Assembly (NCBI RefSeq): GCF_900104355.1
Contig: NZ_FNIY01000003.1
Span: forward strand, 124,001 to 188,000
Length of the DNA stretch: 64,000 nt
DNA from: Phyllobacterium sp. OV277
GTDB taxonomy: Bacteria; Pseudomonadota; Alphaproteobacteria; Rhizobiales; Rhizobiaceae
Direction of reading: 5' to 3'
The notes below the pieces were generated by a model, which was not told where the DNA came from, did not search any database, and saw only the letters and a program-made list of their open reading frames with translations. Positions 1 to 64,000 of the stretch are shown piece by piece. Made by a program: the position numbers and the translations under genes. The stretch's first letter is position 1, and each line of letters begins with the position of its first letter.

Positions 1-451
1 GAAGTTCGAGCAGGGTTGGGGTGGTATCTCCGGCGTTGTCGGTTACGATTCCGTTGTTGAAGAGTTCGCCGGCAAAGTGCGTTTGGATGTGAAGCTCACC
101 GACACTCTCTCTGCCTTTGTCCTTGGTGGTTACCAGTCCGGTTATGGGGATCACACCAAAGAGAAGCGTACCGCTTCCTATTACGGCGCATGGAACGGTG
201 ATTGGGCCGTTTGGGGTGGCCTGACTGCCAAGGTGTCCGATAAGGCAGTGGTCAATGCCCAGTTGGCTTATGAGTCCGAAGGCACCTATGCGGCAGCCTT
301 GAACGTTGGTTATGAATTGGTACCTGGTTTCAAGATCACACCTGAACTCAACTATACCAAGTTTGATGGGGACCGTAAGGCGACCTCCATTGCCAATAAG
401 GGCGGCGATGATGCCTTCGGTGGCTTGATCCGCTTCCAGCGCAATTTCTAA
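1..451 (+). CDS. Omp2b-like outer-membrane porin, C-terminal part (gene enters from the left edge)
   Basis: The frame is open from base 2 of the window, so the true start lies outside it. About 149 residues remain. They include an aromatic-rich DWAVWGG strand, a LVPGFKITPELNYTKF strand and the terminal aromatic signature FQRNF, the usual C-terminal recognition signal for outer-membrane beta-barrel assembly. The pattern resembles the last strands of Brucella/Ochrobactrum Omp2a/Omp2b general porins, which form trimeric diffusion channels. A strong hairpin follows the stop directly, so the gene ends its transcript here. Any porin of this alphaproteobacterial family would look alike at this end, so the exact paralogue cannot be given. 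Confidence 0.9.
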   Translation, partial: KFEQGWGGISGVVGYDSVVEEFAGKVRLDVKLTDTLSAFVLGGYQSGYGDHTKEKRTASYYGAWNGDWAVWGGLTAKVSDKAVVNAQLAYESEGTYAAALNVGYELVPGFKITPELNYTKFDGDRKATSIANKGGDDAFGGLIRFQRNF

Positions 452-469
452 ATACTGAGACGCGAACAG

Positions 470-500
470 CCAACGCCGGGTTTTTCCGGCGTTGGATTTT
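470..500 (+). terminator. Rho-independent terminator of the porin gene
   Basis: A perfect 10 bp inverted repeat (CCAACGCCGG / CCGGCGTTGG) with a 6-base loop is followed by ATTTT, 19 bases after the porin stop codon. Confidence 0.85.
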
Positions 501-609
501 CCCAATACACACTTATTCAAACATCATTTTTTCAGCGTTCGTTATCGCGCGCACAGACATTTAACAGAGAAAGGAATCCGAACCGGTCGCAGGCCGAGGA
601 GATATTGAA

Positions 610-774
610 ATGTTTGGACAATACCGATGGGCATTGGTCGTTGATGAGGTTGTGCAAGGCTTCATCAAACGGGATTTTATTAGCCTAAAGTTGTATAAGA
701 CACCCGATTGCGCTTTTCTGAAAGACGATTACAACTCGTTGTATATTTTCTTTATGCATATTTTTCAGATTTAG
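610..774 (+). CDS. Possible 54-aa hypothetical protein
   Basis: ATG at 610 follows an AGGAG sequence (597-601) at normal spacing and opens a 54-codon frame ending in TAG at 772. The product is aromatic-rich (MFGQYRWALVVDEVVQGF...) and matches no family I recognise. It lies 12 bases before the recombinase gene and could share its transcript. The good ribosome-binding site is the only support; a chance frame is the alternative. Confidence 0.35.
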   Translation: MFGQYRWALVVDEVVQGFIKRDFISLKLYKTPDCAFLKDDYNSLYIFFMHIFQI

Positions 775-786
775 AGTGCGATCATT

Positions 787-1713
787 ATGACAGTGTCACC
801 CATGGGTAACGGGCAGCCGGATGTGAATTTCCCGCTGCGGTTTCAATATAATCTCACCTACGCATCGACGGATCACGCAACCAAACGGCTGGTCAAGGAC
901 CATTCCCTCGGCGAACTGACGGCACATTATATCAGTGTCCTCTGGGATGAAGGTTCGCACAAAGGCAATGTGAAGTCCTTCCTCGGAGAAATCAGTGAAA
1001 TTTTGGTCGGCGAGCGTTTCAGCGTCTTTTCGCAGGAAATGCTGGACTCTGTGATCGGCACGCTACGCGAACGCGGCAATAGCAATGCAACCATCAATCG
1101 AAAGATGGCTGCCTTGAGCAAATTGCTCCGGAAAGCGTGCAAGATGGGCGATATTTACAACCTGCCGGAATTTCGTCGCCAGAAAGAGCGGCAAGGCCGC
1201 ATTCGCTTTCTGGAAGCGGAGGAGGAATTGCGCCTGTTTTCAGCCGTCAGGGCCAAATGCGAGGACAGCTATCGCCTCAGCGTCTTTCTTGTCGATACGG
1301 GTTGCCGGCTGGGTGAAGCGATTGGGCTATGCTGGAATGATTTGCAGGGGAGCCGGGCGACATTCTGGCTGACAAAATCCGGGCGCAGCCGCACGGTTCC
1401 ACTGACGAGACGCGCGCATGAGGCGACGCAGATCGCGCGTGGGCGCTTGAAAGGCCCCTTCTCCATGCACAATCAGGTGCGTTTCCGCGCCATCTGGAAT
1501 GAGGCCAAGGCAGAGGTGGGATTGGGGGCGGATGATCAGGTCGTCCCGCATATTTTGCGGCACACCTGCGCCTCACGGCTGGTGCGCGGCGGGATTGATA
1601 TCCGGCGTGTACAAATGTGGCTCGGGCATCAGACATTACAGATGACCATGCGCTACGCTCATCTGGCGACGAATGATCTTGATTCATGCGTGGTGGTTCT
1701 GGAGCAAAGCTAG
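787..1713 (+). CDS. Tyrosine recombinase / phage-type integrase
   Basis: This 308-aa protein has the layout of XerC/D-like and phage integrases. An N-terminal SAM-like core-binding part (about residues 45-125) is followed by a catalytic domain. The conserved residues are visible: Arg in DTGCRLGEAIGL (about 173), the HxxR box HILRHTCAS (about 255-263), LGHQ, and the nucleophile Tyr in MRYAHL (about 290). The domain cuts and rejoins DNA through a covalent 3'-phosphotyrosine intermediate. It sits between the porin gene and a run of accessory genes ending at tRNA-Ser, which suggests a mobile-element remnant. No flanking direct repeat was found. The specific element cannot be named. Confidence 0.9.
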   Translation: MTVSPMGNGQPDVNFPLRFQYNLTYASTDHATKRLVKDHSLGELTAHYISVLWDEGSHKGNVKSFLGEISEILVGERFSVFSQEMLDSVIGTLRERGNSNATINRKMAALSKLLRKACKMGDIYNLPEFRRQKERQGRIRFLEAEEELRLFSAVRAKCEDSYRLSVFLVDTGCRLGEAIGLCWNDLQGSRATFWLTKSGRSRTVPLTRRAHEATQIARGRLKGPFSMHNQVRFRAIWNEAKAEVGLGADDQVVPHILRHTCASRLVRGGIDIRRVQMWLGHQTLQMTMRYAHLATNDLDSCVVVLEQS

Positions 1714-1916
1714 GCAATCCCGGCTGGTATGGTCGTGCAATCCGATACGATGAGGGATTTCTCAAGCAAGCATATGCCATAAAACTGTTTGTGTGCCGCT
1801 ATCGGTAGATATTCTGATTGGATGGACCGCAACCCGACACTTATAGCAATTGCGATCAAACGGCATGGATTGAAGATCTCTAGGATGGCTCCGGTCACAA
1901 ATGGGGAAACGCAAAA

Positions 1917-2393
1917 TTGTTCGAGGTAAACGCATCAAATATTGCCGCATATTTTGAGTTTGATCCGTCGCGCGAAAACGATCTTCATGCCGTTGACGAG
2001 ATGATACGCAGCGCAGTGCCTGATTGGACCAGATGGTTCGTCGCCGGTACGCCTGCGGGCATGCCGGGTATGCGGATGTCGATGATTGGCTATGGCCGCT
2101 TTGCCTACAACGTCAAATCATCCGACCGTCCCATCGCGTGGCCCATAGTTGGGCTGGCCCTGCAAAAGAATCACCTCAGCCTTTATCTTGCTGTAAAATA
2201 CGAAGGAGCGACTGCGGCTTCAAACTGGGCCGATCGCCTCGGCAAAGTTTCCGTCAGTAAAATCGGCGCCATCAGATTTGTGCGCGCATCGGATATCGAA
2301 GCGCAGGCGTTTCGCATGATGCTGCAAACTCTGGAGAAAGACCTGCAGGACGGGCGGGCTATGCTCGCCTACGCACGCGTGCAGTCAAATTAG
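1917..2393 (+). CDS. DUF1801-like protein (YdhG-type fold)
   Basis: A 158-aa frame with a TTG start at 1917 preceded by GGGGAAA. The middle reads like DUF1801 proteins, with a YGRFAY segment, an aromatic 'K-x-HLSLYL' strand, then GKVSVSKIGAIRF and a closing helix. DUF1801 proteins are small cytoplasmic proteins of unknown biochemistry. There is no signal peptide or membrane segment. The family call rests on pattern only and is moderate. No operon partner is evident; the next gene runs the other way. Confidence 0.6.
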   Translation: MFEVNASNIAAYFEFDPSRENDLHAVDEMIRSAVPDWTRWFVAGTPAGMPGMRMSMIGYGRFAYNVKSSDRPIAWPIVGLALQKNHLSLYLAVKYEGATAASNWADRLGKVSVSKIGAIRFVRASDIEAQAFRMMLQTLEKDLQDGRAMLAYARVQSN

Positions 2394-2406
2394 ATCGTCA
2401 TATGCA

Positions 2407-2637
2407 TCAAGCGATCAAGAGCAAAACCAGACCGGCAATGGCAAGACCAAGCAGTCCGAAGACTGTTCCGAGCCCTGCCCTGATGACGGATCGATCATGC
2501 GCCAATCGCGCGCGCTTATCGGGCAGTTCAGGATGAAATGACCGGGCTTTTACGATCAACATAATGATGCGGATGAACGCCCCGCCGATCCCCGCGAAGA
2601 TGAATATGGCGCCCAATGATGCAAGTACAATCGACAT
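2407..2637 (-). CDS. Small two-helix membrane protein
   Basis: The 76-aa product has two hydrophobic segments, about residues 3-27 and 52-75, joined by a basic, proline-containing loop (ARSFHPELPDKRARLAHDR). That suggests a hairpin in the inner membrane with the loop in the cytoplasm. GGGGAAA precedes the ATG. I do not recognise the family. It converges with the upstream DUF1801-like gene, 13 bases away. Confidence 0.6.
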   Translation of the reverse strand: MSIVLASLGAIFIFAGIGGAFIRIIMLIVKARSFHPELPDKRARLAHDRSVIRAGLGTVFGLLGLAIAGLVLLLIA

Positions 2638-2878
2638 CTGTTTCCCCGCTCAATATTCATCGACCCAGCAGCAGCGCTGCGTGCTTGCGGGGAATGTAGC
2701 GCACCGCGCATCGATGTGGCCAGTTCCCACTTGCTTGATGTTGGCGGCCGGGACGTCACACAACTGGCGGCGAAACCAACGTTGCGCGTGGCATTGGCCG
2801 GTGTGCAGCGGCTGAAAGACGCTTGAGCATTGATCCTCCAGATAGTATCAGGATTCTAACGATAAGAAGGGCCGACGC

Positions 2879-3268
2879 TTGACCCGCATCAATTGCATTC
2901 CACCGGCTGAACTCACTGGCCCCCATCTGGTCGCAGAGTATCGGGAGCTTCCCCGGGTGTTTGCGCTCGTCAGAGCTGCAATAGTCAGGGGCGAAACGCC
3001 AAGTGATAGACGCAATCCGTTGCACTACACACTTGGCACCGGTCACGTTCGATTTTTCTATCCACGGCTTGGTTATCTTGCCAAGCGACAGTCCCACTTG
3101 ATTGCCGAGATGCTTGCTCGCGGATACTCGCCGCAGTTTGCCAACACAGATCAATTGCTTGTCGGATTTCCATTGGAATGGTGCGCTGATTGGGACCCGA
3201 CCGGCGAAGCCATGCAGATAAACCGGATGCGCATTGCGGAGCGGCTTACGAACAGCGGAAGGGCATGA
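2879..3268 (+). CDS. Pyrimidine-dimer DNA glycosylase/AP lyase, T4 endonuclease V type
   Basis: The 129-aa product matches phage T4 endonuclease V (DenV, 138 aa) from its first residues: MTRIN, then HL-x-AEYRELPRVF, then a G-x-GHV-x-FFY box and the KRQ-x-LIAE helix. The two catalytic residues known for T4 are in place: Thr2, whose N-terminal amine attacks the damaged base, and Glu23. The start is TTG, preceded by AAGAAGG at good spacing. The enzyme removes UV-made cyclobutane dimers from DNA. Its phage origin and position beside a tRNA gene suggest horizontal gain. It is slightly shorter than T4 DenV at the C-terminus, where the basic, aromatic-rich tail differs. Confidence 0.9.
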   Translation: MTRINCIPPAELTGPHLVAEYRELPRVFALVRAAIVRGETPSDRRNPLHYTLGTGHVRFFYPRLGYLAKRQSHLIAEMLARGYSPQFANTDQLLVGFPLEWCADWDPTGEAMQINRMRIAERLTNSGRA

Positions 3269-3493
3269 GAATCAGACCAGCGGCAAAGATATCTGAAACT
3301 TGCCGCACCTTCCCTTACGGCACTGGCCGCAAAGTTTGGGTTGGTTTTTACCGATGAGAACGAAGAGAGATCAAACTTTGCGCAAATGATCCGTCACCAG
3401 CGTTTGCTCAGGTTTTCCGGCGTCAACTTCACATTCACAGATTTTTCAAGGAAGCTGCATAAAGTCCTTGCCAACAAAGGGTTTCATCTTTAG
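3269..3493 (+). pseudogene. In-frame continuation after the UV-endonuclease stop; probable gene remnant
   Basis: The reading frame of the endonuclease gene stays open for 74 more codons after its TGA. It encodes a protein-like segment (for example FGLVFTDENEERSNFAQMI and LLRFSGVNFTFTDF) and stops at 3491, 11 bases before tRNA-Ser. No ATG, GTG or TTG with a ribosome-binding site opens it near its left end. It could be the tail of a second gene truncated when the region was inserted. I do not recognise the family. Confidence 0.35.
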
Positions 3494-3504
3494 TCAGCGT
3501 CCTT

Positions 3505-3596
3505 GGAGAGGTGGCCGAGTGGTCGAAGGCGCTCCCCTGCTAAGGGAGTAGACCCGTTAAACGGTCTCGAGGGTTCGAATCCCTTCCTCTCCGCCA
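3505..3596 (+). tRNA. tRNA-Ser (anticodon GCU)
   Basis: The 92-base gene has the 7 bp acceptor stem GGAGAGG/CCTCTCC, then G and an encoded CCA. The anticodon stem CTCCC/GGGAG encloses loop CTGCTAA with anticodon GCT at 3539-3541. A long variable arm follows (TAGACCCGTTAAACGGTCTC), as expected for class II serine tRNA, then a T arm GAGGGTTCGAATCCCTT. It reads AGC/AGU codons. Its position downstream of a recombinase region makes it a plausible integration target. Confidence 0.97.
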
Positions 3597-3716
3597 CCAC
3601 CCTGATTTCATTTATATTTTGTCTGATTGAACAGCGTTGCTCCCGGCAAGGCCTATTGCAATCGGACAAGCTCGATTTCGTTGAATATGTGCGCGCGCCA
3701 GCGGGTCGGCAACAAA

Positions 3717-4115
3717 TCAGGCATTCACAGGGATGCGGGCGATAACCTTGATCTCGAAGTCAAAACCAGCAAGCCAGTTCACGCCAATCGCTGTCCAGTT
3801 CGGATAAGGCCGCGTGCTGAAAATCTTCTGCTTGACGGCCATGATGGTTCCAAACTGGTTCTCCGGGTCCGTGTGAAATGTCGTTACGTCAACGATGTCG
3901 TCAAGCGTGCAGCCCGCCGCGTCCAGCGTCGCTTTGAGATTGTCGAACGCCAGTTGAACCTGCCGTTCAAAATCAGGTTCCGGTGTACCATCGGAGCGGC
4001 TGCCAACCTGCCCGGATACAAACAGGAGATCACCGGATCGGATCGCTGCCGAATAGCCATGTTCCTCATAAAGGGCATGCCGGTTTGTAGGAAAGATTGC
4101 TTCACGTTGGGTCAT
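3717..4115 (-). CDS. RidA/YjgF/Rid family protein
   Basis: Starting at ATG 4115, the 132-aa product has the Rid fold pattern: GDLLFVSGQVG near residue 28, a helix with LDAAGCTLDDIVDVTTF, and the closing strand FEIKVIARIP. The frame is open further upstream, but that extension covers the operators and is unlikely to be coding. RidA proper hydrolyses reactive enamine/imine intermediates using an Arg in the '(A)RS-x-V-E-V' strand. Here that strand reads PNWTAIGV, with Trp where Arg is expected, so classic imine deaminase activity is doubtful. It is transcribed divergently from a TetR gene through two shared operator palindromes. Confidence 0.85.
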   Translation of the reverse strand: MTQREAIFPTNRHALYEEHGYSAAIRSGDLLFVSGQVGSRSDGTPEPDFERQVQLAFDNLKATLDAAGCTLDDIVDVTTFHTDPENQFGTIMAVKQKIFSTRPYPNWTAIGVNWLAGFDFEIKVIARIPVNA

Positions 4116-4197
4116 TCTTGATCTCGCTTCTTCGCTGTTGAGTGGAAAACTATGGGCACGGTGCGACGGAGCTTCACACAGGGCCACTTCATCTGAT

Positions 4198-4263
4198 ATA
4201 CGATGCGTATGTGAGATAGACCACGCAGGCATTGCGTGTCAAGTTGATATACGAAGCGTATAT
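4198..4263. promoter_or_regulatory. Two TetR-type operator palindromes between the ridA-like and tetR genes
   Basis: Two related dyads lie in the divergent intergenic region. One is ATACG-ATG-CGTAT at 4198-4210, the other ATATACG-AAG-CGTATAT at 4247-4263. Both sit in a TGATATACGAnGCGTAT context. Their centres are 51 bp apart, close to five helical turns, which would place two dimers on the same face of the DNA. The right dyad ends 15 bases before the TetR start, as expected for autorepression. Confidence 0.7.
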
Positions 4264-4278
4264 GAAATTGAGGAAAGA

Positions 4279-4872
4279 ATGGTAAAACGACGGGCCGAGA
4301 CGATGGAGGAGAACCGCATCAAGCTGATTGCGGCCGCACGAAAGGCATTTGCCGAAAAGGGTTACGCGGGCGCCTCGATGGACGAACTGACCGCCGATGC
4401 CGGCCTTACCAGAGGCGCGCTCTATCACAATTTCGGCGATAAACGGGGGCTTCTTGCGGCAGTTGTTGATCAGATCGATTCGGAAATGGCGGCCCGCGCG
4501 CAGCAGATCGGTGCCCGTGCCGGTGATGACTGGCAGGGTTTGCTTGACGAAGGCGCTGCTTATATCGAGATGGCGCTTGATCCGGAGGTTCAACGCATTG
4601 TTCTGCTTGATGGTCCCGCCGTGTTGGGTGATCCTTCGCAATGGCCGAGCCAGAGCGGCTGTCTTCAGGCAACAAAGCAAATAGTGGCGCGTCTCACCGC
4701 ACAGGGCATCCTCAAACCTGTTGATGCGGAAGCCGCCGCGCGGCTGCTCAACGGCATTGCGCTCAATGCGGCGCTCTGGATTGCTGCCAGTGATCATCCG
4801 CAGGACGTATTGCCAAAAGCCATCGAGGCGTTCCATGCCCTGGCCGCCGGACTTCTTGTGAAATCCATCTGA
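4279..4872 (+). CDS. TetR/AcrR family transcriptional repressor
   Basis: Translation most likely starts at ATG 4279, after GAGGAAAG; the longer frame would run back through the operators. The 197-aa protein has an N-terminal helix-turn-helix at about residues 12-58 (IAAARKAFAEKGYAGASMDE, then GLTRGALYHNFGDKRGLL). The C-terminal ligand-binding and dimer domain is alpha-helical and ends with a hydrophobic helix. It probably represses itself and the divergent Rid-family gene through the paired palindromes at 4198-4263. The ligand is unknown. Confidence 0.85.
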   Translation: MVKRRAETMEENRIKLIAAARKAFAEKGYAGASMDELTADAGLTRGALYHNFGDKRGLLAAVVDQIDSEMAARAQQIGARAGDDWQGLLDEGAAYIEMALDPEVQRIVLLDGPAVLGDPSQWPSQSGCLQATKQIVARLTAQGILKPVDAEAAARLLNGIALNAALWIAASDHPQDVLPKAIEAFHALAAGLLVKSI

Positions 4873-5110
4873 ACAGCACCATTTCCGTCGGCATAAAACG
4901 ACATAGGCGGACATGCCATGCGCGTCATCGCTCCCCACTTGCAAATGACTACTAAATGCATTTAACTATTTGATTTTGCTTGACTTTTTTCCTGATGACC
5001 CCTACTTGCGGGTTGTCAGTTGCGAAAAATTACTGATGAAGCAATGACGATCTCGTGCGCAGCGGACGCGCGGATTCGTCGATTAAAACATTCCGCCCGG
5101 CGCTAATCTC

Positions 5111-5670
5111 ATGTCCCCAATTGCGATCATTGTCTTGGCAATCAGCATGTCTGTGGATGCGTTTGCGGTCTCGGTGGGCCGCGGGGCCGCATTGGGGCGC
5201 CCGCGCTTTTCCGAATCATACGCACAGGCGCAGTGTTCGGTATCGTCGAAGCAATCACACCGGTGATTGGTTGGGCGGCAGGCGTTGCTGCCAGCGGCTT
5301 TGTCCAGGCTATCGATCATTGGATTGCGTTTGGACTTTTGGGAGCAGTCGGCTTTCGTATGCTGTATGCGGCCATGTCTCGGAAAGCGCAAACGGAAGAG
5401 CGCGTTGGAAACTCCGCCTATATGTTGCTTGCAACGGCTGTCGGAACCAGTCTTGATGCCATGGCGGTGGGTGTCTCTCTCGCCTTCCTCAATGTGAACA
5501 TACTGGTGATTGCGCTTGCAATCGGTATTGCGACCTTCCTGATGTCATCGGGTGGTATGCTGATAGGCCGGTTGATTGGCGAACGGTTTGGCCGCGCCGC
5601 GGAAGTTGTCGCAGGTTTCGCGCTGATTATACTGGGCTCATCGATACTGATTGAGCATTTGACAGCCTAA
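5111..5670 (+). pseudogene. mntP: mntP manganese efflux pump, broken by a -1 frameshift
   Basis: From ATG 5111 the frame encodes the MntP N-terminus: [14 protein letters not shown], then GRPRFSE. The rest ([17 protein letters not shown] ... [16 protein letters not shown] ... ending LTA at 5670) lies in a different frame. Losing one base just after the GAA codon at 5213-5215 explains the break and keeps the expected spacing to IRTG. MntP is an inner-membrane Mn(II) exporter with six helices and paired conserved Asp residues in its two repeats, both visible here. Either the gene is inactive or a base is missing in the assembly. No other stop or gap is present, which suggests a recent event or an error. 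Confidence 0.85.
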
Positions 5671-5787
5671 TTGGACGCTGCAAAAACCCCGCGAAACCAA
5701 TGCTTCGTTTCTTTCAGACAATGATGCAATTCCTGATCAAAGGGCCGTCAAAGCCTGACTACGCTTCCCCTATTCCCACATTCAAAG

Positions 5788-5817
5788 AAAAAGGCGGCTC
5801 GTGCGAGCCGCCTTTTT
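5788..5817. terminator. Bidirectional Rho-independent terminator
   Basis: The 14 bp inverted repeat AAAAAGGCGGCTCG / CGAGCCGCCTTTTT with a 2-base spacer gives a T-run on both strands. It lies between mntP and the convergent BA14K gene and can end both transcripts. Confidence 0.9.
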
Positions 5818-5838
5818 CATATCTGATGTGTCTCTGTC

Positions 5839-6186
5839 TCAGAGACGGAAGATTGCCAGCGGATACCAGTAACCATCGCTGTGACGGCGATAGCCGCGGC
5901 GATATTCACGGTAGCCGCGATGGCCGTTCCAGTAACCGGGACGTCCGCGACGGTTGTCAAAACGAGGGCCACGGCGATCATCGCGGCGATCCCAGCGGCG
6001 GTCGTTACGACGATCCCAGCGGCGATTGTCGTAGCGGCGCTTTTCAATGTACTGCGCCTTTTCCACATTCGAAACCACTGGCGAGGTCTGCGAAGACACC
6101 GGCGCTGCATTCGAAGAAACGACCGAAGTCAATCCAACGAGAACCGCAAACAATCCTGCGGTAAACAACGAAACAAGATTTTTCAT
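5839..6186 (-). CDS. BA14K family secreted protein
   Basis: The 115-aa product starts with a Sec-type signal peptide (MKNLVSLFTAGLFAVLVGLT..., probable cleavage after SSNAA, about residue 28). A low-complexity Arg/Asp-rich region (repeats of RRWDRR and DDRR, about 50-78) follows. It ends with the BA14K-type tail, HSDGYWYPLAIF. BA14K proteins of Brucella and relatives are exported, immunoreactive and lectin-like. The Arg/Asp repeat region is longer than in the Brucella founder as I recall it. A strong terminator lies just downstream. Confidence 0.85.
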   Translation of the reverse strand: MKNLVSLFTAGLFAVLVGLTSVVSSNAAPVSSQTSPVVSNVEKAQYIEKRRYDNRRWDRRNDRRWDRRDDRRGPRFDNRRGRPGYWNGHRGYREYRRGYRRHSDGYWYPLAIFRL

Positions 6187-6318
6187 GAGTCACTCCTATC
6201 GATTCATACCTGCAATAGGTGCGCCTTCACTGATGAACAGAGTATGAACAATTCCACGGGGAACTTTTATGTTATCTGCTCCGTTACACCCCGTCTTCCC
6301 CCAATTCAGGAGAGTGTT

Positions 6319-6480
6319 TTGAACCGTAACGGTCTTTAGCTCATTATCGGCGCGCTGCTTGCTATTGTCATCGGCTTTGGCATTTACACCTATCAGCAGG
6401 AGAACAAACGGGGCGTCGAGCTCAAGATTGGCGAAGGCAGCGTTTCCATCGAAGGCAAATGGCGGCTGGGCTTGCCGCGG
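6319..6480 (+). pseudogene. Small membrane protein broken by an amber codon
   Basis: After AGGAG (6308-6312) a TTG-started frame reads N-R-N-G-L, then TAG at 6337-6339. It continues in frame as LIIGALLAIVIGFGIYTYQQ and an acidic tail GVELKIGEGSVSIEG. This matches a common alphaproteobacterial small protein that begins MNRxGLYLIIGAL, so the TAG sits where Tyr is expected (TAT/TAC to TAG). The start is also TTG instead of the usual ATG. After the tail the frame runs on without a stop toward the DUF3144 gene. The family identity is from pattern memory. Confidence 0.55.
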
Positions 6481-6564
6481 CACGTTCGCGTCGGACACCG
6501 GAATTTTCAACCAATGTGTCGTTCCATGTCTCTGCCACCTCCCCGCAACCATCAGGAGACAATA

Positions 6565-6849
6565 TTGACTTCAGATATTGATGAAACTTTCTTCGATCGA
6601 GCGGATGCCATGATTGAACTGGCGAACGGTCAATTGGGTGAAACCACCCCCGGCAAGGTCAGCGCATCATTTATGTATGGCGCCACCCGCTTCAACGCGT
6701 TCACAGCCGCCACCAATTTTGGCACTGCAGCAGAAATGAAGGCCTCACGCGACACGCTGATTGCGTATTTTGTCAAACAATATCAATCAATGCTCGAAGA
6801 GAACATCGATGATTTTATTGAGCAATTTGATAGCGTCATGTATCGGTGA
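6565..6849 (+). CDS. DUF3144 family protein
   Basis: A TTG at 6565, six bases after AGGAGA, gives a 94-aa product. An earlier in-frame start at 6472 would fuse the end of the broken membrane gene and is not preferred. The sequence has the DUF3144 features: FFDRADAMIELAN, then G-KVSASFMYGATRFNAF, and an acidic C-terminal helix. It is a small soluble protein of unknown role. Most family members are about this length. Confidence 0.8.
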   Translation: MTSDIDETFFDRADAMIELANGQLGETTPGKVSASFMYGATRFNAFTAATNFGTAAEMKASRDTLIAYFVKQYQSMLEENIDDFIEQFDSVMYR

Positions 6850-7008
6850 ACAGGCGCGAGCGCAATGTTATTGCTGTGTTTAAAGCCGCAGTTAAAACTG
6901 GCGGAGGTGCATAATGATGTGCTTAAAAGGTGAGGATAAATCAATTAAGCGCGCCTGTTTCATATATTTCATAAATTTTAAAATCCGATTTTTTGAAGAA
7001 AGAATGTA

Positions 7009-7269
7009 ATGTTTCAACGTATTTTATGTTGCATGACCATGTGCATCTGGCTCACGATTTATTGGCTTTGGTATTCTGCATACACTATGGATGCAGCAAC
7101 AATAGCGCGCCTGTGTGAGGGGTTTGATTACAGCACAAGCGAGAAAGGATGTTTTCCTGAAGTCGGATATGGCCTTATGGGCTTTCTTTTTATGTTTCCC
7201 GCGGTAGCATTCTTGGGACTGACGACCTGGAATGGTACGAGAGAGATCCGCAAACTAAACGGGAAATGA
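7009..7269 (+). CDS. Small two-helix membrane protein, hypothetical
   Basis: The 86-aa protein has hydrophobic segments at about residues 4-26 and 52-72. Between them lies a short region with two cysteines (ARLCEGF, KGCFPEVG). With four cysteines in all and the loop probably periplasmic, a disulfide is possible. The N-terminal segment may be an uncleaved signal anchor. I do not recognise the family. The DNA here is AT-richer than the flanking core genes. Confidence 0.55.
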   Translation: MFQRILCCMTMCIWLTIYWLWYSAYTMDAATIARLCEGFDYSTSEKGCFPEVGYGLMGFLFMFPAVAFLGLTTWNGTREIRKLNGK

Positions 7270-7283
7270 CTAAAGAGCACACT

Positions 7284-7487
7284 TCACGCCTGCTCCCTAC
7301 CCGCCCCATCCAGCAGTGCCTCCACCGACGCGATCCGTTCATCGGCAATGTCGCAGATGTATTGGATTGCCGATTGCTGCCGCTCATTGTTGATATTGGT
7401 TGCGGCCATAAACAGCATTTCGACAAGGTATTTGACTTCGGTCAAAAGATTACAGGCATCAATGACTTTGCTTGATTCATTGCTCAT
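7284..7487 (-). CDS. Short helical hypothetical protein
   Basis: Choosing ATG 7487, preceded by TGAGG, gives 67 residues; the longer frame lacks a ribosome-binding site. The product is acidic and fully helical by composition (KVIDACNLLTEVKYLVEMLF, then an acidic helix), without membrane segments. A protein of similar size and style lies at 33771-33980. I cannot assign a function. Confidence 0.55.
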   Translation of the reverse strand: MSNESSKVIDACNLLTEVKYLVEMLFMAATNINNERQQSAIQYICDIADERIASVEALLDGAGREQA

Positions 7488-7657
7488 AATAAGCCTCAAT
7501 GAAATGAACGATTCTTTATATTTTAGGCATGGCTTCCAAGGTCGCCCGAACATATGGGCGCGCGTTCAAAGACCTAATAATTGCTTTAACCTTATGCGGA
7601 TTATATAATCTCTGATTACTGGATTAGTCAATATAAAATACTCAAGGTTGATGAAAT

Positions 7658-7894
7658 ATGATAATCTCACCGGCTCAATGCCGTGCCGCACGCGCTTTGA
7701 TTGGGTGGTCGCAGGCGAAGTTGGCGGAAATAGCAAAAGTGGCACCGGCGACCATTGCGACATTCGAAGCGGGAAAGCGCTTACCTTACGACCGCACGCT
7801 CGATGATCTCAAAGACGCGTTGACAGCCGAAGGCGTTATTTTTCTTGATGATGGCGCACTGACCGGTGGAGGCCAAGGCGTGAGGCTTAAATAG
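7658..7894 (+). CDS. Single-domain XRE-type HTH protein, copy 1 of 4
   Basis: The 78-aa protein is almost entirely a Cro/CI helix-turn-helix (CRAARALIGWSQAKLAEIAK, then APATIATFEAGKRLPY). It ends in a short beta-rich tail, EGVIFLDDGALTGGGQGVRL-K. It lacks the dimerisation or protease-sensor domain of phage repressors. It is the first of four similar genes in a row on this strand, each separated by short AT-rich gaps. The Gly-rich GVRL tail recurs in all four. The DNA target and partner are unknown; autoregulation is likely but not shown. Confidence 0.8.
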   Translation: MIISPAQCRAARALIGWSQAKLAEIAKVAPATIATFEAGKRLPYDRTLDDLKDALTAEGVIFLDDGALTGGGQGVRLK

Positions 7895-8035
7895 AACGAT
7901 TGTCACAAGAAAGAGCAAAACCGCATTTTAGTAATCACAGCCAAGAATATTATTATTCGAACCATACAAGCTGAATTTGTTTATTGTCCATATAGACTTA
8001 GGTATAATACCAAAAACATTTACTATGAGGCCATA

Positions 8036-8284
8036 ATGCCTATTATCGGAAATCAGATCAGAGCGGCGCGTTCACTCATCGGCATGGAGCAAATTGCTCT
8101 CGCCGAGAAGGCGGGTGTCAGCGCCAATACAATACGCAATATGGAAGCCTTCGGAGCCAACAGAGTGAAAGTGCGCACCGACACTCTGGATGCCGTAACG
8201 GATGCTCTCAGAGCAGAAGGCGTCATCTTCCAACAGGACGGCGAGACAACGGGCGGCGGCCCGGGTGTCAGATTAATCAAATGA
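8036..8284 (+). CDS. Single-domain XRE-type HTH protein, copy 2 of 4
   Basis: 82 aa with the HTH at about residues 5-60 (IRAARSLIGMEQIALAEKAG, then SANTIRNMEAFGANR). It has the tail EGVIFQQDGETTGGGPGVRL. A GAGG ribosome-binding site precedes ATG 8036. The recognition-helix residues differ from its neighbours, so each copy may bind different DNA. It has the same strand, size and tail as the genes on either side. Confidence 0.8.
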   Translation: MPIIGNQIRAARSLIGMEQIALAEKAGVSANTIRNMEAFGANRVKVRTDTLDAVTDALRAEGVIFQQDGETTGGGPGVRLIK

Positions 8285-8319
8285 ATTTTCGTAAACATTG
8301 ACCTTAAGCCGAGTATTTC

Positions 8320-8553
8320 ATGATTACACCTGAACAGATACACGGAGCGCGGGCAATGGTGGGCCTGACGCAAGCAGAGCTAGCAAAGTTGGCCGGTCTG
8401 TCCACGACTGGCCTGAACAATATTGAACGGGGAGTAACCGATCCCAAGGCTTCCACATTGCGCTCCATTCAATCGGTGCTTGAAGAGAAGTCGATTGTCT
8501 TTCTCAGCCCGGGGCAAAATGCCAAAGGCGGACCCGGCGTGAGGTTCAAATGA
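8320..8553 (+). CDS. Single-domain XRE-type HTH protein, copy 3 of 4
   Basis: 77 aa. The HTH reads IHGARAMVGLTQAELAKLAG followed by STTGLNNIERGVTDPK. The tail is SIVFLSPGQNAKGGPGVRF. It begins 35 bases after copy 2 and ends 34 bases before copy 4, so copies 2-4 could be one transcript. No second domain is present. Confidence 0.8.
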   Translation: MITPEQIHGARAMVGLTQAELAKLAGLSTTGLNNIERGVTDPKASTLRSIQSVLEEKSIVFLSPGQNAKGGPGVRFK

Positions 8554-8587
8554 TCGCGCTCGCAAAAGCCGCAACGGTGTTACGAAG

Positions 8588-8815
8588 ATGATCCGTGTCC
8601 AATGCAAAATGGGCCGTGTGGCCCTGGGACTTGGGGTGCGTGACCTCGCGGCACTTGCTCAAGTGTCGTCAGATACGATCGCCCGGCTGGAGCGTGGCGA
8701 GAAGCTGAAACCTGCCACCCTCTTGATTATCAGGACCGCTCTGGAACAAGCGGGCGTTCTATTTGAAGCCGAGGGCGAAATGGTGGATGGCGGTCCGGGG
8801 GTAAGGCTTAAATAA
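8588..8815 (+). CDS. Single-domain XRE-type HTH protein, copy 4 of 4
   Basis: 75 aa, the most diverged of the set: CKMGRVALGLGVRDLAALAQ, then SSDTIARLERGEKLKP, with the tail AGVLFEAEGEMVDGGPGVRL. All four tails share a hydrophobic strand (V/I-x-F) about ten residues before GG-x-GVR-[LF]-K. That tail may be a conserved dimer interface or peptide tag. The gene is followed by the Panacea toxin-antitoxin pair on the other strand. Confidence 0.8.
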   Translation: MIRVQCKMGRVALGLGVRDLAALAQVSSDTIARLERGEKLKPATLLIIRTALEQAGVLFEAEGEMVDGGPGVRLK

Positions 8816-8861
8816 AACCTACGGTAATGTCCTGATCAAACTACGGATTGAATGACAACAG

Positions 8862-9245
8862 CTAAATATTGTTCGCGCTGGCATAGCGAATGATACGCAG
8901 TGGTGTTTCATCGGAGGTGTAAATGCCCGATAATATTCGAGTAAAAATGGCAGAACAGACATCTTCTTTTTTGATGTAGTAGTTTTGATCTACAAACCTG
9001 CCAATTCGGGCGGCTGAACTGCAGTCGGCCATTCTATACAGCATGTAGCTTGGTTGCCTGATAAATGGATGATCGCCGACATCGAGAATACAGGCCGGAT
9101 CATGAAACCTGTTTGGTTTTATTGAAGTTACATTAATCAGCAGGCACTGGCCTTTGGAGCAGGGATCATTCATCAGAACAACGAGATGAAGGACCTCATT
9201 AATTGGCGCGAGAAGCGACGCCGTTCGATAGGGAATATACGGCAT
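8862..9245 (-). CDS. Putative toxin partner of the Panacea antitoxin
   Basis: 127 aa, starting at the base after the stop of the upstream antitoxin (TAA then ATG), so the two are translationally coupled. The sequence has beta-strand character (HLVVLMNDPCSKGQCLLINV, a TSIKPNRFHD turn, CILDVGDHPFI), a Tyr/Arg pair in SYMLYRMAD, and a helical end. The first half could be a MazF/PemK-like SH3 barrel, but this is only a pattern impression. Panacea (DUF4065) antitoxins are known to pair with many unrelated toxins, and position is the main evidence here. The target is unknown. It does not obviously resemble SocB. Confidence 0.55.
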   Translation of the reverse strand: MPYIPYRTASLLAPINEVLHLVVLMNDPCSKGQCLLINVTSIKPNRFHDPACILDVGDHPFIRQPSYMLYRMADCSSAARIGRFVDQNYYIKKEDVCSAIFTRILSGIYTSDETPLRIIRYASANNI

Positions 9246-9824
9246 TTAGGCTGCCAGATGGCTAGCAACAATCCTTCGTTCGTCTTGCAAATCCTTTGCA
9301 CGCTCAACAGGATCAGATTTATTCAGCGCTGCAAAAATTGTAGCCAAATCAATCGGAACGGAGCTTCCCTTCGGGTCCTTCCATTCCGGACAAAATTTAT
9401 GCGTCCATTCGGCCAAATCAAATTCGTCAATATCCTTGAACTCATTCCAAGTTTCTTCAAGGATGCGAATATCTGCCCTGCTTAACTCATCCAAATCCTC
9501 GGCTATAGTCACGTTTCGAGACAAGCGTATCTGATTTTTGTTTCGTGGCGAGATAAACTCAAGCCACTGATCCTGACGAACGGGGGCAGCCCCATCGATG
9601 TAATTGTAAGTATAGGAATTGACGGGGCCAAATGGCATTGAGGTGTAATTGTCGTTGATTATTGGATGATCGCGCTCATCGATACTCCTACGATCGGCCA
9701 AATAGACAAGTTTGGTCGCTTTAAGAATATTGATGGTTCCACCAGCCTGGACGGCAAAAAAAGCAACCACTTGGGCCGCCTTTCGCGTCTGAAACCAATC
9801 TGGAATTGCAGGAACATACAACAT
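9246..9824 (-). CDS. Panacea-domain (DUF4065/SocA-like) antitoxin
   Basis: The 192-aa protein has the Panacea hallmarks: an N-terminal helix with a hydrophobic core (VVAFFAVQAGG), the ATKLVYLADRRSI helix, and the MPFGPVNSYTYNYIDG motif at about 62-77. An 'LS..D..IL' helix and an EWTHKFCPEW segment follow later. In characterised systems this domain neutralises toxins by direct contact, or in Caulobacter SocA delivers the toxin to ClpXP. The downstream coupled gene is the probable toxin. Gene order is antitoxin first. The pair lies in an accessory stretch with four small XRE genes, which may or may not be connected. Confidence 0.8.
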   Translation of the reverse strand: MLYVPAIPDWFQTRKAAQVVAFFAVQAGGTINILKATKLVYLADRRSIDERDHPIINDNYTSMPFGPVNSYTYNYIDGAAPVRQDQWLEFISPRNKNQIRLSRNVTIAEDLDELSRADIRILEETWNEFKDIDEFDLAEWTHKFCPEWKDPKGSSVPIDLATIFAALNKSDPVERAKDLQDERRIVASHLAA

Positions 9825-9928
9825 AGGCAGAATATAACGAAGAATTGGCCAATTGAACAGTATACTTAGGTTGGAGACGCTTTTCGCGTCCCTCAGAATA
9901 AAGGCGCGGTTATCGATTTAAGCCCACC

Positions 9929-10609
9929 CTACCCCCTTCCAATCTCCGCCGCTGTTGCCTCCAGCCCTGCCAATGCAAAGCGTTGGAAATGGGCGATGAT
10001 GGCCGCTTGCGCCTCCGGGGCGGGAGAGGCCAGATCCGGCAGGACCTGCGCAATCAGTTGCCGGTTGCCGACCAGCAGCATGGCAATGGGCGAGATGACG
10101 CTGAGCAGGCAACGCCCCACTGCCGGATGATCGACTGGCACGCCAAGAATATCGGCCACTAGCCCGGTTACCACCTGCTTTTTCGGCAGAATTTCCTGAT
10201 GCAGCAGCACCGGAAATGCCGATGAGGGCGACAGAAGCTCGCGGCTTAGCACCCGCAATACCCAGCTTGACGGCCCCGGGGCCGTGACCGCTCCGGCAAC
10301 CAGCCCGATGAGGATTTTCAGCTTGTCGACGGAAGCCCCCGGCCCTTCGGCCAGCGCCACCAGCCGGTCATAGGTCAGGAGCTGCCGGTGTGCCTCCACC
10401 AGCACTTCGGCATAAAGCCCTTCAATGCCGCCGTAATAATAGTTCACCGCCGCGGAATTGCTTCCTGCCCGCTCGGCGATCTCCTTGCCGGTGGCGCGGT
10501 CAAAGCCTTTTTCGGCAAAGATTGCGCCCGCGGCTTCCAATATCTGCGCCTTGGTCGAGGCACCGTCTTCACGGCGTCCGGGAAGTTTTCGAGGTGTCTT
10601 GCGTATCAT
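9929..10609 (-). CDS. TetR family regulator of the CecR (YbiH) type
   Basis: 226 aa. The N-terminal HTH (ILEAAGAIFAEKGFDRATGK, then AAVNYYYGGIEGLYAEVL) is followed by a long helical ligand domain of the CecR/DUF1956 kind. The gene is divergent from an HlyD-ABC-ABC2 operon, the same arrangement that links E. coli CecR (YbiH) to YbhG-YbhFSR. The obvious role is repression of that exporter and of itself, relieved by a toxic compound. A dyad in the 90 bp gap is a candidate operator. The exact inducer cannot be read from sequence. Confidence 0.85.
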   Translation of the reverse strand: MIRKTPRKLPGRREDGASTKAQILEAAGAIFAEKGFDRATGKEIAERAGSNSAAVNYYYGGIEGLYAEVLVEAHRQLLTYDRLVALAEGPGASVDKLKILIGLVAGAVTAPGPSSWVLRVLSRELLSPSSAFPVLLHQEILPKKQVVTGLVADILGVPVDHPAVGRCLLSVISPIAMLLVGNRQLIAQVLPDLASPAPEAQAAIIAHFQRFALAGLEATAAEIGRG

Positions 10610-10644
10610 AACAGCACTCTAGCCCAGATTTGTAACGATTGAAA

Positions 10645-10674
10645 GTTAAAATTGAAATTCAAATTTGACTTAAC
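10645..10674. promoter_or_regulatory. Candidate operator of the CecR-like regulator
   Basis: In the gap between the divergent regulator and exporter genes, GTTAA (10645-10649) and TTAAC (10670-10674) bracket an AT-rich segment holding the inner dyad TTGAA-A-TTCAA (10652-10662). The two dyads have slightly different centres, so the true site may be either one. Confidence 0.5.
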
Positions 10675-10699
10675 ACAGGGTGTGATTGTATGATGGCGC

Positions 10700-11728
10700 A
10701 TGAGCAAAATTCTTCGCATCCTCATTCCACTTATTATTATCGCAGCCCTTGCCGGCGGTGCCTGGTGGTATTTTCATCGCCCTACTGACAAGGATGACTT
10801 GACGCTTTATGGCAATGTCGACCTGCGGCAGGCGTCACTGGCTTTCAATGGCGCCGAGCGTATCGCCGAAGTGCTGGTTGAGGAAGGCGACATGGTGCGC
10901 AAGGGTCAGGTGCTGGCCCGGCTCGATACCAGCCGCCTTGCGCCGCAGATACAGCAGGCGGAAGCGACGGTTGCAGCCCAGCAAGCCGCCCTGCTCCAGT
11001 TGAAAAACGGCAGTCGCCCCGAGGAAATCGCCCAGTCGCGCGCCAATCTGGAGTCAGCACAGGCCGATGCGCTGAACGCCAAGGCGCAGTTTGAGCGCAT
11101 CCGGGTGTTGACCGCCAATGCCACCTCAAGCAAGCAGGATCTGGATACGGCCAAGGCTGCAGCGGCGGTCGCCGATGCCAAGGTGGATGTAGCCAAGAGT
11201 GCGCTAGATCTTGCCATTGCCGGGCCACGCGTTGAGGAAATCAGCCAGAGCGAGGCGCAGCTGCGCGGCAGCCAAGCGCAGCTTGCGCTTGTACACCAGC
11301 AACTGGTCGATGCGGCATTGCTCGCGCCCTTTGATGGCGTGGTGCGCTCGCGGCTGATGGAACCCGGCGAAATGGCTACCACCAGCAAGCCGGTGTTTTC
11401 GCTGGCCACGCGCGGCGTAAAATGGGTGCGCACCTACGTGTCGGAAGCCAATCTTGGCCATTTGCGCTCGGGCATGCGGGCCAAAATCACCACGGACAGT
11501 TTCCCGGACAAGCCGCTTGATGGCTGGGTGGGCTTTATCTCGCCTGTCGCCGAGTTTACGCCGAAAACCGTGGAGACAACGGATTTGCGCACCAGTCTTG
11601 TTTATGAGGTTCGCATTTTTGTTGAGGACACCAAGGATGTGCTGCGGTTGGGCATGCCCGCTACGGTTGAGCTTTTGCCGGGTGAAGCCCCCCATGCAAC
11701 CACGCCCGAAGCGGACGCCAAACCATGA
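10700..11728 (+). CDS. HlyD/YbhG-type periplasmic adaptor of an ABC exporter
   Basis: 342 aa with one N-terminal membrane anchor (about residues 5-24). A split biotinyl-lipoyl domain follows (VLVEEGDMVRKGQVLARLD, then LLAPFDGVVRSRLMEPG), then a long coiled-coil hairpin rich in Ala/Gln/Glu (about 70-195) and a beta-barrel end. Membrane-fusion proteins of this kind bridge an inner-membrane transporter to an outer-membrane channel. The stop overlaps the next start (ATGA), so it is the first gene of a coupled operon. No outer-membrane TolC-like gene is nearby, so a housekeeping TolC is presumably shared. Confidence 0.88.
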   Translation: MSKILRILIPLIIIAALAGGAWWYFHRPTDKDDLTLYGNVDLRQASLAFNGAERIAEVLVEEGDMVRKGQVLARLDTSRLAPQIQQAEATVAAQQAALLQLKNGSRPEEIAQSRANLESAQADALNAKAQFERIRVLTANATSSKQDLDTAKAAAAVADAKVDVAKSALDLAIAGPRVEEISQSEAQLRGSQAQLALVHQQLVDAALLAPFDGVVRSRLMEPGEMATTSKPVFSLATRGVKWVRTYVSEANLGHLRSGMRAKITTDSFPDKPLDGWVGFISPVAEFTPKTVETTDLRTSLVYEVRIFVEDTKDVLRLGMPATVELLPGEAPHATTPEADAKP

Positions 11729-13494
11729 TTGCCACCGCGCCAGCCTCCCCCGTCACGGCGCGGTCCCTCCAAAAGACGTTCCACCGCGATACCGGGGAGA
11801 CGGTCAAGGCGCTGGATGATGTCTCCTTTGAAGCGGCGCACGGTACAGTGACAGCGCTTGTCGGGCCTGACGGCGCGGGCAAGACCACGATCCTGCGGTT
11901 GATCGCCGGGCTGATGGCTGCGGAAAGCGGCGAGCTTGATGTGCTTGGCATTGATGTCGCTGCCGATCCGCAGGCGGTACAGAATCGCATCGGTTATATG
12001 CCGCAGAAATTCGGCCTCTACGAGGATTTGAGCGTCCAGCAGAACCTTGATCTCTATGCGGACCTGCACGGTATTTCCCCCGAGCAGCGCAAGGAAATTT
12101 ATCCCCGCTTGATGGACATGACCAATCTTGGCCGCTTTACCGAGCGGCTGGCGGGAAAACTCTCAGGCGGCATGAAGCAAAAACTTGGCCTTGCCTGCAC
12201 CCTTGTCCGCTCGCCGGAGCTTTTGCTGCTGGATGAGCCGACCGTCGGTGTTGATCCTCTGTCGCGGCGTGAACTTTGGGAGATTGTTCTCAAACTGGTG
12301 CATGAGGACGGGCTGACCGTCATCGTCAGCACCTCCTATCTCGATGAAGCGGAGTTTTGCGACCATGCGGTCGTCATGCATCTGGGCAAAGTGCTGGCGC
12401 AGGGCAAACCCGATGCGATCACTGATCATGCCAAGGGCAATGTATTCATCGCCACACCGCAGGACGGCATGAGCGCCCGCTCGTTGCAGGCACGACTCTT
12501 CCGGCATGAAGGCGTGGTGGATGCGGTGCCTGAGGCGGGCAAGGTGCGCATTGTCCGGCAGCCGGGCTCGAAAGGTAAACTCAGCATTGACAACAAGACT
12601 GTGGCGCTTACCGCGACACAGCCGCGTTTCGAAGACGGGTTCATGGTCTTGTTCAGCGCGGTCGCCGGTGAAGGCCATTCCAGCAGCCTTGAGTTGAAGC
12701 GTGCCGATACCGCCCGCAAAGATGAGATTTCCGTCGAAGTGCATGATCTCGTGCGCATGTTCGGGGATTTTGCCGCCGTCAACCATGTGAGCTTTCAGGT
12801 GAAACGCGGCGAGATTTACGGGTTGCTTGGCCCAAATGGCGCGGGAAAAAGCACCACATTTCGTATGTTGTGCGGTCTTATTCCTGCAACCAGCGGAACA
12901 TTGCGGGTTGCAGGTGCTGATCTGCGCACGGCGCGGGCGGAAGCACGCGAGAATCTTGGCTATGTCGCACAGAAATTCTCGCTTTATGGTGATCTCTCGG
13001 TGGATGAAAATCTTGATTTCTTCGCCAGTGCCTATGGCCTGCGCGGCGCAAAAAAGCGCGAGCGCATCGACTGGTCAAAGGATCAGTTTGAACTGGGCGA
13101 ACTGGCAACCCTGCCGAGCGGCCAGCTTCCCGGCGGTTTCAAGCAGCGGCTGGCCATGGCCGCCGCGCTCTTGCATGAACCTGACATTCTGTTTCTCGAC
13201 GAGGCAACCAGCGGTGCCGATCCGCTGGCCCGTCGCGAATTCTGGGGCCGTATCACCGCGCTTTCCGAACAGGGGGTGACTGTTATCGTCACCACCCATT
13301 TCATGGAAGAGGCTGAATATTGCGACCGGATCATGATCATGGATGCCGGGCGCAATCTGGCGGAGGGTACACCCGCCGACATTCGCGGCCATGCCAAGCC
13401 GAAGGATGGCCGCGAGCCCACCATGGAAGACGCGTTCATTGCCATTGTCGAGGAATCGCGGCGTGCCGCTGAAACACAGGGCAAGGCCGCATGA
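11725..13494 (+). CDS. ABC transporter ATP-binding protein with two nucleotide-binding domains (YbhF type)
   Basis: 589 aa made of two fused ATPase domains. The first has Walker A GPDGAGKTT (about 47-55), signature LSGGMKQK and Walker B LLLLDEPTVGVDP. The second has GPNGAGKST (about 368-376), a divergent signature LPGGFKQR and ILFLDEATSGADP. The linker is about 80 residues. E. coli YbhF has the same two-domain design. It powers export through the two permeases encoded downstream. It overlaps both neighbours by ATGA, which points to strict co-translation. The off-consensus second signature is a subfamily trait in my memory rather than damage. Confidence 0.92.
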   Translation: MIATAPASPVTARSLQKTFHRDTGETVKALDDVSFEAAHGTVTALVGPDGAGKTTILRLIAGLMAAESGELDVLGIDVAADPQAVQNRIGYMPQKFGLYEDLSVQQNLDLYADLHGISPEQRKEIYPRLMDMTNLGRFTERLAGKLSGGMKQKLGLACTLVRSPELLLLDEPTVGVDPLSRRELWEIVLKLVHEDGLTVIVSTSYLDEAEFCDHAVVMHLGKVLAQGKPDAITDHAKGNVFIATPQDGMSARSLQARLFRHEGVVDAVPEAGKVRIVRQPGSKGKLSIDNKTVALTATQPRFEDGFMVLFSAVAGEGHSSSLELKRADTARKDEISVEVHDLVRMFGDFAAVNHVSFQVKRGEIYGLLGPNGAGKSTTFRMLCGLIPATSGTLRVAGADLRTARAEARENLGYVAQKFSLYGDLSVDENLDFFASAYGLRGAKKRERIDWSKDQFELGELATLPSGQLPGGFKQRLAMAAALLHEPDILFLDEATSGADPLARREFWGRITALSEQGVTVIVTTHFMEEAEYCDRIMIMDAGRNLAEGTPADIRGHAKPKDGREPTMEDAFIAIVEESRRAAETQGKAA

Positions 13495-14633
13495 GTACGC
13501 CCGCTCCCCAGCATTATGGCAGCCTGCGGCGCATTCTTGCGCTGGTGCGCAAGGAATCATGGCAGGTGATCCGCGATCCCAGCAGTATTATTGTCGGCAT
13601 CATCATGCCGATGATGTTGTTGATCCTGTTCGGCTACGGCCTGTCATTCGATCTGAAAAACCTGCCAGTCGCTCTCGTCATGGAGGAAAACTCAGCCGAG
13701 GCGCGCGGCGCGATATCAGGCTTTGAGCTTTCCGAATACTTCAAGACCTATCCGGTGAAAACCATGGCAGAAGCCGACCGGCTATTGATGGACAAGACCG
13801 TCAGCGGCATTGTGCGCATCCCGCCGCAATTTGCCCGCGATATCTCGCTTGGTGAGGGCGAAATACAGGTCGTCGTCAACGGCACCGATGCCAATACGGC
13901 GCGCATTTCACTGGCCTATGCGCAAGGAGCCGTCGCCACCTGGCTGGCGCGCGAAGCCGCCGAGGGCAAGGTCGCGCCAAGCGCGGCCTCGGTGGATATG
14001 CAGACGCGGCTCTGGTTCAACGAGGCCAATGAGAGCAGCTATTTTCTTGTGCCGGGCCTGATCGTTCTGGTCATGACGCTGATCGGCGCGCTGCTGACCG
14101 CCCTTGTCATGGCGCGTGAATGGGAGCGCGGCACATTCGAGGCCCTGTTTGTGACGCCCGTCCGGCCGGTGGAAATCCTGCTCGGCAAGGTCGTTCCCTA
14201 TTTCATTCTCGGGATGCTCGGTCTGGCATTGTCTGTGCTGGGCAGTCAGTTGCTGTTCCACGTTCCCTTGCGTGGGTCGCTGTGGATTCTCATCATCGTG
14301 TCGATGCTTTATCTGACTGTGGCGCTTGGTATCGGGCTTCTCATCTCATCTGTAACCAAGAGCCAGTTTGTCGCCAGCCAGATCACGCTTGTCGCAACCT
14401 TTCTTCCCGCGATGATGCTATCCGGCTTCATGTTCGACATCCGCAGCATGCCGGTGGTCATCCAGTTCATCACCTATATTTTCCCCGGCCGCTACTTTGT
14501 CAGCGTTCTCCAGACGCTGTTTCTGGCTGGCGACATCTGGGGGGTGATCCTGCCCAATGCCGCCGTGCTTGCGGTAATGGCAACGGTGCTGATGGCCGCT
14601 TCCGTGCGGGCAACGCGCAAGAAACTTGGATGA
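13491..14633 (+). CDS. ABC-2 type permease, YbhS-like
   Basis: 380 aa with the ABC-2 layout. One N-terminal transmembrane helix (about 35-51) precedes a large extracytoplasmic domain (about 52-185). Five more helices follow, including a conserved WERGTFEALFVTPV segment after the second. It forms a heterodimer channel with the next gene product and is driven by the fused ATPase. The ATGA overlap with the ATPase gene supports one operon. In E. coli the related YbhFSR system exports drugs such as cephalosporins and tetracycline-like compounds; the substrate here is not known. Confidence 0.9.
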   Translation: MSTPAPQHYGSLRRILALVRKESWQVIRDPSSIIVGIIMPMMLLILFGYGLSFDLKNLPVALVMEENSAEARGAISGFELSEYFKTYPVKTMAEADRLLMDKTVSGIVRIPPQFARDISLGEGEIQVVVNGTDANTARISLAYAQGAVATWLAREAAEGKVAPSAASVDMQTRLWFNEANESSYFLVPGLIVLVMTLIGALLTALVMAREWERGTFEALFVTPVRPVEILLGKVVPYFILGMLGLALSVLGSQLLFHVPLRGSLWILIIVSMLYLTVALGIGLLISSVTKSQFVASQITLVATFLPAMMLSGFMFDIRSMPVVIQFITYIFPGRYFVSVLQTLFLAGDIWGVILPNAAVLAVMATVLMAASVRATRKKLG

Positions 14634-14640
14634 GGCAGCC

Positions 14641-15762
14641 ATGATCCAATCGCTTTTCCGTATCATCGCCCTTATCCGCAAGGAATTGCTGGCGATGCTC
14701 AAAGATCCCAAAAGCCGCATCACACTCGTGCTGCCGCCGATTTTGCAGTGTCTCATCTTCGGCTATGCGGCAAGTTATGATCTTTACAATGTGCCCTATG
14801 CGATCCTCGATCATGATCACAGCGCGGCCTCCATCGCGCTCATCGCCAAGCTTGACGGTTCAGGCACATTTAGCCGCATCGCCACCCTGCAACGGACAAG
14901 CGATATTGCCAGTTTTATCAACAATAAGCGGGTGCTTCTGGTGCTCGTCATTGATCAGGATTTCGAAAAGAACCTGATGGCTGGCATGCCAGCCAAATTG
15001 CAGATGATCGCCGACGGGCGCAATTCCAATACCGCCGGCACCGCACAGGGCTATGTGAGTTCGATTGTCGGCGACTTCACCACCCGCTGGCGTGAGGAAA
15101 ACGGTCAGGCTGCCAATGCAGGTGTCAAGGTAACAACCCGCGCCTGGTACAATCCAAGCCTTGAAACGCGCTGGAATATGATCCCGTCGCTGATCGGCAC
15201 CATCACCATGATGATGACGATGATGCTGACGGCCATGTCCGTCGCGCGCGAGCGGGAGGCGGGAACGCTGGACCAACTGCTCGTCACACCCTTCCGCCCG
15301 TCGGAAATCATGGTGGGCAAGGCCTTGCCCTCGATGATGGTGGGGCTGACGCAGTCAACAATGATCCTGCTTGTGGCGCAGCTCTGGTTCCAGATTCCCT
15401 TCTCCGGCTCCTATCTCCTCCTCTATATGGGGCTGATCCTGTTTCTGGCCGCAGCGGTGGGAATTGGCCTGTTTCTCTCCTCCCTTGCCGCGAACATGCA
15501 GCAGGCGATGATTTTCTCGTTCGTTCTGCTGATGCCGTTCATGCTGCTATCTGGCCTGACAGCACCCATCGGCAACATGCCGGATGTTTTGCAATATTTC
15601 ACGCTGATCAATCCACTGCGCTATGCCATCAGCATCACGCATCAGGTCTATCTGGAAGGTGCGGGAGTTGGTCAGCTCTTACCGGAAATGCTGGCGCTTA
15701 TTGCCATCTCAGCGGTGACGCTGCCGGTGTCTTCGTGGCTCTTCCGGCATAGATTGGTTTGA
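14641..15762 (+). CDS. ABC-2 type permease, YbhR-like
   Basis: ATG 14641 gives a 373-aa product beginning MIQSLFRIIALIRKELLAML, which fits the family. The upstream in-frame TTG at 14626 would add only five residues. It shares the topology of the preceding permease: one helix, a large external domain, then five helices with EREAGTLDQLLVTPF. It is the last gene of the exporter operon. A palindromic repeat block follows, and no classic terminator is seen. Confidence 0.9.
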   Translation: MIQSLFRIIALIRKELLAMLKDPKSRITLVLPPILQCLIFGYAASYDLYNVPYAILDHDHSAASIALIAKLDGSGTFSRIATLQRTSDIASFINNKRVLLVLVIDQDFEKNLMAGMPAKLQMIADGRNSNTAGTAQGYVSSIVGDFTTRWREENGQAANAGVKVTTRAWYNPSLETRWNMIPSLIGTITMMMTMMLTAMSVAREREAGTLDQLLVTPFRPSEIMVGKALPSMMVGLTQSTMILLVAQLWFQIPFSGSYLLLYMGLILFLAAAVGIGLFLSSLAANMQQAMIFSFVLLMPFMLLSGLTAPIGNMPDVLQYFTLINPLRYAISITHQVYLEGAGVGQLLPEMLALIAISAVTLPVSSWLFRHRLV

Positions 15763-15803
15763 GATTTTATATTTGGGAAGTCGTGGGGTTTTGGCTGGTG
15801 GGT

Positions 15804-15852
15804 CGTGGTTCGTGGTTCGTGGTTCGTGGTTCGTGGTTCGTGGTTCGTGGTT
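15804..15852. repeat. Seven tandem copies of a 7-base unit (CGTGGTT)
   Basis: Seven exact CGTGGTT units run head to tail. The last one merges with the left end of the large palindromic repeat, whose own terminus contains the same CGTGGTTCG. This looks like expansion of the repeat's terminal sequence by slippage. Confidence 0.95.
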
Positions 15853-16163
15853 CGACATAACAACCATGAGGGAGAGTGAGGCTGCAACGATAATCGCAGA
15901 GACTGCAGCACAAGGGGTGCAGAATCTGGCTCCCCACAACCCACCCATCTCCGTCATCCTCGGGCTTGACCCGAGGACCCACGGCTAAGAAGCTTAAACA
16001 AACTTGGAGCTCGGCACTATTTTATTATGGGTCCTCGGGTCAAGCCCGAGGATGACGGAGAGAGGTGGGTTGTGGGGAGCCAGATTCTGCAAGCTTTGCC
16101 GTCTGCAATGTTGACGATTATCGTTGCATCCACCCAAGTCCCTCATGGTTGTTATGTCGAACC
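15849..16163. repeat. Nested palindromic intergenic repeat, copy A (outer and inner modules)
   Basis: An almost complete 315 bp inverted repeat. The outer arms at 15849-15873 and 16139-16163 are a perfect 25 bp match (GGTTCGACATAACAACCATG AGGGA). Inner arms around 15882-15945 and 16064-16130 also pair. The core arms at 15953-15981 and 16028-16056 contain CCTCGGG-CTTGA-CCCGAGG. About 46 bases form the unpaired centre. No protein is encoded. It is the same family as the repeats at 40057, 47568 and 54870. Confidence 0.92.
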
Positions 16164-16203
16164 ACGACCCACCATTACTACAACCTCAACTCTAACAATC
16201 TGA

Positions 16204-16785
16204 TCAGCTTGGCCAGGAGCTCATGGCGATATCAATCAGCCTGTAAAGCTCATCACGCTCGGTTCCGCTTGATGCCTGTACCGCAGTACCTTGGGATATG
16301 GTCATAATAAAACGGGCCAGATCTTCCGGATCGCACTCGGTTTTCAAATCACCTTCGCGCTTTGCACGGGCAAAACGGCGGGCAAGCGCCTTTTGGCCCA
16401 TCTGACGTTTTTCAATGATGGTTTTCTGGATAGCTGCTGCCGCATCGCTGCAAGCCATGGCCGCATTGATGCCCATACAGCCGGAGGGATTGCAGTCGCA
16501 GGTTTGCGCATCGGCAAAGCCGTGCAGAATGTCCATCGCCACCGTGCGCGCATCGGGCTTTTCCAATGCAGCCCAGAAGAAGGCCATGTAATTCTGCTCA
16601 TAGCGCTCAAGCGCCATGCGAAACAATTCTTCCTTATTGCCGAAAGCGCCATAGAGACTTGGCTTGGTAATGCCCATGCCATCCGTCAGGTCAGTGATGG
16701 ATGTGCCCTCATAGCCCTTGCGCCAGAAAAGTTCGAGCGCAGTCTGGAGTGCCTCATCGGCATCAAATTCCCTCGGCCGTCCCAT
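16204..16785 (-). CDS. TetR family repressor of the adjacent RND pump
   Basis: ATG 16785, eight bases after GGGAG, gives 193 residues starting MGRPREFD. The HTH is clear (ALELFWRKGYEGTSITDLTD, then ITKPSLYGAFGNKEELF). The ligand domain has an unusual Cys cluster (QTCDCNPSGCMG, about 97-108) also found in relatives of this 'GRPREFD' group. The gene is divergent from a membrane-fusion protein and RND pump, with two palindromes between them. It should repress the pump and itself. The Cys cluster raises the possibility of thiol or metal sensing, which is inference. Confidence 0.85.
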   Translation of the reverse strand: MGRPREFDADEALQTALELFWRKGYEGTSITDLTDGMGITKPSLYGAFGNKEELFRMALERYEQNYMAFFWAALEKPDARTVAMDILHGFADAQTCDCNPSGCMGINAAMACSDAAAAIQKTIIEKRQMGQKALARRFARAKREGDLKTECDPEDLARFIMTISQGTAVQASSGTERDELYRLIDIAMSSWPS

Positions 16786-16807
16786 GGACAAGACTCCCTA
16801 GAAGAAA

Positions 16808-16880
16808 TATACCGGACGGTATAAAATCAATTGACAGCCGCTGTATCGCAGCCTTATATCTGTTTTATACCGATCGGTAT
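16808..16880. promoter_or_regulatory. Two TetR operators controlling the RND pump
   Basis: TATACCG-GA-CGGTATA at 16808-16823 and the perfect palindrome ATACCGATCGGTAT at 16867-16880 share the half-site ATACCG. Their centres are about 58 bp apart in the divergent gap, one near each promoter. Confidence 0.8.
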
Positions 16881-16949
16881 CGATCGTCAATGATCGAATC
16901 TCTATGCCACTCCCAATGGCAAGACAACTTTCAAAGCAGGATGACCACG

Positions 16950-18170
16950 ATGTCAATCAGCACTTATAGAAGATCACTCTATGTCGGCGGCTTTATTGTG
17001 GCACTGGCAGCTGCGGGCTCCACCCAATTCTTCGATCTTGGCAAAAGCCATGCCGAAACAGCCAAGCAGGCCGCACCAGCTGCTACCCCCGTTTCCGTTG
17101 CTGTCGTCCAGCCCAAACTCATCACCCAATGGAGCGAGTTCTCCGGACGGCTTGAAGCGATTGATCAGGTTGAACTGCGCTCGCGTGTCGCCGGTGCCAT
17201 CCAGTCTGTCGCGTTCAAGGAAGGCGCACTGGTCAAAGAGGGCGACCTCCTCGTCAAGATCGACCCCGCCCCCTATGAAGCCGAAGTGGCGCGCGCCAAG
17301 GCTGCGGTCAGTGCTGCCGAGTCGCGGCTGGCTTTTGCCAAGAATGAACTGGAACGCGGCAAACGCCTGATCGACTCGCGCACCGTGTCCCAGAGCGATT
17401 ATGACCAGCGCATCAACGTCCAGAGTGGCGCCATGGCCGATCTGGAAGCGGCACAGGCCAGTCTCAAGACTGCCGCGCTCAACCTTGGCTACACGGAAAT
17501 CCGTGCGCCCATCAGTGGTCGTGTTGGCCGGATCGAGATCACGTCGGGCAATCTGATTGCCGCCGGTCCTACCTCCCCGCTTCTGACCACGATCGTTTCG
17601 ATCAGCCCGATTTATGGCAGTTTCGAAGCCAATGAAAACGTTGTTGCACAGGCGCTTGCGGACCTTCCGCAGGGTTTGAACAGCCGCGATTTCTCCGACC
17701 GCATCCCCGTGGTGATGGACGTTTATGGCCAGCGGGACGTGAAGGGCAAGCTGCAGCTGATCAACAACACGGTTGATACGGCCAGCGGCACGGTCAAGGT
17801 GCGTGCGGTGTTTGACAATACGGACGGCAAGTTGATGCCGGGCCAGTTTGCCAAGCTGCGCATGGGCACAGCCAACGAAAAGCAGGAATTGCTTGTCGAT
17901 GAAAAGGCCGTGGGGACCGACCAGAACAAGAAGTTTGTCATGGTGGTCAACGACAAGAACATCGTTGAATACCGTGAGATCGCGCTTGGCGGCCCGGCAG
18001 AAGGATTGCGCATTGTGACCAGCGGCCTGCAACCCGACGAAAAGATTGTCGTCAATGGCTTGCAGCGTATTCGCCCGGGCTCTCTTGTCGTACCTGAAAT
18101 GGTCGCCATGGGTGATGCCGCGCACAATTTGCAGGCTTCGGCAGCCGATCCGGCCAAGGCACAACAGTAA
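16950..18170 (+). CDS. RND efflux periplasmic adaptor (MexE/AcrA type)
   Basis: The ATG at 16950 lies eight bases after AGGA and gives 406 aa; an ATG at 16941 is the alternative. The N-terminus has a signal/anchor helix (YVGGFIVALAAAGS). Next come lipoyl half-motifs (AFKEGALVKEGDLLVKIDPA and LGYTEIRAPISGRVGRIE) around a short coiled-coil hairpin, then beta-barrel and membrane-proximal domains ending with a basic/Pro-rich tail. It links the inner-membrane pump encoded 38 bases downstream to an outer-membrane channel not present in this window. Confidence 0.9.
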   Translation: MSISTYRRSLYVGGFIVALAAAGSTQFFDLGKSHAETAKQAAPAATPVSVAVVQPKLITQWSEFSGRLEAIDQVELRSRVAGAIQSVAFKEGALVKEGDLLVKIDPAPYEAEVARAKAAVSAAESRLAFAKNELERGKRLIDSRTVSQSDYDQRINVQSGAMADLEAAQASLKTAALNLGYTEIRAPISGRVGRIEITSGNLIAAGPTSPLLTTIVSISPIYGSFEANENVVAQALADLPQGLNSRDFSDRIPVVMDVYGQRDVKGKLQLINNTVDTASGTVKVRAVFDNTDGKLMPGQFAKLRMGTANEKQELLVDEKAVGTDQNKKFVMVVNDKNIVEYREIALGGPAEGLRIVTSGLQPDEKIVVNGLQRIRPGSLVVPEMVAMGDAAHNLQASAADPAKAQQ

Positions 18171-18208
18171 TCGCATAGAAGCCCCGCAACGGGCAGGCGG
18201 ACAGTGAT

Positions 18209-21200
18209 ATGAATATTTCCAATTTCTTCATCGACCGCCCGGTCTTCGCGGGCGTTCTTTCTTTCGTGATTTTCCTCGGCGGCCTGATCGCCCTGACGGC
18301 CATGCCGGTTTCGGAATATCCGGATGTTGTGCCGCCATCCATCGTGGTGCGCGCACAATATCCGGGTGCCAATCCGAAGGTTATTGCCGAAACCGTGGCA
18401 ACGCCTATCGAGGAACAGATCAACGGCGTCGAAGGCATGCTCTATATGGGCAGCCAGGCAACAACTGATGGTCAGATGACTTTGACCGTTACCTTTGCCA
18501 TCGGCACCGACCCCGACAAGGCACAGCAGCTGGTGCAGAACCGCGTTTCGCAGGCGGAACCCCGCCTGCCGCAGGAGGTGCGCAGCCTTGGCATCACCAC
18601 GGTGAAAAGCTCACCTGATCTGATGCTGGTGGTCAACCTGATCTCCCCGAACAACCGCTACGACATCACCTATCTGCGCAATTACGCGCTGATCAACATC
18701 AAGGACCGGCTCGCCCGTATCAATGGTGTGGGTGACGTTCAGCTGTTTGGTTCGGGTGACTACTCCATGCGCGTCTGGCTCGATCCGCAGAAAACAGCGG
18801 AACTCGGGCTTTCGGCAACGGATGTCCTCAATGAAATCCGCGCCCAGAACGTACAGGCCGCGGCGGGCACTATCGGTGCGTCCCCCAGTCCCAATGGTGT
18901 TGACCTGCAATTATCGGTAAACGCGCAAGGACGCTTGCAGACCGAGGAAGAGTTCGGTCAGATCATCGTCAAGACAGCGGCCAATGGCGCGATCACGCAT
19001 TTGCGTGACATTGCGCGTATCGAACTTGGAGCCGCCCAATATTCGCTGCGCTCGCTGCTCGATAACAAGCCGGCGGTGGCCATTCCCGTCTTCCAGGCAC
19101 CGGGTTCCAACGCGATCCAGATTGCCGATCAGGTGCGTGCCGTCATGGACGAAATGAAGCTGACGATGCCTGAGGGAGTCAGCTACGAGATCGTTTACGA
19201 TACGACGCAGTTCGTCCGCGCTTCCATCGAGGCCGTGGTCCATACACTGCTTGAAGCTGTCGTGCTCGTCGTTCTCGTGGTTATCCTGTTCCTGCAAACA
19301 TGGCGCGCCTCGATCATTCCTCTGATTGCGGTTCCAATCTCCATCGTCGGCACATTCGCCGTCATGCACCTCTTCGGCTTCTCGGTGAATGCGCTCAGCC
19401 TCTTCGGTCTTGTGCTTGCCATCGGCATCGTGGTGGATGACGCGATCGTGGTCGTGGAAAACGTTGAACGTAATATCGAAAACGGCCTCGCGCCGCGACA
19501 GGCAACCATTCAGGCCATGCGCGAAGTGTCGGGTCCCATTATCGCTATTGCGCTGGTGCTGGTTGCGGTGTTCGTGCCGCTTGCCTTTATCAGCGGCCTG
19601 ACCGGCCAGTTCTATCGCCAGTTTGCGCTGACGATTGCAATCTCCACGGTTATCTCGGCCTTTAACTCGCTGACGCTTTCCCCGGCTCTCGCCGCCCTGC
19701 TTCTGAAGGGTCACGACGAGCCAAAAGATGCGCTGACGCGGTTTATGGACAAGACCCTTGGCTGGTTGTTCCGTGGCTTCAATTCGGTGTTCACACGCGG
19801 CGCCAATGGCTATAGCCGGGGCGTGACCGCCGTCATCTCGCGCAAGACGGTGATGATGGGCATCTATATCCTGCTGATCGGTGCCACCGCTTTCATGTTC
19901 AAGAGTGTTCCCGGTGGTTTCGTGCCGCCGCAGGACAAGCAGTATCTGGTTGGCTTCACTCAGCTGCCGGATGGTGCAACGCTTGACCGGACCGAGGCAG
20001 TCGTGCGCCGTATCGGTGATATCGCCCTGAAGATTCCGGGCGTTCAAAGCACCATCGCGTTCCCCGGACTGTCGATCAACGGTTTCACCAATAGCTCCAA
20101 TGCCGGTATCGTCTTCGTTTCGCTCAAGCCGTTTGAGGAGCGCAAGACACCCGATTTGAGTGCCGGTGCGATTGCCAAGGCGCTGAACATGCAGTTGTTC
20201 GGTATCAAGGAATCCTTTAGCGCCGTGTTCCCGCCTCCCCCGGTTCAGGGTCTCGGCGCAATTGGCGGCTTCAAGTTCCAGATTGAGGACCGCAACGGTC
20301 TTGGCTATCAGGCGCTTGATGATGCAACCAAGGCATTCCTTGCCAAGGCTGCCACCGCTCCCGAACTGATAGGCCTGTTCTCCAGCTATCAGATCAATGT
20401 TCCCCAGCTTTACGCCGATGTGGACCGTGCCAAGGCGCGCCAGCTCAACGTTTCGCTGCCGGAGATCTTCAATACGCTGCAGATTTATCTCGGCTCCGTT
20501 TACGTCAATGACTTCAACAAGTTTGGCCGTACCTATTCTGTCCGTATGCAGGCAGATTCCAACTTCCGGGCCAAGGCTGAAGACATTGGCGATCTGAAAG
20601 TACGGTCAGGTTCGGGTGATATGATTCCGCTCTCGGCTCTGCTCAAGGTGGAGACCAGTGCCGGACCAGATCGCGCCATGCGTTACAACGGCTTCCTTGC
20701 AGCCGATGTGAACGGCAATGCTGCCCCCGGCTTTTCGTCCGGTCAGGCTCGCGCTGCCGTAGAGCGTATCGCCGCCGAGACGTTCCCTGCGGGTATCGGC
20801 TATGAATGGACCGAGCTGACCTATCAGGAGATCATTGCGGGCAACTCCGCCTATCTGATCTTCCCGCTGTCGATCCTGCTGGTGTTCCTGGTTCTGTCGG
20901 CACAGTACGAAAGCCTGTCCCTGCCGCTGTCGATCATCATGATCGTTCCGCTCGGACTGCTGGCCGCCCTCTTCGGCGTCTGGCTGACCGCCGGTGACAA
21001 TAATGTGTTCACCCAGATCGGGCTGATCGTGCTTGTCGGGCTCTCCGCCAAGAACGCGATCCTGATTGTCGAGTTTGCACGAGAGCTGGAGTTCGCGGGA
21101 TCAACGCCCTTCAAGGCGGTGATCGAAGCCAGCCGCCTGCGCCTGCGTCCGATCCTGATGACATCCCTTGCCTTCATCATGGGTGTTGTTCCGCTCGTCA

Positions 21201-21430
21201 CATCGACGGGAGCGGGTTCGGAAATGCGCAGTGCCATGGGTGTGGCGGTGTTCTCGGGCATGATCGGTGTGACCCTGTTCGGCCTGTTCATGACACCGGT
21301 CTTTTACATGCTGGTGCGCGCAATGACAGGCAACCGCCCGCTCAAGCATGCGAGTCAGGGCAGCCATTTCGATGGGGAAACCAGCCACAATTCGGGCACG
21401 ATTGTCCCGGCTGCAGTGCCAGCGGAATAA
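18209..21430 (+). CDS. RND multidrug efflux pump, MexF/AcrB (HAE1) family
   Basis: 1073 aa, the usual length for HAE1 pumps. It starts MNISNFFIDRPVFAGVLSFV (helix 1) and has the twelve-helix, two-repeat layout with two large periplasmic loops. The proton-relay Asp pair is in GIVVDDAIVVVEN (about 409-410), and the matching Lys lies in the helix-10 region at GLSAKNAILIVEFARE. The sequence is closer to MexF/OqxB than to AcrB over the first 250 residues (EYPDVVPPSIVVRAQYPGAN). It expels amphiphilic drugs by proton exchange as a trimer. The operon has adaptor and pump only; a chromosomal TolC-like partner must be elsewhere. Confidence 0.93.
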   Translation: MNISNFFIDRPVFAGVLSFVIFLGGLIALTAMPVSEYPDVVPPSIVVRAQYPGANPKVIAETVATPIEEQINGVEGMLYMGSQATTDGQMTLTVTFAIGTDPDKAQQLVQNRVSQAEPRLPQEVRSLGITTVKSSPDLMLVVNLISPNNRYDITYLRNYALINIKDRLARINGVGDVQLFGSGDYSMRVWLDPQKTAELGLSATDVLNEIRAQNVQAAAGTIGASPSPNGVDLQLSVNAQGRLQTEEEFGQIIVKTAANGAITHLRDIARIELGAAQYSLRSLLDNKPAVAIPVFQAPGSNAIQIADQVRAVMDEMKLTMPEGVSYEIVYDTTQFVRASIEAVVHTLLEAVVLVVLVVILFLQTWRASIIPLIAVPISIVGTFAVMHLFGFSVNALSLFGLVLAIGIVVDDAIVVVENVERNIENGLAPRQATIQAMREVSGPIIAIALVLVAVFVPLAFISGLTGQFYRQFALTIAISTVISAFNSLTLSPALAALLLKGHDEPKDALTRFMDKTLGWLFRGFNSVFTRGANGYSRGVTAVISRKTVMMGIYILLIGATAFMFKSVPGGFVPPQDKQYLVGFTQLPDGATLDRTEAVVRRIGDIALKIPGVQSTIAFPGLSINGFTNSSNAGIVFVSLKPFEERKTPDLSAGAIAKALNMQLFGIKESFSAVFPPPPVQGLGAIGGFKFQIEDRNGLGYQALDDATKAFLAKAATAPELIGLFSSYQINVPQLYADVDRAKARQLNVSLPEIFNTLQIYLGSVYVNDFNKFGRTYSVRMQADSNFRAKAEDIGDLKVRSGSGDMIPLSALLKVETSAGPDRAMRYNGFLAADVNGNAAPGFSSGQARAAVERIAAETFPAGIGYEWTELTYQEIIAGNSAYLIFPLSILLVFLVLSAQYESLSLPLSIIMIVPLGLLAALFGVWLTAGDNNVFTQIGLIVLVGLSAKNAILIVEFARELEFAGSTPFKAVIEASRLRLRPILMTSLAFIMGVVPLVTSTGAGSEMRSAMGVAVFSGMIGVTLFGLFMTPVFYMLVRAMTGNRPLKHASQGSHFDGETSHNSGTIVPAAVPAE

Positions 21431-21438
21431 AAAACAAC

Positions 21439-21472
21439 CGTGGTGCGCAGGTTTTTTTGCTTGCGCACCACG
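21439..21472 (+). terminator. Hairpin after the RND pump gene
   Basis: An 11 bp perfect stem CGTGGTGCGCA / TGCGCACCACG encloses a 12-base loop holding seven Ts, nine bases after the pump stop codon. The T-run is in the loop instead of after the stem, so termination efficiency is uncertain. Confidence 0.6.
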
Positions 21473-21677
21473 CGAATCAAGTCACTGAAAGCACATCGTT
21501 TTCCCCAGCTTTCCAGTGCAAAAGACACGCTAAAAATGCTGTCCACAGGATGAAAATCACTTTTTGGGGTGACAAAAAGTTTCAAACTGTTACAGTCTTG
21601 TGACCAGCCGAATTTCGGCACTGACGAGCATGACCGGGTTTCGCATTTTGCGAGGTCGTTTAAATCAGGAGCAGACT

Positions 21678-21803
21678 TTGACAAGCGTTGCACCAGCCAA
21701 TGACAACCGAAAGATCAGCGACGGATTTTTTCCGCTCGTCGTGTTTCTCGTGGTCACCGAAATTGCGGCAACAGTGCTGCTGACTTTGCCAAATTGGTAT
21801 TGA
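21678..21803 (+). CDS. 41-aa single-helix membrane micro-protein
   Basis: TTG 21678 lies six bases after AGGAG and opens a 41-codon frame. A polar start (SVAPANDNRKISDG) leads into one hydrophobic helix (FFPLVVFLVVTEIAATVLLT). Longer in-frame versions reach back to ATG codons at 21600 and 21630 but lack a comparable ribosome-binding site. Its stop overlaps the start of another tiny membrane ORF as TTGA. I do not recognise a family. Both frames together could also be one gene split by a frameshift. Confidence 0.45.
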   Translation: MTSVAPANDNRKISDGFFPLVVFLVVTEIAATVLLTLPNWY

Positions 21804-21895
21804 AACCGGAACCCACCCAAGCCAACGTTTCCATCCTGCCTTTGCTGGCAGGGCTGATTATTATTTTTATGATTGCCGGGGCGCTCATCGCCTGA
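21800..21895 (+). CDS. 31-aa single-helix membrane micro-protein overlapping the previous ORF
   Basis: A TTG at 21800 overlaps the previous stop codon (TTGA). It encodes KPEPTQANVSILPLLAGLII followed by IFMIAGALIA and TGA: one strongly hydrophobic helix ending at the C-terminus. Translation would depend on coupling, because no ribosome-binding site is visible. It is too short to judge by codon use alone. Confidence 0.35.
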   Translation: MKPEPTQANVSILPLLAGLIIIFMIAGALIA

Positions 21896-22060
21896 TCCAA
21901 CCTTATTTCCCAAGCGCTGCCGCGCTTTTCGCCCACATTCAAATCGTTCTTCTTATCAACCAATTGGGATAACACGAGCTTGGGCTTCGTGATAATCTCG
22001 ACTTCATTGAAGTGATTTGTCGCAGCCGGTTTTGGGTAGAGTGGCGACATGGAGGTCATA

Positions 22061-22318
22061 ATGAAATTCGCAACGGGATTTGTCCTTGCGCTTGTTCTTT
22101 TCGTTGCCGGCTGCCAGACGATAACGCCGGAAGAGCGCCGCGCCATGGATAGCAGAACCTGCTCTTCCTATGGCTTCAAGCCAAAGTCAGAAGCTTTTGC
22201 GCGCTGCCTGCTTGACCTCGAACTTGACCGCCGTGCCACCAGCCGGGCCCAGTTTGACGACATGCGTTTTAACAATCCGCCCATTATTTTCTATGGCGGC
22301 CGCCATTATCGCTGGTAA
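22061..22318 (+). CDS. Small lipoprotein, hypothetical
   Basis: ATG 22061 follows GGAGG at ideal spacing; the ATG at 22049 overlaps that site and is not used. The 85-aa product has a lipoprotein signal peptide (MKFATGFVLALVLFVAGC). The lipobox is VAGC with Cys18, so it is probably lipidated and anchored in the envelope. The mature part has a conserved-looking CSSYGF...AFARCLLDLELDR segment with two Cys and ends in an aromatic tail. Small lipoproteins with this Cys-x(n)-ARC pattern are common in Rhizobiales. The function is unknown. Confidence 0.75.
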   Translation: MKFATGFVLALVLFVAGCQTITPEERRAMDSRTCSSYGFKPKSEAFARCLLDLELDRRATSRAQFDDMRFNNPPIIFYGGRHYRW

Positions 22319-22430
22319 AGGGCAATTCGGGGACAACGCTGTCCCTTGACGGGTTTTGAAACTTCACGAGAAGTGCGTGAAAAATTTCGGCACCCGAAAA
22401 AACACAGACGACTGATGAGGGACACTATTC

Positions 22431-22721
22431 ATGCGAAGCCTGTTTTTTGCCGTGGCAATGGTTGCGGGACTGATGGCTGCTGACAGCCAGGCGCAAGAGA
22501 CGCCGGTTGTTAACACCGTTGCACCCGATGCCAGTTCGCAGACCCTCCCCCGCGTGTCCAATCAGGATGCCGCATCGGCAAGGCTCAGAAAAAATCGCCC
22601 TGCCAAGCGCTCCTACGCCCGTGAAGAAAGCAGACGGCAATTGACGGCCGAATATAATCGCCGGGCACGGGTTTTTGGCCGCGCCAGTGCCGATCGCTGG
22701 CTGGCTATCCAGCGTCAGTAA
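22431..22721 (+). CDS. Small exported basic protein, hypothetical
   Basis: 96 aa with a Sec signal peptide (MRSLFFAVAMVAGLMAADSQ, cleavage after about residue 22 at SQA-Q). The mature part is rich in Arg (RLRKNRPAKRSYAREESRRQ) and ends with a short helical segment. No catalytic motif or membrane segment is seen, and no family is recognised. Confidence 0.65.
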   Translation: MRSLFFAVAMVAGLMAADSQAQETPVVNTVAPDASSQTLPRVSNQDAASARLRKNRPAKRSYAREESRRQLTAEYNRRARVFGRASADRWLAIQRQ

Positions 22722-22910
22722 ATCGCTTTTGCATCCATACTGCTGTTTACCAGTTCATCCCCGCCGGGTGAGCTGGCCTGTATTATCTGTCTGATATTGA
22801 CAAATGAACGTGGTTTGCAGGATTATTCGACTGCTGCGTAGGGCGCATCGACATTTGAACTTTCTGGATGAAGTTCCTGGGGTCGAAAGGGCAATGCCCA
22901 CCTGTCTCAC

Positions 22911-23576
22911 ATGACAATGGTTGCGCCTATGCCGAATCTCGAGAACATCAGGAAACAGGCCAAGCAATATTTGCGTTGGCACCGTGAACGATATTATCCC
23001 GTCGCCGCTGAAATCCGGGCAAACCTGCCCCGCTTCCAGCATCTCGACGATAGCGGGATATTGGACGCAAGTTTCAAGCTCAGCGATGCGCAGGAACTCG
23101 TCGCACGGCAGATGGGATTCGAGGGATGGCAGGCGCTCAAATCAGGAGCCCAAACCATGAGCAGCCACAGCAAACAATCCGCACCACGCCCGGTCCTCAG
23201 TTCAACCTCGGCACAGCTCTTTGTCGCCGATATCAAGACCTCGTGCGATTTCTTCACTGAAAAACTCGGTTTCACCGTCGATTTTGTTCACGGTGAACCG
23301 CCCTTCTATGGGCAGGTGATCCGTGACAGGGCGCAACTTGCCCTGCGGCTGGTGTGTGAACCCATCTTTGTCGGCAATATTCGAAAGCACGAACATTTGC
23401 TTTCCGCCTCCATCACGGTTGATACCGCCGACGAGATCAAACACCTGTTCCTCGATTTCCAAGCTGCCGATGTGCCGTTTCATCAGACCTTGAAGAAAGA
23501 GCCGTGGGGTGCGCGAAACTTCATCGTGCTTGACCCCGACGGCAATCTCATCCTGTTTGCGGGTCCGGCGGAATAG
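22911..23576 (+). CDS. VOC (glyoxalase/bleomycin-resistance fold) family protein with N-terminal helical domain
   Basis: 221 aa. Residues 8-78 form a helical region (NLENIRKQAKQYLRWHRERY ... QELVARQMGFEGWQALK) found in front of some glyoxalase-like proteins. Residues 98-220 are a single VOC domain: AQLFVADIKTSCDFFTEKLGF and later WGARNFIVLDPDGNLILFAG, whose Asp-Pro-Asp-Gly turn and strands are typical. VOC proteins often bind a metal or sequester drugs. Metal ligands (a His/Glu set) are not obvious, so a binding rather than enzymatic role is possible. A later ATG at 22929 is an alternative start. Confidence 0.8.
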   Translation: MTMVAPMPNLENIRKQAKQYLRWHRERYYPVAAEIRANLPRFQHLDDSGILDASFKLSDAQELVARQMGFEGWQALKSGAQTMSSHSKQSAPRPVLSSTSAQLFVADIKTSCDFFTEKLGFTVDFVHGEPPFYGQVIRDRAQLALRLVCEPIFVGNIRKHEHLLSASITVDTADEIKHLFLDFQAADVPFHQTLKKEPWGARNFIVLDPDGNLILFAGPAE

Positions 23577-23579
23577 GCT

Positions 23580-24083
23580 TTAGCGAACCCAGACGACCCG
23601 GCGTGTGCGCTTATCCACCAGCGCCGGGCCACCATCCACATAGATATAGGCATAGCGCGGCTGGGAAGGTACCGGAGCCAGATCAACATCATCGGGTACA
23701 ATGGCGCCTGTCGTGATGTCATCAATGGCGACCGTATCAACGGGATTCTGCTCGACATAGGTGATGACATCATCGGGAACTGGACCATCGCGGCTATCGG
23801 AGAGATAGACGACTTCGCGATTCTCCAGCGAAACGATCACGGGGCGGCCATCCACATAGATGTAGCCATAGCCCGGGCTGTCGGGAATGGGCCTGACGGT
23901 AACAGTCTGCGGCACCACATAGCCTTGCGACAGTTCACCATCGATCACAACGGGATCAGACGGGTGCGCTATGACATAGTCGCGGGCAGGCTGTGGAACC
24001 TCGACATAAACCTTGTCCTGCGCCAATGCGAAACCGCTTGTGGCTAAAAATGCCGATGCGGTGAGTATAAGAACCTTGTTCAT
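23580..24083 (-). CDS. DUF1236 domain exported protein
   Basis: ATG 24083 gives a 167-aa product with a signal peptide (MNKVLILTASAFLATSGFAL, cleavage after AQ). Two DUF1236-like units follow, each with 'YV..P' residues, a 'G..VP..V.L.P.P..P.Y.YIYVDG' strand pair, and an R-R-V-V closing motif. DUF1236 proteins are periplasmic proteins of unknown role in Rhizobiales, often in tandem-repeat form. Its stop abuts the end of the convergent VOC gene (4 bases apart). Confidence 0.8.
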   Translation of the reverse strand: MNKVLILTASAFLATSGFALAQDKVYVEVPQPARDYVIAHPSDPVVIDGELSQGYVVPQTVTVRPIPDSPGYGYIYVDGRPVIVSLENREVVYLSDSRDGPVPDDVITYVEQNPVDTVAIDDITTGAIVPDDVDLAPVPSQPRYAYIYVDGGPALVDKRTRRVVWVR

Positions 24084-24279
24084 TGTTCTGCCTCTCTCTG
24101 TTGCTTTTCTTCGCCCCAGCACAGGGAAAACCCCAAAAAACGGAGTTTGGTTCCGTAAAAAGAGCCGGGCAAAGGCCTGTCAGGCGAGAGAAGGCCGGAA
24201 AAATCGGCTCAATTTCACAGCTTGTTGTTTTGTCAACGGCGCGTTTCTGCTGATGTAAGGAACTGAACAATCAGGGAAA

Positions 24280-25146
24280 ATGAACGGCGTGATGAAATTT
24301 CCATGGAATAACCGGGCAGGCAAACTGTCGGTCCTAAAAATTGCGGCCCTGATTGCCGCTTTTATTCCGCTTGTGTTCATCACCACGGGCTACAAGACCA
24401 ATATTCTGGGGCCACGGCCAATCACCGAAGCCATCCACCAGACCGGCGACTGGGCTATCCGTTTCATTCTCATTTCGCTTGCGGTCTCGCCGCTGCGCCA
24501 CATTACCCGCTGGAACAGGCTTATTCTGATCCGCCGCATTCTCGGCCTCACGGCGCTTGCCTATGCCGCCCTGCATTTCTCGCTTTATATCGTTGACCAG
24601 AACTGGAACCTCCTGCGGGTTGCCAGCGAGATTTGGCTGCGCATCTATCTGCTGATCGGCTTCACCACCCTGCTTGGGCTGACTGCGCTCGGTGTTACGT
24701 CCACCGACGGCATGATCCGGCGAATGGGTAAAAACTGGAACCGGCTGCACAGCCTCGCCTATCCGCTGGCGGCGCTGGGTGTCCTGCACTTCTTCATGCA
24801 ATCAAAGGCCGATGTCACGCAGGCGACGCTGATGGCGGGTTTTCTCATCGCCCTTCTGCTCTATCGCTTCGCCCATGCGCGGGGTTTTCCGCTTTCCTCC
24901 GTCTGGACGCTTTTGGTTGTAGCGGTGTTGGCGGCACTTGGGACCGCGCTCGCCGAATATCTGTGGTTCGCACTTGCAACGAAAATTCCGCCAACACGGG
25001 TGCTCTTTGCCAACCTGTCCTTCTCCTATTCAATCCGTCCCATGTGGTGGATATTGATGGCGGCACTGCTTCCGGCCCTGTGGGTCGGCATAAAACCAGT
25101 GACTCATTCACAAAGCCGCAAACTCAATCCTCTGGCGCAGAAATAA
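24280..25146 (+). CDS. msrQ: MsrQ (YedZ) heme-binding membrane subunit
   Basis: 288 aa with a ferric-reductase-like membrane domain. Helices carry heme-ligand candidates in ALHFSLYIVD, RLHSLAYPLAALGVLHFFMQ and the first helix pair. MsrQ passes electrons from the quinone pool or flavin to the periplasmic methionine-sulfoxide reductase MsrP, repairing oxidised envelope proteins. MsrP is normally encoded immediately upstream; here that place is taken by a DUF1236 gene on the other strand. The C-terminus is longer than in E. coli MsrQ, with extra helices. An ATG at 24292 is an alternative start. Confidence 0.85.
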   Translation: MNGVMKFPWNNRAGKLSVLKIAALIAAFIPLVFITTGYKTNILGPRPITEAIHQTGDWAIRFILISLAVSPLRHITRWNRLILIRRILGLTALAYAALHFSLYIVDQNWNLLRVASEIWLRIYLLIGFTTLLGLTALGVTSTDGMIRRMGKNWNRLHSLAYPLAALGVLHFFMQSKADVTQATLMAGFLIALLLYRFAHARGFPLSSVWTLLVVAVLAALGTALAEYLWFALATKIPPTRVLFANLSFSYSIRPMWWILMAALLPALWVGIKPVTHSQSRKLNPLAQK

Positions 25147-25195
25147 GAGACAGGTTTTGCTTTTCACCGCCGGAAAAAATGATATCGCTGTGGCC

Positions 25196-26326
25196 ATGGA
25201 ACCGCAGCTTACTCCCCTGATTGAATCGCTCCCCTCCACCGTGCCGTTTGTCGGCCCTGAGACCTTGGAGCGCAAACGCAACCGGCCATTTCGCGCCCGT
25301 CTTGGCGCCAATGAGAATGGCTTTGGACCGGCACCATCCGTCATCTCAGCCATGCGGGATGCCGCGCCTGATGTCTGGAAATATTGCGATCCTGAGAATT
25401 TCGATCTGAAAGCGGCGCTTGCAGCGCATCTTGCCATCACGTCCGGCGCTGTCGCACCCGGTACTATAGCACCTGGGAATGTGGTGGTGGGCGAAGGGGT
25501 TGATACGTTGCTAGGGCTGACGGTGCGCCAATATGTGCGCGAGGGAACACCGGTTGTCACATCGCTCGGCGCCTATCCGACCTTCAATTTCCATGTGGCG
25601 GGCTTTGGCGGGCGGCTTGTTACTGTGCCCTACCGGAACGACCATGAAGATCTCGATGCATTGCTCGACGCGGTGCGCCGGGAAAAAGCGCCGCTGGTTT
25701 ATTTCTCCAACCCGGATAATCCGATGGGGACATGGCATGAGGCTTCTAAGATCGAAGCCTTTATCGCCGCCTTGCCCGAAACCACCATGCTGATTCTCGA
25801 CGAGGCCTATGGCGAAACCGCTCCGGCCTCGGCCCTGCCCGCTATCGACATCTCGCGGCCCAATGTCCTGCGGATGCGGACATTCTCCAAAGCTTATGGT
25901 TTGGCGGGTATGCGCTGCGGCTATGCCATCGGCGCAGCAAGCCAGATCACGGCATTTGATAAAATCCGCAATCATTTCGGCATGAACCGCATGGTGCAGA
26001 TTGCCGCCCTCGCCGCTCTCGAAGACCAAAATTACCTCCGTGAGGTGGTGGCGCGCATCATAGCGGGCCGCGACCGTATCGCAGCCATCGCCGCACAGAA
26101 CGGCCTTGCCGCCATTCCCTCCGCCACCAATTTTGTCACCATTGATTGCGGTCGCGATGGCGCCTATGCCGCCAATATCCTCAACGGCCTCATCGAGCGC
26201 GACATTTTCGTCCGCAAGCCCATGGCGCCGGTGCTTGACCGCTGCATTCGTGTCAGTGTGGGACTCGACGAGGAACTCGACCTGTTTGAAGAGAAGCTCG
26301 CCGAGACTTTGGCCGCGTTGAAATAG
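25196..26326 (+). CDS. PLP-dependent aminotransferase, histidinol-phosphate aminotransferase-like
   Basis: ATG 25196 gives 376 aa beginning MEPQLTPLIESLP; a TTG at 25157 is possible. It is a fold-type I class I/II aminotransferase: LGANENGFGPAPS (substrate loop), GAYPTFNFHV, YFSNPDNPMGTW (Asn for PLP O3'), ILDEAYGE (Asp for pyridine N) and TFSKAYGLAGMR (the PLP-lysine and phosphate-site Arg). The 'N-E-N..G..PS' start and SKAYGLAG motif match the HisC branch. No other his genes are nearby, so it may act on histidinol phosphate or on another amino acid such as an aromatic one. Confidence 0.85.
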   Translation: MEPQLTPLIESLPSTVPFVGPETLERKRNRPFRARLGANENGFGPAPSVISAMRDAAPDVWKYCDPENFDLKAALAAHLAITSGAVAPGTIAPGNVVVGEGVDTLLGLTVRQYVREGTPVVTSLGAYPTFNFHVAGFGGRLVTVPYRNDHEDLDALLDAVRREKAPLVYFSNPDNPMGTWHEASKIEAFIAALPETTMLILDEAYGETAPASALPAIDISRPNVLRMRTFSKAYGLAGMRCGYAIGAASQITAFDKIRNHFGMNRMVQIAALAALEDQNYLREVVARIIAGRDRIAAIAAQNGLAAIPSATNFVTIDCGRDGAYAANILNGLIERDIFVRKPMAPVLDRCIRVSVGLDEELDLFEEKLAETLAALK

Positions 26327-26384
26327 GCTGCGGACCTTTATCGACATAAGGTCAGGATGATACTGACGCAGGATGGAAACAAAT

Positions 26385-26801
26385 ATGACAATCGATGGTG
26401 ACAACACTCCGCGCGCAACCCGGCAGCACGACACTTACCGCCCCGATATTAACCGGATTTTCGCCGCTCTCGGCGGGTTGATCGGCGCAGCGGGTATTGC
26501 CGCCTATGCGGGCGCTGCCCACAGTGCCAGCCCGCATCTTGGCACCATCGCGCCTATCCTGTTCATCCATGCGCCAGCATTTCTCGCGCTTGCAGTCCTC
26601 GCCAAGATCAACCGTGCGGCTTATTTTGGCGGCCTTGTGCTGCTGCTGGGCCTCATGCTTTTCATCGGCGACCTTGCCTCGCGTGATATCGCTGGCGACC
26701 GTCTTTTCCCCGGTGCAGCACCCGTCGGCGGCACGCTCCTTATTCTCGGCTGGCTCATCATTGCCGCAACGGGATTTCGAGCGTTCGATTTCAGGAAGTA
26801 A
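26385..26801 (+). CDS. DUF423 family inner-membrane protein
   Basis: 138 aa from ATG 26385 (ATG 26373 is equally possible). Four hydrophobic helices follow a polar N-terminus (about 24-46, 54-74, 80-98 and 112-133). The pattern NRIFAALGGLIGAAGIAAYA and GGTLLILGWLIIAATGFRAF is typical of DUF423 (YgdD/YwdK). These small membrane proteins have no established role. The gene follows the aminotransferase by about 60 bases on the same strand and may share its transcript. Confidence 0.8.
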   Translation: MTIDGDNTPRATRQHDTYRPDINRIFAALGGLIGAAGIAAYAGAAHSASPHLGTIAPILFIHAPAFLALAVLAKINRAAYFGGLVLLLGLMLFIGDLASRDIAGDRLFPGAAPVGGTLLILGWLIIAATGFRAFDFRK

Positions 26802-26872
26802 GCCCCCTCAATAGGCCCCCACAGGCTCCCGCTCCAACACCAGACCTGATCCGATCAATGAGGTCTTGCAGA

Positions 26873-27340
26873 TCAGGTCTTGCCCTTCAATTTGTCATTG
26901 CAGAGCTTGTAATAGCCACCGCCCTTTTGAATCCATTTGGTGCCACCCAGCGCATTATTGTCCTTGTTGATGTGATATTGCTCCAGACAAGTGTGCATGC
27001 GCGCCTTGGCCGGTTTCTCCGTAGCAAATTTGCTTGAAACAGCTGATGGAAACACAAGTGATTTCGTATCACCCGCAGCTTGGACATCTTTCGCAGCAGC
27101 ATCCGCTTTTGTCTCGCTGACAGCCGCGTCGCTCTCCGGCGCGGGTGTAGCGGATATGTCCTTCGCACATTGCTGCTTGCGAAAATCGTTCCAGCTTGAC
27201 GCACTTCCCGCCGCCTGCGCGGCTTTATATTTTACGCTGCACTCTTTCATGGAAATGGCCTGCGCCGGCATGCCCCATGCCAGCAGAACGATTGCGGCGA
27301 CCAGCGCAGGTACTCGTTTTTTGAATTCTGAACCACCCAT
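26873..27340 (-). CDS. Exported Cys/Lys-rich protein with a PsiF-like end
   Basis: ATG 27340 (GAG upstream) gives 155 residues. A signal peptide (VPALVAAIVLLAWGMPAQA) precedes SMKECSVKYKAAQ...WNDFRKQQC. An Ala/Glu-rich linker of about 45 residues follows, then a second unit MHTCLEQYHINKDNNALGG and YYKLCNDKLKG. The Cys pairs in each unit suggest two small disulfide-closed modules. It resembles exported proteins common in Rhizobiales, with no known function. An inverted repeat (AGACCTGATC/GATCAGGTCT, 26842-26880) overlaps the stop and may act as a terminator. Confidence 0.7.
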   Translation of the reverse strand: MGGSEFKKRVPALVAAIVLLAWGMPAQAISMKECSVKYKAAQAAGSASSWNDFRKQQCAKDISATPAPESDAAVSETKADAAAKDVQAAGDTKSLVFPSAVSSKFATEKPAKARMHTCLEQYHINKDNNALGGTKWIQKGGGYYKLCNDKLKGKT

Positions 27341-27529
27341 GAGTTTCAACTCTCATTTTTGTAAAAAACATCATTTAATCAAATGCATATCGAAAACTGG
27401 CAATACATTGAATCTAGCTGTTTTTGATTTCGATTGCTACGGGGTGTGTCTCATCACTTCGTTTAACACCGCTCGTCCCCCAGTTGTGGAAACCATACTA
27501 CCAGTTGAATTTACCACTTGAATGAATTG

Positions 27530-27539
27530 AACGTTCGTT
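27530..27539. promoter_or_regulatory. Candidate operator of the leucine-catabolism TetR regulator
   Basis: AACG-TT-CGTT, within TTGAACGTTCGTTTTATTAAC, lies 14 bases upstream of the TetR gene start. The AACG/CGTT arms are typical of TetR boxes on acyl-CoA catabolic operons. One site only, so support is modest. Confidence 0.5.
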
Positions 27540-27552
27540 TTATTAACTGACC

Positions 27553-28146
27553 ATGGCGAGGACAATCGGCTCAGACGGGGAAAAGACGCAGGCAGCGATT
27601 CACATCGCTGCACGGCGGCTTATTGCGAGGATGGGCTATGAAGCCATGTCCATGCGCCAGCTTGCGGAAAAGGTTGGTGTGCAGCCCGCCGCACTCTATC
27701 GTTATCACCCCACCAAGCAGGAACTGCTTTTTGCCGTGATGCGCGACCATATGGACCGGCTGCTGGCTGCCTGGCGGGACGAAAGCCAGAGCCTTGCCAC
27801 ACCGCTCGATCGCCTTGCTGCCTTTATCCGCTTCCACATCCGCTATCACGTGGAACGGCGGGATGATGTGCACATCGCCAATATGGAACTGCGCAGCCTG
27901 CAGGGCGAAAAACTGGCCGTTCTGGTGGAACTGCGCGCGATCTATGAAAACGAACTGAGGCTGATTCTCGACTCGGGCAGCCAATCTGGTCAATTTGATA
28001 TTGATGACATTCCACTGACGACCCGGGCCATCATTGCGATGACCACGGGCGTGAATGTCTGGTTTCGCCCTGACGACAGGCTTACTGTCACGCAGATTGC
28101 GGAAAAATACGTCACTATGGGATTGCGCCTTGTTGGCGCCAAATAA
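27553..28146 (+). CDS. TetR family regulator at the head of the leucine-degradation operon
   Basis: 197 aa with an HTH at about residues 12-60 ([20 protein letters not shown], then [19 protein letters not shown]) and a helical ligand domain with a '[13 protein letters not shown]' end. It lies 28 bases before the isovaleryl-CoA dehydrogenase gene on the same strand, so it is probably the operon's own repressor, with an acyl-CoA intermediate as inducer. TetR regulators of this position (LiuQ-like) are known in proteobacterial liu operons. The assignment to leucine rests on the neighbours. Confidence 0.8.
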
Positions 28147-28174
28147 TTCGCGACAAAGGACATGGGAGATTGAA

Positions 28175-29338
28175 ATGTATCAGTCAGGTCTGAGATTTGG
28201 ACTTTCGGAAGATCTCGAAGCTCTGCGGGAGACGGTGCATCGGTTTGCGCAGGAACGAATTGCGCCGCTCGCCGCTGAAACAGACCGGACCAACCAGTTC
28301 CCTGCACATCTCTGGCAGGAAATGGGCGCACTTGGTCTGCTCGGCATGACGGCGAACCCGGATTTCGGCGGCTCAGGCCTTGGCTATCTCGCCCACGCCA
28401 TTGCGGTGGAAGAGATTTCCCGCGCTTCCGCCTCTGTCGGGCTTTCCTATGGCGCGCACTCCAACCTTTGCGTCAATCAGATCAACCGCTGGGGTACGGA
28501 CGAGCAGAAGGCAAAATACCTGCCAAAGCTCTGTTCGGGCGAGCATGTGGGTTCGCTGGCCATGTCGGAACCCGGAGCCGGTTCCGATGTCGTGTCGATG
28601 AAGCTGCGCGCCGAAAAGAAGAACGACCGCTATGTGCTGAATGGCAACAAGATGTGGATCACCAACGGTCCCGATGCCAGCACGCTTGTGGTCTATGCCA
28701 AGACAGACCCTGCGGCGGGCTCGCGCGGCATGACCGCGTTTCTCGTCGAAAAAGGGTTCAAAGGTTTCAGCACGGCGCAAAAACTCGACAAGCTGGGCAT
28801 GCGCGGCTCGAACACCTGCGAGCTGGTGTTTGAGGATTGCGAGATACCGTATGAGAACGTGCTTGGCGAAGAAGGTCAGGGCGTGCGCATTCTGATGTCC
28901 GGCCTTGATTATGAGCGCGTGGTGCTTGCCGGTGGACCGCTCGGCATCATGGCTGCCTGTCTCGACGTGGTGGTGCCTTACGTGCATGAACGCAAGCAGT
29001 TCGGGCAGCCGATTGGCGAATTCCAGCTGATGCAGGGCAAGCTTGCCGATATGTATACGACGATGAACGCCTCGCGCGCTTATGTCTATGCGGTGGCGGC
29101 TGCCTGCGACCGCGGCGAGACGACACGCAAAGATGCTGCGGGCTGCATTCTCTATGCGGCGGAAAAAGCCACATGGTGTGCACTGGAGGCCATTCAGGCG
29201 CTCGGCGGCAATGGCTACATCAATGACTACCCGACGGGCCGTCTGCTGCGCGATGCCAAGCTTTACGAGATTGGCGCGGGCACCAGCGAAATCCGCCGTA
29301 TGCTGATTGGCCGCGAAATGTTCGGCGAGAGCGCGTGA
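28175..29338 (+). CDS. liuA: Isovaleryl-CoA dehydrogenase
   Basis: ATG 28175 after GGGAG gives 387 aa. It is an acyl-CoA dehydrogenase with the FAD/ETF contact motif [18 protein letters not shown], and the C-terminal [20 protein letters not shown]. The segment [16 protein letters not shown] (about residue 245) matches the isovaleryl-CoA dehydrogenase catalytic Glu, whose position differs from straight-chain dehydrogenases. It converts isovaleryl-CoA to 3-methylcrotonyl-CoA and passes electrons through ETF to the ETF-ubiquinone oxidoreductase, encoded at 45.7 kb. It is followed by both carboxylase subunits for the next step. Confidence 0.92.
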
Positions 29339-29414
29339 AGGCTGGCATTATCCCCGGCCAATGGCAGCGCAAACGCCGAACCAAAAAGATGCATAGAAAG
29401 ATGGCGAGAATCCT

Positions 29415-31022
29415 ATGACCATACTTCAGTCCCAGATCACCACCACATCGGAGACCTTTGCCGCCAATGCGCAACGCATGCGTGCGCTTGTCGATGATAT
29501 CAAGGAAAAGGCTGATCTGGTGACCCGGGGTGGCACGGATGAGGCACGCAAGCGCCATACGTCGCGCAACAAGCTTCTGCCGCGCGACCGGCTGGCGCAG
29601 TTGCTCGATCCCGGTTCGCCCTTTCTGGAAATCGGTCAGTTTGCAGCATGGGACATGTATGGTGACAATATTGCTTCCGCCGGACTGATCGCGGGGATCG
29701 GGCGCGTTTCCGGCAAGGAAGTCATGATCGTCGTCAATGATGCCACCGTCAAAGGCGGCACCTATTACCCTTTGACGGTAAAGAAGCATCTGCGCGCGCA
29801 GGAAATCGCGATGCAGAACAATCTCCCTTGCATTTATCTCGTCGATTCCGGCGGGGCGAACCTGCCAAATCAGGACGAGGTTTTTCCGGATCGCGAGCAT
29901 TTCGGCCGTATCTTCTACAATCAGGCGAATATGTCCGCTGCGGGTATTCCGCAGATTGCCGTGGTCATGGGTTCCTGCACGGCGGGTGGTGCCTATGTGC
30001 CTGCCATGTCGGAAGAAACGATCATGGTGAAGGGTCAGGCAACGATCTTTCTTGCCGGGCCGCCGCTGGTAAAGGCGGCAACGGGCGAGAATGTGTCCGC
30101 AGAAGATCTTGGCGGCGCAGAGGTCCACACGCGCGAGTCAGGCGTGGCTGATCACTATGCCATGGATGATGCCCATGCGCTGGCCATTGCGCGGCGCATC
30201 GTTGGAAACCTGAATCGAAAGAAGGAGATAGGCCTCGACCTTCGCAAGTCGATTCCACCGCTTTACGATCCACATGAACTCTATGGCATTGTGCCCACCG
30301 ATCTGCGCCAGCCCTATGATGTGCGCGAGGTGATCGCCCGCGTGGTGGATGGTTCCGAATTTGACGAGTTCAAACAGAATTACGGCACCAGCCTGATCAC
30401 CGGTTTTGCCCATCTCTACGGTATGCCTGTCGGTATCATCGCCAATAATGGCGTGCTGTTTTCCGAAAGCGCCTTGAAGGGTACGCATTTCATTGAGCTG
30501 TGTACCCAGCGCGGCATTCCTCTGGTGTTTTTGCAGAACATCACCGGCTTCATGGTTGGACGGTCCTATGAGGCGGGCGGTATCGCCAAGGACGGCGCCA
30601 AGCTTGTCACGGCGGTCGCCACGGCACGCGTGCCAAAGGTGACGATGATCCTTGGTGGCTCCTTCGGTGCTGGCAATTACGGCATGTGCGGGCGCGCCTT
30701 CTCGCCGCGCTTCCTGTGGATGTGGCCCAACGCCCGCATTTCCGTCATGGGCGGTGAACAGGCGGCAACGGTGCTGGCACTGGTCAAGCGCGATGGTATC
30801 GAACGCAAAGGCGGCGACTGGGCTGCTGAAGAGGAAGCAGCCTTCCGCGCACCGATCCTTGAAAAATACGAACGCGAGGGCCACCCGCTCTATTCGTCAG
30901 CCCGTCTCTGGGATGATGGGATCATTGACCCGGCAAAAACCCGCGAAGTGCTCGCCCTTTCGCTTTCCGCAGCCCTGAATGCACCCGTGGAGGACACCAA
31001 ATTCGGTGTCTTCAGGATGTAA
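29415..31022 (+). CDS. liuB: Methylcrotonyl-CoA carboxylase beta subunit (carboxyltransferase)
   Basis: 535 aa with two crotonase-like carboxyltransferase halves. The N-terminal half has [20 protein letters not shown] and [17 protein letters not shown]. The C-terminal half has [36 protein letters not shown] and the [11 protein letters not shown] helix. It transfers CO2 from carboxybiotin on the alpha subunit to 3-methylcrotonyl-CoA, giving 3-methylglutaconyl-CoA. It sits between the dehydrogenase and the biotin subunit genes. The sequence matches methylcrotonyl rather than propionyl-CoA carboxylase beta in length and in the [11 protein letters not shown] segment. Confidence 0.92.
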
Positions 31023-31033
31023 GGAGAAAAATC

Positions 31034-33070
31034 ATGACAAGAATGTTCTCCAGAATCCTCATCGCCAATCGTGGTGAAATTGCCTGCCGGGTCATCCGTA
31101 CCGCGCAGAAGATGGGCGTTGGCACGGTTGCCGTCTATTCCGATGCCGATGCCACTGCGCTGCATGTGGCTATGGCGGACGAGGCTGTCCATATTGGCGG
31201 CTCCTCCGTATCGGAAAGCTATTTGCGCGCCGACCGTATCATTCAGGCAGCCATCGACACGGGCGCGGAAGCCATTCATCCGGGCTATGGGTTCCTGTCG
31301 GAAAACCCGGGATTTGTCGATGCGGTGGTCAAGGCCGGGCTCGTCTTTATCGGTCCCTCGGCGGACTCGATTCGGGCCATGGGTCTGAAGGATGCAGCCA
31401 AACGACTGATGGAAAAGGCCGGGGTGCCTGTTGTTCCCGGCTATCATGGCGAAGCGCAGGAACTGGTCGTTCTGGCCTCCAAGGCACGCGAGATCGGTTA
31501 TCCCGTATTGATCAAGGCCCGCGCCGGTGGCGGCGGCAAGGGCATGCGCAAGGTCGACAACCCCGAGGATTTTGCCGAAGCGCTGGGCAGTGCGCGGCGC
31601 GAAGCCAAGAGCGCCTTTGGCGATGACCGTGTGCTTGTTGAAAAATACGTCTCCAAGCCACGCCATATCGAAGTGCAGGTATTTGGCGACAATCACGGCA
31701 ATGCTGTTCATCTCTATGAGCGTGACTGTTCGTTGCAGCGCCGCCACCAGAAGGTGATCGAAGAAGCCCCTGCCCCTGATATTACCGTGGAAATGCGTGC
31801 GGCGATGACTGCGGCTGCGGTGAAAGCGGCCAAGGCTATCAACTATTCCGGTGCTGGTACGATCGAGTTTATCGTTGATGCCAGCCAAGGGCTGCGGGCT
31901 GATGGCTTCTGGTTCATGGAAATGAACACACGCTTGCAGGTGGAACACCCTGTAACGGAAATGATCACCGGGCTTGATCTGGTCGAATGGCAATTGCGGG
32001 TTGCGGCGGGCGAACCCTTGCCGCTGACGCAGAAGCAGATCCCGCTCAACGGCCATGCGGTGGAAGCGCGGCTTTATGCGGAAGACCCGGCCAAGGGCTT
32101 TTTGCCTGCCATCGGCACCCTGCATCACCTGACTTTTCCAGCATCTGTTGCGGAAGGCACAGTGCGCATCGAAACCGGCGTGCGCCCTGACGATACGATC
32201 TCGCCCTATTACGATCCGATGATCGCCAAGATTGTCGTACACGCGAAGGATCGTCCGGCAGCGCTGCGCGCCATGGAAGATGCACTGTTGCAGACGGAGA
32301 TTGCGGGTACAGTCACCAATGCGGCATTTCTGGCAGCACTGGTGCGGCACGAAGGCTTTGCGGCTGGCGACGTGGATACGGGTCTTATCGACCGCGATCT
32401 TCATAGCCTCGTTGTTCCCGTGGCAATGCCTGCAGGAGCCAAAGAACTGGCTGTCCTGCATGCCAGTGGCCTTCTGACAAAGATTGCATCCGATGACCCT
32501 TGGACGGCGCTGCGCGGTTATAGCCACCACGCGCGCTCGCACTATCCGGTGACGCTGGGCGAACCCGGCACATCTGATGCGCCCGGTCAGACAACCCGCT
32601 ATGGCGTTGCGGTTCTCAGCGATGATCGCTTTGAAGTTGCGACACCAGATACCGCCGTTGAACTGCGCGTCCGGCGCAGTGGCGAAAGCTGGCACATCAC
32701 GGGCAAACGTATCAACCTGACAGCCAAGACAGCAGCGATACCGCAAGGCGTCGCCGTGATTGCGCGGGGTGTGGTGGCAACGTTCGCGCTCATCGATCCA
32801 CTCCAGCGGGCCGATGAAGCAGGCGGCGCGGGCGACCGATTGATCGCGCCAATGCCGGGTCTGGTAAAATCCGTCCGTGCAGCGGCGGGTGATCTGGTGA
32901 AGAAAGGCCAGATACTTCTGGTTCTGGAAGCCATGAAGATGGAGCATACCATCACCGCACCGCATGACGGCAAAATCGCTGAAATCGTCAAGGAAGGGGC
33001 GCAGGTGAAGGAAAAGACTGCGTTGGTTCGCTTTGAAGAACTCGAAACTGCCGAGTTGACCAATAAGTGA
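31034..33070 (+). CDS. liuD: Methylcrotonyl-CoA carboxylase alpha subunit (biotin carboxylase and biotin carrier)
   Basis: 678 aa. The biotin carboxylase domain (about 5-455) starts FSRILIANRGEIACRVIRTA and has the ATP-grasp motif ARAGGGGKGMRKV and the ERDCSLQRRHQKVIEEAP and EMNTRLQVEHPVTE catalytic segments. A middle linker domain follows. The C-terminal biotinyl domain carries EAMKMEH, with the biotinylated Lys at about 636. AAGGAG lies eight bases upstream of ATG. It follows the beta subunit by 11 bases. Genes for the next steps, methylglutaconyl-CoA hydratase and HMG-CoA lyase, are not in this operon. Confidence 0.93.
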   Translation: MTRMFSRILIANRGEIACRVIRTAQKMGVGTVAVYSDADATALHVAMADEAVHIGGSSVSESYLRADRIIQAAIDTGAEAIHPGYGFLSENPGFVDAVVKAGLVFIGPSADSIRAMGLKDAAKRLMEKAGVPVVPGYHGEAQELVVLASKAREIGYPVLIKARAGGGGKGMRKVDNPEDFAEALGSARREAKSAFGDDRVLVEKYVSKPRHIEVQVFGDNHGNAVHLYERDCSLQRRHQKVIEEAPAPDITVEMRAAMTAAAVKAAKAINYSGAGTIEFIVDASQGLRADGFWFMEMNTRLQVEHPVTEMITGLDLVEWQLRVAAGEPLPLTQKQIPLNGHAVEARLYAEDPAKGFLPAIGTLHHLTFPASVAEGTVRIETGVRPDDTISPYYDPMIAKIVVHAKDRPAALRAMEDALLQTEIAGTVTNAAFLAALVRHEGFAAGDVDTGLIDRDLHSLVVPVAMPAGAKELAVLHASGLLTKIASDDPWTALRGYSHHARSHYPVTLGEPGTSDAPGQTTRYGVAVLSDDRFEVATPDTAVELRVRRSGESWHITGKRINLTAKTAAIPQGVAVIARGVVATFALIDPLQRADEAGGAGDRLIAPMPGLVKSVRAAAGDLVKKGQILLVLEAMKMEHTITAPHDGKIAEIVKEGAQVKEKTALVRFEELETAELTNK

Positions 33071-33171
33071 AGCAGAAATGACAAATAGCCATGCTAGTCA
33101 TATGTCGTGACCAGCACCGTTCGCGTGCCCAAGACGGAAGCGTATCCCGTTTATCGTAGAGGAGATCGACC

Positions 33172-33699
33172 ATGGCTAACAAATCACTGCAGACGATCAA
33201 ACGAGCCCCCACAGCAACGCCCAGCGATCTGGGCACAGAGGCAACACGCGATATCGCAGCGGCTGTCAATGCGCTGCTTGCCGATACCTTTGCGCTCTAT
33301 ATGAAAACAAAGAATTTCCATTGGCACATGAGCGGACCGCATTTTCGCGATTATCACCTGATGCTGGACGAGCAAGCCGCGCAAATCTTCGATATGACCG
33401 ACGTTCTGGCGGAACGGGTACGCAAGATCGGCGGCACGACGCTGCGCTCCATCGGGCAAATCTCCGCGCAGCAACGCCTGCTTGATAATGACGCGAATTT
33501 CGTCACGCCAGAAGATATGCTGGCGGAACTGCGCGACGACACAAGAACCTTTATTGGCTATCTCCGGCAGGTGCACGAACTTTGCGACGAATATCACGAT
33601 AGCGCCACCACGAGCATCATCGAGAATTACATCGACGAATCGGAACGCCGCCATTGGTTCCTGTTCGAAGCAACCCGTACCGGACCGGCGGGAGTCTAA
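33172..33699 (+). CDS. dps: Dps/ferritin-like DNA-protection protein
   Basis: 175 aa with the Dps signature: YMKTKNFHWHMSGPHFRDYH, then D..A..IFDMTDVLAERVRKI. The His, Asp and Glu of the intersubunit ferroxidase site are present (H-W-H, the following H and D, and the AERVR helix). A longer N-terminal tail with Lys/Arg (MANKSLQTIKRAPTATPSDL) may help DNA binding. Dps dodecamers oxidise and store iron and shield DNA in stationary phase. It follows the carboxylase operon by about 100 bases and probably has its own promoter. Confidence 0.92.
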   Translation: MANKSLQTIKRAPTATPSDLGTEATRDIAAAVNALLADTFALYMKTKNFHWHMSGPHFRDYHLMLDEQAAQIFDMTDVLAERVRKIGGTTLRSIGQISAQQRLLDNDANFVTPEDMLAELRDDTRTFIGYLRQVHELCDEYHDSATTSIIENYIDESERRHWFLFEATRTGPAGV

Positions 33700-33770
33700 T
33701 TTTCCTGGAGGCTGATTATTGAATGGGTGTTTGAACTCCAACGCGTCAAGCAGTTGGAGTTCAGGCCGTC

Positions 33771-33980
33771 TCAGTCATTGGCCTTGGTCATTTTTGCACG
33801 CTTGGCACGGCTTTGTGTATCGGCAATAAGCCCCTCAACGGCGGAGATATTCAGAGCCAAAGTTGCTATTTTCCTCAATGTATTATTGTCAGGAAATGCA
33901 TTGGTCTTTGCAGTCAAGACTATCAACTCTTTTTGAGCATCGCTCAACTTTGATAATAACTCTCCAAGCTCGTCCTGCAT
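33771..33980 (-). CDS. Short helical hypothetical protein
   Basis: Starting at ATG 33980, the 69-aa product (MQDELGELLSKLSDAQKELI ... TQSRAKRAKMTKAND) is helical, without membrane segments, and ends in a basic tail. Its size and style resemble the protein at 7284-7487, though identity is low by eye. The function is unknown. Confidence 0.5.
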   Translation of the reverse strand: MQDELGELLSKLSDAQKELIVLTAKTNAFPDNNTLRKIATLALNISAVEGLIADTQSRAKRAKMTKAND

Positions 33981-34019
33981 AACTTCCCCGTAATTTTCAA
34001 GAATCAGAAAATTCCACAA

Positions 34020-34512
34020 ACCGTTTACTTAACTGATATTTCAGCCTTCGCAACCCCACAGAGTTGTGAAATATTGCACATAAAACCATATTACCTCAAA
34101 ACAATGATCACATTTTTCATGATAAATTTTATCATAAAAAATTGCTATACTTCGAATAGCAAGGTCACATCGCCTCAAAAACCGAATAGTACATTATGCG
34201 AAATCTTCATACAAAAAGCGCCACTCATATTTAAACTTTAAGTTATTTAAATTAATTCAAATATGAATCATATTTACTACGAACCGTGAAAGTATCAATT
34301 CGCCCGTACAGCGCTTTTGCAGCATCCTCCTGACTTGGATTCAATAATTCCTGCATACTGACTTACCATTCGTCCGACATGCTCGCTCGCCTTCGCCACT
34401 GGCCAAACTAGCGGAGAGGTTGCAATTAGTACGACAATCTCGTCCTGATTGCGTCAATAATGTGGAGATGTCGAAGAAAGTGATGCGTAAAACGCATAGC
34501 TTCACAGACCAA
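34020..34512. other. AT-rich intergenic region with one dyad; no gene seen
   Basis: 493 bases without a credible gene on either strand. It is markedly AT-rich compared with its flanks. A perfect dyad ATGATAAA-T-TTTATCAT is at 34119-34135, followed by a run of As. It could be a terminator for a minus-strand transcript or a binding site; nothing else stands out. Confidence 0.5.
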
Positions 34513-34719
34513 TCATCGGGTCCAAAAGCGTGCCAGAAATGCCAATATTTGCTTCGAACGGTAGCAGCGCAGGATGTCTGCCACGGTCTGACGCGTCACC
34601 CCTGCATCTTGCAGCAGGTGTTCGCCCGGTTTGCGCTGTAAAGTCTGCAATTGGCGAGCGTCCCGGTCTGCGGCTTTCCAGACTTTCCAAAGATTTGAAA
34701 ATAAAGGGAAAACGGACAT
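34513..34719 (-). CDS. DUF1127-like small protein
   Basis: With ATG 34719 the product is 68 aa: a hydrophobic/aromatic start (MSVFPLFSNLWKVWKAADRD), then RQLQTL...EHLLQDAGVTRQTVADIL, then a tail. The 'R-x-L-x-x-L...LL-D-x-G-[IV]-[TS]-R' core is the DUF1127 signature; these small Arg-rich proteins are frequent in Rhizobiales and may bind RNA. DUF1127 genes often lie next to and divergent from a LysR gene, as here. The match is weaker than in clear members, so the call is moderate. Confidence 0.5.
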   Translation of the reverse strand: MSVFPLFSNLWKVWKAADRDARQLQTLQRKPGEHLLQDAGVTRQTVADILRCYRSKQILAFLARFWTR

Positions 34720-34829
34720 TGTGCATTTCCAGCATGACGAATAGGCACAATGCTTGATCCAATCGTTGACATATATCAAACGAATAGAAATTATGTCTGT
34801 CATTCGAAATTTTGATCACGGGTACAGCC

Positions 34830-35702
34830 ATGAATCCTCCTCTCGACAGTGATCTGCTTCGCACATTTCTGGCGGTGGCCACCACAGGCAATGTTACACG
34901 CGCCGCGGAGAAAATCGGGCGGACGCAATCGGCGGTGAGTATCCAGATCAAACGACTTGAGGAAGTGCTGGGCGAAAGTGTTTTCGACCGCGGTTCACGC
35001 GGCGTCACTCTGACACCTCAGGGCCAGACATTGCTCGTCAATGCCAACCGCATTGTCGGTCTGCTGGATGAGACCATGGCGTCAATCAGAGCCAAACCGC
35101 TTGGTGGACCGGTGCGGATCGGCCTTCCTGAAGAATATGGCTATACGGTACTGCCTCGCGCGCTTGCCGCCTTTGCCAGCCAGCACCCGCAGGTACAGGT
35201 GACGGTCAAATGCGACTATTCGGCAAAACAGATGGCCGCCCTTGAGGCGGATGAGTTGGATCTGGCTGTGATTTTCAACTGGGAGCCGCCAACAATAGGC
35301 GAAGTGCTGTTTGTCGATCCAACTGTCTGGGTCACGTCGGAAGTGCATTGCGTGCATGAAATTACGCCTGTTCCCATTGCCATTTATCAACGATCTGACT
35401 GGTGCCAGAAATTCGCCATTGGGTCGCTGGACAGAAACAAGATCAATTATCGCGTGGCCTATAGCTGCGATACGGGCGGCGGTTTGAAAATAGCCGCGGT
35501 TTCGGGCCTCGCGATTGCGCCGCTGGCGCGCAGCAATATTCCGCCGGGCTGCCGCGAACTGACCGAGACGGAAGGCTTTCCGGTGATCGATTCATCGAAT
35601 GTGGTGCTAAGGCGCAATCCGCGGATGACAAGTCCGGCGATCGAAGGCATGGCGAAAGTTATCCGCGATGCTTTCCAGCCCATGGGGACGGCGGTTCTTT
35701 AG
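34830..35702 (+). CDS. LysR family transcriptional regulator
   Basis: From ATG 34830 the 290-aa protein has the LysR N-terminal winged HTH (LLRTFLAVATTGNVTRAAEK, then GRTQSAVSIQIKRLEEVLGE, FDRGSRGVTLTPQG). A periplasmic-binding-like effector domain starting near residue 90 (VRIGLPEEYGYTVLP) follows. It is divergent from the DUF1127-like gene, which is its likely target. The intergenic region is short (110 bases) and AT-rich; no single T-N11-A box stands out. The effector ligand is unknown. Confidence 0.88.
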   Translation: MNPPLDSDLLRTFLAVATTGNVTRAAEKIGRTQSAVSIQIKRLEEVLGESVFDRGSRGVTLTPQGQTLLVNANRIVGLLDETMASIRAKPLGGPVRIGLPEEYGYTVLPRALAAFASQHPQVQVTVKCDYSAKQMAALEADELDLAVIFNWEPPTIGEVLFVDPTVWVTSEVHCVHEITPVPIAIYQRSDWCQKFAIGSLDRNKINYRVAYSCDTGGGLKIAAVSGLAIAPLARSNIPPGCRELTETEGFPVIDSSNVVLRRNPRMTSPAIEGMAKVIRDAFQPMGTAVL

Positions 35703-35734
35703 CGCCGTCCCTGCCTCAGTCATTTGGACTGTCG

Positions 35735-36616
35735 CTACTTCAGCGGCAGGAACAGCTCCGCGACCGCCTCATGCTCCGCTACCTCCGGGAAGAAGCTCAG
35801 CCGCTGGCAATAAATCGGGAAGTCGCGCGCTTCCTCGCCGCTCGCCGGAAGCCAGTCGCGATAGAGGTAGAGCGCGGCGGGCTCCAGATTATCGGTATTG
35901 CCAACGACTGATAGCACCGCACAGCGTCCGCCAGGAATCTCACCGGCTTTGATCTGTTCGCCATTCACTTCGATGGGCTGATTGGTCCCGACACAAAGGT
36001 CCATGCTATAATCGGCAGGCGACGCGGGGCGCCGCTCGGAACGCCAGACATTGAAGGTCGGGCTTGTCTTGGGGTGCAGGCCAGCGGCCTTGCGCCACGC
36101 GATGAACCGCTGAATGGTGGCGCCCAGCGTTGCCGGGTCGCCCCGATGCTCCATGATCGCCACGGGTGTGGCGAGCACATCGCGAATTATCACGTCGTCA
36201 TTGGTAAAAGTCTTCTGCATGCGTTTGCTCCTTGCTTTGTCGAGGGGCCCGAAGGCCGCAAACCACAGCTCCCAGTCGGGAGACTTACGGAACGACGAAG
36301 GCGACTGCCCGAACCGTTGCCGAAAGGCACGGGCGAAGGCATCCGGGGCATCGTAACCAGCATCCATCGCTATATCAGTGACACTTTGGGCATCCCTGTA
36401 GGCAAGCCGGTATGAAGCGCGTTTCATACGGGCAAGCTGGATATAACGATGTACGGATAACCCGAAAGTCGCCGTGAACTGCCGGTGGAAATGATATTTC
36501 GAGTAGGCCGCGACACTGCCCAGCGCGTCCAGATCCAGATCATCATCCAGATGCCGGTCTATATAGTCCAATACCTGCTGCATCCGGGCATGATAATTTT
36601 GAAGCGCCGCCTTCAT
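35735..36616 (-). CDS. AraC family regulator with GyrI-like ligand domain
   Basis: From ATG 36616 the 293-aa protein has two AraC HTH motifs in the N-terminal half (DLDALGSVAAYSKYHFHRQF, then the ..YRDAQSVTDIAMDAGYD.. and FARAFRQRFGQSPSSFRKSP helix). A C-terminal GyrI/SbmC-like effector domain follows (about 140-293). This order is that of Rob and related multidrug regulators, where the GyrI domain binds small hydrophobic compounds. It lies tail to tail with the LysR gene and has no obvious target gene adjacent. Confidence 0.88.
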   Translation of the reverse strand: MKAALQNYHARMQQVLDYIDRHLDDDLDLDALGSVAAYSKYHFHRQFTATFGLSVHRYIQLARMKRASYRLAYRDAQSVTDIAMDAGYDAPDAFARAFRQRFGQSPSSFRKSPDWELWFAAFGPLDKARSKRMQKTFTNDDVIIRDVLATPVAIMEHRGDPATLGATIQRFIAWRKAAGLHPKTSPTFNVWRSERRPASPADYSMDLCVGTNQPIEVNGEQIKAGEIPGGRCAVLSVVGNTDNLEPAALYLYRDWLPASGEEARDFPIYCQRLSFFPEVAEHEAVAELFLPLK

Positions 36617-36801
36617 CGTTCTGTTCTCCGTGGCAGCACCAACTAAGCGCATAGAGGCATGACGCGCTCGACCGATCTTGCGGTTTTGTCACGGGTCGCA
36701 GAATATCGCCGGAGACCGTTTACAGGTACCCCCCAATTTACAGATGAGCGGCGCGGGAATATTGGGAGTGCTTCGGCCGGGGGCGCCTATCAGTCTGCGT
36801 T

Positions 36802-37068
36802 TTAGTGCGAGGTCATCCATTCGCGGGCTTCGCGCATTGCCGTAGCCAGATCCACCTTGGTCATGGTCTTGACCAGTTCGGCCCGCAATTCTGCGGCGCG
36901 TTCGCTGCCCTTGATTGCCGCAATGTTGAACCATTTATGCGCAGCCACGTGATCAACTTCGCAGTCGCGGCCGGTGGCGTACATGATGCCCATCTCAAAG
37001 AGAATGTCCGTTTCCGCTGTTCCGCCGACGAGTCCGGCATCGATATTCTGAAGATCAAAGCGTGCCAT
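36802..37068 (-). CDS. Sel1-repeat-like small protein
   Basis: 88 aa. The core DILFEMGIMYATGRDCEVDH followed by VAAHKWFNIAAIKG matches one Sel1 repeat (tetratricopeptide-like, 'A...LG..Y..G.GV..D...A..W...AA..G'). A C-terminal helix ends in REWMTSH. With a single repeat it probably mediates a protein contact. No signal peptide is present, so it is likely cytoplasmic. Confidence 0.75.
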   Translation of the reverse strand: MARFDLQNIDAGLVGGTAETDILFEMGIMYATGRDCEVDHVAAHKWFNIAAIKGSERAAELRAELVKTMTKVDLATAMREAREWMTSH

Positions 37069-37538
37069 TTTACCGTGTCCCTTTTAAACCGATAAGCCCT
37101 GTTAGACTTCTGAGAACCGCCTGATTTGTTTGTTTTGGCGTGCTCTTTCGATGCTTTTGAGAATGCCACACAGCTCTCAAATTGCTGTTAAAAGGCATGA
37201 TTAACTGGACCCAAACAAAACTAAAACAACTCGTAAACTTCGGAATTCATTAAATATATTGCCCCAGCAATTGCGGGCATTTGGGTCAAATTTGCTTAAA
37301 ATGCAATTCTTCGATTTCAAGTCTTTGCTAACCAAAGAACAGCTTCTTTCTCCGCAAGCTGTTGAAGATTGGCCAATCGAACCTTTCTTATCCCTGCACG
37401 CCCTAGAGCAAAAAACCCTCCATTTGCCAGTGTTTGAGGCTTTCTTTCGGAATTCTTTTGAATTACGTTTACGTAAGGGACATGCAAATGGACGAGGAGA
37501 GACCCCATTTGCCGCACAACCCTTATCGGGAGGAAAAT
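37069..37538. other. Intergenic region, no gene supported
   Basis: 470 bases between the divergent Sel1-like and DUF2147 genes. Open frames here on either strand lack ribosome-binding sites and recognisable sequence. The right end holds the GGGAGG ribosome-binding site of the DUF2147 gene. No repeat or strong hairpin was seen. Confidence 0.5.
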
Positions 37539-37886
37539 ATGAATCGCAAATTTTTGTTGGCATGCGCTGGCGTCGTACTCATGGCAGGACCAGCCCTTGC
37601 CGAGGAACCAATTGTCGGTACGTGGAAACGGCCAACGGGCACGCTCATTCAATATGCATCCTGTGGTGCAGACAAATATTGCGGCACGGTTCTGACGGGC
37701 GAATATAAAGGCAAGTCAATCGGCGAGATGTCCGGCAAGGGCGGGTCCTATAAGGGACAGGTCAACAAGCTGGACGAAGGCAAGACGTATAACGGCAAGG
37801 CCAGCGTCAGCGGCAACACCCTGTCATTGTCAGGTTGTGTGCTCGGCGGACTGATCTGCAAGAGCGAAAGCCTTACACGGCAATAA
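37539..37886 (+). CDS. DUF2147 family exported protein
   Basis: ATG 37539 after GGGAGG gives 115 aa with a signal peptide (MNRKFLLACAGVVLMAGPAL, cleavage after ALA). The mature part starts EEPIVGTWKRPTGTLIQYAS and has the paired cysteines and beta-strand repeats of DUF2147 (GTW at the start, Y.G..SV.G..L.L.GC). These are small periplasmic beta-barrel proteins (lipocalin-like) of unknown function. Four Cys (CGADKYC and GC...LIC) may form two disulfides. It is followed by a terminator shared with the convergent beta-lactamase gene. Confidence 0.82.
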   Translation: MNRKFLLACAGVVLMAGPALAEEPIVGTWKRPTGTLIQYASCGADKYCGTVLTGEYKGKSIGEMSGKGGSYKGQVNKLDEGKTYNGKASVSGNTLSLSGCVLGGLICKSESLTRQ

Positions 37887-37900
37887 TTTTCAGACTGCAT

Positions 37901-37936
37901 AAAACCCGCGAGGCGGTTCTGGTCTCGCGGGTTTTT
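37901..37936. terminator. Bidirectional terminator between the DUF2147 and beta-lactamase genes
   Basis: AAAACCCGCGAG at 37901-37912 pairs with CTCGCGGGTTTTT at 37924-37936, with an 11-base loop. T-runs occur on both strands, 15 bases after the DUF2147 stop and 12 bases past the beta-lactamase stop. Confidence 0.88.
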
Positions 37937-37947
37937 GTTTGCCTCAA

Positions 37948-38838
37948 TCAGATATGTTCGGCGATAAGGCTTGCCACTTTCTGATGGATGGCATTGCGGC
38001 TGTCAGCCGTTCCCTTCGGATCATAGAGATAGACGGTCAGCACGATCGGCTTGCGATCCGGCGGCCAGATCACCGCCACATCATTGGCCATGCCGCTATC
38101 GCTTGTCCCTGTCTTATCGCCTACCTTCCAGTCCTTTGGCAGCCCCGCCCGCAAACGCTTGTCACCGACCTTGTTGCCGATCAGCCAATCGGCGAGCTGT
38201 TTGCGCGACTGTTCCGAAAGAGCGGTGCCTAGCACAGTCTTTTCCAGATTCTCACGCATGGCAGCCGGAGTGGTCGTATCGCGCGGATCACCCGGTGTGG
38301 CTTCGTTGAGTTCAGTCTCGCGCCGGTCCAATCTGGTGATCGTGTCACCGAGGGACCGCGCATATTCGGTCAGCCCTTTTGATCCACCCAGCGCATCGAG
38401 CATCAGATTGCCAGCGGAATTGTCGCTATAGGTGATCGCCGCCTCACAAATGGCTGCAAGCGACATCCCCTCACCCACGTGTTTTTCAGTGACCGGCGAA
38501 TAGTCAACGAGATCGGACTTTTTATAGGTGACAATCCGGTCAAGCTGTTCCTTCTTCTGGTCAACGCGCGCGAGAATGGCCGCTGCTGCGAAAAACTTGA
38601 ACGTGCTGCACATGGCAAACAGTTCTTTCTCGCGATAGTCGATGCGCTTACCGCTGCCTGTATCGTGCGCCGAGACCCCAAGGCGCGTACCGGTTGCTTT
38701 CTCCAGATCTTTGAACGCGGCTTCGAGAGATGGACCAGTTGCCGTGTCTGCCCCCGCTGATCTCAACGACAGTGACAGCGCCGGAACAACCAGCATGGAC
38801 CCAACAAGCGCAGCGCGGCGCGTAATATGACCTGACAT
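37948..38838 (-). CDS. Class A serine beta-lactamase
   Basis: 296 aa with a signal peptide carrying a twin-arginine-like start (MSGHITRRAALVGSMLVVPA). The active-site elements are complete: S-x-x-K in CSTFKF (about 77-80, Ambler Ser70/Lys73), SDN in YSDNSAGN (130 loop), E-x-x-L-N in RRETELN (Glu166), and KTGT (234-237). It hydrolyses penicillins and probably some cephalosporins in the periplasm. Cys69 is present, but Cys238 is not (KTGTSDSGMAND), so the disulfide of KPC/SME carbapenemases is absent. No LysR-type AmpR/PenR regulator is adjacent, so expression is probably constitutive. Confidence 0.93.
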   Translation of the reverse strand: MSGHITRRAALVGSMLVVPALSLSLRSAGADTATGPSLEAAFKDLEKATGTRLGVSAHDTGSGKRIDYREKELFAMCSTFKFFAAAAILARVDQKKEQLDRIVTYKKSDLVDYSPVTEKHVGEGMSLAAICEAAITYSDNSAGNLMLDALGGSKGLTEYARSLGDTITRLDRRETELNEATPGDPRDTTTPAAMRENLEKTVLGTALSEQSRKQLADWLIGNKVGDKRLRAGLPKDWKVGDKTGTSDSGMANDVAVIWPPDRKPIVLTVYLYDPKGTADSRNAIHQKVASLIAEHI

Positions 38839-38985
38839 CCCTCATCTCCATCTCCGACATAATGAATCGCAAGGCATTCCCTGCTGCGCGGAAACTGATG
38901 CCCGATATGGCGCTTTCCAAGGAAAATTTGTGACGCAAAATGGATATGCGTGGAATGTTGACGTTCATAAAATGACAGTGTATTA

Positions 38986-39005
38986 AACCAATAGGTTATT
39001 TAACC
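38986..39005. promoter_or_regulatory. Three alternating half-sites upstream of the AHSA1 gene (ArsR-type operator)
   Basis: AACC-AATA-GGTT-ATTT-AACC repeats AACC/GGTT half-sites every 8 bases. It includes the perfect dyad AGGTTA-TT-TAACCT (38993-39006), 45 bases before the AHSA1 start. ArsR/SdpR regulators bind such sites, and their genes usually sit next to AHSA1 genes, but none is here. Confidence 0.55.
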
Positions 39006-39049
39006 TCGTTGTTATATACTATGCGTTCTGAAGGTGGAGGAAGAGAAAC

Positions 39050-39526
39050 ATGGTCGCAGCGCTGGCAGCCAAGGGTAAGGACCGCGAACTGACAATCGAG
39101 CGGATTGTCGATGCGCCCGTAGGGCTTGTGTTCAAGGTGTGGTCGCAGCCGGAACATATCGTTCGATGGTGGGGGCCGAAGGATTTCACCTGCCCCAGTT
39201 GCGAGATGGATTTCCGGGAGGGCGGCGCTTACCGCTCATCAATTCGCTCGCCCGATGGCGAAGACGCCTGGATGGTCGGTCATTACAATGAGATCATCGA
39301 GCCGGAGCGGATCGTTTTCACTTTCGCGTGGGAAGACGCCGATGGTACGCGCGGGCCGCAAACATTGGTGAGCGTCACTTTGAATGCTAAAGGCGAGCGA
39401 ACCAAGCTCGTTTTCCATCAGGCGCCGTTCGATTCAGTTGAAGATCGTGACTCCCATCAAAACGGCTGGACCGAATGCATGGAGCGTCTGGAAGCCTATG
39501 TCGAGCCGCTGGGCCACGCCCACTGA
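39050..39526 (+). CDS. SRPBCC / AHSA1 (Hsp90-activator-like) domain protein
   Basis: 158 aa with the START-like pattern of AHSA1 proteins: LTIERIVDAPVGLVFKVWSQ, PEHIVRWWGPKDFTCP, a central HYNEIIEPERIVFTFAWED, and the C-terminal helix NGWTECMERLEAYV. This helix-grip fold binds hydrophobic ligands in a deep pocket. In many bacteria the gene is co-transcribed with an ArsR repressor; here none is adjacent, though an ArsR-like operator precedes it. The role is probably in detoxification or ligand carriage, not Hsp90 activation. Confidence 0.88.
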   Translation: MVAALAAKGKDRELTIERIVDAPVGLVFKVWSQPEHIVRWWGPKDFTCPSCEMDFREGGAYRSSIRSPDGEDAWMVGHYNEIIEPERIVFTFAWEDADGTRGPQTLVSVTLNAKGERTKLVFHQAPFDSVEDRDSHQNGWTECMERLEAYVEPLGHAH

Positions 39527-39598
39527 TGCGGCTATGGTAGACCGAAGGTTTATCGACTGATTATCGCTGTCATTGATCGCCAATAAAAGAGAGATTCG

Positions 39599-40003
39599 AT
39601 GAAAAAGACCTATCACGGCAGTTGCCACTGCAAGACTGTGCGTTTCGAATGCGATGTTGATCTGGATGCCGGTACGAGCAAGTGCAATTGCTCTTTATGC
39701 GCCAAGACGCGCTATTGGAAAGCCTTTATTGGCGGTGATGCCCTGCGTATGATCGCAGGCGCCGACAATCTGACCGAATACCAGTTCGGCGGCAAAAACA
39801 TCACGCATTTCTTCTGTAAGACCTGCGGTGTTAAGCTTTTTGGCCGGGGAGACCTGGAAATCATGGGCGGCGTCTTCTACGGCCTCAACCTCTCGGTTCT
39901 TGATGATCTCTCACCGGAAGAGTTAGCTACAGCCCCTTTGCAATATCAAGACGGGTTGCATGATAACTGGGGAGAGGTCCCGACGGAAATCCGGCATTTG
40001 TAA
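39599..40003 (+). CDS. GFA family zinc protein (glutathione-dependent formaldehyde-activating enzyme-like)
   Basis: 134 aa with the GFA/DUF636 zinc-site cysteines: GSCHCKTVRFEC, CNCSLCAKT and HFFCKTCGVKLF. The founding enzyme condenses formaldehyde with glutathione, but most family members are uncharacterised. The sequence shows no other domain. It follows the AHSA1 gene by about 70 bases on the same strand, with GAGAG before ATG, and may share its control. Confidence 0.88.
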   Translation: MKKTYHGSCHCKTVRFECDVDLDAGTSKCNCSLCAKTRYWKAFIGGDALRMIAGADNLTEYQFGGKNITHFFCKTCGVKLFGRGDLEIMGGVFYGLNLSVLDDLSPEELATAPLQYQDGLHDNWGEVPTEIRHL

Positions 40004-40056
40004 AATCTGAGACAGCTGCATGCCTGTGGTACGTGGTGCGTTGCACGAACATAGCG

Positions 40057-40174
40057 CGTGGTTCGACGGGCTCACCATGAGGGAGAATGGTGGTCTGCAG
40101 GGACTGAAGTTCTACAGTGTTGGCGATTAGCGTTGCATCCTCACTCTCCCTCATGGTGAGCTTGTCGAACCACG
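40057..40174. repeat. Palindromic intergenic repeat, copy B (outer module only)
   Basis: Left arm CGTGGTTCGACGGGCTCACC ATGAGGGAGA and right arm from 40145 to 40174 (TCTCCCTCATGGTGAGCTTG TCGAACCACG) pair with two mismatches. The inner CCTCGGG module present in copies A and E is absent. It is followed by a short CGAACCCA tandem. Confidence 0.88.
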
Positions 40175-40215
40175 AACCCACGAACCCACGCACTCAATCT
40201 CAAACAGAACGCTTG

Positions 40216-40917
40216 CTAAAGTGCCCTTTGGCCAAACAGGATTTTCTGGGCTTCCTTATCCTCGGCCAGATTACGGCGCGCTTCCTTGCCAAGCTCCCGG
40301 CCACGCTGAACGGCGGGGCGTGCTCCCATTGTTTCAAACCAGCGTTTCAGATTGGGAAAATCATTGAGATCCTGGCCCTGATTTGCGTGGGAGATAACCC
40401 AGCCGAACGATGCCATATCAGCAATGGAATATTCATCAGCAAGATAGTCGCGGCCTTCCAGACGCCGGTTCATCACACCATAGAGCCGGTTCACCTCATT
40501 GGTATAGCGATTGATACCATACTCGATTTTTTCCGGCGCATATTGGCGGAAATGGTGCGCCTGCCCCGCCATTGGCCCGAGACCGCCCACCTGCCAGAAC
40601 AGCCATTCCTCGACAGCAACGCGCTTGCGCTCGTCCTGCGAATAGAATTTGCCGAACTTCCGGCCGAGATATTGCAGGATAGCGCCGGACTCGAAAACCG
40701 AAATCGGCTCACCACCGGGGCCTTCCGGATCGATAATCGCGGGCATGCGGTTGTTCGGGGCAATCTTGAGGAAGGACGGTTCGAATTGCTCGCCTCTGCC
40801 GATATTGACCAGCTTGAGGTCATAGGGAACACCAAGCTCTTCCAGCATGATGGAAATTTTCCAGCCATTCGGCGTCGGCCAATAATAGAGTTCAATCGGC
40901 TTCGTCTGGGTCGTCAT
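40216..40917 (-). CDS. Glutathione S-transferase, YfcG/Ure2p-like
   Basis: 233 aa with an N-terminal thioredoxin-like domain (ELYYWPTPNGWKISIMLEEL, then NNRMPAIIDPE and the GSH-site ESGAILQYLGRK) and an all-helical C-terminal domain. The T-P-N-G-W-K start matches the Nu-class YfcG/YghU group, where Thr/Asn replace the usual Ser/Cys. Those enzymes act as disulfide-bond reductases and organic peroxidases using two glutathiones. It is convergent with the GFA gene across repeat B; the GSH link between the two families is suggestive only. Confidence 0.88.
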   Translation of the reverse strand: MTTQTKPIELYYWPTPNGWKISIMLEELGVPYDLKLVNIGRGEQFEPSFLKIAPNNRMPAIIDPEGPGGEPISVFESGAILQYLGRKFGKFYSQDERKRVAVEEWLFWQVGGLGPMAGQAHHFRQYAPEKIEYGINRYTNEVNRLYGVMNRRLEGRDYLADEYSIADMASFGWVISHANQGQDLNDFPNLKRWFETMGARPAVQRGRELGKEARRNLAEDKEAQKILFGQRAL

Positions 40918-41088
40918 ATCGGTCTCCCTGAGAATGAATCCATGCTGTCAAACATAGGTTCCTGACGACTGATCGCAATAGCTGGAATCCGATTTCCAAC
41001 CACCTTCGGCGCTATGCTGACACTGAATTGAGATTTCACGCTTTTTGCCATCTCCCAACTGACATCCGATTTGACTATATTAGGGAGT

Positions 41089-42597
41089 ATGAACAATCGA
41101 ATCGGAACAAAAAAACCCGTCGCCATCAGCATGCCACCCCATGTTGAACCCGAAGAATTTACCGACGCGAAAGCCGCCGTGCAGGCGCTGATCGTCCTTT
41201 ACGAGCGAAATACGCAGTTTCTGCGGGATGGCTTTGACAAGGTCGCCAAGGGTGAAGTGGAAAATAATACGCATTTTCGCGCCTTCTACCCGGAAGTGCG
41301 CCTTTCCACATCAAGCTATGCGCAGATCGACTCCCGCCTCGCCTTTGGCCACGTCTCGGCACCCGGACAATATTCGGCAAACATCACCCGGCCCGATCTT
41401 TTCGAAAACTACCTCGAAGAACAGATCAGGCTGCTGATCCGCAATCATGGCGGCCCAGTCACGGTACAGGAATCGACAACGCCGATTCCTATCCACTTCG
41501 CCTTCCTTGAAGGCACCTATGTGGAATCCTCCGTCGCTGATGCGTTTCAGCGCCCTCTGCGCGATCTCTTCGATGTGCCGGATTTGAATGCCACTGACGA
41601 CAGGATCGTCAATGGCGAATATGAGAGTGACGATATTGACGGCATCATGCCGCTGTCGCCCTTCACGGCACAGCGCGTTGACTATTCCCTGCATCGCCTG
41701 TCGCATTATACGGCGACACGTCCGGTGCATTTCCAGAACTATGTTCTTTTCACCAACTACCAGTTCTACATTGACGAGTTCTGCGCCCTCGCCCGGCAGT
41801 TGATGGCCGACGGCGGTGGCGGTTACGAGCGGTTCATTGAGCCCGGCAATCTGATCACCGAAGCCGGACATGATGCACCGACATCAGGTGTACCAATCGG
41901 GCGGCTGCCGCAAATGCCTGCCTATCATCTGGCCAAGAAAGACAATGCCGGCATCACGATGGTCAATATCGGCGTCGGCCCTTCCAATGCCAAGACCATA
42001 ACCGACCATATTGCCGTGCTGCGTCCACATGCATGGCTGATGCTTGGCCATTGCGCTGGGCTTCGCAACACGCAGGCGCTCGGCGACTATGTGCTTGCCC
42101 ACGCCTATGTGCGTGAAGACCACGTTCTGGATGACGACCTGCCCGTCTGGGTGCCGATCCCGGCACTTGCCGAAGTACAGGTGGCGCTGGAACAGGCCGT
42201 TGCGGAAATTACCGGTCTTGAGGGTTATGATCTGAAGCGCATCATGCGCACGGGAACAGTCGCCACAATCGACAATCGCAACTGGGAACTGCGCGACCAG
42301 CGCGGGCCGGTAAAGCGCCTGTCGCAATCGCGCGCCATAGCACTCGACATGGAGTCGGCAACCATCGCCGCCAACGGCTTCCGCTTCCGGGTGCCCTATG
42401 GAACGCTGCTGTGCGTTTCCGACAAGCCCCTCCACGGCGAATTGAAATTGCCGGGTATGGCAACGGAGTTCTACAAGCGTCAGGTCGCCCAGCATTTGCA
42501 GATCGGCATTCGCGCACTGGAGAAGCTGGCGGAAATGCCACCGGAAAAACTCCACTCGCGCAAGTTGCGCAGCTTCTTCGAAATGGCCTTCCAGTAG
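41089..42597 (+). CDS. amn: AMP nucleosidase
   Basis: 502 aa from ATG 41089. GGGAG lies very close upstream, so a slightly later ATG (41131) cannot be excluded. It has the long N-terminal Amn domain (about 20-190), with THFRAFYPEVRLSTS. A purine-nucleoside-phosphorylase-like catalytic domain follows (MVNIGVGPSNAKTITDHIAV, LMLGHCAGLRNTQALGDYV, and ALDMESATIAANG with the catalytic Asp/Glu region). It splits AMP into adenine and ribose 5-phosphate and helps control the adenylate pool. It has a single-gene arrangement; downstream lies the tandem repeat unit. Confidence 0.92.
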   Translation: MNNRIGTKKPVAISMPPHVEPEEFTDAKAAVQALIVLYERNTQFLRDGFDKVAKGEVENNTHFRAFYPEVRLSTSSYAQIDSRLAFGHVSAPGQYSANITRPDLFENYLEEQIRLLIRNHGGPVTVQESTTPIPIHFAFLEGTYVESSVADAFQRPLRDLFDVPDLNATDDRIVNGEYESDDIDGIMPLSPFTAQRVDYSLHRLSHYTATRPVHFQNYVLFTNYQFYIDEFCALARQLMADGGGGYERFIEPGNLITEAGHDAPTSGVPIGRLPQMPAYHLAKKDNAGITMVNIGVGPSNAKTITDHIAVLRPHAWLMLGHCAGLRNTQALGDYVLAHAYVREDHVLDDDLPVWVPIPALAEVQVALEQAVAEITGLEGYDLKRIMRTGTVATIDNRNWELRDQRGPVKRLSQSRAIALDMESATIAANGFRFRVPYGTLLCVSDKPLHGELKLPGMATEFYKRQVAQHLQIGIRALEKLAEMPPEKLHSRKLRSFFEMAFQ

Positions 42598-42718
42598 CAA
42601 AGACGGGGCTTTTTTCCCGTTTAGCCCTGCAATTCAACCAATTGTTGTTTGGAAATACGTGCGGAAATTGCTATATTGTCCTTGGAGTGGAGGCGAGCTT
42701 ACGCCCGCCCCCGTTTCC

Positions 42719-42808
42719 TCAGAGAGTAAAACGAACCCGGATGATCAGCTGCCAGCTACTCCGGGTTCTTTTTACTTCGAGGGTGATGCTGAGTGGTTTA
42801 CGCCACAT
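42719..42808 (-). CDS. 29-aa basic micro-protein, copy 1
   Basis: ATG 42808 (with a tandem ATG at 42811) follows GGAGGTGA at seven bases. The product is MWRKPLSITLEVKRTRSSWQ then LIIRVRFTL, a basic peptide with alternating strand-like residues. Copy 2 differs by three synonymous third-base changes and a few mild substitutions (Ile to Val, Ser-Ser to Thr-Gly, Thr-Leu to Asn-Phe at the end). That fits selection on protein. An internal 8-9 bp hairpin (GAACCCGG/CCGGGTTC) lies within the ORF. No family is recognised. Confidence 0.5.
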   Translation of the reverse strand: MWRKPLSITLEVKRTRSSWQLIIRVRFTL

Positions 42809-42812
42809 CATG

Positions 42813-42909
42813 TCACCTCCAGGTTTGAGAGCAAGGCCATTGCCATGGTCGGGGAGGCCTATCTCCTCGATACACCGGCTGGCTCGGTGCGTGCTGCTTC
42901 GCTCTCAAA
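42813..42909 (-). promoter_or_regulatory. Predicted structured 5' leader of micro-ORF copy 1
   Basis: On the minus strand UUUGAGAGC (42909-42901) pairs with GCUCUCAAA (42832-42824) to close a multibranch loop. Inside it are the hairpins CACCG-AGCCAGC-CGGUG, GAGG-AGAUAGG-CCUC and CCAU-GGCA-AUGG. The Shine-Dalgarno GGAGG comes directly after the closing stem. A CCUCC in the third hairpin could instead pair with that GGAGG. This could be a translation switch. The fold was made by eye. Confidence 0.45.
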
Positions 42910-43113
42910 TGCGAGATGACACAGTCTTGGCAAACTCTCCGGCGATGGCAACAAATGCAGGGTTGAAAGGCATCACGCGCTGCATTTCACAGTTGTCTCC
43001 GCATGCATTTTTGATGCTGAAAGCCAGTTGTTCGAGGAAATTCGGCTTGGAAAAGCGGGGAAAATGCCGTATCCTTCCGGAGTGGAGGCGGGCTTTCGCC
43101 CACCCCCTTTTCC

Positions 43114-43203
43114 TAGAAGTTAAATCGAACCCGGATCACCAGCTGCCAGCCGGTCCGGGTTCTTTTTACTTCCAGGGTGATGCTCAGTGGTTTACGCCAC
43201 ATC
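43114..43203 (-). CDS. 29-aa basic micro-protein, copy 2
   Basis: ATG 43203 (second of two tandem ATGs) after GGAGGTGA gives MWRKPLSITLEVKRTRTGWQ then LVIRVRFNF. It has the same length and start as copy 1 and ends in TAG instead of TGA. It may be translated from the same or a separate transcript. The peptide has no signal sequence and no recognised family. Confidence 0.5.
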
Positions 43204-43207
43204 ATGT

Positions 43208-43303
43208 CACCTCCAGGTTTGAGAGCAAGGCCATTGCCATGGTCGGGGAGGCCTATCTTCCCGATACACCGGCTGGCTCGGTGCGTGCTGCTTCGCTCTC
43301 AAA
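43208..43303 (-). promoter_or_regulatory. Predicted structured 5' leader of micro-ORF copy 2
   Basis: The closing stem is UUUGAGAGC (43303-43295) with GCUCUCAAA (43227-43219) and the same CACCG/CGGUG and CCAU/AUGG hairpins. The third hairpin is altered: UCGGG/CCCGA or GGGA/UCCC instead of GAGG/CCUC. CCUCC, complementary to the Shine-Dalgarno, is kept. Confidence 0.45.
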
Positions 43304-43440
43304 TGCGAGATGACCCAGTCTTGGCAAATTTCAGGCGAACGACAACGAATGCAGAGTTGAATATTCAACGGGTTCTACAGTTGAGAGTTGTTTTCTCATC
43401 CATCTTGATTGCGTCGCAATTGAACGTTTAATGCGTGACC

Positions 43441-44475
43441 ATGGTAACAACGACAAAATCGTCCTGGATGAAGCTTGCGGCCGTGCTGGTGCCGGTTCTG
43501 CTATCGGTGCCTTTGGTTCTCGGTTTTTTTGGTTCCGTTCATCCGGCTTTTGATGCTTTTGCGCATTTTCGCATGCATCTTGCCGGGCTGATGATCATTA
43601 CGGCCTTACCGGCGCTATTCATGGGCTTGTGGCGCGAAGGCCTGATGGCGATTGTGCTTGCGGTGATGGCCCTGTCGACTGTCCTTGCGCCTACCCCGTC
43701 ACCGGCTTCTGCCGGAACATCCCGTGTGGCGGAACCATCTGGTCGGCCTGAGTACAAGCTGTTGCAGCTGAATCTTCGCTTTGACAATGTCGAACAGACT
43801 GACGTGATCCGATTGATCGCGCAACAGGCCCCTGACGTCATTACGTTGCAGGAAGTCTCGGACAGCTGGCGACCGAAGTTTGCAGCAATTGAAGCGCGCT
43901 ATCCCTACAATATCTATTGCCCCAGCACGAAGCGCATTGGCGGCGTTGCCATCCTCTCGCGCCGCCCCTTCGCTCTTGGCACCACGCCGCAATGCATTGG
44001 CAACGCCCTCGCAGGCATGGCGCGTATCGATTTTGGTGGGCGCAGTGCATTGATCGCCGCATTGCATCTTGAGTGGCCGTGGCCATTCACGCAGGCCGAG
44101 AATGTCGAGGAGTTGCGACCCTACTTCGAGCGGTTGCAAGGGCCGATGATTGTCGCCGGGGATTTCAATGCTGTGCCATGGAGCCAGACCGTTCGCCAGA
44201 TTACGGAAGCGAGCAAGACCCGCTCGGTGGATGGCTTGCGTCCAAGCTGGCTCGTCAATGGCACATTGGCCAAGGCGGCGCGCTGGATCGGCATGCCGCT
44301 CGATCACATTCTTGTCTCGGATCGTATATCGGGCATGCGTGTTGAAACGCTGCGGCCGGTTGGATCAGATCATTTGCCACTGCTTCTGCGGTTTGCCGTC
44401 GATGGAGCTGACGAGGACGGCCATGATCTGCAGACCGTTATGCTGACGGATCAACCCATCACTTCAGTGCCATAA
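43441..44475 (+). CDS. Membrane-anchored endonuclease/exonuclease/phosphatase family protein
   Basis: 344 aa from ATG 43441. Three N-terminal hydrophobic helices (about 11-30, 42-60 and 64-82) anchor a periplasmic or external EEP domain (about 105-330). The EEP motifs are LLQLNLRFDN (Asn), VITLQEVSD (Glu, metal), VAGDFNAVPWS (Asp/Asn pair), LDHILVS (Asp-His) and SDHLPLLL (catalytic His). The fold cleaves phosphodiesters in DNA, RNA, phospholipids or other substrates; which one is unknown here. The last 17 bases overlap the end of the convergent LysE gene. Confidence 0.88.
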   Translation: MVTTTKSSWMKLAAVLVPVLLSVPLVLGFFGSVHPAFDAFAHFRMHLAGLMIITALPALFMGLWREGLMAIVLAVMALSTVLAPTPSPASAGTSRVAEPSGRPEYKLLQLNLRFDNVEQTDVIRLIAQQAPDVITLQEVSDSWRPKFAAIEARYPYNIYCPSTKRIGGVAILSRRPFALGTTPQCIGNALAGMARIDFGGRSALIAALHLEWPWPFTQAENVEELRPYFERLQGPMIVAGDFNAVPWSQTVRQITEASKTRSVDGLRPSWLVNGTLAKAARWIGMPLDHILVSDRISGMRVETLRPVGSDHLPLLLRFAVDGADEDGHDLQTVMLTDQPITSVP

Positions 44476-45070
44476 AACCGGCGGCAATGATCAACAGACC
44501 ACCGGCACCGCCTTCGACCATCTTACGGCTGCCATCACTAAAATTGCCCCGCCGACCGGCTGCACCAATGACCATGCTCAGGACTACATAGACGATCCCG
44601 CACAGTACAACGAAGATTGCGGACAGCACGCCCGCCTGTAGAGCAACGCTGCCCGTATGGCTCATGAACTGGGGCAGGATGGCGAAGTAAATCATCATGC
44701 CCTTGGGATTAAGAACAGCCGTGAGAAAACCACGCTGCAGGATTGCACGGCCCGGGTCCGGCGACAGGGTGAGCTTTCCGGTTGTCGTCGCAGACCGGAT
44801 CAGCTGGAACGCCAGATAGACGAGATAGGCCACGCCCAGCCATCGCAATGCTTCGAAAAGCACAGGCGAAGCTGCAATAACAGCCGCGACGCCCAACGCC
44901 ACCAGAACCGAGTGCACGACATAGCCAAGGCAAATGCCCGCTGTTGCTCTTAAGCCAGCAGTTGCTCCCCCAGATAGCGATTGCGAGGCCACGAAAAGCA
45001 TATCGGGACCCGGTGTGCAGATCAGCGGCAGGACAGTGGCTGCGAAGAAAATGAGTGTGGCGGTTTCCAT
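44459..45070 (-). CDS. LysE/RhtB family amino-acid exporter
   Basis: From ATG 45070 the 203-aa protein has six membrane helices. It has the family motif TPGPDMLFVASQSLSGG (about 21-37), and GYVVHSVLVALGVAA and LTAVLNPKGMMIYFAILPQF. These carriers export basic or neutral amino acids or homoserine lactones when intracellular levels rise. A divergent Lrp/AsnC gene 111 bases away is the expected activator, as in LysE-LysG or Rht-Lrp pairs. Substrate cannot be named. Confidence 0.9.
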   Translation of the reverse strand: METATLIFFAATVLPLICTPGPDMLFVASQSLSGGATAGLRATAGICLGYVVHSVLVALGVAAVIAASPVLFEALRWLGVAYLVYLAFQLIRSATTTGKLTLSPDPGRAILQRGFLTAVLNPKGMMIYFAILPQFMSHTGSVALQAGVLSAIFVVLCGIVYVVLSMVIGAAGRRGNFSDGSRKMVEGGAGGLLIIAAGFMALK

Positions 45071-45181
45071 AACTGACATCCTAGACCAGATTGCCAGCAA
45101 TTGGATTGCTAAGATGCCATATAATTCTATAGTGTTGGCATTCTTACCGTAAAAACACCGCTACCTTGATACAGGATGCCA

Positions 45182-45643
45182 ATGCAGCTTGATGACATAG
45201 ACAGACGCATTCTCCGCGCGTTGCAACGGGATGGCCGGATACAAAACACTGAGCTTGCCAAAGAGGTGGGCTTGTCGCCTTCCCCCTGTCTGCGGCGGGT
45301 GAAGCTGCTTGAAGAGGCTGGTGTGATCGACCGCTATGTCGCTGTTCTGAATGCGGTAAAGGTGAACCTCGGCCTGTCGATGTTTGCGCGGGTGTGGCTG
45401 ACCGCACAGGATGCGGAAACAATCGACCACTTTATCGAAGCAATGAAGCAGCTGCCGCAAGTGGTGGAGTGCTACATTATGCTTGGTGAAAGCGATGCGC
45501 TGCTGCGCGTTGTCGTGGCTGACCTGGATGACTACAGGCGCTTTCAATCGGCGCATCTCACCCGCAAAAACGGTATTCAGAACGTGAAGACAGATGTGCC
45601 AAGCCAGACGGTCAAACAGACCTACGCTTTGCCGCTCCCATAA
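45182..45643 (+). CDS. Lrp/AsnC family transcriptional regulator
   Basis: 153 aa from ATG 45182 (an ATG at 45176 is closer to AGG but poorly spaced). The N-terminal HTH (LDDIDRRILRALQRDGRIQN, then LAKEVGLSPSPCLRRVKLLE) is followed by the RAM ligand-binding domain (about 75-150) with VVECYIMLGESDALLRVVV. It forms octamers around DNA and responds to amino acids. Position suggests control of the divergent LysE exporter and of itself. Confidence 0.9.
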   Translation: MQLDDIDRRILRALQRDGRIQNTELAKEVGLSPSPCLRRVKLLEEAGVIDRYVAVLNAVKVNLGLSMFARVWLTAQDAETIDHFIEAMKQLPQVVECYIMLGESDALLRVVVADLDDYRRFQSAHLTRKNGIQNVKTDVPSQTVKQTYALPLP

Positions 45644-45644
45644 A

Positions 45645-45676
45645 AAAACCGCCTGCAATGGATGCAGGCGGTTTTG
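45645..45676. terminator. Bidirectional terminator between the lrp-type and ETF-QO genes
   Basis: AAAACCGCCTGCA and TGCAGGCGGTTTT form a 13 bp stem with a 5-base loop, with runs of A and T on both sides. It lies two bases past the lrp-type stop and serves the convergent gene as well. Confidence 0.9.
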
Positions 45677-45702
45677 ATTTCACGCGGGAACTGAACGCCC
45701 AA

Positions 45703-47370
45703 TCACATGCTGGTATAAACAGGCCCTTCGCCGCCCTGCGGCGGCACCCAGTTGATATTCTGGTTCGGGTCCTTGATATCGCAGGTTTTGCAGTGAACAC
45801 AGTTCTGCGCATTGATCACGAATTTCGGGCCTGTGCTTTCTTCAACCCATTCATAGACACCTGCCGGGCAATAGCGCGTGGATGGCCCCGCATAGACATC
45901 ATGCTCGGATGACTTTTGCAGTGCTGCGTCCTTGACGATCAGGTGAACAGGTTCGTTCTCCTCGTGGTTCGTGTTGGACAGGAACACGGAAGAAAGCCGG
46001 TCAAAGGTCAGTACGCCATCAGGTTTCGGATAGGCAATCGGCTTGTGCTTGGCTGCCGGTTCCAGTGCTGCCGCGTCAGATTTGCCGTGTTTCCACGTTC
46101 CAAAAGGCGACCAGCCACCGAAAATCGTGTTCAACCACATGTCGAGGCCGCCAAGCACCACGCCGCCGACGGTGCCAAGCTTGGACCACATCGGCTTGAC
46201 GTTGCGCACGCGCTTCAGATCCTTGCCGATCTCGCTTGAACGCCAGGCATTCTCGTAGGAAATAAGCTCGTCATTGGTGCGGCCAGCGGCCAGTGCTTCC
46301 GCTGCATGTTCGGCAGCCAGCATGCCCGAGAGCATGGCATTGTGCGAACCCTTGATGCGCGGAACGTTGACGAAACCGGCAGAGCAACCAATCAGCACGC
46401 CGCCGGGGAATGACAGTTTTGGCACCGACTGCCAGCCGCCTTCGGTAATTGCGCGCGCACCATAGCCAATCCGCTTGCCGCCTTCGAATGTACCGCGAAT
46501 GGCCGGATGCGTCTTGAAGCGCTGGAATTCCTCGAATGGCGACAGATAGGGGTTCTTGTAGTTGAGGTGCATGACGAAGCCGACGGCAACCGTATTGTCC
46601 TCAAGGTGATAGAGGAACGAGCCGCCACCGGTCTTCAGATCAAGCGGCCAACCGAATGAATGCTGCACCAGCCCCAGCTTGTGCTTTGCCGGATCGATCT
46701 GCCAAAGCTCTTTCAGGCCGATACCGAACTTGGCCGGTTCCTTGCCTTCATCGAGCTTGAACTTGGTGATCAACTGCTTGGCGAGCGACCCGCGTGCGCC
46801 TTCGGCAATGAGCGTATATTTGCCAAGAAGTGCCATGCCCCGCGTATAGGCCGGGCCATGCGATCCATCTTTCTCGATGCCCATATCACCGGTGGCAACA
46901 CCGATCACCGCGCCATTGTCGTCATAGAGAACTTCGGAACCGGCAAATCCAGGATAAATCTCGACGCCCAGTTCTTCCGCCTTGGTGCCGAGCCAGCGGC
47001 AGACATTGCCGAGCGACACGATGAAATTGCCGTGATTGTTCATCAGTGGCGGCATGGCGAAATTCGGCAGGCGAACCGAGCCAGCGGGTCCAAGAACGAG
47101 AAAATGATCCGCAGTTACCGGGGTCTTGAAGGGATGCCCCTCCTCTTCGCGCCAGCCGGGCAGCAGCTTGTCGACACCAACAGGATCGACCACGGCACCG
47201 GACAGAATATGGGCACCGACCTCGCCGCCCTTTTCAAGCACAACGACCGAAAGTTCAGGGTTGATCTGCTTGAGCCTGATCGCTGCAGACAGGCCCGAAG
47301 GACCGCCGCCGACAATCACGACATCAAACTCCATGCTCTCCCGCTCTGGAAGTTCGGTTGTCTCGCTCAT
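45703..47370 (-). CDS. Electron-transfer flavoprotein-ubiquinone oxidoreductase
   Basis: From ATG 47370 the 555-aa protein starts with an FAD Rossmann motif (VVIVGGGPSGLSAAIRL). It has the ubiquinone-binding and membrane-surface regions (about 100-400). It ends with a 4Fe-4S ferredoxin-like domain, with cysteines in RYCPAGVYEW and NCVHCKTCDIKDPNQNI. It passes electrons from ETF, reduced by acyl-CoA dehydrogenases, to the quinone pool. It is the sink needed by the isovaleryl-CoA dehydrogenase encoded at 28.2 kb. ETF subunit genes are not in the window. Confidence 0.95.
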   Translation of the reverse strand: MSETTELPERESMEFDVVIVGGGPSGLSAAIRLKQINPELSVVVLEKGGEVGAHILSGAVVDPVGVDKLLPGWREEEGHPFKTPVTADHFLVLGPAGSVRLPNFAMPPLMNNHGNFIVSLGNVCRWLGTKAEELGVEIYPGFAGSEVLYDDNGAVIGVATGDMGIEKDGSHGPAYTRGMALLGKYTLIAEGARGSLAKQLITKFKLDEGKEPAKFGIGLKELWQIDPAKHKLGLVQHSFGWPLDLKTGGGSFLYHLEDNTVAVGFVMHLNYKNPYLSPFEEFQRFKTHPAIRGTFEGGKRIGYGARAITEGGWQSVPKLSFPGGVLIGCSAGFVNVPRIKGSHNAMLSGMLAAEHAAEALAAGRTNDELISYENAWRSSEIGKDLKRVRNVKPMWSKLGTVGGVVLGGLDMWLNTIFGGWSPFGTWKHGKSDAAALEPAAKHKPIAYPKPDGVLTFDRLSSVFLSNTNHEENEPVHLIVKDAALQKSSEHDVYAGPSTRYCPAGVYEWVEESTGPKFVINAQNCVHCKTCDIKDPNQNINWVPPQGGEGPVYTSM

Positions 47371-47567
47371 AAAACCCTCCTGAATGCTCTGCCCCGCAAA
47401 CACTTCGCCTGTGTTTTTCCCAGTTGTAGCGCAACAATAGCCGTATGACAGAGGCTAGCATCCATTCAAGATGCGGCCAATTGCCCTCATCCTACGACCA
47501 TACATTGGTTTTTTAAGTTACCTTGACGTAAACGTCAATATTCTTGAGTGCGGTGCGACAGATTATC

Positions 47568-47706
47568 CGTGGTTCGACATAACAACCATGAGGGAGAGTG
47601 GGGATGCAAGGATAATCGCCAAGGGTGCAGAACTTGGTACCCTGCAATCCACCACTATCCCCACAACCCACCCCCCTCTCCCTCATGGTTGTTATGTCGA
47701 ACCACG
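47568..47706. repeat. Palindromic intergenic repeat, copy C (outer module only)
   Basis: Arms CGTGGTTCGACATAACAACC ATGAGGGAGAG (left) and their complement (right, 47677-47706) form a near-perfect stem of about 30 bp around an 80-base centre. It uses the ATAACAACC variant, as in copy A, but lacks the inner CCTCGGG module. Confidence 0.9.
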
Positions 47707-47734
47707 AACCTCGCGTGATTGCCTCGCCAAGTTT

Positions 47735-47894
47735 CACCCCCCTCTGTCCTGTCGGACATCTCCCCCACAAGGCGGGAGATCAGCCTTCAATACGGCCTTT
47801 GCGAAATCTGAAGCATTTCCGGTTGTGCAAAGGCGTTCATGTCAATGTGATCTCCCCCTTGTGGGGGAGATGTCCGACAGGACAGAGGGGGGTG
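47735..47894. repeat. 160 bp palindromic element of a second type (38 bp perfect arms)
   Basis: The arms at 47735-47772 and 47857-47894 are a perfect 38 bp inverted repeat (CACCCCCCTCTGTCCTGTCG ... CCCCCACAAGG). The 84-base centre does not code. It has no sequence in common with repeats A, B, C or E and starts 28 bases after repeat C. Confidence 0.92.
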
Positions 47895-48077
47895 ATTGCT
47901 GAGGGTTCTGCAAAAATCAGCTGATCTACCGCAGTTGCACAACCGCCATAGAGAGAACTGCAACCGGCAATCATGCCCAGTTGCGACTTTACACATTTCG
48001 TTCATACTCGTGCCAATTGAAATGTCTCGAATAATAAACTGCTGGTGGACTGGGGATAACCAACAAGCGGAGACGGG

Positions 48078-48677
48078 ATGAGATCGCTTCGGATGATCTG
48101 GGCATTGGGCGGCTTTCTGGCCGTCAGTATGATTTTCAGCCATTCATCTGCGCAGGAGCAAAAGATCTGGACTGCCGGGCAGTATAATTTTTCCGACGAG
48201 CTTGGCGGTTTCACCATCCGCTCGATCAGTGGAACCGGCTCTGCCGACGACCCGATTGTCATTACCGAAGAACTGAATGCGATTGCTCCGGTCACTTTGG
48301 TCATTCGAACCGAGAAACTGGAGCAGCTCAATCCCACCACCGAAGAAGGGGGCATTCTGTTCCATTTGCAGGTCAGAACAGTCAATGGCAGCGGACATCC
48401 GTGGGTGGAATTCGTCTTTGAATTGCAGGAAATTCTCGGCAAACCGAGCGACTATGGTGACGGGCTGTCCTTTTATCAGCCTGGCGACAAGACAGGGATG
48501 ATCCATTCCAATCTCTTTGCCACCTATGACGATAATTTCGAACCCTATGATCGGATGATCTTCCGGGATGGCAAAGTTGATCCCAACGCCAATGCCAGTT
48601 TCGATTTTCCCGTTGGCGACTTTACCCCCAAGCGGACATTTTATCTGGTGCAGGAGCCGCGCATTCCCTCCACCTGA
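48078..48677 (+). CDS. Exported hypothetical protein
   Basis: 199 aa with a Sec signal peptide (MRSLRMIWALGGFLAVSMIF, cleavage after about SSAQ, residue 26). The mature part has beta-strand character (YNFSDELGGFTIRSISGTGS, VTLVIRTEKLEQL, HPWVEFVFELQEIL) and ends with FDFPVGDFTPKRTFYLVQEP. Cysteines are absent. It has the look of an all-beta exported protein of the Rhizobiales, no family recognised. The upstream gap carries repeats C and 47735. Confidence 0.6.
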   Translation: MRSLRMIWALGGFLAVSMIFSHSSAQEQKIWTAGQYNFSDELGGFTIRSISGTGSADDPIVITEELNAIAPVTLVIRTEKLEQLNPTTEEGGILFHLQVRTVNGSGHPWVEFVFELQEILGKPSDYGDGLSFYQPGDKTGMIHSNLFATYDDNFEPYDRMIFRDGKVDPNANASFDFPVGDFTPKRTFYLVQEPRIPST

Positions 48678-48748
48678 CCTTGCAATCCCGCGCGCAATTT
48701 GCGACTTGAAAGACAAGCCCACTCAAATCCGGGCTAAAGGATTGTCCA

Positions 48749-49570
48749 TTGCCTGACCTGCGTGAACTCTTGCACTTTTATGCTGAAGCCGGTGTCGACT
48801 CACCGCTTGAGGACGTGCCAGTTGATCGCTTTGCGGTGGAGCCGGCGCGCGCACCTGTTCAGGCACCCCCGGCGCGAACAGCACCTCAACCAGAACGATC
48901 GAGGCCAGAGCCACAGGCCGCTGCTGCCCCCGCCCTTAACAAGACGTCCGTACCCGACGATACCAAGATTGCACTGGCCCGCCAGCTTGCCTCCAGCGCC
49001 ACGACACTCGAACAGTTGCGCGAGCAGCTCGCCTCGTTCGATGGTTGCAATCTTAAATTCACCGCGAAGAATCTGGTCTTTGCCGATGGCAATCCGAATG
49101 CGCCCATCATGTTTGTTGGCGAGGCGCCCGGACGCGAGGAGGATCTGGAAGGTGTGCCGTTCATCGGGCGTTCCGGGCAGTTGCTGGATCGCATGCTGGC
49201 AGCCATTGGCCTTGATCGCACCGGCGTCTATATCGCCAATACCATTCCATGGCGCCCGCCGGGCAACCGGACACCGACGCCGCTGGAAACCGAGATTTGC
49301 CGCCCGTTCTTTGAACGGCAGATCGAGCTTGCCAATCCCAAACTACTCGTTGCCCTTGGTGGTCCCGCCGCCAAGGCTTTAACCCATGCGCCTGAGGGTA
49401 TTTTGCGGCTGCGCGGCAACTGGAAAACCCACGGGACTGCCGCAGGCATCGACATTCCTGTTATGCCGACCCTGCACCCGGCCTATCTCCTGCGCAACGC
49501 GGCGCAAAAGCGCTTTGCCTGGCGGGATTTCATCGCCGTCAAAATGCAGTTGCGCACATTAACGCAATAA
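48749..49570 (+). CDS. Uracil-DNA glycosylase, family 4-like, with reduced cysteine set
   Basis: 273 aa. A Pro/Ala-rich linker (about 25-75) precedes the glycosylase core: FVGEAPGREEDLEGVPFIGR (water-activating motif), RPPGNRTPTPLE, and the C-terminal HPAYLLRN (motif 2). Family 4 enzymes carry a 4Fe-4S cluster on four Cys. Here only two clear candidates remain (GCNLK near residue 99 and EICRPFF), and the usual Cys of the CRPPGNR motif is Trp (PWRPPGNR). The enzyme should still remove uracil, but the cluster may be missing. ATG or GTG starts are not obvious; TTG 48749 is the annotated start. Confidence 0.85.
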   Translation: MPDLRELLHFYAEAGVDSPLEDVPVDRFAVEPARAPVQAPPARTAPQPERSRPEPQAAAAPALNKTSVPDDTKIALARQLASSATTLEQLREQLASFDGCNLKFTAKNLVFADGNPNAPIMFVGEAPGREEDLEGVPFIGRSGQLLDRMLAAIGLDRTGVYIANTIPWRPPGNRTPTPLETEICRPFFERQIELANPKLLVALGGPAAKALTHAPEGILRLRGNWKTHGTAAGIDIPVMPTLHPAYLLRNAAQKRFAWRDFIAVKMQLRTLTQ

Positions 49571-49671
49571 TCCATATGCCATGGCGCAAAACTGGAATGA
49601 CGGTGTCGTAATTTCCGGCTCTGGAGCCCGGTGAACCCTGTACTTTCGGTATGGAAACGCAGGGTACCCAT

Positions 49672-50919
49672 ATGTTTCGTCAGCTCTTGCCGATCACGGC
49701 GCTATTGACCAGCACCTTCCTGATGCTGACCGCCGGAGGTTTGGCAGGAATTCTTCTGCCCCTGCGCGCGGGAATTGAAGGCTGGTCACCGACCACGGTC
49801 GGTTGGCTCGGCACTGGCTATGCCCTCGCCTTCACCGGCGGCTGCATTGTCGTTCCCCGCCTTGTGCGGCGCGTCGGTCATGTCCGTGTTTTCGCCGTTC
49901 TTCTCACCCTGCTCTCCATGTCGATGCTGATGCATGGACTCATTATCGACCCGTGGGCATGGACCTTGTTCCGTGCACTGGCCGGTTTCTCGCTGGCGGG
50001 CAGCTACATGGTCATTGAAAGCTGGCTCAACGAGCGTGTCACCAACGCCACGCGCGGCATGGTGTTTTCGATTTACATGATTGTTTCGATGATCGGGCTT
50101 CTGGTCGGGCAATATATTCTGCCCTTCGGCAATCCGGCGACGCAGGCGCTGTTCATGATCGGCGCGCTGATCTATGCGGCCGCTCTCATTCCAACCGGGC
50201 TTTCCAATGCCCAGTCACCGCGCCCGCTGACACAGGTTTCGCTTGATCTGCCCGGCCTTTACCGCAAATCACCCGCCGCCATGATCGGCTCGCTGATTGC
50301 GGGTATCATTGCAGGCGCGTGGAATTTTCTTTCGGCGATCTATGGCCGCGAAATCGGTCTTTCCACGTTTGACATTGCCACGATGATCGCCAGCGCCATG
50401 ATCGGTGGCGCAATCTTCCAGTATCCCATTGGCCGCATTTCCGACTTTGTTGACCGGCGCTATGTGATGGTGGTCGCAGGGATAATCGGCGTGTTCCTGT
50501 CGGTGACGATGATCATCGTCCAGCCTGTCACGCCGTGGGTTATCTATTCACTGATGTTTGCATTCGGCACGGTACTGTTTCCAATCTATTCTCTGAATGT
50601 TGCCCATGCCAATGATTTTGCCGAGCCGAGCGAGTTCGTCAAAGTGTCAAGCGGGCTGCTGATCGTCTATGGCATTGGCAGCATGATCGGCCCGCAGATT
50701 GCCGGACGTCTGATGGATGTGAGCGGCCCCTCCGGGTTCTTTATGACCATGGCAGGTTGTTATGCTGCCTATGCTTCCCACGCTTTCTGGCGCAGTTTGC
50801 GTCGCGCACGGCAGGTGCCGTCGGAGCGGCCGGATTTTGTCTATCATCCGCATGACCGGCCACAGACGCCGGAAACGCTCAAGCTCAATCCGGCGCTCGG
50901 CACGGCGAAAGAAGACTGA
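49672..50919 (+). CDS. MFS transporter
   Basis: 415 aa from ATG 49672 (CAGGG upstream). Twelve helices fit the spacing of the hydrophobic segments. It has the MFS loop-2/3 signature, VVPRLVRRVGHVRVF, and a matching IGRISDFVDRRYVM in the second half. The cytoplasmic loop between helices 6 and 7 is of normal length. The substrate is unknown. The sequence resembles the TucA/YcaD group of sugar or drug MFS carriers. The last residues are polar and charged. It converges with the EamA gene, stop to stop, with no gap. Confidence 0.85.
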   Translation: MFRQLLPITALLTSTFLMLTAGGLAGILLPLRAGIEGWSPTTVGWLGTGYALAFTGGCIVVPRLVRRVGHVRVFAVLLTLLSMSMLMHGLIIDPWAWTLFRALAGFSLAGSYMVIESWLNERVTNATRGMVFSIYMIVSMIGLLVGQYILPFGNPATQALFMIGALIYAAALIPTGLSNAQSPRPLTQVSLDLPGLYRKSPAAMIGSLIAGIIAGAWNFLSAIYGREIGLSTFDIATMIASAMIGGAIFQYPIGRISDFVDRRYVMVVAGIIGVFLSVTMIIVQPVTPWVIYSLMFAFGTVLFPIYSLNVAHANDFAEPSEFVKVSSGLLIVYGIGSMIGPQIAGRLMDVSGPSGFFMTMAGCYAAYASHAFWRSLRRARQVPSERPDFVYHPHDRPQTPETLKLNPALGTAKED

Positions 50920-51903
50920 TCAGCCCTGTGGCGTCGAGACTTTGCGCGCCCTCGCCCGGGCAAGACCCAGACGATGTTCCCGATAGATGATGAAAATGCC
51001 TGCGCTGATCACAATGACCGCGCCCGTCATCATCTCGTTTGACGGGATATCGCCGAACAGCAGATAGCCGATAGCAAGGCCAAGCAGCATGGACGTATAT
51101 TCGAACGGTGCGATGGTCGACATATCCGCATGGCGGTAGCTTTCCGTCAAAAGGATTTGCGCCACACCACCTGCAATCCCCGCCATGATAAGGAATGTTG
51201 CCTGCGCCGGGCTCGGCCAGACCCAGCCGAATGGCAGGCTGACCAGCGCGATGATGCTGGATGCAATAGAGAAATAGACAACGATGGTCGGTGTCCGCTC
51301 TGTTTGCACCAGCCGTCGCACCAGAAGCATGGCGATTGCGGCAAGTCCTGCCCCGCACAGCGTCGCCAGTGCGCCAATAGCCTGATCACCGCCAAACTCG
51401 CTATCCCCCGTGAAGAACGACATGCGCGGCCATAGGATAATCAGCACACCAGCCAAACCGATGAAAACCGCAGTCCAGCGATAAAGCCGTACAGTCTCGC
51501 GCAGGAACAATGCACTGCACAGCACAGTCAGCAACGGCGTGGCATAGCTGATGGCAATCGCTTCGGGCAATGGCAGCTTGGTAAGGCCATAAAAGCTTGC
51601 GCTCATGGCGCTGACCCCGACGAACCCGCGCCAGAAATGGCTGAAAGGCTCGCTTGTCTTGAACGCCACGTTGAGCTGGCCTTGCCAGGCGATAAAGATG
51701 ATGACCGGAAAAATGGCGAAGAAGGAGCGGAAAAACACCAGCTGTCCCGCCGGTATTCCGTCCGAAGCTTTGAGCAGGCTGGACATGCAGACGAACACAC
51801 AGACCGAAGCGACCTTGAGGCCAATTCCGAGCATGACATTGGTGCTGCGCACGGTATCCACGAGGGGTGGTCCACCATCTTTCTGGTGAACAATAGGTGC
51901 CAC
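50920..51903 (-). CDS. EamA/DMT superfamily transporter
   Basis: The GTG at 51903 follows AAGGAA and gives 327 aa; an ATG further in (MLGIGLKVASVCVFVCMSSL) is possible, and the much longer upstream frame is non-coding. Ten hydrophobic segments form two EamA repeats: the first with FRSFFAIFPVIIFI and LPLPEAIAISYATPL; the second with FLIMAGIAGGVAQILLTESY and MSTIAPFEYTSMLLG. RhaT/YdcZ-like DMT carriers export small metabolites. The substrate is unknown. The divergent gap to pepN is about 220 bases. Confidence 0.85.
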   Translation of the reverse strand: MAPIVHQKDGGPPLVDTVRSTNVMLGIGLKVASVCVFVCMSSLLKASDGIPAGQLVFFRSFFAIFPVIIFIAWQGQLNVAFKTSEPFSHFWRGFVGVSAMSASFYGLTKLPLPEAIAISYATPLLTVLCSALFLRETVRLYRWTAVFIGLAGVLIILWPRMSFFTGDSEFGGDQAIGALATLCGAGLAAIAMLLVRRLVQTERTPTIVVYFSIASSIIALVSLPFGWVWPSPAQATFLIMAGIAGGVAQILLTESYRHADMSTIAPFEYTSMLLGLAIGYLLFGDIPSNEMMTGAVIVISAGIFIIYREHRLGLARARARKVSTPQG

Positions 51904-52125
51904 GACTGGTATTCCTTGAGGGAGCGACGGAGAAAACGATAATTGATATATCTGTATAGGCTGCTTCGCCGTTTGGCACCAGATGGCAGAACGATCACGT
52001 TGCATGTATCGAGCACATATGGAAGTGAACAAAAGCAACAGCATACGCCGAAAAACTAATGGCTTTTGTTGTGCATGGGAGAAAACACGGTTAGGGTCCG
52101 GCACCACAAAAAGGACAGTTCCCCG

Positions 52126-54771
52126 ATGCGTACCGATACCGGCCAGGTCTTTCATCTCGAAGATTACAAGCCAACAGATTTTCTTATTCCCGAAACCCAT
52201 CTCGAATTCTCGCTTCATCCCGAGCGCACCATCGTCAAGTCGACATTGCACATTGAACGCCGGCCGGGCGTTTCCGCTGGTGCATCACTTGTCCTTGACG
52301 GTGACGAACTGAAGCTTGTGGATATCAGCATCGATGGCGTGGCGCTGGGCGACAATGCCTATGTAGCGACGCCTGATCGCCTTGAAATCAGCGCCCTGCC
52401 CGAGAGCGGCACGTTCAAATTGCAGATCACCACGGAAATCAATCCGACCACCAACCGCCAGTTGACGGGGCTTTACCGTTCCAGTGGTGTTTACTGCACC
52501 CAGTGCGAAGCGGAAGGTTTCCGCCGCATCACCTATTTCTATGATCGTCCTGACCTGTTGTCCGTCTATACGGTGCGGGTTGAAGCTGGCATGAAGGAAG
52601 CGCCGCTGCTTCTGGCTAACGGCAATCCAGGCGAAAAAGGTGCGCTTGCCGATGGCAGGCATTTTGCCGTCTGGCACGATCCGCATCCCAAACCCGCCTA
52701 TCTCTTCGCGCTTGTTGCTGGTGATCTCGGTGTCATCACCGACAGTTTCACCACGGCTTCTGGCCGCCATGTCGATCTCGGCATCTATGTTGAGCACGGC
52801 AAGGAGCCACGCGCGCTCTATGCCATGGATGCGCTCAAGCGTTCGATGAAATGGGATGAGGATGTCTTTGGCCGCGAATATGATCTCGACGTCTTCAACA
52901 TTGTCGCCGTTTCCGACTTCAACATGGGCGCGATGGAGAACAAGGGCCTCAACGTCTTTAACGACAAATATGTTCTGGCTGACCACGAGACCGCGACCGA
53001 TACGGACTATGCTGGCATTGAAGCCGTTATCGCCCATGAATATTTCCACAATTGGACCGGCAATCGCATCACCTGCCGTGACTGGTTCCAGCTTTGTCTC
53101 AAGGAAGGGCTGACCGTTTACCGCGATCATGAGTTTTCGGCTGACATGCGCTCGCGTGCTGTCAAGCGCATTGCCGAGGTCAAGGGCCTCAAGGCGCACC
53201 AATTCCCTGAAGATGCAGGTCCGCTCGCCCATCCGGTGCGGCCGCGTCAGTTTCGCGAGATCAACAATTTCTACACGGCCACCGTCTATGAAAAAGGGTC
53301 GGAAGTGGTGCGTATGATCCGCACCATTCTGGGTGCCGAATTGTTCCGCAAGGGTATGGACCTCTATTTCGAGCGCCATGACGGCGATGCAGCCACGATC
53401 GAAGACTTCATCAAGGTGTTCGAGGATGCCTCCGGCGAGGATCTGAGCCAGTTCTCACTGTGGTATGAACAGGCCGGTACGCCGAACCTCGCCATTACCT
53501 ATGATTATGATCAGGCAACGCAGACATTCGAAATCGAAATCGAGCAGTCGCTGAAAGCCACACCGGGACAGTCGTCGAAGAAGCCGATGCACATCCCTGT
53601 GCAATTTGCCCTGCTGGGTGCCAAAGGGCGCGAGCTGAAGCCGAAATCGGTCAAGGGCGGCACGGTCAAGGGCGATGTCATCCGTCTGTTCAAGCGCAAG
53701 GAGCGGCTAAGCTTCTCCGGCATTACCGAGCGGCCGGTGCCCTCGTTGCTGCGTGGCTTCTCTGCTCCTGTTACCTTGACCAGCGAGCTGACCCGTTCTG
53801 ATCTCGCCTTTCTCGCCCGCCATGATGGCGATGCAGTCAATCGCTGGCAGGCGCTGACACAGCTTCTGGCTGCAAAGCTCACCAGCAATTCAAAGCGTGT
53901 GCGCGGCGGCAAACCGGCGACAATCGAAAGCTCATCGATCAAGCTGCTCGGCGAGATTGCGTTCAACAGTTCCCTCGACGAAGCGTTCCGGGCTCTTTGC
54001 CTGAGCCTGCCGTCGGAAAGCGATATTGCGCGGGAACTTGGCAGCAATATCGACCCCGATGCGATTCTGGGCAGCCGCGAGGCATTTATGCGTGCTGTTG
54101 CCGAAGCGCACGCGCACAAGTTCGATCAGCTTTATGATGATCTCGACCATAGCGGCCCGTTCAAGCCCGATGCGGCCAGTGCCGGACGGCGCGCATTTCG
54201 CAATGTGCTGCTTGATTATCTGAGTGTGGCTGAAGGCAATCCAAAGCGCGCCGCGGCCCAATTCACCCATGCTGATAATATGACAGACCGCGTGGCTGCC
54301 CTCGGTGTCCTCGTCCAGCGTTTTGGTGACAGCGAGGCGACCAAGGCGGCGCTCAAGGCGTTTGAAGAGCGTTTCGGCAATGACCCGCTCGTTATGGACA
54401 AGTGGTTCATTGTGCAGGCCACCCAGCCGGGTGCCGATGCTCTGACACGCGTGCGCGCTTTGATGGCACACAAGCTGTTCTCGCTGGATAATCCAAACCG
54501 GACACGCGCGCTGATCGGTGCTTTCTCCAGCGGCAACCAGACTGGTTTCAACCGTGCCGATGGAGAGGGCTATCGCTTTTTTGCCGAAACGATCCTCATC
54601 ATCGACAAGAAGAACCCGCAGCTTGCGGCGCGGCTCCTGACGGCCATGCGCTCGTGGCGTTCATTCGAAGCAATCAGGCGGGAGCATGCGCGGGAAGCGC
54701 TGGCTTCCATTGCCGTGGTTGAAGGCTTGTCTGCCGACGTGCGCGATATCGTCGAAAGGACGCTTGCCTAG
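52126..54771 (+). CDS. pepN: Aminopeptidase N (M1 family zinc metallopeptidase)
   Basis: ATG 52126 gives 881 aa. It has the M1 layout: an N-terminal beta domain, a catalytic domain with the GAMEN motif (FNMGAMENKGLNVFNDKYVL, about 265-285) and the zinc site HEYFHNWTGNRI (about 304-315) with the third ligand Glu in LKEGLTVYRD. Helical C-terminal superhelix domains finish it. It trims N-terminal residues from peptides in protein turnover. It is close to E. coli PepN (870 aa). A repeat (E) follows its stop. Confidence 0.95.
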   Translation: MRTDTGQVFHLEDYKPTDFLIPETHLEFSLHPERTIVKSTLHIERRPGVSAGASLVLDGDELKLVDISIDGVALGDNAYVATPDRLEISALPESGTFKLQITTEINPTTNRQLTGLYRSSGVYCTQCEAEGFRRITYFYDRPDLLSVYTVRVEAGMKEAPLLLANGNPGEKGALADGRHFAVWHDPHPKPAYLFALVAGDLGVITDSFTTASGRHVDLGIYVEHGKEPRALYAMDALKRSMKWDEDVFGREYDLDVFNIVAVSDFNMGAMENKGLNVFNDKYVLADHETATDTDYAGIEAVIAHEYFHNWTGNRITCRDWFQLCLKEGLTVYRDHEFSADMRSRAVKRIAEVKGLKAHQFPEDAGPLAHPVRPRQFREINNFYTATVYEKGSEVVRMIRTILGAELFRKGMDLYFERHDGDAATIEDFIKVFEDASGEDLSQFSLWYEQAGTPNLAITYDYDQATQTFEIEIEQSLKATPGQSSKKPMHIPVQFALLGAKGRELKPKSVKGGTVKGDVIRLFKRKERLSFSGITERPVPSLLRGFSAPVTLTSELTRSDLAFLARHDGDAVNRWQALTQLLAAKLTSNSKRVRGGKPATIESSSIKLLGEIAFNSSLDEAFRALCLSLPSESDIARELGSNIDPDAILGSREAFMRAVAEAHAHKFDQLYDDLDHSGPFKPDAASAGRRAFRNVLLDYLSVAEGNPKRAAAQFTHADNMTDRVAALGVLVQRFGDSEATKAALKAFEERFGNDPLVMDKWFIVQATQPGADALTRVRALMAHKLFSLDNPNRTRALIGAFSSGNQTGFNRADGEGYRFFAETILIIDKKNPQLAARLLTAMRSWRSFEAIRREHAREALASIAVVEGLSADVRDIVERTLA

Positions 54772-54869
54772 GTTTGAGGGCCTCCCCCCAACGCTCGCAC
54801 CTTCCTCACCTCGGGGAGGGTAAGCATGGTGCCTTTTGCCTCTCTTCGCTTCAGGTGCCAGCCATATCG

Positions 54870-55117
54870 CGTGGTTCGACAGGCTCACCATGAGGGAGAG
54901 AGGTGATGAAAGGACAATCCCCCATCTCCGTCATCCTCGGGCTTGACCCGAGGACCCATGGCTAAAGAGATCAGCGAACCCGAGTGTTCGGCGTATCTAA
55001 ATGGTGGGTCCTCGGGTCAAGCCCGAGGATGACGGAGATGGAAGGAGCTACATTCTGCATCTTTCGAGATTGGTATAGCAGCCTCACTCTCCCTCATGGT
55101 GGGCTTGTCGAACCACG
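54870..55117. repeat. Palindromic intergenic repeat, copy E (outer and inner modules)
   Basis: The outer arms CGTGGTTCGACAGGCTCACC ATGAGGGAGAG and their near-complement (about 55087-55117) enclose a 35 bp inner inverted repeat: ATCTCCGTCATCCTCGGGCT TGACCCGAGGACCCA at 54924-54958 and its complement at 55005-55039. The inner module is shared with copy A. The outer module is the CTCACC variant of copy B. Confidence 0.92.
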
Positions 55118-55159
55118 AACCACGCGAAATGTCGTTGCTGTTGGGTGAGGCTATATCCC

Positions 55160-55429
55160 CTAGCGATATATCTCGCGGCGATGACCAATTTCAATGACGA
55201 GAACAACAAGTCTGTGGTCCTGTATTTCACAGATTATTCGATAATCACCCACGCGGTATCGCCATAAACTACCGAGCTTTGCGCCTCGCAGGCCCTTCCC
55301 CGTCTGACGAGGGTCATCCAGAGAGGCAATCCGGGAGGCCAGAAATGTTATGATACGCCTTGCCTCGATTTCTCCCATTTTCGACAAGCGTTTTTCTGCC
55401 GTGACCGAAAGCTCAATCCTCCAAGCCAA
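55160..55429 (-). CDS. RelE family toxin (type II toxin-antitoxin)
   Basis: 89 aa with a RelE/ParE fold: ELSVTAEKRLSKMGEIEARR, RQTGKGLRGAKLGSLWRYRV, DYRIICEIQDHRLVVLVIEI and GHRREIYR. The basic residues of mRNA-cleaving RelE toxins are present (Lys/Arg before the third strand and the C-terminal Arg/Tyr tail with H-R-R-E-I-Y). It overlaps the 3' end of the antitoxin gene by 17 bases. RelE cuts mRNA in the ribosome during stress. Confidence 0.88.
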   Translation of the reverse strand: MAWRIELSVTAEKRLSKMGEIEARRIITFLASRIASLDDPRQTGKGLRGAKLGSLWRYRVGDYRIICEIQDHRLVVLVIEIGHRREIYR

Positions 55430-55646
55430 GACGCTGCTTCACTTGTTCAAGGGAATGAGTTTGTTCGTCACCGCGCCGAATGCGCTCAAGCACCTGCTCG
55501 GCCGAATATATATCCTCCAGATCATCAAGATATTCGTCCAGAGCTTCACGAATGTAATAGGCCGTTGTCCTGCCCGTGCGGGAAGAAAGGACTTGCAGCC
55601 GTTCGTATGTTTCATCCGGAAGGCGGATGGCTGTTTGCTTGCTCAT
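55413..55646 (-). CDS. RelB-like ribbon-helix-helix antitoxin
   Basis: From ATG 55646, 77 aa: an N-terminal RHH (KQTAIRLPDETYERLQVLSS, then TGRTTAYYIREALDEYL) and an acidic C-terminal tail (QTHSLEQVKQRLGLED). The RHH dimer binds the operator just upstream. The tail wraps the RelE toxin. Gene order (antitoxin first, toxin overlapping) is typical. The pair lies between pepN and the pleC-like kinase gene. Confidence 0.88.
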   Translation of the reverse strand: MSKQTAIRLPDETYERLQVLSSRTGRTTAYYIREALDEYLDDLEDIYSAEQVLERIRRGDEQTHSLEQVKQRLGLED

Positions 55647-55664
55647 TTTCCCTACTTTCTTAGA

Positions 55665-55686
55665 TATGGGATACATATACCCCATG
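55665..55686. promoter_or_regulatory. Operator of the relBE pair
   Basis: TATGGG-ATACATATAC-CCCATG forms a dyad (ATGGG/CCCAT arms, 55666-55685) centred about 30 bases upstream of the antitoxin ATG, the position where RelB-type dimers autoregulate. Confidence 0.65.
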
Positions 55687-56099
55687 GTAGCAAAACCGCT
55701 TTCAGAAATCTATTGGACCATTGGCTAACCACATCAGGACAGAACTGGAATTAGAAAACCAACCTCGTTCTCCCTCCGATTTTTGGTCGACCCATCACTG
55801 CTTCGTACTGGTTTTTGCGCAAAGATTCGGCTGCCGTTTCCGCATTTCACTGACCCAACCGGTTATCCACTGGCTGGGGCATAATTTTACCCCCGCAGGC
55901 GATTTTCCCGGTCTTGGAGTCTTTTCAAAGGCTTAGCGGAATCGGCTCGCGAACTGATTCACGGCTGCCACAATGATTGCTAAATATTTAACAAAAGGAC
56001 TGGACACAGCGAATCAGTTTTGATTCACTATGGGTGCTTCGGATGTGCGGCGTGGCGAAGCAAATCACTGATTATAAAGGCAATTGAGGGGGCCATTCG
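55687..56099. other. Intergenic region upstream of the pleC-like gene; no gene supported
   Basis: 413 bases with no frame that has both a ribosome-binding site and recognisable sequence. The section nearest 56000 is AT-rich and probably holds the promoter of the kinase gene. An apparent 71-codon frame starting at 55721 has no ribosome-binding site. Confidence 0.5.
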
Positions 56100-58445
56100 A
56101 TGGCAAATGCGGACGCGTATCGCGCGCCGACGGGGAAGACTTATGCCGGAAAGCGGGAGACTGCGCGGGGGCGCACCCGTCTTTCCGGACATATCAAACT
56201 TCTCGCTGACCCTGCCTATGGCAAGCTGCTCGCTGCCGAACCCTACCTGCGCCGGGCTATCCCGCCGCTGATCATTATTTTCCTCATCATCCTGGCCAGT
56301 GCCCGTGCTATGTCGCTGCTGTCGTGGCGCGACGATACGGAACGCACGGCCCGTGCCACGCTGTCGTTGGCCGCAAGCCACATGGCCAGCATTATCGACA
56401 ACCGCATGAAGGCTGGTCAGAAACTCGACAGCGGTGAGTTGCAGAACATTATTGCCGAGATGCGTTCCAATGATCTCATCCCTCAGGGCATGTGGATCGC
56501 CATTGCATCGGGTGAATCGAAGATCGTCGCCTCTTCGGAGGGTGGCGATCGCTGGCGCGACAAGAACCTCGAAAGCTTTGTTACCAATGGCCAGCCGCTT
56601 TTCCTGTTCGGCGAGCGCGCCGGGGTGATGGAAGTGCGCATGAATGGCACGGCGGGCCTCGCCGCTTTCAGCCGTACCGGCAGCGGTGGTTATTCGGTAT
56701 TCGTGATGCATCCGGTTGACGCGATATTTGCTGAATGGCGACGGATGATCTCGGTCAATGTGACGCTGTTTGCCGGAACAGCCGCCATCATGCTGGTTGT
56801 CCTCTACGCCTATTTCAGCCAGTCGGCCCGGGCGCAGGATGCGGACGCGCTGTATCAACACACACAGGCGCGGGTCGACACGGCACTGGCACGCGGGCGC
56901 TGCGGATTGTGGGATTGGGACATGGCGCGCGGCCGGGTCTACTGGTCGCGGTCAATGTACGAAATGCTTGGTTATGAGGCCTATGACGCGATCCTGTCGC
57001 TTGGCGATATCTCCTCCATCATTCATGAGGATGACGACAAGCTTTACAGTCTGGCGGCACAGGTGGCGGCGGGAGAGATTACCCAGATCGATCGCGTGTT
57101 CCGCATGCGCCACGCCGAGGGCCATTGGGTCTGGATGCGGGTGCGCGCCCAGGTTGCCGATGCAACGGTCGGCGATACGCATCTCGTCGGCGTTGCCGTG
57201 GACGTCAGCGAACAGCACCGCTTTGCCCAGCAGACCGCGCAGGCTGACCAGCGCATCCGTGAAGCCATTGAAAGCATTTCCGAGACCTTCGTTCTCTGGG
57301 ATGCGGATAATCGCCTCGTCATGTCCAACAGCAAGTTCAATCAATATTCCGGCCTTGCCAATGAATGCCTGCTGCCCGGCATCAGCCGCGAGGAACTGGA
57401 GCCACGCATCCGCGCCGTCGCTTTTGAAAAGCGCATGGCCAATGAGCATGGCCGCGCTGGCGCCCTCACCTTTGAGCGGCAGCTGGCCGATGGTCGTTGG
57501 CTACAGGTCAATGAACGCCGCACCCAGGATGGCGGGCTGGTATCCGTCGGCACTGACATTACCCAGCTCAAAGTGCATGAGGAGCGGCTTGTCGACAGCG
57601 AGCGCCGCCTGATGGCGACCATTCACGACCTTAGCCTAGCCCGTAAATCGGAAGTGGAACGCACGCTGGAGCTGACCGAACTCAACAGCAAATATGCAGT
57701 TGAAAAGGAACGCGCTGAAGCGGCCAACCGGGCCAAATCCGAATTTCTCGCCAACATGTCGCACGAGTTGCGCACGCCGCTCAACGCCATTATCGGCTTC
57801 TCGGAAATCATGCATTCCGGCACGTTCGGGCCGCTCGGCTCGGATCGCTATGAGGAATATGTGCAGGACATCCACACCAGCGGCAATTACCTGCTCAACG
57901 TCATCAATGACATTCTCGACATGTCGAAGATCGAAGCCGGGCATTTCTCGCTGGACCGTGAGGAGATCGATCTTTGCCCGCTGATCAATGAGACCGTGCG
58001 CGTGGTCTCGTTGCAGGCGTTGAACAAGAACGTGAAGGTGGAGACGAAGATTGCCGATTGCGTCACGCTCAATGCCGACCGGCGCGCCATCAAGCAGATC
58101 CTGATCAACCTTCTGTCCAATGCGGTGAAGTTCACCGATACCGGCGGGCGCATCTCGGTGCGCGCCCGCAAAGTGTCAGGCGCGCTGGTCTTTACCATTG
58201 AGGACACCGGCTGCGGCATCCCGAAATCGGCGCTGAAAAAAATCGGCCAACCCTTTGAGCAAGTGGAAAACCAGTTCACCAAGACCCATACGGGTTCGGG
58301 CCTTGGCCTCGCTATCTCCCGCTCGCTGACAGAACTGCATGGCGGTGCGCTGAAAATCCGCTCCACGGAAGGCGTCGGCACCATCGTCTCCGTGCGCATT
58401 CCCACCCGGACCATTGGTCCGGTTCGGGAGGAATGGCGGGTTTAG
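56100..58445 (+). CDS. pleC: PleC/PdhS-type PAS histidine kinase
   Basis: 781 aa. Two membrane helices (about 54-72 and 222-243) bracket a periplasmic region. One or two PAS domains (about 265-510, with [14 protein letters not shown] and [14 protein letters not shown]) are followed by HisKA and HATPase_c. The H-box is [20 protein letters not shown], with His at about 552. The '[20 protein letters not shown]' and [10 protein letters not shown] segments are the marks of DivJ/PleC/PdhS kinases that act on DivK. In Caulobacter and rhizobia PleC balances DivK phosphorylation and sets cell polarity. Close linkage to glnE and a sensor/OmpR pair matches what I recall for rhizobial PleC. A different PdhS paralogue is the alternative. 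Confidence 0.75.
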
Positions 58446-58457
58446 CGCCGGATGATT

Positions 58458-58826
58458 TCAGTGCGTTTCGATTTTTACGCGCGATTTTACTGGCTTGCCT
58501 GAACGAAGCGGTATTTCCGCATGGGTACCATCGGGGAAATCAGCGACAATCTTGAATGTGCCGCCAAGTCCAAGCACATATTTCTCAAGCGTTTTCAGTT
58601 GCACATTTTCCGTATGGTTTTCGATACGGGAGATTTCTCCCTGCTGTAACCCCGTCGCCTGCGCAAGATCATTTTGCGTCACATCGAGCGCTTTGCGGAC
58701 TTCTGCGAGGTGCATCGCCTCGATGATTGCGGATGCACCCGCCTGAATCTTTTTCTGACGGTCTTCCGAAAGAGTGGCGATGCGCTCCATTACCGGTCGA
58801 AATTCCGATTTCCTGAATTTTGCCAT
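58458..58826 (-). CDS. HigA-like XRE antitoxin
   Basis: From ATG 58826, 122 aa. The HTH is EVRKALDVTQNDLAQATGLQ, then GEISRIENHTENVQLKTLEK, typical of XRE antitoxins. It is preceded by a helical N-terminal part and followed by a short strand end, GGTFKIVADFPDG. It is encoded four bases after the toxin, an arrangement with toxin first as in higBA. It would neutralise the toxin and repress the operon through the palindrome at 59185-59204. The overlap of its longer upstream frame with the toxin is discounted. Confidence 0.85.
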   Translation of the reverse strand: MAKFRKSEFRPVMERIATLSEDRQKKIQAGASAIIEAMHLAEVRKALDVTQNDLAQATGLQQGEISRIENHTENVQLKTLEKYVLGLGGTFKIVADFPDGTHAEIPLRSGKPVKSRVKIETH

Positions 58827-58830
58827 TGCC

Positions 58831-59178
58831 CTATTCCTCTGCTTCCAGCCACTCGTCAAAGCGCTTATCCGCCTCCTTGATGAGAAGTTTGTAGAACCGT
58901 TTTTGACTGATGCCTTCTTTATTGCCGCCGATCAGGATCACCGCCTGCCGTTCCGGGTCAAAAGCAAAAGCGAAACGCCAGGCGCCTTTGAGTGCAAAAC
59001 GGATTTCTTTCATGTTCGTGTGTTTCGAACCATGAAGCGTATCAACAAGCGGACGACCCAGATTCGGGCCTACTTTCCCAAGCGCAACAAGCACTTCATC
59101 CAGCTTGTCTGCAACGTCTGGATCAAGGTCTTTCTGTTCTCTCGAAAACTCGGGATGCTCAAGAACTGTCCAACTCAT
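58831..59178 (-). CDS. HigB/RelE-like toxin (type II toxin-antitoxin)
   Basis: 115 aa with a RelE-superfamily/HigB pattern: HPEFSREQKDLDPDVADKLD, RPLVDTLHGSKHTNMKEIRF, and AWRFAFAFDPERQAVILIGG, ending with KRFYKLLIKEADKRFDEWLE. Lys/Arg and His around the KHTNMKEIRF strand suggest mRNA cleavage on the ribosome. It precedes the XRE antitoxin by four bases. The pair is inserted between the kinase gene and glnE. Confidence 0.85.
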   Translation of the reverse strand: MSWTVLEHPEFSREQKDLDPDVADKLDEVLVALGKVGPNLGRPLVDTLHGSKHTNMKEIRFALKGAWRFAFAFDPERQAVILIGGNKEGISQKRFYKLLIKEADKRFDEWLEAEE

Positions 59179-59184
59179 GGCCGA

Positions 59185-59204
59185 ATATAGGTTACAACCT
59201 ATAT
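59185..59204. promoter_or_regulatory. Operator of the higBA pair
   Basis: The perfect dyad ATATAGGTT-AC-AACCTATAT lies seven bases upstream of the toxin ATG. A 9-2-9 dyad like this is the expected site for autorepression by the XRE antitoxin. Confidence 0.8.
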
Positions 59205-59227
59205 CAGTTCAAGCAGATATTTCTCAA

Positions 59228-62176
59228 TCAGCTTTTCTTCTGCGCACTCCGCAACACCGCATTGAACGTCTTGCGAACGGACTTTGCCGTGTCTTCCAGA
59301 TGGGTTTCGACGCGGGCAAGGTCTGGCAGATCGCAGGCGCGGCAGAGTAAATCGCCAAGGCCGGGCGGAAAATCCTCGCGCCTTGTATCGCTGTTGAGGC
59401 AAAGGCGGATAATCTGGGTCAGCTCCGTATAAAGATTGGCAGCGGCTACCAGCTCATCAGTTACAACGGGCTCTGCAAAACCTGTCTTCAGTTTGGTCAA
59501 AACTTCCGCCGTGGAATGGGCAATGATTGACCCGTCGACATTGCCTGTCAGCACCGCGAACTGGGCAATGAATTCCAGATCGATAATGCCGCCGGGAACC
59601 AGTTTCATGTCCCAGCTATCGCGTGGTGGCTTTTCCGTTTCCAGCAAAGCACGCATTTCAGCCACATCTTTGGCGATCTTCGCCGGATCGCGTGGCAGAG
59701 CGAGGATTTCAGCGATTTCTGTCTGGATCTCGCCGAAAAAGGCATTGTCGCCCGCCACCGGCCGGGCACGGGTCAGCGCCATATGTTCCCATGTCCAAGC
59801 TTCCGTGCGCTGATACTTACGGAAAGAGTCGATATGGGTCGCCACCGGTCCTTTATTACCCGATGGGCGCAGACGGAAATCCACCTCGTAAAGCACACCT
59901 TCCGCCGTTGGTGCAGAGAGCGCCGCAATCAGGCGCTGGGTCAACCGCATGTAATATTGCGAGGGCGCCAGCTGCTTTTCACCATTGGACTCTTCCGCAT
60001 CCGTGTCGTGATCATAAAGGAGAATGAGATCAATGTCGGAACCAGCAGTTAGTTCGCGGCTGCCGAGCTTACCCATGCCAAGAATGGCGATACGTCCGCC
60101 TGATACCACGCCGTGCTTGCTGGCGAATTCATCGATCACCGCCTGCAATGCCCGGTCGATGACCAGATCGGCAAGATCGGAAAAAGCCTTGCCTGCCCTG
60201 ATACCATCAATAGCGCCGGTCAGAAGCCTGATCCCGATGAGAAAACGATGCTCCGCTGCAAAAATCCGCAGGCGGTCGAGAATATCCTCATAGACCTTGG
60301 CTGGTCCGAGAAAGTTTTCCAAGCGTTCCGCCAGATAGGCACGGGTGGGAATATCGGCGAAAATCGCCGGGTCCAGCATGCCATCGAAAACATGCGGCTT
60401 GCGGGTGATGATATCGGCAAGACGTGGCGCGGCGCCCATGATCAACACAAGCAGGTCGAGCAGGCGCGGATTGGACTGCAACAGGCTGAAAAGCTGGATG
60501 CCCGCAGGCAGGCCCTTGATCATCTCATCAAAACGCATCAGGGCTTCGTCAGCCCGGCTTGTCGCTCCGAAGGCTTTGAGCAGCACCGGCGTCAGTTCAG
60601 TCAGACGTTCACGCGATTCCGCCGATTGCGTTGCGCGATAGCGGCCGAAATGCCACGTACGGATCACCCGGCAAATGTCGCTTGGCCGCTCGAAACCGAA
60701 TTTTGCGAGGGTCTCCAGCGTATCGGGATCATCCACATCGCCGGTAAAGACAAGATTTCCGGCCTCACCCGCCAAATCCTGCCCCTGTTCGAACAGCGCC
60801 GCATAATGCGTCTCGACTGTTTTCAGCGATTGCCGGAAATCCGTGGCGAAGGTGTCACCATCGCGATAGCCCATCATATGCGCGACGCGCAGGAAATTCT
60901 CGTCATCTTCAGGCAGCATGTGGGTCTGTTCGTCGGCGATCATCTGGATGCGGTGTTCCACATCGCGCAGAAAGCCGTATTTTTCGACCAGTGTGTCGCG
61001 CGCCTCTTCGCTGATCCAGCCAAGGCCGGTGAGCGCGGCCAGCATGTCAACCGTGCGCGAGCCGCGCAGTTGCGGAAACCGTCCACCAGCGATCAACTGC
61101 TGTGTCTGCACGAAGAACTCAATTTCGCGAATGCCACCGCGCCCGAGTTTGACGTTATGACCGCGCACGGCAATTTCGCCGTGCCCCTTATGGGCGTGGA
61201 TTTGCCGTTTGATCGAGTGCACGTCGGCAATCGCCGCATAATCGAGATATTTGCGCCAGACATAAGGCGCAAGTTCGGCCAGCACCTGTTTACCCGCTGC
61301 AATATCACCGGCGACGGGCCGCGCCTTGATCATGGCGGCACGCTCCCAGTTCTGGCCGCGCCCCTCATAGTAATTAAGGGCGGCACCAACCGGGATCGCC
61401 AGCGGAGTGGAACCGGGGTCCGGGCGCAGGCGCAAATCGGTGCGGAAGACATAACCGTCCGCCGTGCGGTCCTGCAGGATACGCACCAGACGGCGCGTCA
61501 GCCGCGAGAAGGTCTCGACACATTCGTAAGGGTCGGGAATGGCTGGGCTGTGTTCGTCAATAAAGACAATGAGATCGATATCGGAGGAATAGTTCAACTC
61601 GAATGCGCCGAACTTCCCCATGGCAAGGATAATCCAGCCGGATTGTTTTTCCGGATGTTCTGGGTCGGGGAGTTTAAGCTTCCCGGATTCATGCGCGTCA
61701 CGCAGCAGGAACCGCACCGCAGCGCGGACACTTTCTTCTGCCAGTTGCGACAGCCAGCGGGTTGTGTCCGCCGTGTTGAACACACCGGAGAGATCACCAA
61801 GAGCAATCAGGACGTGCCCTTCCAGCTTCAACTGGCGCAAAACGGCCATGATGCCGGTTTCAGTAATATTCTCGCTTTCCGAGCTCGCCGCCACATCCCG
61901 CATCAACGCTTCCAGACGCTTGGCCAACGGCATGGCAAACAGGGGCTCCAGAATAGCCGGACGGCGGATCAGCACATTGCGCAGATAAGGCGAGAGATCG
62001 AGAACTGCGGAGAGAAAACCGGCGGCTTTCGCATTGTTCTTCACATCAGCTGTAACAGGACATTCTTTCTCGACAGCACTCTCGATGAGTTCGCCGAGAA
62101 AGGCAGCTGCTGTTTTCTTGTCGAGCGGTGTCAGCGAGCGCAGATCGCGGGCAAAAAAAGCCGCATCTTCATTCAT
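59228..62176 (-). CDS. glnE: Bifunctional glutamine synthetase adenylyltransferase/deadenylase
   Basis: 982 aa, the usual GlnE length. It has two nucleotidyltransferase domains: the N-terminal with FGAFELNYSSDIDLIVFIDE (the deadenylylation half) and the C-terminal with LGSRELTAGSDIDLILLYDH (the adenylylation half). Regulatory helical regions lie between and after them. It adds or removes AMP on glutamine synthetase in response to PII and glutamine, matching nitrogen assimilation to supply. It overlaps the sensor-kinase gene by four bases (ATGA), so the two are co-translated. Confidence 0.95.
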   Translation of the reverse strand: MNEDAAFFARDLRSLTPLDKKTAAAFLGELIESAVEKECPVTADVKNNAKAAGFLSAVLDLSPYLRNVLIRRPAILEPLFAMPLAKRLEALMRDVAASSESENITETGIMAVLRQLKLEGHVLIALGDLSGVFNTADTTRWLSQLAEESVRAAVRFLLRDAHESGKLKLPDPEHPEKQSGWIILAMGKFGAFELNYSSDIDLIVFIDEHSPAIPDPYECVETFSRLTRRLVRILQDRTADGYVFRTDLRLRPDPGSTPLAIPVGAALNYYEGRGQNWERAAMIKARPVAGDIAAGKQVLAELAPYVWRKYLDYAAIADVHSIKRQIHAHKGHGEIAVRGHNVKLGRGGIREIEFFVQTQQLIAGGRFPQLRGSRTVDMLAALTGLGWISEEARDTLVEKYGFLRDVEHRIQMIADEQTHMLPEDDENFLRVAHMMGYRDGDTFATDFRQSLKTVETHYAALFEQGQDLAGEAGNLVFTGDVDDPDTLETLAKFGFERPSDICRVIRTWHFGRYRATQSAESRERLTELTPVLLKAFGATSRADEALMRFDEMIKGLPAGIQLFSLLQSNPRLLDLLVLIMGAAPRLADIITRKPHVFDGMLDPAIFADIPTRAYLAERLENFLGPAKVYEDILDRLRIFAAEHRFLIGIRLLTGAIDGIRAGKAFSDLADLVIDRALQAVIDEFASKHGVVSGGRIAILGMGKLGSRELTAGSDIDLILLYDHDTDAEESNGEKQLAPSQYYMRLTQRLIAALSAPTAEGVLYEVDFRLRPSGNKGPVATHIDSFRKYQRTEAWTWEHMALTRARPVAGDNAFFGEIQTEIAEILALPRDPAKIAKDVAEMRALLETEKPPRDSWDMKLVPGGIIDLEFIAQFAVLTGNVDGSIIAHSTAEVLTKLKTGFAEPVVTDELVAAANLYTELTQIIRLCLNSDTRREDFPPGLGDLLCRACDLPDLARVETHLEDTAKSVRKTFNAVLRSAQKKS

Positions 62177-63573
62177 TTAGTCTCCTCCCCCACCGGGAAA
62201 GCGAGCACAGCACGCAGCCCCGGAGCATTGTCTTGCAATTCCAGAGTGCCACCGTGCAATTTCATCACCGCCTTGGCAAGACTGAGACCCAGTCCTGACC
62301 CCGGTTGCGAACGGCTTTCCTCAAGACGGACAAAACGCTCCGTTGCCCGATCCACCTGATCAGGCGGGATGCCCGGGCCATTGTCCGTGACAATGACGCG
62401 GACCGTGTGATCCTGCTTTTCCACAGCAAGGGAAACTTCCACCGGCTTTTCACCGCCACCGGCATATTTAATGGCATTATCGACGAGATTGGAGATGGTC
62501 TGGCCCACCAGTTCGCGGTTGATCCGCACTGGCGTTGCGTCCTCGGCCCCAAGCGTGAAGGCGATACCTTCTTCCTCCGCCGTCGGTTCATATAGCTCGT
62601 AAACATCCTGCACCACTGTCGACAGCGGCAGGAGTTCCATTGTCTCCGACGAGTATCCTGATTCAAGCCGCGAGATCATCAAAATGGCGTTGAACGTGCG
62701 GATAAGCTGATCGGAGTCGGCAATCATACCGTCCAGCGCTGCGCGGTAGGCTTTGGTGGTCTTGGCATTGGCGAGCGCAGATTCCGCCCGGTTGTGCATG
62801 CGCGTCAGCGGCGTTTTCAGATCATGGGCGATATTGTCAGAGACGTGGCGCACGCCCTCGTTCAGTTCCTGAATGCGGGCCAGCATGCCGTTCAGATTGG
62901 CAGCGAGGCGATCAAACTCATCGCCGGAGCCGCTGACCGGCAGACGTCCGGCAAGATCACCGCCCATGATGCGCTGCGAGGCGACGGAAACCTCATCGAT
63001 CCGGTGCAAAGCGCGGCGGCCAACAAAAAACCAGATGAGAAATGCGCCGATACCCATAATCCCAAGCGCCGCACCCAGCGAGCGGCGGACCACAAGCCGT
63101 ATCTTTTCCGGCTCGCCCAGATCGCGGCCAACCATGACGCGAATACCATTGGGCATGACAATGATCCGCGCAATGGCCGTATGCGCCTGCGGGTCATTGT
63201 TCTCGCCGTAGCGCTCATAGGCAATCGGACGCTTTATCCAGCCATCCGTCTGCAACACGCCCGGCTCGATGCTCTGCACATTGCCAGCGACGATCCGGCC
63301 AGCGGGGTCGGTCACGAGATAGAGATAAGCTCCCGGCTGCCGGCTGCGACGGTCGATGGAGCGGACGAGCCCGGCTATGCCTGCACGTTGATAGGATTGG
63401 CCGACGCTTTCGATTTCCTCGTTAACGGCGGCTTCCGTCTGGGACGTAAGAAGATTGACCGAAAGGCTGGTCATATAAAAAACCAGAACAATGGCACAGA
63501 CAGTAAAAAGAAGCAGGTAGAGCGCCGACAGCCGGACGGCTGTCATTTTCATCATGGCAAGAAAGCGGCTCAT
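62173..63573 (-). CDS. Sensor histidine kinase (OmpR-partner type)
   Basis: 466 aa. A membrane helix near residues 12-34, an extracytoplasmic domain (about 35-165), a second helix (about 168-185) and a HAMP region precede the H-box VSDNIAHDLKTPLTRMHNRA, with His at about 252, and a HATPase_c domain with N, G1 (TDNGPGIPPD) and G2 (GSGLGLSLAKA) boxes. The partner response regulator gene overlaps by four bases upstream. Such kinases often follow envelope or nutrient stress. Which signal is not known. Confidence 0.9.
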   Translation of the reverse strand: MSRFLAMMKMTAVRLSALYLLLFTVCAIVLVFYMTSLSVNLLTSQTEAAVNEEIESVGQSYQRAGIAGLVRSIDRRSRQPGAYLYLVTDPAGRIVAGNVQSIEPGVLQTDGWIKRPIAYERYGENNDPQAHTAIARIIVMPNGIRVMVGRDLGEPEKIRLVVRRSLGAALGIMGIGAFLIWFFVGRRALHRIDEVSVASQRIMGGDLAGRLPVSGSGDEFDRLAANLNGMLARIQELNEGVRHVSDNIAHDLKTPLTRMHNRAESALANAKTTKAYRAALDGMIADSDQLIRTFNAILMISRLESGYSSETMELLPLSTVVQDVYELYEPTAEEEGIAFTLGAEDATPVRINRELVGQTISNLVDNAIKYAGGGEKPVEVSLAVEKQDHTVRVIVTDNGPGIPPDQVDRATERFVRLEESRSQPGSGLGLSLAKAVMKLHGGTLELQDNAPGLRAVLAFPVGEETK

Positions 63574-64000
63574 GCATCGATTCCGCCAGCCTTGAGCATA
63601 TAGCCAGCGCCGCGCACCGTGTGCAGCAGAGGCGTTTCAAAACCCTTCTCGATCTTGCCGCGCAGGCGCGAGACATGCACATCGATCACATTGGTCTGGG
63701 GGTCGAAGTGATAATCCCAGACATGCTCAAGCAACATGGTGCGGGTAACGACCTGACCGGAATGGCGCATCAGATATTCGAGCAAACGGAATTCGCGTGG
63801 TTGCAGGATAATGCCCTGCCCAGCCCGCTTGGCGGTGTGTGACAGGCGGTCAAGCTCCAGATCACCAACCCGGTAGACAGTTTCCGCTTCTTTCGGGCTG
63901 GACCGACGTTGCAGGACTTCAACCCGCGCCAGAAGTTCGGAGAAAGCATAGGGTTTGGTGAGATAATCATCGCCGCCAGCGCGCAGGCCGGTTACCCGGT
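63570..64000 (-). CDS. OmpR/PhoB family response regulator, partial (continues past the right edge)
   Basis: About 143 codons are present. They cover the end of the receiver domain (GDDYLTKPYAFSELLARV, with the conserved Lys and Pro) and the winged-helix effector domain (PREFRLLEYLMRHSGQVVTR, then VDVH-like VIDVHVSRLRGKIEKG and the RGAGYML wing). The phospho-accepting Asp lies outside the window. It overlaps the kinase gene, so the two form a two-component operon with glnE downstream. Confidence 0.92.
   Translation of the reverse strand, partial: RVTGLRAGGDDYLTKPYAFSELLARVEVLQRRSSPKEAETVYRVGDLELDRLSHTAKRAGQGIILQPREFRLLEYLMRHSGQVVTRTMLLEHVWDYHFDPQTNVIDVHVSRLRGKIEKGFETPLLHTVRGAGYMLKAGGIDA

What the first reader, a model, noticed from the sequence alone, without database searches (positions are those of the whole stretch)
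42684..43327. Tandem pair of structured RNA units, each with a Shine-Dalgarno-led 29-codon ORF, with minus-strand polarity shown by wobble-preserving changes
Two copies (42684-42934 and 43080-43327) are nearly identical in the leader. In the 3' hairpin (42692-42709 and 43088-43105), the minus strand forms a 7 bp stem with GUAA in one copy and GAAA in the other. The two stem differences convert C-G to U-G and G-U to G-C. On the plus strand the same changes give mismatches and non-GNRA loops. An inner stem in the ORF hairpin (AGCU/AGCU against GGCU/AGCU) shows the same wobble logic. The ORF copies differ by three synonymous changes and mild substitutions, and both keep GGAGGTGA with a tandem ATG. 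This pattern points to a selected RNA-plus-peptide unit, and I know of no named family with this sequence.
Basis: partly seen in the sequence, partly recalled or inferred. Interest (0 to 1): 0.85.

Follow-up and report, generated by a model that had tools for sequence, protein, structure and literature searches.

The report
Antisense-controlled mini-protein gene family in rhizobia
Both strands of this short repeated DNA unit look functional: one appears to encode a tiny conserved protein from a self-locking messenger RNA and the other a small RNA complementary to it, much like an RNA-controlled toxin-antitoxin pair, but of a kind not found in the databases searched.

Summary
The two copies (91% identical) belong to an unannotated family: 10 copies in this genome (genus inferred as Phyllobacterium), present in all 19 congeners searched and on plasmids and chromosomes of other Hyphomicrobiales. 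Minus strand: a junction RNA leader with strong covariation, a Shine-Dalgarno (SD) sequence, a conserved basic peptide of about 29 residues predicted as a beta-hairpin, and a GNRA hairpin. Across 117 non-redundant copies the SD covaries with two partners, its 5' half with the RNA's 3' tail and its 3' half with codons 8-9, so the full-length mRNA is predicted to be locked. Best explanation: an antisense-regulated, probably toxic peptide that works like hok/Sok or aapA/IsoA (type I toxin-antitoxin). Transcription, translation and toxicity were not tested. No Rfam, Pfam, NCBIfam, PHROGs or PADLOC match. The peptide (beta, not a transmembrane helix) and the elaborate leader are unusual for that class. 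REP-element and attenuator readings are disfavoured.

The parts
42806..42911 (-). Copy 1: structured leader of the mRNA (helices P1-P4), SD and start codon
   Evidence: covariance model R1 match 107.3 bits; 24 of 24 pairs with a change on both sides across 122 distinct sequences (model-fitted alignment)
42813..42820 (-). Copy 1: Shine-Dalgarno GGAGGTGA, predicted locked by two helices
   Evidence: fold with pair probabilities 0.94-1.0 for GGAGGUGA; covariation in 117 copies
42719..42808 (-). Copy 1: 29-codon ORF MWRKPLSITLEVKRTRSSWQLIIRVRFTL (an in-frame ATG lies directly upstream)
   Evidence: peptide pattern found in other families of the order
42689..42712 (-). Copy 1: 3' hairpin, 10-bp stem with GUAA tetraloop
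42681..42687 (-). Copy 1: 3' tail CTCCAAG, anti-SD
   Evidence: covaries with SD 5' half (swap test)
42649..42677 (+). Copy 1: antisense RNA promoter TTGGAA-N17-TATATT
   Evidence: position of the -10 box
42684..42773 (+). Copy 1: predicted antisense RNA; start inferred from the -10 box, end from the terminator
   Evidence: no transcript data
42733..42773 (+). Copy 1: intrinsic terminator of the antisense RNA (GAACCCGGA...TCCGGGTTC + T5), lying within the second half of the ORF
42949..42965 (-). Copy 1: upstream motif CAACCCTGCATTTGTTG, part of a presumed promoter/operator of the mRNA
43200..43305 (-). Copy 2: structured leader, SD and start codon
   Evidence: R1 match 112.7 bits
43207..43214 (-). 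Copy 2: Shine-Dalgarno GGAGGTGA
43113..43202 (-). Copy 2: 29-codon ORF MWRKPLSITLEVKRTRTGWQLVIRVRFNF
43084..43107 (-). Copy 2: 3' hairpin with GAAA tetraloop
43077..43082 (-). Copy 2: 3' tail CTCCGG, anti-SD
   Evidence: covariation
43047..43075 (+). Copy 2: antisense RNA promoter TTGGAA-N17-TATCCT
   Evidence: position of the -10 box
43080..43167 (+). Copy 2: predicted antisense RNA with terminator 43127-43167
   Evidence: no transcript data
43343..43359 (-). Copy 2: upstream motif CAACTCTGCATTCGTTG (one mismatch to the pattern)

Best explanation
Each unit is an antisense-regulated small-protein gene that works like a type I toxin-antitoxin locus. The minus strand makes an mRNA with a junction leader, an SD, a basic peptide of 28-30 residues predicted as an amphipathic beta-hairpin, a GNRA hairpin and a 3' tail. 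In the full-length mRNA the SD is held by two helices: its 5' half (N3GGAG) by the tail (CTCCN3), its 3' half (GGUGA) by codons 8-9 (UCACC). Removal of the tail would free half of the SD and allow translation. The plus strand makes a ~90-nt RNA from its own promoter, ending at the terminator that doubles as part of the second half of the ORF; it is complementary to that half and to the 3' hairpin, and would pair with the mRNA and send it to degradation. On plasmids this would arrest or kill plasmid-free cells once the antisense RNA decays. Shown by sequence and covariation: leader fold, ORF conservation, both SD helices, plus-strand promoter and terminator, complementarity. Inferred: transcription of both strands, tail processing, antisense repression (probably through RNase III), toxicity of the peptide, plasmid maintenance.
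For: ORF: 28-30 codons in 102 of 115 genus copies. In the non-redundant set Pro at position 5 stands in 98 of 109 alignable peptides, and where present it uses four codons (31, 26, 7 and 2 of 66, a set filtered for Pro5); Leu10 is kept in 63 of 66 with five codons. The peptide pattern persists in other families where the hairpin arms have quite different sequence. Leader: covariation score 0.496 against at most 0.129 when slid and 0.225 shuffled, 24 of 24 pairs with changes on both sides (alignment fitted to the model); on the unfitted MAFFT alignment 0.348 against at most 0.172 slid, 18 of 24 pairs. SD locks: cognate pairing beats swapped partners with z -11.7 (tail) and -12.6 (codons 8-9) in 117 copies, two control segment pairs z -0.7 and 0.4; earlier smaller tests of the tail gave z -5.4 (70 copies), -3.9 (57 genus copies) and -2.5 (13 plasmid/phage-record copies, 43 of 5000 permutations as good). 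Three successive positions beside GGAG covary with three beside CTCC (0 of 2000 shuffles each), the fourth does not. The minimum-energy fold of both window copies, cut by me just behind the tail, contains this lock. Antisense gene: promoter in 113 of 131 copies against 1 of 131 shuffled; T run in 95 of 117. Decay is lopsided: of 115 genus copies 101 have an intact ORF, 100 of these with the promoter; 11 are scored broken, 9 of these with the promoter (two of the 9, L044 and L111, are near-intact variants). Plasmids: 34 records by tblastn at E up to 1, 33 by blastn at 1e-5; of 10 fetched plasmid stretches with annotation 5 have a repA, repC or parB gene and one more a DUF932 gene.
Against: No transcript, peptide or toxicity was measured. 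Type I toxins are generally hydrophobic transmembrane helices (PMC12390103, introduction); this peptide is basic (net charge +3 to +8, mean +5, in 117) and predicted as a beta-hairpin (pLDDT 81, pTM 0.31). No terminator for the mRNA was identified, so its 3' end is unknown. The antisense RNA does not cover the SD. Four of the 10 annotated plasmid stretches (L140, L143, L149, L150) show no rep, par or DUF932 gene, and on chromosomes the units sit among housekeeping genes, where a plasmid role cannot apply. The lopsided decay rests on few copies. The shuffles do not model relatedness; the segment-pair and fourth-position controls stand in for that. At two positions of the codons 8-9 helix the data say little: one is invariant on the SD side, one is no better than shuffled (818 of 2000).
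Confidence: 0.72

Rival explanations
1. A conserved small functional protein (for example a membrane or ribosome modulator, or a secreted peptide) whose synthesis is limited by RNA structure and an antisense RNA, without being a toxin.
For: The peptide is conserved (pN/pS 0.57 over codons 2-27, uncorrected and near saturation); a unit lies upstream of the same gene in 16 of 20 genus genomes; several copies per genome in the genus.
Against: Double locking of the SD plus an antisense RNA fits a product that must not be made by default; plasmid carriage and lopsided decay fit a toxin.
Confidence: 0.2
2. The plus-strand RNA is the main product, a trans-acting regulatory RNA with a C-rich stretch, and the ORF is secondary.
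For: Conserved promoter and terminator; C-rich stretch in both window copies; in 7 to 9 of 11 copies scored broken the promoter survives.
Against: The ORF, SD and leader are on the other strand and each is conserved with its own covariation; the C-rich stretch is largely paired in the predicted fold.
Confidence: 0.05
3. A riboswitch-like leader controlling a leader peptide, i.e. attenuation of a downstream gene.
For: The leader has an elaborate junction with conserved unpaired bases and some covariation outside the nested fold.
Against: The neighbours differ between the sites looked at; the controlled ORF is the small ORF itself.
Confidence: 0.03
4. A REP- or MITE-like repeat with no gene function.
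For: Multicopy, intergenic, palindromic parts.
Against: Stable sites across species (orthologous neighbours) and selected ORF and RNA folds.
Confidence: 0.01

Closest known systems
aapA/IsoA (Helicobacter pylori) type I toxin-antitoxin
   Same: Short peptide; full-length mRNA inert through a 5'-3' long-distance interaction in which an anti-SD sequesters the SD; local SD-masking hairpins; antisense RNA (PMC6733600, abstract and passages)
   Different: No Pfam or Rfam match here; peptide predicted beta; large junction leader; the antisense RNA covers the 3' half of the ORF and the 3' hairpin, not the SD. No direct sequence comparison with AapA was made
hok/Sok (plasmid R1 and chromosomal homologues)
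   Same: Plasmid and multi-copy chromosomal members, some chromosomal ones inactivated; SD sequestered in the full-length mRNA, activation by 3' processing (PMC6733600 passages)
   Different: No Rfam or Pfam match; an overlapping mok-like frame (recalled) was not sought
txpA/RatA, bsrG/SR4, yonT/SR6
   Same: Antitoxin RNAs that do not cover the ribosome site directly; TxpA/RatA and YonT/SR6 through RNase III, SR4 by binding the 3' UTR (PMC12390103, introduction)
   Different: Bacillus systems with transmembrane toxins (recalled)
symE/SymR
   Same: Antisense-controlled small protein that is not a transmembrane helix (PMC1891008 abstract; PMC12390103)
   Different: SymE is of the AbrB fold and LexA-controlled; no relation of sequence was tested
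Alphaproteobacterial small RNA families (alpha-r families of Rfam, recalled)
   Same: Multi-copy RNAs of rhizobia (recalled)
   Different: No RNA family other than one tRNA reached its gathering score in the window, none in five plasmid stretches

Membership tests
Type I toxin-antitoxin system | small protein ORF with ribosome binding site | tested here: met
Type I toxin-antitoxin system | antisense RNA from its own promoter, complementary to the toxin mRNA | tested here: met
   by sequence only: promoter, terminator, overlap of about 90 nt by position; expression not tested
Type I toxin-antitoxin system | the protein is toxic when made and the RNA prevents it | not testable with these tools
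   needs expression tests
Type I toxin-antitoxin system | toxin is a hydrophobic transmembrane helix (usual, not obligatory) | tested here: not met
   beta-hairpin model; net charge +3 to +8; beta moment of the second strand 0.88 against 0.33 shuffled and alpha moment 0.32; no transmembrane predictor was run
hok/Sok-like or aapA-like mRNA | SD sequestered by the 3' end of the full-length mRNA | tested here: met
   covariation; fold; not probed experimentally, mRNA 3' end unknown
hok/Sok family | match to Pfam or Rfam models | tested here: not met
aapA/IsoA family | sequence relation | tested here: inconclusive
   no Pfam or Rfam hit; no direct comparison made
Any described RNA family | Rfam gathering score | tested here: not met
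   (in the window one tRNA only); best weak match at the units RsaE 25.0 bits against 79 needed
Described protein families | profile match | tested here: not met
   Pfam, NCBIfam, PHROGs, PADLOC: 0 families at E up to 10 for three peptides each; PDB sequences 0
Riboswitch | ligand-dependent leader | not testable with these tools
   conserved unpaired bases and extra covariation only

The most novel reading that the evidence does not exclude
The leader is not mere packing but a switching RNA domain: its P3 loop GGC[C/U] covaries with [G/A]GCC beside P4, and GGC[A/G] of the P4 loop with [U/C]GCC of P1, so the junction can adopt two competing folds (or a pseudoknot) that decide whether the SD is free. 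With it comes a new toxin type, a basic beta-hairpin peptide, released when an unknown signal or tail trimming flips the leader.
Probability: 0.2. Interest if true: 0.88.

Novelty: new variant of a known kind. Interest (0 to 1): 0.74.

Why it matters
If right, it is an unannotated RNA-controlled peptide system spread over rhizobial chromosomes and plasmids, including two Sinorhizobium meliloti records named psymA. No type I system of rhizobia stood out in the listings of the paper searches made (open-licence papers, listings and a few passages only). It would add a beta-hairpin peptide to a class made mostly of membrane helices, and it offers a natural case where one stretch of DNA encodes a peptide, an antisense terminator and an SD lock at once. 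The covariation makes informative mutants predictable, so the mechanism is directly testable.

Tried and rejected
REP/MITE reading: dropped after the site survey and the codon and covariation data. Phage origin: the 'phage' record MW462191 has units between portal and terminase genes with a 'gene transfer agent' annotation and bacterial-type genes around (two units in the fetched stretch; blastn lists four places in the record), and the own genome has a tandem pair between portal-like and terminase-like frames (named by eye), so it is probably a bacterial contig. Class-level hit G575: 34.6 bits, but no profile match and no similar ORF, taken as chance. Titles were shown for 36 of those 51: most name other taxa, but at least 7 are Hyphomicrobiales; none was examined further. 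Regulon idea for the upstream motif: 15 matches with up to one mismatch in the own genome, 3 for the control; the three exact ones and two of the others lie at units, the other 10 were not followed up, so a regulon is neither seen nor excluded. The first duplex test of P1 gave distorted absolute energies; P1 rests. The extra leader covariation is mixed: score 0.216 against 0.143 shuffled (0 of 500) but 0.166 for the +2 slide, the number of pair types is not above shuffles (462 of 500 as high), the number of pairs changed on both sides hardly so (128 of 500), and two of its eight pairs are unpaired in 20 or 31 sequences.

Filters: the 117 non-redundant copies were selected for a 24-34 residue frame with W or RV/RI marks and a CTCC tail (223 candidates, 190 parsed, 117 kept), so only the covariation of neighbouring bases and the hairpin counts, not the presence of ORF or CTCC, are drawn from them. 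The codon counts kept 125 of 131 frames, requiring Pro5 and no stop in 27 codons. Copies L151, L064 and L114 were left out of the 131-copy counts, and L051, L052 and L070 (lengthened leaders) out of alignment A1.

Distribution counts: blastn 20 of 59 genomes including the own, all of one genus, 1 of 40 genera; leader model 16 of 297 in the order including the own, 2 of 289 in the class list including the own and the chance-like hit (sampled genomes, stricter filters).

Papers: PMC12390103 introduction and passages; PMC6733600 abstract and passages; PMC1891008 abstract and outline; PMC5082802, PMC5521070 and PMC3920265 passages only; all others search listings. No paper held any of five typed peptide stretches.

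Full report
What is there. The window holds two tandem copies of a ~270-bp unit between an AMP nucleosidase-like gene and an endonuclease/exonuclease/phosphatase-like gene (names by eye from the translations). They are 91% identical over 267 nt.

Family. blastn found the unit in the own genome and 19 of 19 congeners, and in none of 39 other relatives. The leader model R1 finds 10 copies in the own genome, 16 of 297 sampled genomes of the order including the own, and in the class sample only the own genome plus one chance-like hit among 289. tblastn of the peptide finds 34 plasmid records at E up to 1: Sinorhizobium, Agrobacterium, Rhizobium, Labrenzia/Roseibium, Microvirga, Ancylobacter and others; blastn finds 33 at 1e-5. 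Named records with profile matches include Rhizobium, Neorhizobium, Mesorhizobium, Methylobacterium, Aureimonas and Gellertiella. Tandem pairs and triples recur.

Minus strand. The leader folds into four helices. On a MAFFT alignment of 67 copies the covariation score is 0.348 against 0.172 for the best slid control, with 18 of 24 pairs changed on both sides; on a model-fitted alignment of 122 distinct sequences it is 0.496 against 0.129, and 24 of 24 pairs have changes on both sides. The ORF is 28-30 codons in 102 of 115 genus copies. The pattern M[WR]xxP[LFI]S[IV]TLxxK[RK]TR[TS]xWxxxxR[VI]xF is found across the order, with a divergent branch MS..RW.LEV.L.K.ADRW..TVRI.F. Synonymous change exceeds non-synonymous (pN/pS 0.57, uncorrected). 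In 117 non-redundant peptides the net charge is +3 to +8; the second strand is strongly amphipathic as a beta strand (0.88 against 0.33 shuffled, 113 peptides). AlphaFold2 gives two strands, 6-15 and 20-28, pLDDT 81, pTM 0.31, which for a 30-residue peptide is only suggestive.

The SD is locked twice. In 117 non-redundant copies the three bases before GGAG pair with the three after CTCC in the 3' tail in 104, 80 and 54 of 117, against 75.3, 60.6 and 36.1 in shuffles (0 of 2000 reach it), while a fourth position gives 20 against 20.8. Types include ACTT/AAGA, AACC/GGAA, AACA/TGTA, ACAT/ATTT and ACAC/GTGA. The copies that do not pair include some where the script probably took a CTCC inside the hairpin for the tail. 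The other half, GGUGA, pairs with codons 8-9 (UCACC in the window): position-wise 96, 103 and 104 of 117 against 88.5, 88.1 and 71.5 shuffled for its second to fourth base (0 of 2000 each), while the first base does not vary and the fifth is no better than shuffled. Swapping partners weakens both pairings (z -11.7 and -12.6), and two unrelated segment pairs show nothing (z -0.7 and 0.4). Folding both window copies, cut just behind the tail, gives this lock; leaving out the 3' hairpin and tail frees the first half of the SD while the second stays paired. The same fact can be read as an inverted copy of the SD on the plus strand; pairing within the mRNA is the simplest reading.

Plus strand. A promoter TTGGAA-N15-19-TATATT stands beyond the tail in 113 of 131 copies at 10 or more of 12 positions against 1 of 131 shuffled (the hexamers were taken from the same alignment). 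The hairpin inside the ORF is 810 of 819 Watson-Crick cells although its arm sequence varies, has the plus-strand kind of deviation (7 against 1; 16 against 3 in the redundant set) and a T run of at least 4 on the plus side in 95 of 117 against 13 of 117 on the minus side. The 3' hairpin has minus-strand polarity (GU 184, AC 77; GNRA 80 of 117), and so has the leader (GU 62, AC 13, summed).

mRNA promoter. In the genus a motif CAACCCTGC[GA]TT[TC][GC]TTG lies about 50-70 nt before the leader in 44 of 57 non-redundant copies, often with ATAAAT-like bases some 17-18 nt further on; 3 of 56 copies from elsewhere have it. In the window copies the -10 box is not clear. It is a presumed mRNA promoter or operator.

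Sites. A unit lies within 1.5 kb upstream of the phosphatase-like gene in 16 of 20 genus genomes (own included), one to three copies; four show none. The AMP nucleosidase-like gene was seen on the other side in 5 of the 16; in the rest the fetched flank did not reach it. Other copies lie beside genes resembling glnA, recR, metN and gene-transfer-agent portal and terminase (by eye). Of 10 annotated plasmid stretches 5 have repA, repC or parB (L141, L144, L145, L147, L154), one more DUF932 (L146), and 4 neither (L140, L143, L149, L150); five further plasmid stretches carry no annotation there.

Decay. Of 115 genus copies 101 have an intact ORF, 100 of them with the antisense promoter (9 or more of 12); 3 have a C-terminal extension and a promoter; 11 are scored broken, 9 of these with a promoter (two of the nine are near-intact variants that missed the regular expression). 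An ORF without its antisense promoter is thus seen once, with 8 of 12 matches. A toxin/antitoxin pair would give this, but numbers are small.

Mechanism and comparison. The arrangement matches type I toxin-antitoxin loci in working principle: inert full-length mRNA through a 5'-3' interaction, local SD-masking hairpin, antisense RNA (aapA3, PMC6733600 passages). Antitoxins may act without covering the ribosome site, through RNase III (TxpA/RatA, YonT/SR6, PMC12390103 introduction). Toxicity, processing and expression are inferred. The peptide class differs from the usual membrane helix. No database family matches, and no description of it was seen in the paper searches (open-licence papers only).

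Beyond the nested fold. Columns 69-100 (CG 70, UA 35 of 122) and 90-108 (AU 90, GC 14) covary but cannot join the four-helix fold. Either a pseudoknot or competing folds would explain it; some of the controls are weak, as told under what was tried. This is the basis of the novel case.

Noticed in passing
window 40057-40174: An inverted repeat with 33-nt arms (91% complementary, 52 nt apart), possibly a REP-like or transposon-derived palindrome.
   Followed up: no
L139 (MW462191.1 43827-56059): A record filed as a freshwater bacteriophage carries two of these units between portal and terminase genes, near a 'gene transfer agent' annotation, a LysE transporter and a penicillin-binding protein; it looks like a bacterial chromosome piece with a gene transfer agent.
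   Followed up: partly
L040 906-1586: A tandem pair in the own genome sits between portal-like and terminase-like frames (named by eye) of what looks like a gene transfer agent cluster, with the mRNA strand opposite to these frames.
   Followed up: partly
   Followed up: partly
L051, L052, L070 leaders: Three genus copies have apparent leaders about 43-94 nt longer than the rest, perhaps insertions; left out of the leader alignment.
   Followed up: no
window 3505-3596: tRNA-Ser (gct), the only RNA gene that Rfam (gathering score) and ARAGORN report in the window.
   Followed up: no
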